A DNA stretch of 23,305 nt from a virus: IMG/VR virus record IMGVR_UViG_3300024326_000046, positions 1 through 23,305 of that record. One strand, written 5' to 3'. Of this stretch, positions 1 through 23,305 are shown piece by piece; position 1 is the first letter of the stretch; each line of letters opens with the position of its first letter. The translations under genes were made by a program, and so were the position numbers. The notes under the pieces were generated by a model that ran no database searches, had not been told where the DNA came from, and worked only from the letters and a program-made list of their open reading frames with translations.

Positions 1-3000
1 CACCTGACTGCTGCGCTTCATCAGAAAGTTTACTAAAATCCTGAAATGCTTTTGTCTCTGCTTCCTTTATATCTAAACCTTGTTTCTTATAAGTATTAAC
101 TCTATTACGATAAAAAGTAGCGCCACCTGAAGAAATAGCAATACTATCCGCTATTTGTGTTGGTGAAAAACCTATTTTCAACAAGTAAGCTATAATTGAA
201 CCTATTTTATCTTCCGTATTTTTAGCTGCATTAGCTATTTCAGATTCTTGCACATCAGATTTTAAACCACTTCTACGTTGTTTTAACTTATCAGAGTTAA
301 ATATCATAGCCCAATCTTTCCAGTATTGCGGCTGATTAGCAAAGGCTAACGCTGCTTTAGCTGGATTATTATCTGACCAATTTAAAAAGTTTGTAGCAGA
401 AGTTAACTGTAACAACGCTGATCTTCTGTTAAAAAACATTATCGTACCTATAGAGTTGTTAACCCACTTTAGCCACCTGTTTGTTATAACATCTCCGTTT
501 TGATTAGGGCTATTGCTACCTGTCTTCATAGCATATATAGCGTTTTCAATAGCAACCCTTGATGCTTTACCGTATAGAGCCTCTACTTTGTTTAAATTCT
601 TTTCGCTAAATATAATATCAACGTTTTCAATAAACTCCGCTAGGTACTCCTTTCTGTTTGTTTTTTCAGTTAAATTATTTAAATCACTTAAAGTTGTCTT
701 TGCTTCCCAGTATTCACCAGGTGCAGGCCATGTGTCTTGTTTGGAGACTAATAATAAAGCATCAGCAAAAGCACTAAGCTCAGGGTCGTTTGCAACAACG
801 TCGTTTAGTTTTTTGTTATCTCTTTTAGTAAGACCTGGTATTTCTATACCTGCCTTATTCCAAAGAAATACACGAACAGCGCCGTCATAAGTAAAATCAA
901 TACCTGGAACCAATTTGTTTAGTTTCTTTTTAACAGGTTTGAATATTTTGAAAAGAGCCTTAGTGTCGTTCTTTATAACCTCTCTAGCTGCTTCCAGCGC
1001 GGCAACACCTTTAAAATAAGGATCCATCAATGCTTCTTCAAAGAATTTTTGGTCAGCTTCACCTTGCTTGCCTTTTCCGGCAAACTTATATTGGGTTAAT
1101 CCTCTAAAGTCTTCAGCTGAAGGCGAAACAAATATTTTAAATTTACCAACTTTTTTACCTCTTCTTTGCGCTACACCTTTAGAAAACTCTTTAAAAGATT
1201 CTGTACCGGTTTGACGCTCAATCATATCATTAAAGCCTTTGTCTAATTTTTTACTAAATTTAACTTTAGCTTGCTGTACTTTACCTTTTACATCGAAAGT
1301 ATTAAATACATCTTTAACAGCTTTAACATTTCCTAAATGATCATCGGCAAAGTAAAAATCATTATAACCTTCAGATACTTTACCAACCATCCAGTCAGCT
1401 TTTGCTTTAGGGTTTCCATCAGCTAAACCAGTAATGTTTTCTAATGGAATATCTAAACCAAGTTCAGCTAAAAAATCCTGTATAGGACCCGCGGCGTCTT
1501 GAGGTCTAGCGGTTAAAACAAACAAATCATCAGTACCTCTTTTTTCTGCTATAATTTTAGCTACTTTTAATAAAGGACCTTCTTGACCATTCATAACTTT
1601 GCTAAACTCAATAAAATCAAAATCAGCACCTTTGGCAGCCATCTCGTCGCTTTTAGCAGCGAATTCAGCAGCCGTAAGTTTAGATTGTTCCTGTACTGTC
1701 TTCTTGTCAAATACTACAATGTTCTCAGTTTCTCTACCCTCATTTTTACCTTGACTAATATTAGTGTCTGTAAATCGTGCTGCTTTTATTCCTTTTCTTT
1801 TAAGCGCTACCGCTAATTTTTCAAGGTCTTTTTTAGAAAACGATTGCTCAAATCTAGGGTCAATAAGTTCATATAAACTAGATTCGTCTACTGCGTAGCC
1901 AGCTCTTGGCTTAATATCTAAACTATTGATAACATCAAACACTTGATCCTCTGTTGCAATAGAGGTTTCATCTATTTTAAAGCTACTAACCTCTCCTTGA
2001 TTACCTTTAGCATATGCAGCTGCTTGTTTTTGATCTTCTGAGAAATATACAAACCCATCAATGTCTTTAACTGATTTTATATCTCCACCGTGAAATACTC
2101 TAACTTCACCCGGCATTGTATATAATACATTACTTTTAGTCCTAGCTAAAGTATCATCAAAATCAAATACACGTATTTTTTTAGTTGACTTAGACCACTT
2201 GCTATTTTTAGCATTGTTTATAGCTTTTTGCTCTGTTTGCACAGACTTAGACATTTTGGCTGCTTGAGGTTTTAATATATTATTAAAATCAACCCAAGAC
2301 TTACCTATAATCTGACCTTTGTATTCTCCCGTGAGCGCTTCTATCGCATACATATTAGGAAACCCAAAAGTATTTTCATTGTAATACCTATCAAACTCAG
2401 GATCAGTCATAGGATCGAAAGCACTGTTCATTTGGGATTGAGTCAAAATATTAAAGTTATCATCCATACTGACTGGAATAATAGCAACATTATACTTGTC
2501 TCTTAAAGTGTTTAAATCAAACTTTTTACCATTAAAATAATAGTCGGTTAACTTTAAAACCATATACTCAGTAGGTATCATATGCTCATATCTAAGCGAT
2601 CCTTTTACGTCTCCAGTAAAATAATATTTTACAGGGGCTGCCGCTTTAAGAACGGAAGACATGTTTGACTTTAGGCTCATCATAGTCATAGTCCAGTCTA
2701 TTGCGTTTCCATTATCCCTTACATGCTGCAGGTAATCAGTTAAATACACCCACGCTTCTCTAGCGGCGTCTTCTCTTTCTTTAGCTTCTTTTTTAAACAG
2801 CTCTATACCTCCTGAAGCTTTTTGAGCAGGAGACTTTATTCTTTTTTTCCATTCCTCTATTGATTTGCCGTTAAATTTTACATCATTTATCCTGTTAGTT
2901 TTAGGATTCCAAACAACATCAACACCTGGGATATTATTTAAATTATTAGCTATATAATCACCATTACCAGCGTAAGATTGATTTCTACCACCTCCAATTT

Positions 3001-6000
3001 TACCTGAAGTTGCTTGATGCCCACGACCCCATCTTAGTATTTTAATTAAGCCATCAGCTCCTTCTTTTTCAACTAAATTATTATTATAAGTAAATTCTAA
3101 CTCTCTTTGCTTTGCTACTAGGTTATTATTATTAAATAATCCCCCTAATGATTTAACTTCATTTTTTGCAAAATTAAAAAATTTTATTAGATTGCTATTG
3201 CTTTCTTTTAAGGAAATACCTTCAAATAAAAACTTACCGAAATCAACATTTTTTGTTCTATCTATTGTTTTATCGCTTGTATATCTTTGAACAACCTGAA
3301 TACCTTCTTTTGCAAATTCTTTTAAAGTTTTTTCATCTATAGAAGGATATGTATCTATTAATATGGGTAAAAGACTTTTTGATGTTAAAGTCATGTTAGC
3401 ATTTAACAATTTATTTTTTAACTTTTCAGAGCCGTCTAAAACAGTTTTCTTTTGTTCTGCATTTAAAATTTTACTGAACTTAACCGTACCTCTTTCAACA
3501 TCTCTTGCAACTTCTTGTACATAGTTATCCACTAAAACAACACCCAAAGCCTCTTGATTACCTTCAAAAGCTTTTCTTATATCGCTATTTTCATTTTGTA
3601 ATTCGGTAGTAAATATATCAAAAGATAATTCTTCTGCCATAGCTTTAGCTAAAGACTCTTTACGGCCTCGTATAGGAGCCCCAGATTCGTCTACAACATA
3701 ACTTAAGTATGTTTTATCATCTAAGTTTTTAAATGCGTTAGGAAGTCTTCTAACGATCTCAGCTCCGGATGTTCTTCCAGCTTGCTGTGTCGATGTTTTT
3801 TCTCTATCAATCTTTTTACCCTGCCAATCCGAAGTAAAGCTACCATTAACTTGTTTTTGCACAGCTCCAGGCATCGCACCCATAAGCCAAGTTGTAGTCA
3901 TGTTTTCTAATATAGCTTTCTTATTTTTAATTAAGAATCTTTTTAATTGACCATCTTTTTTACCGCCCATTGCTTTTTTAAAGTCAATATCGGCTTGCTT
4001 ACCCATATTCTTTTTAATTTCAGCTACAAGAGGTGTTACAGTTTTGTTTATAGATACCTCAGTATCTAATTTAGACTTTAAAGTTCTTATTGTTCTAAGT
4101 ACTTTATCTTTTATAGTATTAACTGTTTCTGTAGGTAATGTATTGCTTTTTAATATATTTCTATACTTAGGTTTATCAGCTTTAGGTGCAGATGTTTCTT
4201 CAACTGCAACTTTTTCTGCGGCTTCTAACCCTTTAGTAATACCTTCTTTAACGTTTTTAATACCTAATCTTTCTGCTAAGTTGTTAGCTCTTAAGAAGGC
4301 TCTGTTTACTATAAACTTTTCAAGATCTTGCTTACCTGTAAATTCATCAAATACCATAGATTCAATATCAGAACGCATTGATTCTTGAAACATTTGTCTG
4401 CTAACATTCTTTTTAGCATCATCTGCTATAGGGTCATATAAGGCTTTGGTCCTATTAGTAACAACCCTGTCTACAACAGGCTTTATTTCTTGTAACACTT
4501 TATTTTCTAATCTTGTTTGCTTAGCACCTTTAACAAACTCTTTATTAAATTTTTTAGCTATAGTCTCACCTTCAGAGGCTAGTGTTTTTATTTCTGCCAC
4601 ATCAGACCTAAGTTGAGTGTCTTGCTCAGGTGTTAATTGCTTACTAAAAGTTTTCTTACTTCCTTCATCACTGACTTCTTGAGCTTTTTGCTCTTCTGTT
4701 TTTTCTCTTGCTTTTACTTCCCCCTTTGCAACCTTCAAGGCCAATCCTGATAATTCACCTTTATCGAAAGATCTAGCAAAACTGTTAATCAAAGCAAACA
4801 CGTCAGCACCTGTTTTTATAGAGGTAATTTCTTGGCCTTTATCTTTAGGGGCAATTTTATTCCATTTATTTAAAAGCTTACCTTGGAATGTCATATCCTT
4901 AGACAATTCAACTTGAGAAACATACTCAAGCATAGCTGCTAGTTTTTCCTCGGCTCTTACGATATCACTTACACCATCTCGATCCGCTATTTTATTAACT
5001 GCGTCAAACTTAGCTTTAGCTCCTTTAAATCTTTTGCCTACATAAGCTTCCATGTCAGCAACGATACCTAACGCATCGCCGTCCCCTTCCATTAAGGCTT
5101 TTAAAACTGTAGCATGCCCTGTCTCGTGTAAAACAGTAGCACCCATTTCGTTTTCTATAAGATTTTCTTCTAAACTTAAAGTAATAGGTAAGCCAAATTC
5201 AGCTCCAAAATATTGACCATTAATATCAGTAGCTTTAGTTTTACTGTCTACTTCTTCCTGTAGTTCTTTAAGAGTTACTTTTAATCCAGATTTTTGTTCT
5301 GGCGTAATTTTACCATCAGACGCAGCCGTGTCGATAATTAAATTAGCTTGCTTTATAGCTTCTTCTGGATTTTTTGCATTAACAATTTCAAAATTTAATC
5401 CTTCTTCTGCCGCTAATTGAATTTGTATTTTCTTTTGGTTTTCTTTAGCTTTAGAGTTTTGAGATGCTGCTAATGTTTTATTTTTATATTTTAAAGCGGA
5501 ATCAATTTTATTCTGAAGAGGTAAAATTAATCTTAATTTTGCATCTTCGGTTAACTTAGTATTGTTATTTATTTTATCAATACCTCTTTTACTTTTACTA
5601 ATAAAAATATCTAAATCCAGAAGTTGCCTTTTATCATTTTGACTCAACTCTTCGACCCTAGCCGCTGCTATACCGATGCCTAATATGTTTTGCTCAACTA
5701 ATCCATCTAATTCAAGCTGTAACGTAGATATCGCTTCTTGAGAGGATGCTTGATCAGCAATTCCTGTATTATTTTGAATTGTACTAATTTCTTTTCTAAT
5801 TCTGAGTATTTCTTTTCCTCTTTTAGTATACGCGTCTGCTTCAGATTCAGTTCTAAATGTATTAGCAATACCTCCAACCAAAGCAGGAGCGTTAAAGCCT
5901 AAACCAGACATAAGAGACCCCGTTACAAAAGCCTCGCTCAAACCGTCTGACCAGTTGATATCTTCTTTATTTAAAATATTTATATCTGTAAGATTGTTTA

Positions 6001-7804
6001 GAAGTTGAGCACTAAATTCTGCTCCACCTTCTTTTGCCATGTTTACTCCCCAGCTTTTAAAAGTATTTTGTAGTGCTTTGCTTTTGCTTATTACCTCAGC
6101 GGAATACTTTCCTGAAATGTTAAATGCTTTACCAAAATTCTTTTTTCCAAACCCTAAGTAGTTTAAAGCACCTTTTGCTTGACTTAAAGAAACTGTTTCA
6201 GTAAGATACTCTGCTGCTCCAAATAAAATACCTGATGCATAAAACTGCGCTGGAGATATTTTCCTTGTTGGATCGTTCGCTACCTCCATGTCCATCTCGT
6301 TAAACTTGTTTCCTCCTGCGGCTGCAGATACGGCTACCAACCCAGCGGGACCTAACCCCACGGTCGTAACAGTATTTACGGCTTGCTCTGAAAAAAGATC
6401 TAGCATGAATTCCCCAAAGTCTTCAATTCCTTTTATTTCACCTAATTCCTGTTTTGCTTTGGTGCTTTGATCTATTTTATCTGTAAGAGTATATAAATTA
6501 GATACAGTTTCTTCGAATTTTTCACTACCAAATACTCTATCATAAGCATCTACTGCTGGAATGTTTCTTAAATAAACCGGCAATCTACCTTCTCCATCTC
6601 TAATATCTACTCCTGTGGTTCTTTTTACTATTTGACTAATAGAAAGCTCTTTTGCAACACTTCCTAAACCTGCTATCATTCTAGAGCCAGCCGAGACCAT
6701 TCTATTGTTTACAACATCTAGGTTGTTATAAGTTCTTCTAGTAATGTCAGCCAGTCCAGCAGCGGTTTCAGCGCTACCTTCAAACTCTGCTAATTTATCA
6801 AATTCACTAGCGTATAATTCATAAGCTAATTTTTGATTCTGTATCAAAACTTTTCCTCTAGCAACGTCTTCTGTAGTTATACTTCCAGGAGTATCTGCTT
6901 GCTTTTTCTGTAAAGCATCTAGCTCTACTTTTCCTGCATTTAATAGTGTTTCGTAATTTGAAATACTAGTTATAGTTTTTTTGTAATTTTCTGATGCTTT
7001 TTTTCGATCAGCTTCAAAACTTTCAGTCAATATACCTCTACCGGCAATATATTTTATATCTTCTTTAGTAGGTGCAAGGTTTGTACCAGGAAGTCTGTTG
7101 GCTAATTTTTTAATTCTAGCAAAAGAAAACGGATTTGTTCCATAAACAGTTTCCTCATAGTCTTCTAGTATAGCTTCTTTTTTGTCGTCAAAAAGACTTT
7201 TTTCTCTACTTTTTACATATAATTTTTTTGCTCGCTCTCTCCACTCCTCTTCAGGAATATTATATATATCTACTTTAGTTTCAGTAGCAATTTCTTTTTT
7301 AGCTTCTTTAATAAATTCATCGTAAACGTAAGTCTCTTTCATAGTACCACCCGGCCCAGTGCCTTCGTATACTTTGACAGGAGGTCTATTAGAATCAACC
7401 TCTATAGCTTCCATTTCTTCAGCGGTTAAGCTTATTTCTTTTAGCTTAGTTCTTGCAGCTAATATGTCATCATCAAAAGAAGCTGCTCTCTCAAATTCGT
7501 CTTGAGTTACTACTTTATCATTTACTACAAATGGATCATCTGGCTGTGAATCCAAAGAAGTATCTACCGAAGGCGAACCCGTATCTTTTGGTTCCACATA
7601 TCCCGCTTGCGATGCTGTCATTGGTTGTTGTACTGCATCCGCATCCGCTACAGCACTTGTTGGAAAATCCGGTGTAGTATCATCAGATTTTAATGTAAAC
7701 CCTGCAGCTGCAGCATACTCTTCGATACTCATTTCTGCTTCCGTTGCATATTGTTGCATTTCTTCTACGCTAACTTCAGCACCGTTTGTTGAATTTATAT
7801 ACAT
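1..7804 (-). CDS. Giant polyvalent virion protein (metalloprotease-like, HAD and ART-like modules), 3' end outside window
   Basis: An uninterrupted frame of 2601 codons starts at ATG 7804 and is still open at the left edge. Seen: an acidic N-terminus; a hydrophobic, Gly/Ala-rich stretch at about residues 465-530 (e.g. GLGPAGLVAVSAAAGG); an HETGH zincin motif at 893-897 with a candidate third ligand in EEKLAAMLE (952-960); a HAD phosphatase core with FDFDDT (D1881, D1883), LTAR (T2098), K2135 and ADDH (D2154, D2155); and, between HAD motifs I and II, an ADP-ribosyltransferase-like segment (VFHGG with H1905, VYFSEDQKQAAAYA, ENIVVFD with E2027). A C-terminal block (about 2461-2600, with IADSIAISSGGATFYRNRV from 2551) looks like one I associate with large phage polyvalent proteins. 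Frame was checked at each motif. It lies 8 bases after the preceding gene. Position and size match T7 gp16-like ejection proteins, so packaging and injection into the host is inferred. Enzyme activities are untested. Confidence 0.9.
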   Translation of the reverse strand, partial: MYINSTNGAEVSVEEMQQYATEAEMSIEEYAAAAGFTLKSDDTTPDFPTSAVADADAVQQPMTASQAGYVEPKDTGSPSVDTSLDSQPDDPFVVNDKVVTQDEFERAASFDDDILAARTKLKEISLTAEEMEAIEVDSNRPPVKVYEGTGPGGTMKETYVYDEFIKEAKKEIATETKVDIYNIPEEEWRERAKKLYVKSREKSLFDDKKEAILEDYEETVYGTNPFSFARIKKLANRLPGTNLAPTKEDIKYIAGRGILTESFEADRKKASENYKKTITSISNYETLLNAGKVELDALQKKQADTPGSITTEDVARGKVLIQNQKLAYELYASEFDKLAEFEGSAETAAGLADITRRTYNNLDVVNNRMVSAGSRMIAGLGSVAKELSISQIVKRTTGVDIRDGEGRLPVYLRNIPAVDAYDRVFGSEKFEETVSNLYTLTDKIDQSTKAKQELGEIKGIEDFGEFMLDLFSEQAVNTVTTVGLGPAGLVAVSAAAGGNKFNEMDMEVANDPTRKISPAQFYASGILFGAAEYLTETVSLSQAKGALNYLGFGKKNFGKAFNISGKYSAEVISKSKALQNTFKSWGVNMAKEGGAEFSAQLLNNLTDINILNKEDINWSDGLSEAFVTGSLMSGLGFNAPALVGGIANTFRTESEADAYTKRGKEILRIRKEISTIQNNTGIADQASSQEAISTLQLELDGLVEQNILGIGIAAARVEELSQNDKRQLLDLDIFISKSKRGIDKINNNTKLTEDAKLRLILPLQNKIDSALKYKNKTLAASQNSKAKENQKKIQIQLAAEEGLNFEIVNAKNPEEAIKQANLIIDTAASDGKITPEQKSGLKVTLKELQEEVDSKTKATDINGQYFGAEFGLPITLSLEENLIENEMGATVLHETGHATVLKALMEGDGDALGIVADMEAYVGKRFKGAKAKFDAVNKIADRDGVSDIVRAEEKLAAMLEYVSQVELSKDMTFQGKLLNKWNKIAPKDKGQEITSIKTGADVFALINSFARSFDKGELSGLALKVAKGEVKAREKTEEQKAQEVSDEGSKKTFSKQLTPEQDTQLRSDVAEIKTLASEGETIAKKFNKEFVKGAKQTRLENKVLQEIKPVVDRVVTNRTKALYDPIADDAKKNVSRQMFQESMRSDIESMVFDEFTGKQDLEKFIVNRAFLRANNLAERLGIKNVKEGITKGLEAAEKVAVEETSAPKADKPKYRNILKSNTLPTETVNTIKDKVLRTIRTLKSKLDTEVSINKTVTPLVAEIKKNMGKQADIDFKKAMGGKKDGQLKRFLIKNKKAILENMTTTWLMGAMPGAVQKQVNGSFTSDWQGKKIDREKTSTQQAGRTSGAEIVRRLPNAFKNLDDKTYLSYVVDESGAPIRGRKESLAKAMAEELSFDIFTTELQNENSDIRKAFEGNQEALGVVLVDNYVQEVARDVERGTVKFSKILNAEQKKTVLDGSEKLKNKLLNANMTLTSKSLLPILIDTYPSIDEKTLKEFAKEGIQVVQRYTSDKTIDRTKNVDFGKFLFEGISLKESNSNLIKFFNFAKNEVKSLGGLFNNNNLVAKQRELEFTYNNNLVEKEGADGLIKILRWGRGHQATSGKIGGGRNQSYAGNGDYIANNLNNIPGVDVVWNPKTNRINDVKFNGKSIEEWKKRIKSPAQKASGGIELFKKEAKEREDAAREAWVYLTDYLQHVRDNGNAIDWTMTMMSLKSNMSSVLKAAAPVKYYFTGDVKGSLRYEHMIPTEYMVLKLTDYYFNGKKFDLNTLRDKYNVAIIPVSMDDNFNILTQSQMNSAFDPMTDPEFDRYYNENTFGFPNMYAIEALTGEYKGQIIGKSWVDFNNILKPQAAKMSKSVQTEQKAINNAKNSKWSKSTKKIRVFDFDDTLARTKSNVLYTMPGEVRVFHGGDIKSVKDIDGFVYFSEDQKQAAAYAKGNQGEVSSFKIDETSIATEDQVFDVINSLDIKPRAGYAVDESSLYELIDPRFEQSFSKKDLEKLAVALKRKGIKAARFTDTNISQGKNEGRETENIVVFDKKTVQEQSKLTAAEFAAKSDEMAAKGADFDFIEFSKVMNGQEGPLLKVAKIIAEKRGTDDLFVLTARPQDAAGPIQDFLAELGLDIPLENITGLADGNPKAKADWMVGKVSEGYNDFYFADDHLGNVKAVKDVFNTFDVKGKVQQAKVKFSKKLDKGFNDMIERQTGTESFKEFSKGVAQRRGKKVGKFKIFVSPSAEDFRGLTQYKFAGKGKQGEADQKFFEEALMDPYFKGVAALEAAREVIKNDTKALFKIFKPVKKKLNKLVPGIDFTYDGAVRVFLWNKAGIEIPGLTKRDNKKLNDVVANDPELSAFADALLLVSKQDTWPAPGEYWEAKTTLSDLNNLTEKTNRKEYLAEFIENVDIIFSEKNLNKVEALYGKASRVAIENAIYAMKTGSNSPNQNGDVITNRWLKWVNNSIGTIMFFNRRSALLQLTSATNFLNWSDNNPAKAALAFANQPQYWKDWAMIFNSDKLKQRRSGLKSDVQESEIANAAKNTEDKIGSIIAYLLKIGFSPTQIADSIAISSGGATFYRNRVNTYKKQGLDIKEAETKAFQDFSKLSDEAQQSG

Positions 7805-7812
7805 ATTTTATT

Positions 7813-9159
7813 TTATTTTATACCTAAACTTGAATTTATTCCTATCCTATTTATTCTAGGATTACCTGATTTATCTAATAAAATTTCCCCGTCGCTTCCT
7901 ATTAAATAATAGTTAACTCTTTGTTCTGGAAAATTAACATCTCTTTGACCATCGCTCTTTTCTTTTGCGGGTAAAACGTATTGATAATTTTTAGTGCCTC
8001 TTTCTCCTTTAGCTTTCCATACTTCACCTTTAGAAGTTTTAATATCAAAACCTTGTTTAATAGCTTCTTGAAAAGCTTTTGGCTTGGTAACTGTTTTAGT
8101 TTTAGCTTTTATTTTTGCAACAATTTTTTCATCTTTCCCTAGACCCATTTCATCTGCTAACATTTCAGCATATAGTTGCTTAGTTTGCTCAAGCTGTGGA
8201 TCTATTACTTTACCTTCTTTATTTGTATCCCATTGAGATTTGTCAGGATCTATTATATCTCTTGCGTTTTCGTCTTTAATATAGCCTCTCATTTTATTAT
8301 TGCGCAATCTGATACTTGAATTGGCGCCTAAGCCTTCTATATAGCCGTCAGATAAAGCTCTAATTTCTTTTATTAACGCTTCTCTATTAGGAAATTGAGA
8401 CTTAGTTGTTGTTTGTGTATCTTTATCAAAATTTGATTGTATTTTTTGATCTTTAAAGTAATCATCATTTCTTTGCTTAATAGCATCTCTGATACTTTGC
8501 ATGTTCTTTGTTGGATTAGGCACTATAAAATCAGCCATATTACCTCTATTAGCATTTGTACCTACCACCTCGCCTTTCTCATTATAAGATGTAACCTTGG
8601 TAATAAAATTTCCTGCAGAATCGGTCTCAAATGAACCAATAGAGCTACCGGGAGTTGCGCCCATTTTACCTTGAATAGCTAATCTTTTTAGAATAGCAGG
8701 ATCTACAAACATACCAAACCCTCCGTATTGACCAGGCCCTGCTTCAAAACCCGCTTGAAAAGTATCCATATCTGCTTGATCCTCAATAGCTTGATTTCTA
8801 ATTTGAGTTCCCATGTTAGCTAATGAAGACATTCTTAAAGCATCTTCACTTGAAAAATGCAAAGGATCTTTAAGAGACTTAGTGTACAATTCACCATACT
8901 CTTCTAAGCCTTTCCTAATAGAAGTAGCCCAGTCAGTTCCACTATTTTCAATATTTGCAGCGTTAGCGCTGTTAGCCACCTTTGCTTGAGCTTGAATAGT
9001 TTTTCTTTGGAAAGCAATATTTTCTTCTTGATTTTCCCTTAATCTTTTTTGCTGCTCTTTTATAATATTGACCGCTGTACCAGTAACAGACTTCATCATA
9101 TCTCTAACATACTGCCCTGATTGCGTGTCTACTACTTGTTTTGGATTTCTATAACTCAT
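7813..9159 (-). CDS. Putative internal virion (ejection) protein, 448 aa
   Basis: I do not recognise a family. The N-terminal third is helical and Gln/Asn/Lys-rich (e.g. IIKEQQKRLRENQEENIAF near residues 33-51) and predicts a coiled coil. The middle has a Gly-rich patch (GPGQYGGFGMFVDP). The C-terminal part has a strongly basic run (VAKIKAKTKTVTKPKAF) followed by short beta-hairpin-like segments such as YYLIGSDGEILLDKSGNP. No signal peptide or membrane helix is visible. It sits between the small glycine-zipper protein and the giant polyvalent protein, 12 bases after the first and 8 before the second. This is the place of T7 gp15 in the gp14-gp15-gp16 ejection set, so an internal virion role is inferred from context only. 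The ATG is preceded by an A-rich stretch without Shine-Dalgarno motif. Confidence 0.75.
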   Translation of the reverse strand: MSYRNPKQVVDTQSGQYVRDMMKSVTGTAVNIIKEQQKRLRENQEENIAFQRKTIQAQAKVANSANAANIENSGTDWATSIRKGLEEYGELYTKSLKDPLHFSSEDALRMSSLANMGTQIRNQAIEDQADMDTFQAGFEAGPGQYGGFGMFVDPAILKRLAIQGKMGATPGSSIGSFETDSAGNFITKVTSYNEKGEVVGTNANRGNMADFIVPNPTKNMQSIRDAIKQRNDDYFKDQKIQSNFDKDTQTTTKSQFPNREALIKEIRALSDGYIEGLGANSSIRLRNNKMRGYIKDENARDIIDPDKSQWDTNKEGKVIDPQLEQTKQLYAEMLADEMGLGKDEKIVAKIKAKTKTVTKPKAFQEAIKQGFDIKTSKGEVWKAKGERGTKNYQYVLPAKEKSDGQRDVNFPEQRVNYYLIGSDGEILLDKSGNPRINRIGINSSLGIK

Positions 9160-9171
9160 GTTTTAATTTTT

Positions 9172-9957
9172 TTAGTTATTAAGAGTTCCTAAGTAAGAGC
9201 CCGCAACAGAAGTTAATCCGCCGATTGCGCCTGTGATAGCACCTGTCCTGTCTGAAGATGCTTGAGCTTGCCTTGCTTGCGCTCCTGATAATTGAGCAGA
9301 TACTCTATCTAATTTAGCGTCTTCTCTATTTTCTTGTGTTTGGAATTGGAATTGCCTTCCTTGCATCTGCATTCCTTGAACTCTTCCACCTTCAGAAATT
9401 TGCAAGCCTTGTACTCTTGCTCCTTCTTGCATTCGCATTTGATTTAACTGCTGCTCTCCTTGAGCTCTAAGCTTTTCGTTTTGGGCTTCTTGCTGTTCTA
9501 TGTTTGCTGTTACTCCTTTTTTACTCTGTAAAGCTGCTTGAGCTAAAGCAGTTGCCCCTCCAGCTCCAGAGCCAGTAGCTCTTATAGTATCTAAAGTATT
9601 AGCTAAAGATATATCAGCTTGCTCTATTTGCATTTCAGCAGCCTTAGTGGCTACGCTTAAATTAGCCATAGGGTTTGATAATTGACTACTTAAATCTTGA
9701 GCTAAACCACTTAAATTTGTAACTCCGTCTGCAGGATTTATAATTGCTTGCCTATTATTTTCTAAATAATTCAACTTCCTAGTAAGTCGTGCTTTTTCTC
9801 TTGCAGCAGCTCTTTCTGCTTTTCTAGCTTTTCCCGCTCCAAAAATACCACCTATAACGTTAAGGGCTGCTCCCCCAATAGCGACCCCTATCGGTAGCGG
9901 CATTGCCTGCTGGACATTACCTTGCCCAAATAAAAATATTTCTAAAAATTCTATCAT
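9172..9957 (-). CDS. Small glycine-zipper, Q-rich internal virion protein (T7 gp14-like)
   Basis: The protein has a hydrophobic glycine-zipper segment near the N-terminus (PIGVAIGGAALNVIGGIFGA), an Arg/Lys/Ala-rich helix after it, a long Gln/Ala-rich helical core, and a second glycine zipper at the C-terminus (ITGAIGGLTSVAGSYLG). Two imperfect 11-residue repeats (MQEGARVQGLQ, ISEGGRVQGMQ) and a degenerate third copy lie in the core. This composition is typical of T7 gp14-like proteins, which exit the capsid and insert into the outer membrane during DNA ejection; family assignment is by pattern, not search. I chose the ATG at 9957 (261 residues) because it leaves a 10-base gap after the previous stop, like the other genes here. 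An in-frame ATG at 9987 would add ten polar residues and overlap the upstream gene by 20 bases. A third candidate at 9903 would begin MPLPIGVAIGG, a typical start for such proteins. Confidence 0.75.
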   Translation of the reverse strand: MIEFLEIFLFGQGNVQQAMPLPIGVAIGGAALNVIGGIFGAGKARKAERAAAREKARLTRKLNYLENNRQAIINPADGVTNLSGLAQDLSSQLSNPMANLSVATKAAEMQIEQADISLANTLDTIRATGSGAGGATALAQAALQSKKGVTANIEQQEAQNEKLRAQGEQQLNQMRMQEGARVQGLQISEGGRVQGMQMQGRQFQFQTQENREDAKLDRVSAQLSGAQARQAQASSDRTGAITGAIGGLTSVAGSYLGTLNN

Positions 9958-9967
9958 GTTGTTTGTT

Positions 9968-11317
9968 TTATCTTTCGTATGTTGCACCTACTGCAAATAA
10001 CTCTTTTAGCCCACCAGGATCAGTTGTCGCGTCTGTTTTCATGGTTACTGTAGCATAATAAGCTTTAATACCTGTACTGCTAGGTCCTATTATTACTTGA
10101 CCGGCTATAGGCGTAGGTGAATTATTCTTAATCGCTGCTACGTAATTGTTTTGCTTTCTATTAAAGCCAGCTCTATATTTTATGTTATTTTGAACGTATA
10201 AACCTTCATCATAACTCCATATCCTTGAAGCTGTATCTATGTTATTACTCCAAATTCCATTTAGTTCATCAGCCCCGGTATCATCAGAAATTAAAGAAGT
10301 AATCTCCCACCCGTTACTACCTTCGTAACTAACAGTTTTAAATGTTTTAACTTTTGTTGGGTCTGGGTTTATGATTAGCTTGACAGACGAAGCATTATCA
10401 ACTCCATAAAAATTACCTCTATCAACATTATCTGAATAATGTTTCCACACTGTTTTGCCATTTGTGGTAAAGAAGTTACCTTGAGAGCTAAACCCAAAGC
10501 TAGGTTTATAGTCATAAAAACTAACCCACCCATTTGTTGCTTCCTCGAAACTTAAAGTATTGTAAGTATTGTCAGACTGTTGCAAAGATATTACATAGTT
10601 TTTATTATGTATATCGTAAGCACCTATTATTTTACCACTACTATTTACATCAGCTAATTTATCTCTAAAAAAATCAACCATACCATAACTTGATATTTCA
10701 GTTATACCATCTCTTGATAGCCTTAAAATTGCGTTTCTATTACGATCAGTAAAGTATTTTTGATAACCGTAAACAGCAAAAGATTCTGGGTTTGTAGATA
10801 TACCATACTCTCCGGCATATGAAACTATTTGACCTATAACTAAATTAGCTGTTGTTGTAATAGCACCTCCCTCGGCTGAGTATATAGCGTCTTTATCTAT
10901 TAGAGCTTTGTTTACTTTATCTTCTTGGAATATAATTAAATTAGTATCTTCAGCATATAGTTTTTGTATGCTTCCAGCTATAGGATCAACACTTCTAGTT
11001 ATTTCCTCAGCAACACTAAATTGGTTTGATTGATTTATACCGGTTCTAGAATTTAATATTCCTGAATATATCAATGAATTTGATCTATGCTGTTGGCTGT
11101 CATTTTCTTCAACTATATAAGCTTTTACACCTAGGTCAACAGAAGTGTTGTTGTAGCCTCCTCGTATTCTAGATTCTTCAATGTACCAATCCTCATGTAC
11201 AACCGGTTGGGTAGGTGCAGTATATGTTGCGTTAGTTGTTCCGTCCCCTTTAGGTAGACCAGCTAATCTCTTCATATAAAATGAGTTAAAATATCCTACT
11301 TCTAATGTTATTGGCAT
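9968..11317 (-). CDS. Beta-rich tail nozzle/hub protein, second component
   Basis: This 449-residue protein is rich in aromatic and beta-forming residues, with blade-like segments such as NLIIFQEDKVNKALIDKDA, AVYGYQKYFTDRNRNAILRL, NGWVSFYDYKPSFGFSS and FFTTNGKTVWKHYSD. I recall similar segments in tail-stabilisation or nozzle beta-propellers of environmental podoviruses and crAss-like phages, some as part of one long protein; this was not searched. The N-terminal region (EESRIRGGYNNTSVDLGVKA) reads like the middle of such a propeller rather than a new start. It directly follows the 1377-residue tail protein, separated by 30 bases that are dense in stop codons, so the two probably assemble as partners. 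T7 gp12 and P22 gp10 are functional analogues by position. No enzymatic motif is visible. Confidence 0.75.
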   Translation of the reverse strand: MPITLEVGYFNSFYMKRLAGLPKGDGTTNATYTAPTQPVVHEDWYIEESRIRGGYNNTSVDLGVKAYIVEENDSQQHRSNSLIYSGILNSRTGINQSNQFSVAEEITRSVDPIAGSIQKLYAEDTNLIIFQEDKVNKALIDKDAIYSAEGGAITTTANLVIGQIVSYAGEYGISTNPESFAVYGYQKYFTDRNRNAILRLSRDGITEISSYGMVDFFRDKLADVNSSGKIIGAYDIHNKNYVISLQQSDNTYNTLSFEEATNGWVSFYDYKPSFGFSSQGNFFTTNGKTVWKHYSDNVDRGNFYGVDNASSVKLIINPDPTKVKTFKTVSYEGSNGWEITSLISDDTGADELNGIWSNNIDTASRIWSYDEGLYVQNNIKYRAGFNRKQNNYVAAIKNNSPTPIAGQVIIGPSSTGIKAYYATVTMKTDATTDPGGLKELFAVGATYER

Positions 11318-11347
11318 ACTTTATTTATTACTTATTTTTATCACTTA

Positions 11348-14300
11348 TTACGCTGGTGAGTTCTGACAATCAGTGAAATTATCATCACCAAAGTTAAATA
11401 TTAAATTAGTGTTCCCGTTACCAGCTGCGCCGCATGCATCCCCTGTTATCGGCAAAGTTAACACTCTATATTCCCCAACTTGAGTAAATGTGTGCGCATC
11501 AGGTTCTATACTGCTATTTGTACTAATAGTTAAATCTTCATTGTATATAAACGTGTTAGTTGTTGTATCTGTAGCTTGTTGCCAACCGCCTCCTGAATCT
11601 GGTTTTACTTGAATAGTATACTTTGTAGCAAAATCACCTGCTATTGTTGCTCCAGAGTTTGTAAATAATGGCCGTATGTATAAAGTACCTTGTTTTAATT
11701 TACCAGTTGTTGGTGTAAAGAAGCCTGTAGTAGCTTTATTTGCAACATTGTAAGTATCTGAAGCTGGTATAGGGTCATAGACTACTGTGGTTCCGCTAGC
11801 AGTTACTGATGCTGATGTGGACGGTGTAACTGTAGCGCTATCTGTAAATTGAACTTGCAAAGCATCACCACATCCCGTTGAAGGTAAGCTACCAGACCAA
11901 CCTAAACAAAGTGCTCTATTTACTCTTTGAGTTCCTGCTGTAAAAGTAACTCTACAAGCCCCACTTAAACCAGCTCCATTAACATCGGTAGCTAACACAG
12001 CTATATCATAGCTTTGACTATCAACCAACGCGTAAGATGATTTAACAGTTAAAACACCTGTAGATGAATTAATTTCAAATTGATTATTAACAGTGGTATA
12101 ATTGGGAGCGCTAGTATCTAGCGACCAAACTATTTGATCTGTACTATTTCCTCCAGTTGGATTACTTCCGTTTACAGCGGTAAAAGAATATATTATTACA
12201 CTACCAGTTGTTATTGTTGTTAGTTGTATTTCTGGATTACCAGCAATAACTGGCTGTACGTTTGATAGTGAAAAAGGGTTTAGTGTTATGTCATCAGTTT
12301 CTCCACTATATGTAACGTTAGCCGTCATAGTGTAAACACCTGTAGAAGGTGTCGATGCTACATTTGTATCATAGAAAAAGTATTGGTTTGCACCTGTTTT
12401 TATTTCCCAAGTAGTAGCTCCTCCTGAAGATTGCTCTAACGTAAATGTTCCTGACGGAAGCGGAGTAGAACTGGTTTGGTCAATAACACTTATACTATTA
12501 ACTACTAGTCCAGTTGTAATATCTGTTCCACCTCCTGTTTGAAAGTTAAAAGGATTTCCAATAGTATCACCAGGGCTTGCGCTTTCAGGAAAAGAAGCAG
12601 CTACAAAATCGCCACCAATAACACCCGCGTACTGACTATCTATCAAACCATTAATAACAGATAGTTCACCTGATAAAGATGTTTCCCAGTATATATCTAA
12701 CAAAGAATACACCGGCTGAGTTTCAGCTACTGATAGAAACGGAGCCATGCTATACACAACATCCGATGGCGTCGGGGGGTTTTCATAATCATCTGCAGTA
12801 ACAAAAGCGCCTATAGGGTTTCTTACTTGATCAGATTGATTACATTTTATTATAAAAGGATTAGTGTCTCCATTGTAAAAAGGAGCGTTTGCTGGAGTAG
12901 TCCCCCACGGTATTCTTCCTGTAGGCTCAGGTACTTCATTAACAGTACTTACACCGCTAGCAGCGTCGTTAGGTGTATTATAAACGTATGTTTGCAATAT
13001 AGCAGACTCGCCATATTCTCCACTTACAGCGCCAGGCTTAAAAGGTATAGCTTGTATTTCCATATCTCTAACAGTAGCTATCTGTATAACTTCTTGTGAT
13101 GAACTACCTGGATAATATTGAGCGTTCCAAGGTTTATCACTAGGAAAAGGATTTTTTGGCCCCGCGGCGTTATTATCTATAAGCTTATTATTTACTCTAA
13201 TAGATAACATTTCGCTACTTGTATAATCTTTATCTGTAGGCCCTACTTCTGATAAATCTCTAGGTATTTTGTTTATATTGTCCCCTAGAGTAGTTGTAAA
13301 AAAACTTTTATTTGTTTCAGAACCACCACCAATAACAGGATAACCATTCACAAAACCTGGCAAATATACATTATAATACTCTTGTTCCTGCTGCTTTACT
13401 ACCACCTTATAAGAAAACCAACCTAAAGGATTAGTTATAGCGTTGTATAAGCCAGGAGTACCTGTAGTTAAGTTTTTTGTTGAGTTTATAGCTGAATCTA
13501 GCTGAACTTTTAGCGAATCACCTAACCAATCGGTTAATGGACTAGATGAATCTTGATCAGAGGGTATATTATAAGCATTAAAGACAGTTGAACCGGCTAT
13601 ATCAGAATCGCCATCATATGAAGAAAGTATAACGTCTGATTGTCTACCGTACCTATCTGATAACACAAAACCAACTTGATATGTTCTGTTTTGTTTTAAT
13701 TGATGGAAAGGATATTGGGTGTAATTATCAAAGCTTTTAGATTTATCTCCAATTATAGCTCTAAACTGTATGGAGCTAGGAGCAGTGTGTCTGTCTCTGT
13801 AGTTACCATAAACGACTCTATTTCCAATAACCTCTTGAGCTAAAGCTCTAACAGGTACTTTGTCTGAAACTCTAGTTACTTGATTATTAGGTAGTGTTTT
13901 ATATGGTTTTGTTGAAGAGTAAGTGTAGTCTAAAAAATATTTAGGGCTATTTCCATGCAATGGATCATTAAATGAAATACTGCTAAAAGTCTTATTATTT
14001 ACAGGTATAGTTTCTAATACCTTAACAGCTAAAGCATCGGATTCTTTATAAAGAATATCCACGTTAGTTATTTTCATTAAACTAAACATGTTTGATCCGC
14101 TATCTTTTTCCATTGGTATTTTTAACAATATGTTGTTTATATTGTTTTCAAACCAAGAGACTATTGTAGACTTGTAAGTGTCATTCATGTCTTCTTCTGG
14201 AGATAATAAACCTCCGCCAAACTGACTATACTGTTTAGGTATAAACATTATTTGACTCCAAGGAGCCATCAAAGAATATTCGTTATCTTCAAATTTAAAC

Positions 14301-15481
14301 CTATAACTAAATCTTATGAATTTATCTTCTAAGAATTTTTCATCGCCTCTCCAAGAAGAATCATAATCAGGGTTTGCGCTTATTAATATAGTGTCGTTAA
14401 GAGATAAAGTAGTTTCCTTGCTAAGCTTTACTATTATTTGTTGAGTAATTGAAATAGGAGGCCCCGTTGCTGTAGAGTCAATAACATCAACTTCAACAAC
14501 CGTTGTATTAGCTGGAACACCTGTACCAGTAACTAAATCACCTAGCCGAGGTATGCCGTTTTCTCCGTCATACAAAAATTGATCACCAGTCGCGCCTCCA
14601 CTAACATAAGGTATAGTGTACAGTCTATCAACCCCTGTTCCGGTTATAGTTTGAATACTTCCACTAGACTTATTAGACATGTTAACATCTTTAGCATTAG
14701 TCATTGTAGGTCTACTAAAATCTACAGAAGTACCATCCGGCACTGTAATGTTTGAAGAAAGTATTAACGTAGAAGTTGCGGTTATACCTATAACTACAAC
14801 AAGATCACTTATGTTTTGCGCGTCTATTTTATTATTATCTGTTACAATGTCGCCGACCTTTATGTCTGTAATAGCAGCTGGTGTGATTATACTTGATCCA
14901 CCTCCAGCGCCTGTTATAGTAGTAGTTACTCTTTCCATAACTAGTATTGGCTCCCAAGGAGCAAATTTAGCTACAGATATTTGATCTTCATTAACATAAT
15001 AACCAGGTGTTAACGCGTTTATTATATTTATTTTTCTAGGTTGATTTAAGTTGTCTGTAAAAAACAATAAATTTTCTACTAAATTTATTCCAGAAAATGG
15101 AAACGATTTGTTAAAATTAAGAAAATAACCCTCAGCAAGTACCGTAGGCGCATTAACAGCACTTAAATCAATACTTACTATGTAGCATTCCGCGCTGCTA
15201 GGAGCAATAGTTCCGTCAACAGCATCCCAGTCAGTAGCAAATAAATAAGCTTTATTAGAATTATTATCTACAAAGTACCCAATAATCTCTGTTTGAGCTG
15301 AAGCGTTTATGGTAGATATAGCTGTATTACCTAATACATTTTCAAATTCACCTACAGTAGAACTCTCTGATCTACTTATTGATAAATTTCTAGCTTCTCT
15401 GTATTCACCGTTAGGTATTATACGAGGATCAAGATCTTGATTCATTTTTCCCTTAAGAAAAGTGTTTTTGATTTCAGCCAT
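11348..15481 (-). CDS. Large tail nozzle/stabilisation protein with C-terminal cadherin-like domain
   Basis: This 1377-residue protein begins with FLKGKMNQDLDPRIIPNGEY (residues 8-27), a motif I associate with phage tail-stabilisation or nozzle proteins. Propeller-like segments follow, e.g. NLLFFTDNLNQPRKINI, FSYRFKFEDNEYSLMAPWSQ and YKVVVKQQEQEYYNVYLPG. From about residue 900 the protein changes to Thr/Ser/Gly-rich, Ig-like sequence. Residues about 1080-1180 look cadherin-like (FEINSSTGVLTVKSSYALV followed by YDIAVLATDVNG). The last 200 residues carry five cysteines, which are rare elsewhere in the protein. The Ig-like part could project outward and contact carbohydrate or receptor, as added Ig-like domains do in other phage structural proteins; this is inference. 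The start at ATG 15481 lies 6 bases after the preceding stop, without a Shine-Dalgarno motif. Confidence 0.8.
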   Translation of the reverse strand: MAEIKNTFLKGKMNQDLDPRIIPNGEYREARNLSISRSESSTVGEFENVLGNTAISTINASAQTEIIGYFVDNNSNKAYLFATDWDAVDGTIAPSSAECYIVSIDLSAVNAPTVLAEGYFLNFNKSFPFSGINLVENLLFFTDNLNQPRKINIINALTPGYYVNEDQISVAKFAPWEPILVMERVTTTITGAGGGSSIITPAAITDIKVGDIVTDNNKIDAQNISDLVVVIGITATSTLILSSNITVPDGTSVDFSRPTMTNAKDVNMSNKSSGSIQTITGTGVDRLYTIPYVSGGATGDQFLYDGENGIPRLGDLVTGTGVPANTTVVEVDVIDSTATGPPISITQQIIVKLSKETTLSLNDTILISANPDYDSSWRGDEKFLEDKFIRFSYRFKFEDNEYSLMAPWSQIMFIPKQYSQFGGGLLSPEEDMNDTYKSTIVSWFENNINNILLKIPMEKDSGSNMFSLMKITNVDILYKESDALAVKVLETIPVNNKTFSSISFNDPLHGNSPKYFLDYTYSSTKPYKTLPNNQVTRVSDKVPVRALAQEVIGNRVVYGNYRDRHTAPSSIQFRAIIGDKSKSFDNYTQYPFHQLKQNRTYQVGFVLSDRYGRQSDVILSSYDGDSDIAGSTVFNAYNIPSDQDSSSPLTDWLGDSLKVQLDSAINSTKNLTTGTPGLYNAITNPLGWFSYKVVVKQQEQEYYNVYLPGFVNGYPVIGGGSETNKSFFTTTLGDNINKIPRDLSEVGPTDKDYTSSEMLSIRVNNKLIDNNAAGPKNPFPSDKPWNAQYYPGSSSQEVIQIATVRDMEIQAIPFKPGAVSGEYGESAILQTYVYNTPNDAASGVSTVNEVPEPTGRIPWGTTPANAPFYNGDTNPFIIKCNQSDQVRNPIGAFVTADDYENPPTPSDVVYSMAPFLSVAETQPVYSLLDIYWETSLSGELSVINGLIDSQYAGVIGGDFVAASFPESASPGDTIGNPFNFQTGGGTDITTGLVVNSISVIDQTSSTPLPSGTFTLEQSSGGATTWEIKTGANQYFFYDTNVASTPSTGVYTMTANVTYSGETDDITLNPFSLSNVQPVIAGNPEIQLTTITTGSVIIYSFTAVNGSNPTGGNSTDQIVWSLDTSAPNYTTVNNQFEINSSTGVLTVKSSYALVDSQSYDIAVLATDVNGAGLSGACRVTFTAGTQRVNRALCLGWSGSLPSTGCGDALQVQFTDSATVTPSTSASVTASGTTVVYDPIPASDTYNVANKATTGFFTPTTGKLKQGTLYIRPLFTNSGATIAGDFATKYTIQVKPDSGGGWQQATDTTTNTFIYNEDLTISTNSSIEPDAHTFTQVGEYRVLTLPITGDACGAAGNGNTNLIFNFGDDNFTDCQNSPA

Positions 15482-15487
15482 TTAATT

Positions 15488-16672
15488 CTAGTGTTTTATC
15501 CATTTAGACTTACCTCGCATTACTTGAACTATTTCATCAAGTTTTATGTTTGATAATCTTATTTTAGCGTTTCTCAATTTAGCGCTTCTATCTTGTTTTA
15601 ATCTTCTAACTATATATTCAGGTTGGTTTATCCTAGAAGCTACGATAGAATAGCTTATATGAGCATATAAAGCCTCTTCTGCCATCTTTGGTATCCTAGT
15701 ATCCATATCATAAGCTAATCCGTCTGAAACATATTCTAAAACAATCAACTTATTAGCTAGGTTGCTTGAGAAAGACATTTTGCCTTCTCTGTCATTTATA
15801 GTAAACCATCCATTTGCTTGGGAGTATTGTGGGTCCATGCCATACATCTGACCATAACCATATCCTCTACCTAAAAGCTCATCTCTGTTGTATCCAAAAA
15901 GATCCTCGTTTATTACCGGATCACTAGCCCATCTATCTTCTGTTACCGATGTACCTTGTATATTGTTACCAAAGCTATCTTGTACTGGTACACCAAGGTC
16001 ATCTTGTGTTGGTGTACTGTATGGGTTTATAGTTAAATTATTTGCTGGATAAATAGGTCTTTTAATTCCCAATTGATCTATCCAAGAAACTTTAACATAA
16101 TTCACGTAGTCTTGAGGTATAACCACGCTAAGCCCCGGAGGTATAGTTAATTCTTGAGACTTTATGCTTTTCAAAGTATCATAACTAAATTCTTGTAAAC
16201 CTCTTTTAGCATGAAATATTATATCTGTTCTTTTGCAACTCGGTATTAATTTACCTGTTCCAACATAAGCCACTTGAAAATTGTTAATTACTTCATCTAG
16301 CTTAATATAAGAGTAGCTATCATAATTATTTTCTACTGTTTGACCAAACGCATCTTTGTTACCGTAGTTACCTCCGCTTAAAGATTTTAATTGAACAACA
16401 ACATTGGTATTTAAAGCTAGGTTTGCATCTATTTCAATTTCATTACCTGTTACAGTATAAGAAAGAACATATTCCGTATAGGTTAACGATCCAGCCGGGG
16501 CAGTGTATAATTTAAAATTGTTTAAAGTATAGTTAACTTGCAAAGGGTCATAACTACCAAAAACTAGATTAGTGTCAAAAGTTGTTGTAAATTTTTGATT
16601 TGGCCCAGCTGCAGATACGAACTGCTGAGAACCTGCATAGTACTGCTGATTATTTTCAGTGATTAAACCCAT
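15488..16672 (-). CDS. Putative tail ring/adaptor structural protein, 394 aa
   Basis: The N-terminal 120 residues are beta-rich (FTTTFDTNLVFGSYDPLQVN). The centre contains IIFHAKRGLQEFSYDTLKSI followed by ELTIPPGLSVVIPQDYVNYV, and the C-terminal third is helical and basic (EYIVRRLKQDRSAKLRNAKI). A Gly/Tyr-rich segment (GRGYGYGQMYGMDPQYSQ) may be a flexible loop. I recall similar central motifs in structural proteins near the tail genes of crAss-like and environmental podoviruses, but this was not searched. It lies between the 231-residue adaptor candidate and the nozzle protein, each 6 bases away, consistent with a neck or tail ring component. No enzymatic motif is visible. Confidence 0.75.
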   Translation of the reverse strand: MGLITENNQQYYAGSQQFVSAAGPNQKFTTTFDTNLVFGSYDPLQVNYTLNNFKLYTAPAGSLTYTEYVLSYTVTGNEIEIDANLALNTNVVVQLKSLSGGNYGNKDAFGQTVENNYDSYSYIKLDEVINNFQVAYVGTGKLIPSCKRTDIIFHAKRGLQEFSYDTLKSIKSQELTIPPGLSVVIPQDYVNYVKVSWIDQLGIKRPIYPANNLTINPYSTPTQDDLGVPVQDSFGNNIQGTSVTEDRWASDPVINEDLFGYNRDELLGRGYGYGQMYGMDPQYSQANGWFTINDREGKMSFSSNLANKLIVLEYVSDGLAYDMDTRIPKMAEEALYAHISYSIVASRINQPEYIVRRLKQDRSAKLRNAKIRLSNIKLDEIVQVMRGKSKWIKH

Positions 16673-16678
16673 GGTTTA

Positions 16679-17374
16679 TTATGATTTTTCGTTAATGTCT
16701 TCTTGTTGTATTTTTTGTGATGCTACTTGTATAATGGTAGGATCTTGTATGATAACCCCTGAGTACAATAATATACCATTAATAATATCAACTTGTTCTG
16801 ACGGATGTAGCTCGAAGTTTACTGAAGAACTAGAGTCATAAATATATTGTCCTAAGCTACCAACTGAATATCCCCAATTTATCATCGCGGGTTGTTTTAA
16901 GTAAGATACTTGAATATCAGATGTTATACTTGTTGGATATACACTTATCTTATTGTCTTCGTATAAAAATACAGGTTGTTTTTTAGTTGGCGCAAGTAAT
17001 GGTGCTTTCTTTATTTTGTACCATTCGTTTCTTTCCACCATTTGAGCTTCAATAGTATCGTTGTAGATTACAGTACCCAGCCTATAAAAGTTTGGTAATG
17101 AAGCGGTTGTGAAGTGATCTGTTGAAAATGTAGGTGTGGCTATTGTTTTAAATATATCTAGTTTTTCTTCTAGGTTTTTAACTCTGTTAGCATACTCGTT
17201 ATCATTCTCCGGTATACGTAACTGTTGATTCAGGTCACTCATATATTTTTCAAATATACCCAACTGCACTTGATTACCTACTTTATTAAACTCGTCTGGG
17301 GTTATATAACCTCTTTGTTGTTGGTTAAGTATTAATAAGACAGTTTTATAAACTAAATCTACGTTTATAGCCAT
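16679..17374 (-). CDS. Putative head-tail adaptor (ring) protein, 231 aa
   Basis: The N-terminal half is helical (VDLVYKTVLLILNQQQRGYI, then TPDEFNKVGNQVQLGIFEKY), and the second half is beta-rich (PVFLYEDNKISVYPTSITSD). Its size and its place after the capsid genes and before the tail genes fit a T7 gp11-like tubular or head-tail adaptor protein. The GYITPDEFN segment followed by a helix resembles proteins I have seen in uncultured marine phages; this is recollection, not a search result. It is the first gene after the 67-base gap with the strong hairpin, and its ATG is preceded by an A-rich tract (17375-17390 region) rather than a Shine-Dalgarno motif. It ends 6 bases before the next gene. 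Confidence 0.75.
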   Translation of the reverse strand: MAINVDLVYKTVLLILNQQQRGYITPDEFNKVGNQVQLGIFEKYMSDLNQQLRIPENDNEYANRVKNLEEKLDIFKTIATPTFSTDHFTTASLPNFYRLGTVIYNDTIEAQMVERNEWYKIKKAPLLAPTKKQPVFLYEDNKISVYPTSITSDIQVSYLKQPAMINWGYSVGSLGQYIYDSSSSVNFELHPSEQVDIINGILLYSGVIIQDPTIIQVASQKIQQEDINEKS

Positions 17375-17392
17375 TATTTTGTTTTTTTGTTA

Positions 17393-17430
17393 TAATATGA
17401 CCGACCACTTAGAGTAGCCGGCCTATATTA
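17393..17430 (-). promoter_or_regulatory. Strong intergenic RNA hairpin upstream of the 231-aa gene
   Basis: On the minus-strand transcript an 11-base-pair stem (17399-17409 pairing with 17413-17423, three G-U pairs) closes a 3-base loop. It extends by six further A-U pairs (17393-17398 with 17425-17430) across one bulged base. The downstream sequence toward the start codon is A-rich, not U-rich, so this is not a typical intrinsic terminator. RNA processing, mRNA stabilisation or control of the next start are possible; none is shown by sequence alone. Confidence 0.55.
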
Positions 17431-17441
17431 ATGATTACATG

Positions 17442-18272
17442 TTAATTCAAATTTTTCTCTACAGATCTGAAAACTTCAACACCTTCATCGGTTTTAAAGT
17501 AAGCAGCCATGGCAGAGTAAGGATTTTCATCAAAAGGAATCGTCATTAGCTTCCTTCCATTAGACCCCCAGGTAAATGTTCTTTGATCTTGCGATAAAAT
17601 TATAATACCAAGTTCTGAAGCTCTAATAGCTACGTTTCTTAGTTGCACATTCTCATCATTTGCTAAATCTATGAATAATTCTGCATTGTTTTTAGCAAAC
17701 AACATTAAGTCTCTTTTTAATTCTTTAGAGCTCATCTCGCTAACTTTAGAACCTAATTCAACTCTTAATATAGCTTCAGCTTGATCAATATCCATTTCTC
17801 TAGCAGCATTCAAAGCGTCAATCTGCATATCTAATATGTCTAATTCATCTTCAGCTTCTTCAATGGCACTAAATTCCTCGTATATTTTACCTTTTAAAGG
17901 GTGATATAAGGATAACAATTTTTGTAAATTTTGTTTTTCCTTAGGTACAGTTAATGTACCATCAAGAAATCTTATATGCCCCATGGTGCATTCTCCTTTT
18001 TGTTCATCAACAAGAGGAGACTCTTGGTTTGTAGCATATCTTATCTCTCTTTGCTTTCCAGATTTTATGTCAAAATAAAGTAAAGCATGCTTTTTAGTAT
18101 GCCTACCTGGTATCGTTAGAGTTAAAGGGGATTTATTACCTTTTAAAAAATATACTCTATCTTTTATTTCCCAACTTGGTTTTGTTGGTTCTACTTTTGG
18201 AGCGGCTTTAGCCACTTCCTTTTGCTGAGGAGCAACCTCAACTTTTTTTGCTGGTGCTTTTTTTGCAGCCAT
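17442..18272 (-). CDS. Capsid-adjacent protein with histone-like Lys/Ala/Pro tail, 276 aa
   Basis: Residues 1-32 form a low-complexity basic tail (MAAKKAPAKK, KEVAKAAPK) like histone or histone-H1 tails. Residues about 34-115 form a beta-rich domain (KDRVYFLKGNKSPLTLTIPG, then IRYATNQESPLVDEQKGE). Residues about 120-215 are helical and acidic (IEEAEDELDILDMQIDALNA), and the C-terminal part has RTFTWGSNGRKLMTIPFDEN. I do not recognise a named family, though similar proteins appear next to capsid genes in environmental phages as I recall. The basic tail could bind packaged DNA or mRNA (inference). It is the only gene here flanked by sizeable intergenic regions on both sides, each with stem-loops, and its start shares a near-identical leader with the scaffold gene, so it may be regulated separately. 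Confidence 0.75.
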   Translation of the reverse strand: MAAKKAPAKKVEVAPQQKEVAKAAPKVEPTKPSWEIKDRVYFLKGNKSPLTLTIPGRHTKKHALLYFDIKSGKQREIRYATNQESPLVDEQKGECTMGHIRFLDGTLTVPKEKQNLQKLLSLYHPLKGKIYEEFSAIEEAEDELDILDMQIDALNAAREMDIDQAEAILRVELGSKVSEMSSKELKRDLMLFAKNNAELFIDLANDENVQLRNVAIRASELGIIILSQDQRTFTWGSNGRKLMTIPFDENPYSAMAAYFKTDEGVEVFRSVEKNLN

Positions 18273-18299
18273 AATATAATATAATTAAATAGTTTGTAA
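18270..18299 (-). promoter_or_regulatory. Conserved AT-rich translation leader, copy 1
   Basis: Positions 18270-18291, including the start codon, are identical to 21080-21101 before the scaffold gene. Just upstream on the minus strand both copies carry TTACAAAC, here directly adjoining (18292-18299) and in the other copy three bases further away. No Shine-Dalgarno motif is present. The leader may set translation initiation or carry a promoter element. Confidence 0.5.
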
Positions 18300-18304
18300 G
18301 TGTG

Positions 18305-18342
18305 ACAATAGCTAGTATATAATAATAGTAGTAGGCTATCGT
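18305..18342 (-). promoter_or_regulatory. Stem-loop between capsid and 276-aa gene
   Basis: On the minus strand ACGATAGC (18335-18342) pairs with GCTATTGT (18305-18312) as an 8-base-pair stem with one G-U pair and a 22-base AU-rich loop. It lies between the first stem-loop after the capsid gene and the start of the 276-residue gene. The role is unknown; processing or partial termination are possible. The long loop makes it weaker than its neighbour. Confidence 0.35.
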
Positions 18343-18346
18343 CGTA

Positions 18347-18376
18347 TAAAAGTAATAATTACCCCTGTCAGTTCAA
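18347..18376 (-). promoter_or_regulatory. Possible Bacteroidetes-type promoter for the 276-aa gene
   Basis: On the minus strand TTG (18374-18376) is followed after 19 bases by TACTTTTA (18347-18354). This matches seven of eight positions of the TAnnTTTG element of Bacteroidetes promoters, with TTG at a suitable distance. It overlaps the stem-loop at 18359-18385 and could be a chance match in AT-rich DNA. Confidence 0.25.
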
Positions 18377-18385
18377 CAAGGGTAA
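18359..18385 (-). terminator. Terminator-like stem-loop after the major capsid gene
   Basis: On the minus strand TTACCCTTGT (18376-18385) pairs with ACAGGGGTAA (18359-18368) as a continuous 10-base-pair stem with one U-G pair and a 7-base loop. It lies 21 bases after the capsid stop codon. The following bases (ATTATTACTTTTATA) are U-rich but not a clean U-run, so partial termination or 3'-end protection of the capsid mRNA is more likely than full termination. Confidence 0.5.
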
Positions 18386-18406
18386 CTACTACATTAATTT
18401 GAATCC

Positions 18407-19870
18407 TTAGATTCCTTTGAATAATACAAAGTTGTTAGCACCTTGAGTTACTAAACATCTTTCAGATAGGAAGTTTACTTGCATTGCATCTAAATCAGAT
18501 GTTGCAGCGCCTCCAGCTGAACCAGTTAACCAAGACTTCATTCTTCTATCATCAGATTGAGAAGCTCTATATCTTACATGTAAGAAAGGTCTTCTGATGT
18601 TAGTTCCTAAGATTTGGTCATAAACTGTAGAAGTTCCAGCAGGTACTAATACACCTTCGATCGAGCTAATACCATCAATTCCTCCACGGGTAGAAGCATC
18701 GTTTAAGTATTTCCAGTCAGTCTTATAGAAGTCATAAGAACCTCTTCTGAATCCAGAGAACCCTAAGTTCAATGCCATTTCTTCAGAGTTTTCAAATAAT
18801 CCATAAGCAGTACCACCTTGAGCACCTCCAGAGATTGCAGCTAGCATATCGTCAAAATCTAAAGACGTTTGTCTTTGTAAGAATAACATGTTCTCTTCAA
18901 TAGCTCCTTGAGTATCTAAGTTTTTCAAGATAGCATCAAATTCGTCAAGTCCAGCAGCAGCAGTAAACCCTACTTCTACATTTCCACGAGTTTGAATAGC
19001 TGAGAATAAACCTTGAGTTCCAGGTAATCCCGCAGCGGCATTTGCACCTGCAGCGATCTGGTTATACTCACCTTCTACCATAGACATTTCTAAGTAGTCT
19101 TCAAAACGTAATCTTGTTTCAGATTCAGCTTTTAAGTACCATAAATATCCAGAAGTTCCATCTTCAGTAGCAACTTCTACCCAACCGATTTGAGCCATAT
19201 CAGAACCTGATACTTGGTATTGGCTTCTGATAATGATAGGTGAGTTAGAATACTGAGTTAACTGAGGGTCAACGCTAATACGTGCATTTGAATTTCCAGC
19301 TCCACCGGCAACTAAGCTAGTTCCTTTTGTGTAAGCAGATCCATATACAAATACTTTTAAACCAGGTATATCCCCTGCAGTTACAGCTGCTGCTACAAAC
19401 TGAGTAACTAAACCAGCTCCGTTAAAAGGTGCAACTGTAAAGTTTCCACCAGCCCCAGGTACAGTAGCTGTTACGATAGCTTTTACTTCAACTCCTGTTA
19501 CAGGATTTAAAAGTACAACAGTATCATTAATAGATACAACATTGCTTACGTTACCAGCAACAGTAATTACGTTAGTAGTACCAACGTTAGCTGCGATACC
19601 AATACCTTGATAAGATATATGTAATCTGTTTTGTTCAGACCAAATTACTTGATCAGACGTCATTGGCATTTCAGCGCCAACCATTTTTAAGAATCCAGAT
19701 AACGTTCTGTTTCCATAACGCTCTACTTCTTGTTCATAAATTTCCGGCAAATATTGTTGCGCGAAAGTTGCTCCACCAGCACCAGCTGCATTAAATTGCA
19801 GGTAGTTTGTAGATAACAACTGTTGTGTTTGAGATGGTATTAAGCTACCAAATTGAGGAGTTAAACTCAT
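18407..19870 (-). CDS. Major capsid protein
   Basis: This 487-residue protein builds the phage head shell. The call rests on position (after portal and scaffold candidate), size, and sequence style: an N-terminal helix-forming segment (QQYLPEIYEQEVERYGNRTL), a helical spine with FEDYLEMSMVEGEYN (about 237-250), and a conserved-looking C-terminal core (FYKTDWKYLNDASTRGG near 341-357, LHVRYRASQSDDRRMKSWL near 400-418). Residues about 92-180 are Gly/Ala/Val/Thr-rich and beta-prone, and may be an insertion domain on the outer face. Codon and residue use is cleaner and less AT-biased in style than the neighbours, as expected for a highly expressed gene. The start lies 12 bases after the preceding stop. 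An HK97-type fold is assumed from tailed phages generally; I could not identify the exact family. Confidence 0.85.
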   Translation of the reverse strand: MSLTPQFGSLIPSQTQQLLSTNYLQFNAAGAGGATFAQQYLPEIYEQEVERYGNRTLSGFLKMVGAEMPMTSDQVIWSEQNRLHISYQGIGIAANVGTTNVITVAGNVSNVVSINDTVVLLNPVTGVEVKAIVTATVPGAGGNFTVAPFNGAGLVTQFVAAAVTAGDIPGLKVFVYGSAYTKGTSLVAGGAGNSNARISVDPQLTQYSNSPIIIRSQYQVSGSDMAQIGWVEVATEDGTSGYLWYLKAESETRLRFEDYLEMSMVEGEYNQIAAGANAAAGLPGTQGLFSAIQTRGNVEVGFTAAAGLDEFDAILKNLDTQGAIEENMLFLQRQTSLDFDDMLAAISGGAQGGTAYGLFENSEEMALNLGFSGFRRGSYDFYKTDWKYLNDASTRGGIDGISSIEGVLVPAGTSTVYDQILGTNIRRPFLHVRYRASQSDDRRMKSWLTGSAGGAATSDLDAMQVNFLSERCLVTQGANNFVLFKGI

Positions 19871-19882
19871 AATAATTGTTTT

Positions 19883-21082
19883 TTAGTTAAATTTTTTAAT
19901 TTTTAATTTTGAAGAATCAGAGCCACTAGTTACAGACTTAACTTTTAAACCATTAATAAAACCATTTACTGGTCTTGCTTGCGTGCTAGGATTTTTGGAT
20001 TTACCTATAATTTCTTTGGTAGCATCCGATTTACCTTGCTCGTAAAAATGATTAATAATTTTATCCGCATTAGTAGCCGTAAAAATAGCTTTGTGATAAC
20101 CCTGAGGATCGATTACATTACCTTTCTTGTCTAAGTACTTACTTACAAAATTGTTAATGCTTGATTGCTCAGATGCTACCTTAGCAGGATCTTGCACTCC
20201 ATACCTAAACTTTTTATCACTGACTGTAAAATCAAAACCTTTGAAATCTTCAGCGAAATATTTATTAGTTTTGGACATAAAATCCTCGTGCTGTTGTTGC
20301 GCTACTTTAGCGTCTTCGTTGTATCGGTTGAAAAAATCTGTTGCTTTTTGTTGTTCCTGAGTTACGCCGGGTCTCAACTTGATTTCGTCGTAGTATTTAC
20401 TCTTGGTTTCTTCCAAAAAGCTTTTAGCTTTTGCAACTTCTTCTTTAAACGCAAGTTTCTTTTTGCGTATATCTCTTTCCTCATCTATATCTTCGTCGTA
20501 ATCGTAATCTTCTAGCATTAGATTAACGTCTTCTGATTCTAAATAAGGTTTTGTTTTTTTATAATATTGTTTTAATAGTGCTTTGTCGTCAACGTTTGAA
20601 TAATCCGCGTTTAACCTAGTATAGTCTTCTATTGTCCCGCCTGTTTCTTCCATAAAAGCGACAAGCTTTTCTATGTTCTCCGGTAAAACTCGTTGCTCAG
20701 CTACTTGCTTATGCTCCTCTGCAGCTTTTTGCAATTGATTATTTGTTGGTGCATCGTCACCATCTCCTTCAATTAATTGTATAGGCGAATTTATTTCTTC
20801 TTCGGGCTTCCGTACTTCTTTAGCCACTCCTTCGCTGTCTGCACTGTTTTTTGATTCTTCGATAACAGCATTGCTATCATCTGTCTTTTGTGTTTGAACG
20901 GCATTTGGATCTTGATTTAATTCATCTTTTGGAATTACTACTTTTGTAATAGCATCAGGTACATCTACCAAAGGTTCTTTGATACTAACTTTAACTGTTG
21001 CTTGTTCTGTGTTTGATAATTGTTTTGGCTTTTTTGCTTTTCCTTTCAAGCTAAAATCGCCTTCTTGTTTTACTTCTGACAT
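19883..21082 (-). CDS. Putative capsid scaffold protein, 399 aa
   Basis: The protein is very rich in charged residues. The first 120 residues look disordered and acidic (e.g. KPEEEINSPIQLIEGDGDDA). An acidic stretch DYDYDEDIDEERD (about 183-195) leads into a long helical region (about 195-290) rich in Lys and Glu. The C-terminus is basic (SKLKIKKFN). An elongated helical, acidic protein with a basic end, encoded between portal and major capsid protein, is the classic signature of a phage scaffold. No protease motif was recognised, so no self-cleaving maturation protease is claimed. The start carries the conserved leader shared with the 276-residue gene. The name is inference from composition and location. 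Confidence 0.7.
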   Translation of the reverse strand: MSEVKQEGDFSLKGKAKKPKQLSNTEQATVKVSIKEPLVDVPDAITKVVIPKDELNQDPNAVQTQKTDDSNAVIEESKNSADSEGVAKEVRKPEEEINSPIQLIEGDGDDAPTNNQLQKAAEEHKQVAEQRVLPENIEKLVAFMEETGGTIEDYTRLNADYSNVDDKALLKQYYKKTKPYLESEDVNLMLEDYDYDEDIDEERDIRKKKLAFKEEVAKAKSFLEETKSKYYDEIKLRPGVTQEQQKATDFFNRYNEDAKVAQQQHEDFMSKTNKYFAEDFKGFDFTVSDKKFRYGVQDPAKVASEQSSINNFVSKYLDKKGNVIDPQGYHKAIFTATNADKIINHFYEQGKSDATKEIIGKSKNPSTQARPVNGFINGLKVKSVTSGSDSSKLKIKKFN

Positions 21083-21112
21083 AATATAATATAATTAAAT
21101 AATTGTTTGTAA
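21080..21112 (-). promoter_or_regulatory. Conserved AT-rich translation leader, copy 2
   Basis: Positions 21080-21101 are identical to 18270-18291. The upstream TTACAAAC (21105-21112) is also shared, with three extra bases in between. The leader fills nearly the whole gap between the portal stop codon and the scaffold start. Its retention before two different genes in a block where other starts have different upstream sequences suggests function. Confidence 0.5.
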
Positions 21113-21114
21113 TT

Positions 21115-23305
21115 CTAACTAGGACCAAACTCTTCTAAACCAAACCCACCTAAAACATCATTTCCAGATGACTCGAAATTTTTAGGTAATCCTTCTGTTT
21201 GTCTTTGGTTAATTAATTCAGATTGTTGTGTTCCTTGTAGTTTTATTCTTTGATCTTTTCGATCTTCAATTTCTTGTTCTTTTGCTTTTGCTGCACTCAT
21301 CTGAGCCTGAGCTAGTTGTATATTGTATTGAAACTCTTCAGCCATTAGCTCTCTTTTTATTTGAGCCTCTGTTTGCATACGTTGTATTTCGAATTGAGAC
21401 TTGGCTTGCTCTATACTTACTTTCTCTTGAGTTAACGCTTGTTGCTTTTGCACCTCGGCCATCGCAGCTTTTTCTGCGGCTTCTGCATTTGCTTGAGCCT
21501 GCGCTTGGATGTTTGCTTGTTGTTGCTCTTGCTCTCTCTTTATCTTTTGTTTTTGTCTTAGCTTCAAGAATTGATTAGCAAGTTTTATGTTTTTTATTTG
21601 ACGAATGTCAATAGCATCGGATAAAGCTATTGCCTGCGTCTGTAAAGCTACTTGTATGTTTTGTTCTAATAAAGCTTTTTGTTCTTCTTCCGGTTCAAGT
21701 TCTAAATAGATACCAAAGTCGTGTATTTGCAGATTTATTAATTCTTCTAAAGTTTTAGTGTTAAATGTACTGATAGCATTTGTTAATGCGTTTTCATTTA
21801 AAGGATTCTGCAATACGTCTGCAACTTTTAAACTAATGTTTTCGCAAGTTCTAACCGTAATATATAGTAAAGAATCTAGTAAATGCTTAGTAGCAATATT
21901 GGATGCGTTAGCAGCCATCTTTTGCAGCCCTACAAGCGAATCTTTAGCAGGTGCACTACCATCCCTTGCTTCATTTAAGCCAGTAACGTCACGAATCATT
22001 TGTAAATAATACTGATATGTACCAATTAAACTTTGTATTTTAGCTTGACCTGACGATGTTGATAATTCTTGTACCGGTACTTTGCCCCTATTTAATTCAC
22101 CTTCTTGCGTTAATGATCTACCTACAATAGAACCAGTTTGAAAATACATATTTAATGCTTCCGCTGGATTGTAATTTGTACCGTTACCTAAATCAACTTC
22201 AGCTAAACCATCCATATCTAAAAATACACCGTCTGGTACTATTTTAGACATTACTTGTTGCAGTTTAAGGTGCGTCAGTTGAATCATATCTGCAAAGCCT
22301 GTTATTTTACTAACTATTGATTCTATGCGTCCCTTATACATTCTAGGTGCTGATATACAGTAATTCATCATTACTTTTGTAGTGTCAGCTGTTGGCCTTG
22401 TCATATTCTCAGCCATTTTCCATTCTAATAAATGATCTGTACCAAGAACCTTTGCTCCAGTGTACAATACCTCTATAGTCCTAGATACTCTTTCAAAATT
22501 ATCGTTTTTAGGCGGATTAAATGTATCAGGTTTTGCTAACGTCTTTTCTAATCCTTGATCTGTCTTTTTTATTTTAAACACTTGATCCATGTAAGTTTTG
22601 TATTCAAAATACATTACCTGCACGGTGTTTTCATCATAATTACCCCAACCAGTTACATATTGTCTATTATTAGGGGTTTCTTGTATTCTTCTTAATTCAT
22701 CTTCCGATATATTAGGAAATTCTTTTTTAAGCTCAGGTAAAGATATAGATTTTACTTCACCTACGTAATATACGTCTTCAAAGTTAGGGTCTTCGGTATA
22801 TGAATAAACCATATTAGCTGGATCTACGTATTCAGTAATAATACCCTCTGCTTTATTAAACCTAGTTTTATTAGCTCCAATACCAATAGTAGTTAAATCG
22901 TAAGCTACTCTTTTCTTAATCTCGTCGTATTTGTTAAAACTTAAAACATTGTTTATAACTTCTTCTTCTGCTATTTCTACATTTTGTTTGTAGGTCATTT
23001 GAAGATGCACGTCTAACTCTTCTTTACTTTCCGGCAAAGCTTCCATGTCTCCAGTTAAAGAAAAATCCATACCGATGTTTTCCTTAATGTTTACTAAAGC
23101 CTGCTTAGTGTTCATATCTTGCTCTACAGCAGCAGCGTAATCAGTTCTGCTTTTTACAGAAAAAGGATCTTGAGCAAAAGCCGTTATATCGTATGACTTA
23201 TTTGACATCCCGTTTACAACAATATCTACAAACTTTGATATTACAGCAACAGGCTTCCAATCTAAATTAAGATATGACAAATCACCGTTTATAGATAACT
23301 CATCT
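21115..23305 (-). CDS. Portal protein, 5' end outside window
   Basis: The portal is the dodecameric ring at the capsid vertex through which DNA is packaged and released. The visible 729 residues contain segments typical of portals of this type: LNLDWKPVAVISKFVDIVVN near the start, MIQLTHLKLQQVMSKIVPDG in the middle, and IRDVTGLNEARDGSAPAKDS with LVGLQKMAANASN (about 433-465). The last 150 residues form a long Gln/Ala/Glu-rich helix (about 572-692), likely a C-terminal barrel reaching into the capsid as in P22 portal. The frame stays open from TTG 23280 to the right edge (codons for DELSINGD precede it), so the TTG is not the real start and the N-terminus lies outside. The gene upstream, possibly terminase, cannot be seen. 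Confidence 0.85.
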   Translation of the reverse strand, partial: DELSINGDLSYLNLDWKPVAVISKFVDIVVNGMSNKSYDITAFAQDPFSVKSRTDYAAAVEQDMNTKQALVNIKENIGMDFSLTGDMEALPESKEELDVHLQMTYKQNVEIAEEEVINNVLSFNKYDEIKKRVAYDLTTIGIGANKTRFNKAEGIITEYVDPANMVYSYTEDPNFEDVYYVGEVKSISLPELKKEFPNISEDELRRIQETPNNRQYVTGWGNYDENTVQVMYFEYKTYMDQVFKIKKTDQGLEKTLAKPDTFNPPKNDNFERVSRTIEVLYTGAKVLGTDHLLEWKMAENMTRPTADTTKVMMNYCISAPRMYKGRIESIVSKITGFADMIQLTHLKLQQVMSKIVPDGVFLDMDGLAEVDLGNGTNYNPAEALNMYFQTGSIVGRSLTQEGELNRGKVPVQELSTSSGQAKIQSLIGTYQYYLQMIRDVTGLNEARDGSAPAKDSLVGLQKMAANASNIATKHLLDSLLYITVRTCENISLKVADVLQNPLNENALTNAISTFNTKTLEELINLQIHDFGIYLELEPEEEQKALLEQNIQVALQTQAIALSDAIDIRQIKNIKLANQFLKLRQKQKIKREQEQQQANIQAQAQANAEAAEKAAMAEVQKQQALTQEKVSIEQAKSQFEIQRMQTEAQIKRELMAEEFQYNIQLAQAQMSAAKAKEQEIEDRKDQRIKLQGTQQSELINQRQTEGLPKNFESSGNDVLGGFGLEEFGPS

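Follow-up and report, generated by a model that had tools for sequence, protein, structure and literature searches.

RESULTS

The giant gene and its source

The window, i.e. the whole stretch of DNA that was analysed, is the 23,305-base virus record IMGVR_UViG_3300024326_000046. It carries a gene for a giant protein in which a HAD phosphatase domain is interrupted by a module with a predicted ADP-ribosyltransferase (ART) fold, hereafter ART1 (nucleotide positions refer to the window, residue numbers to the giant protein):

2..7804, minus strand: giant polyvalent-type protein, an open frame of at least 2601 aa with its C-terminus cut by the window end
2111..2182, minus strand: HAD N-terminal piece, aa 1875-1898, with strand S1, motif I DxDxT (D1881, D1883) and the first flap strand NVLY (50-relative alignment; AlphaFold2 strands, model residues 17-21 and 34-37)
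1682..2110, minus strand: predicted ART-fold module ART1, aa 1899-2041 (143 residues), absent in uninserted relatives (AlphaFold2 and Foldseek, AcrIF11 and PARPs; PF18760, E = 1.5e-4)
2090..2092, minus strand: H1905 in ART strand 1 (FHGG), conserved within the window's clade but replaced by N, A or T elsewhere in ART1
1850..1873, minus strand: YELIDPRF, aa 1978-1985, the most conserved ART1 motif (22 diverse members)
1706..1726, minus strand: ENIVVFD, aa 2027-2033, predicted strand 5, with E2027 variable and D2033 largely conserved
1280..1681, minus strand: HAD C-terminal piece, aa 2042-2175, with the second flap strand SKL and motifs II (T2098), III (Lys) and IV (D2154, D2155) (alignment, AlphaFold2, phrog_415 match)

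The source of this DNA is a marine crAss-like phage. Virion genes of the crAss type are present, as indicated by a match to the crAss muzzle C-terminal domain in the window record (1.9e-9), by a capsid protein that is 44-49% identical to its counterparts in Maribacter phage Panino, Flavobacterium elemo phages and Cellulophaga phages, and by synteny, with a giant gene at the same end of the cluster in two named relatives. The virion gene cluster directly precedes the giant gene, and a portal protein, a capsid-type structural protein and further virion genes adjoin it on the same strand. Open frame and gene neighbourhood bear out a giant phage protein, here encoded next to virion genes; that it is itself a virion protein, as the initial annotation had it, would follow from gene position only.

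Along its whole length the giant protein is a mosaic when compared with its relatives, blocks of more than 90% identity lying beside blocks of about 20%. Residues 1101-1400, for example, are 92-98% identical to those of one relative (L002), to which many other blocks show 10-27% identity, and the C-terminal part past aa 2100 is 94-98% identical to that of another (L006). The same protein contains an HExxH motif (VLHETGHATV; window 5114-5128, minus strand; aa 893-897), a zincin-like metallopeptidase signature of the type described for polyvalent proteins. Phage-like giant proteins with a HAD of the window's type were also encountered in contigs that binning had assigned to Woesearchaeota, Aliivibrio, Ilumatobacteraceae and Flavobacteriaceae MAGs (L226-L232), which are probably mis-binned phage DNA. 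Protein searches of annotated phage records with the HAD-ART segment and with the whole giant protein returned no match at E 1e-3.

A HAD phosphatase domain interrupted in its flap

In the translated frame the motifs start at aa 1880 (FDFDDT), 1904 (FHGG), 2027 (ENIVVFD), 2042 (KLTAAEF), 2097 (LTARP) and 2150 (FYFADD), so that the residues singled out earlier (D1881/D1883, H1905, E2027 and T2098) are all placed exactly. The HAD sequence resumes past the insert and completes motifs III and IV, as had been claimed, with the Lys of KAKADW and D2154/D2155 in place. These residues, together with D1881/D1883/T1885 and T2098, are conserved over 50 relatives, and the Foldseek matches of a composite model (aa 1860-2180) include HAD phosphatases. 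At the sequence level the HAD motifs of the window are intact, and phosphohydrolase activity is predicted. The uninserted HAD matches phrog_415, named 'polynucleotide kinase', over its full length (E 3e-5), and the phrog_415 match in the window falls within the HAD C-terminal piece. Since the uninserted HAD matches this family over its full length, the HAD core is predicted to be a nucleic-acid-end or nucleotide phosphatase; the domain looks PNKP-like, its sequence identity to PNKP phosphatases being weak. Sequence searches of the PDB with the HAD-ART segment, the ART profile and the HAD profile gave chance matches only.

Relatives of the HAD-ART segment are encoded at 17 IMG/VR loci; a profile of the HAD without insert finds at least 481 stretches. 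Almost all relatives have a spacer of 72 residues between motifs I and II (73 in one case); in the window's subgroup it is 210 residues long, and proteins with other inserts have 256 or 274. The unusually long gap noticed in the initial annotation is thus real. Because 67 distinct uninserted sequences share the identical short spacing, the pattern is far from chance; a chance motif match was considered and rejected. Phage relatives that run from motif I directly into the resumed HAD, as the initial annotation had assumed, do exist: in place of the 143 residues of the window they have a 5-residue turn (DGTKG, in the context SNVLYTMP-DGTKG-KLDAAEFA). The alignment with these uninserted relatives, a comparison that had been proposed at the outset, upholds the clean domain insertion suggested there, and aa 1899-2041 are a true domain insertion.

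AlphaFold2 modelled the composite (aa 1860-2180, 50-row alignment) with a pLDDT of 91.5 and a pTM of 0.83, the latter only suggesting a defined orientation of HAD and insert. In this model the insert is flanked by flap strands at residues 34-37 and 182-184 and thus interrupts, at its middle, the flap beta-hairpin that follows motif I. This is the position of C1 caps, which are HAD caps inserted mid flap hairpin (PMC8069645), yet according to the model the insert is an independent enzyme fold and not a standard HAD cap.

The insert as a member of an ART family

Foldseek with the composite alone was uninformative on the insert, HAD matches dominating. Modelled alone, the insert reached a pLDDT of 87.4 and a pTM of 0.80, and its first-ranked match in the PDB was 6kyf (E 0.005), the anti-CRISPR ADP-ribosyltransferase AcrIF11 (PMC12421852). 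Ranks 2-33 were nearly all PARPs, with PARP2 and PARP1 chains at E 0.01-0.3, followed by exotoxin A domain III, PltA and KptA/Tpt1. These E-values are modest, 0.005 being the best, but the predicted structure of aa 1899-2041 has an ART-type fold, as the initial annotation had expected of this segment.

At the sequence level, 12 of 13 inserts find their best Pfam match in PF18760 (ART-PolyVal), but none reaches its curated cut-off of 31.2 bits. The insert of the window reaches 17.8 bits, or 16.7 bits at record scale (E 1.5e-4), and its match (1706-2107) is the only one to PF18760 in the window record. The comparison with ART-PolyVal proposed at the outset thus gives the best Pfam match, with a score that remains under the curated threshold.

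Less of the proposed active site could be retained. The reading of E2027 as catalytic is not supported, and an H-Y-E set as a whole is not secure, because E2027 and H1905 vary across ART1: already among inserts of about 60% identity (L184, L200, L203, L206) position 2027 varies between E, D, K, T and S, and more distant members have N, A or T in place of H1905. Given this variation in the presumed catalytic H and E, part of the ART1 family may lack activity or rely on different residues. Invariant in 22 diverse members are E1979, D1982, F1985, Y1931 and E1952, and Y1978, I1981 and R1984 are nearly so. The signature described for ART-PolyVal / Tox-ART-HYD2 consists of H in strand 1, Y in strand 2 and D in strand 5 (PMC5512222); the insert of the window has H1905, Y1920, Y1931 and D2033, the equivalence of D2033 being unproven and the H varying in other ART1 members. 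In AcrIF11 an acidic residue needed for activity, D115, sits in a loop (PMC12421852), and by analogy the essential acid of ART1 may lie in the YELIDxRF motif. NAD-dependent ADP-ribosyltransferase activity is predicted for the insert. In other parts of giant proteins ART1 is also found on its own, and a scan of bacterial genomes with the ART profile found no relative.

Other guests at the same flap point

Four relatives (L012, L013, L015 and L107) have a different insert of about 190 aa at the identical point. Its motifs YYHGTS, HYTKSLDNAKSF and EAVIPF are ART-like, and by these motifs alone it is assigned as a putative second ART-like module, ART2. ART1 and ART2 are kept separate because a comparison of their profiles gave no significant match. 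A P-loop kinase with an intact Walker A motif occupies the flap in further loci (L076, L102 and most of L137-L160); of the 24 kinase loci, 22 carry it nested exactly there. It matches AAA_33 (E 5e-16), zeta toxin (E 7e-13) and phrog_505, 'polynucleotide kinase'. The flap is therefore, by computation, a recurrent socket that is empty or holds ART1, ART2 or a polynucleotide/zeta-type P-loop kinase. Two viral matches of the composite model annotated as cytidyltransferase-like, and one annotated as UDP-GlcNAc kinase, hint at additional guests.

Several individual loci deserve mention. In L153 and L154 (around 4001-4612) the kinase lies in a giant protein without a surrounding HAD. L158 and L159 belong to one contig (IMGVR_UViG_3300025131_000066), which has genes for two distinct giant proteins on opposite strands; in both proteins a kinase is nested in the HAD. 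L182 (2965-3588, minus strand) has yet another flap insert, which adds about 25 residues and may be either a remnant or a small helical cap.

Exchange of modules between HAD backgrounds

Insert and surrounding HAD have different closest relatives. The HAD of the window is closest to that of the uninserted L006 (81% aa identity downstream), while L002 and L001 have the inserts most similar to its own. Between the window and L001 the insert is 88% identical in DNA and 92% in protein, as against 63% and 57% in the downstream flank. Similarly, the ART2 inserts of L012 and L107 are 93% (DNA) and 92% (aa) identical between flanks of 62% and 62%, and the HAD of L107 is 91% identical in aa sequence to that of the uninserted L058. 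Identity drops at the edges of the inserts. A tree of 98 downstream HAD halves, with the insert excluded and finer branching limited by the few columns, requires 21 switches from empty to filled or back (22 when all states are counted), of which at least 9 are forced by strongly supported branches; in this tree the window groups with two empty relatives at 98% support. Computation thus shows that the modules have repeatedly been gained, lost and exchanged among diverged HADs.

DISCUSSION

Polyvalent proteins are already known to contain ART domains and zeta-like kinases, and some polyvalent loci to have cassettes that recombine (PMC5512222). What is new is that the same flap point holds other modules, moved between diverged HADs; in the open-access papers searched we found no description of a HAD cap position that serves unrelated enzymes as a common socket and is refilled time and again. 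ART1 resembles ART-PolyVal / Tox-ART-HYD2 (PF18760; Iyer et al., 2017, PMC5512222) in being an ART-type domain of a giant multidomain phage protein and can be aligned over the strand 1-2 region with the prototype from Roseovarius podovirus 1, but the insert of the window falls under the family cut-off and is nested inside another catalytic domain, and in ART1 the H and the strand-5 residue are not conserved, the family having its own signature, YELIDxRF. AcrIF11 (PDB 6KYF), likewise phage-encoded and the closest solved fold, differs in being a small stand-alone protein with 12% identity to the insert and without a HAD partner. A likeness to PNKP-type end-healing enzymes is seen in the matches of the HAD to phrog_415 and of the relatives' nested kinase to phrog_505, both named polynucleotide kinase. 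In PNKPs the phosphatase and kinase domains are arranged in tandem, whereas the relatives described here carry the kinase inside the phosphatase flap, a place taken by an ART in the window. Finally, C1-capped HAD phosphatases (e.g. phosphoserine phosphatase, 1nnl) share the insertion in the middle of the flap hairpin, and HAD folds are the top matches of the composite; a guest of the window's type, by contrast, is predicted to be an independent enzyme fold, and it is swapped between close relatives.

An ordinary C1 cap that resembles ARTs by chance, the outcome that would have overturned the initial annotation, has the position of the insert in its favour but is very improbable, being contradicted by the absence of the insert from most close relatives, by fold matches to ARTs and not to HAD caps, and by the exchange of near-identical inserts between diverged HADs. 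A subtler version takes the insert to be an inactive ART fold that serves as a non-catalytic cap, shielding the HAD active site or setting its substrate range as C1 caps do (cap definition in PMC8069645). The flap-hairpin position, the variation of the presumed catalytic H and E and the short, different insert in L182 agree with this, but ART1 is also found free-standing outside the HAD, a kinase with an intact Walker A fills the same site, and H and YELIDxRF are kept in the window's clade, so that we regard a non-catalytic cap as distinctly unlikely.

Pure modular hitch-hiking, in which domains shuffle everywhere and the flap merely tolerates insertions with no functional coupling between HAD and guest, is a more serious contender, although we would place it short of even odds. 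It accords with the mosaicism of the giant protein over its whole length and with the presence of ART1 in other positions, but it does not readily account for unrelated modules all inserted at one exact point, or for the fact that kinase and phosphatase are a known functional pair.

Our main reading combines an ART-fold module in the flap socket of a PNKP-like HAD, as indicated by structure and evolution, with a two-headed effector. We assign this joint claim a probability of about 0.6, and a lower one to its substrates; activity, substrate, coupling and delivery are what we infer. The giant polyvalent effector would, as the initial annotation had already considered, enter the host along with the phage DNA. 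There the HAD core would dephosphorylate nucleotides or the ends of nucleic acids, and the module in the flap, beside the HAD mouth, would provide a second catalytic head. With a kinase as guest this would be a nested kinase-phosphatase, recalling PNKP end healing, while the ART version would ADP-ribosylate a host target, like AcrIF11 or T4 Alt, and protect incoming DNA or RNA. In its most far-reaching form, which is tentative and, as a whole, unlikely, the flap would be a dedicated catalytic socket: whole enzymes (ARTs, a polynucleotide-type kinase, perhaps a cytidylyltransferase) would be swapped into the cap position of an injected nucleic-acid phosphatase, and the guest would be a coupled active cap that modifies or processes RNA or DNA ends against host defence.

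HAD caps are normally viewed as slowly evolving lids that set substrate specificity. Against this view, the loci described here present one HAD cap position filled by unrelated enzyme folds that are exchanged among close relatives, and they provide natural pairs with and without a guest for testing the functional coupling of nested domains. Moreover, they point to an unexplored reservoir of early-infection effectors in the abundant marine crAss-like phages.
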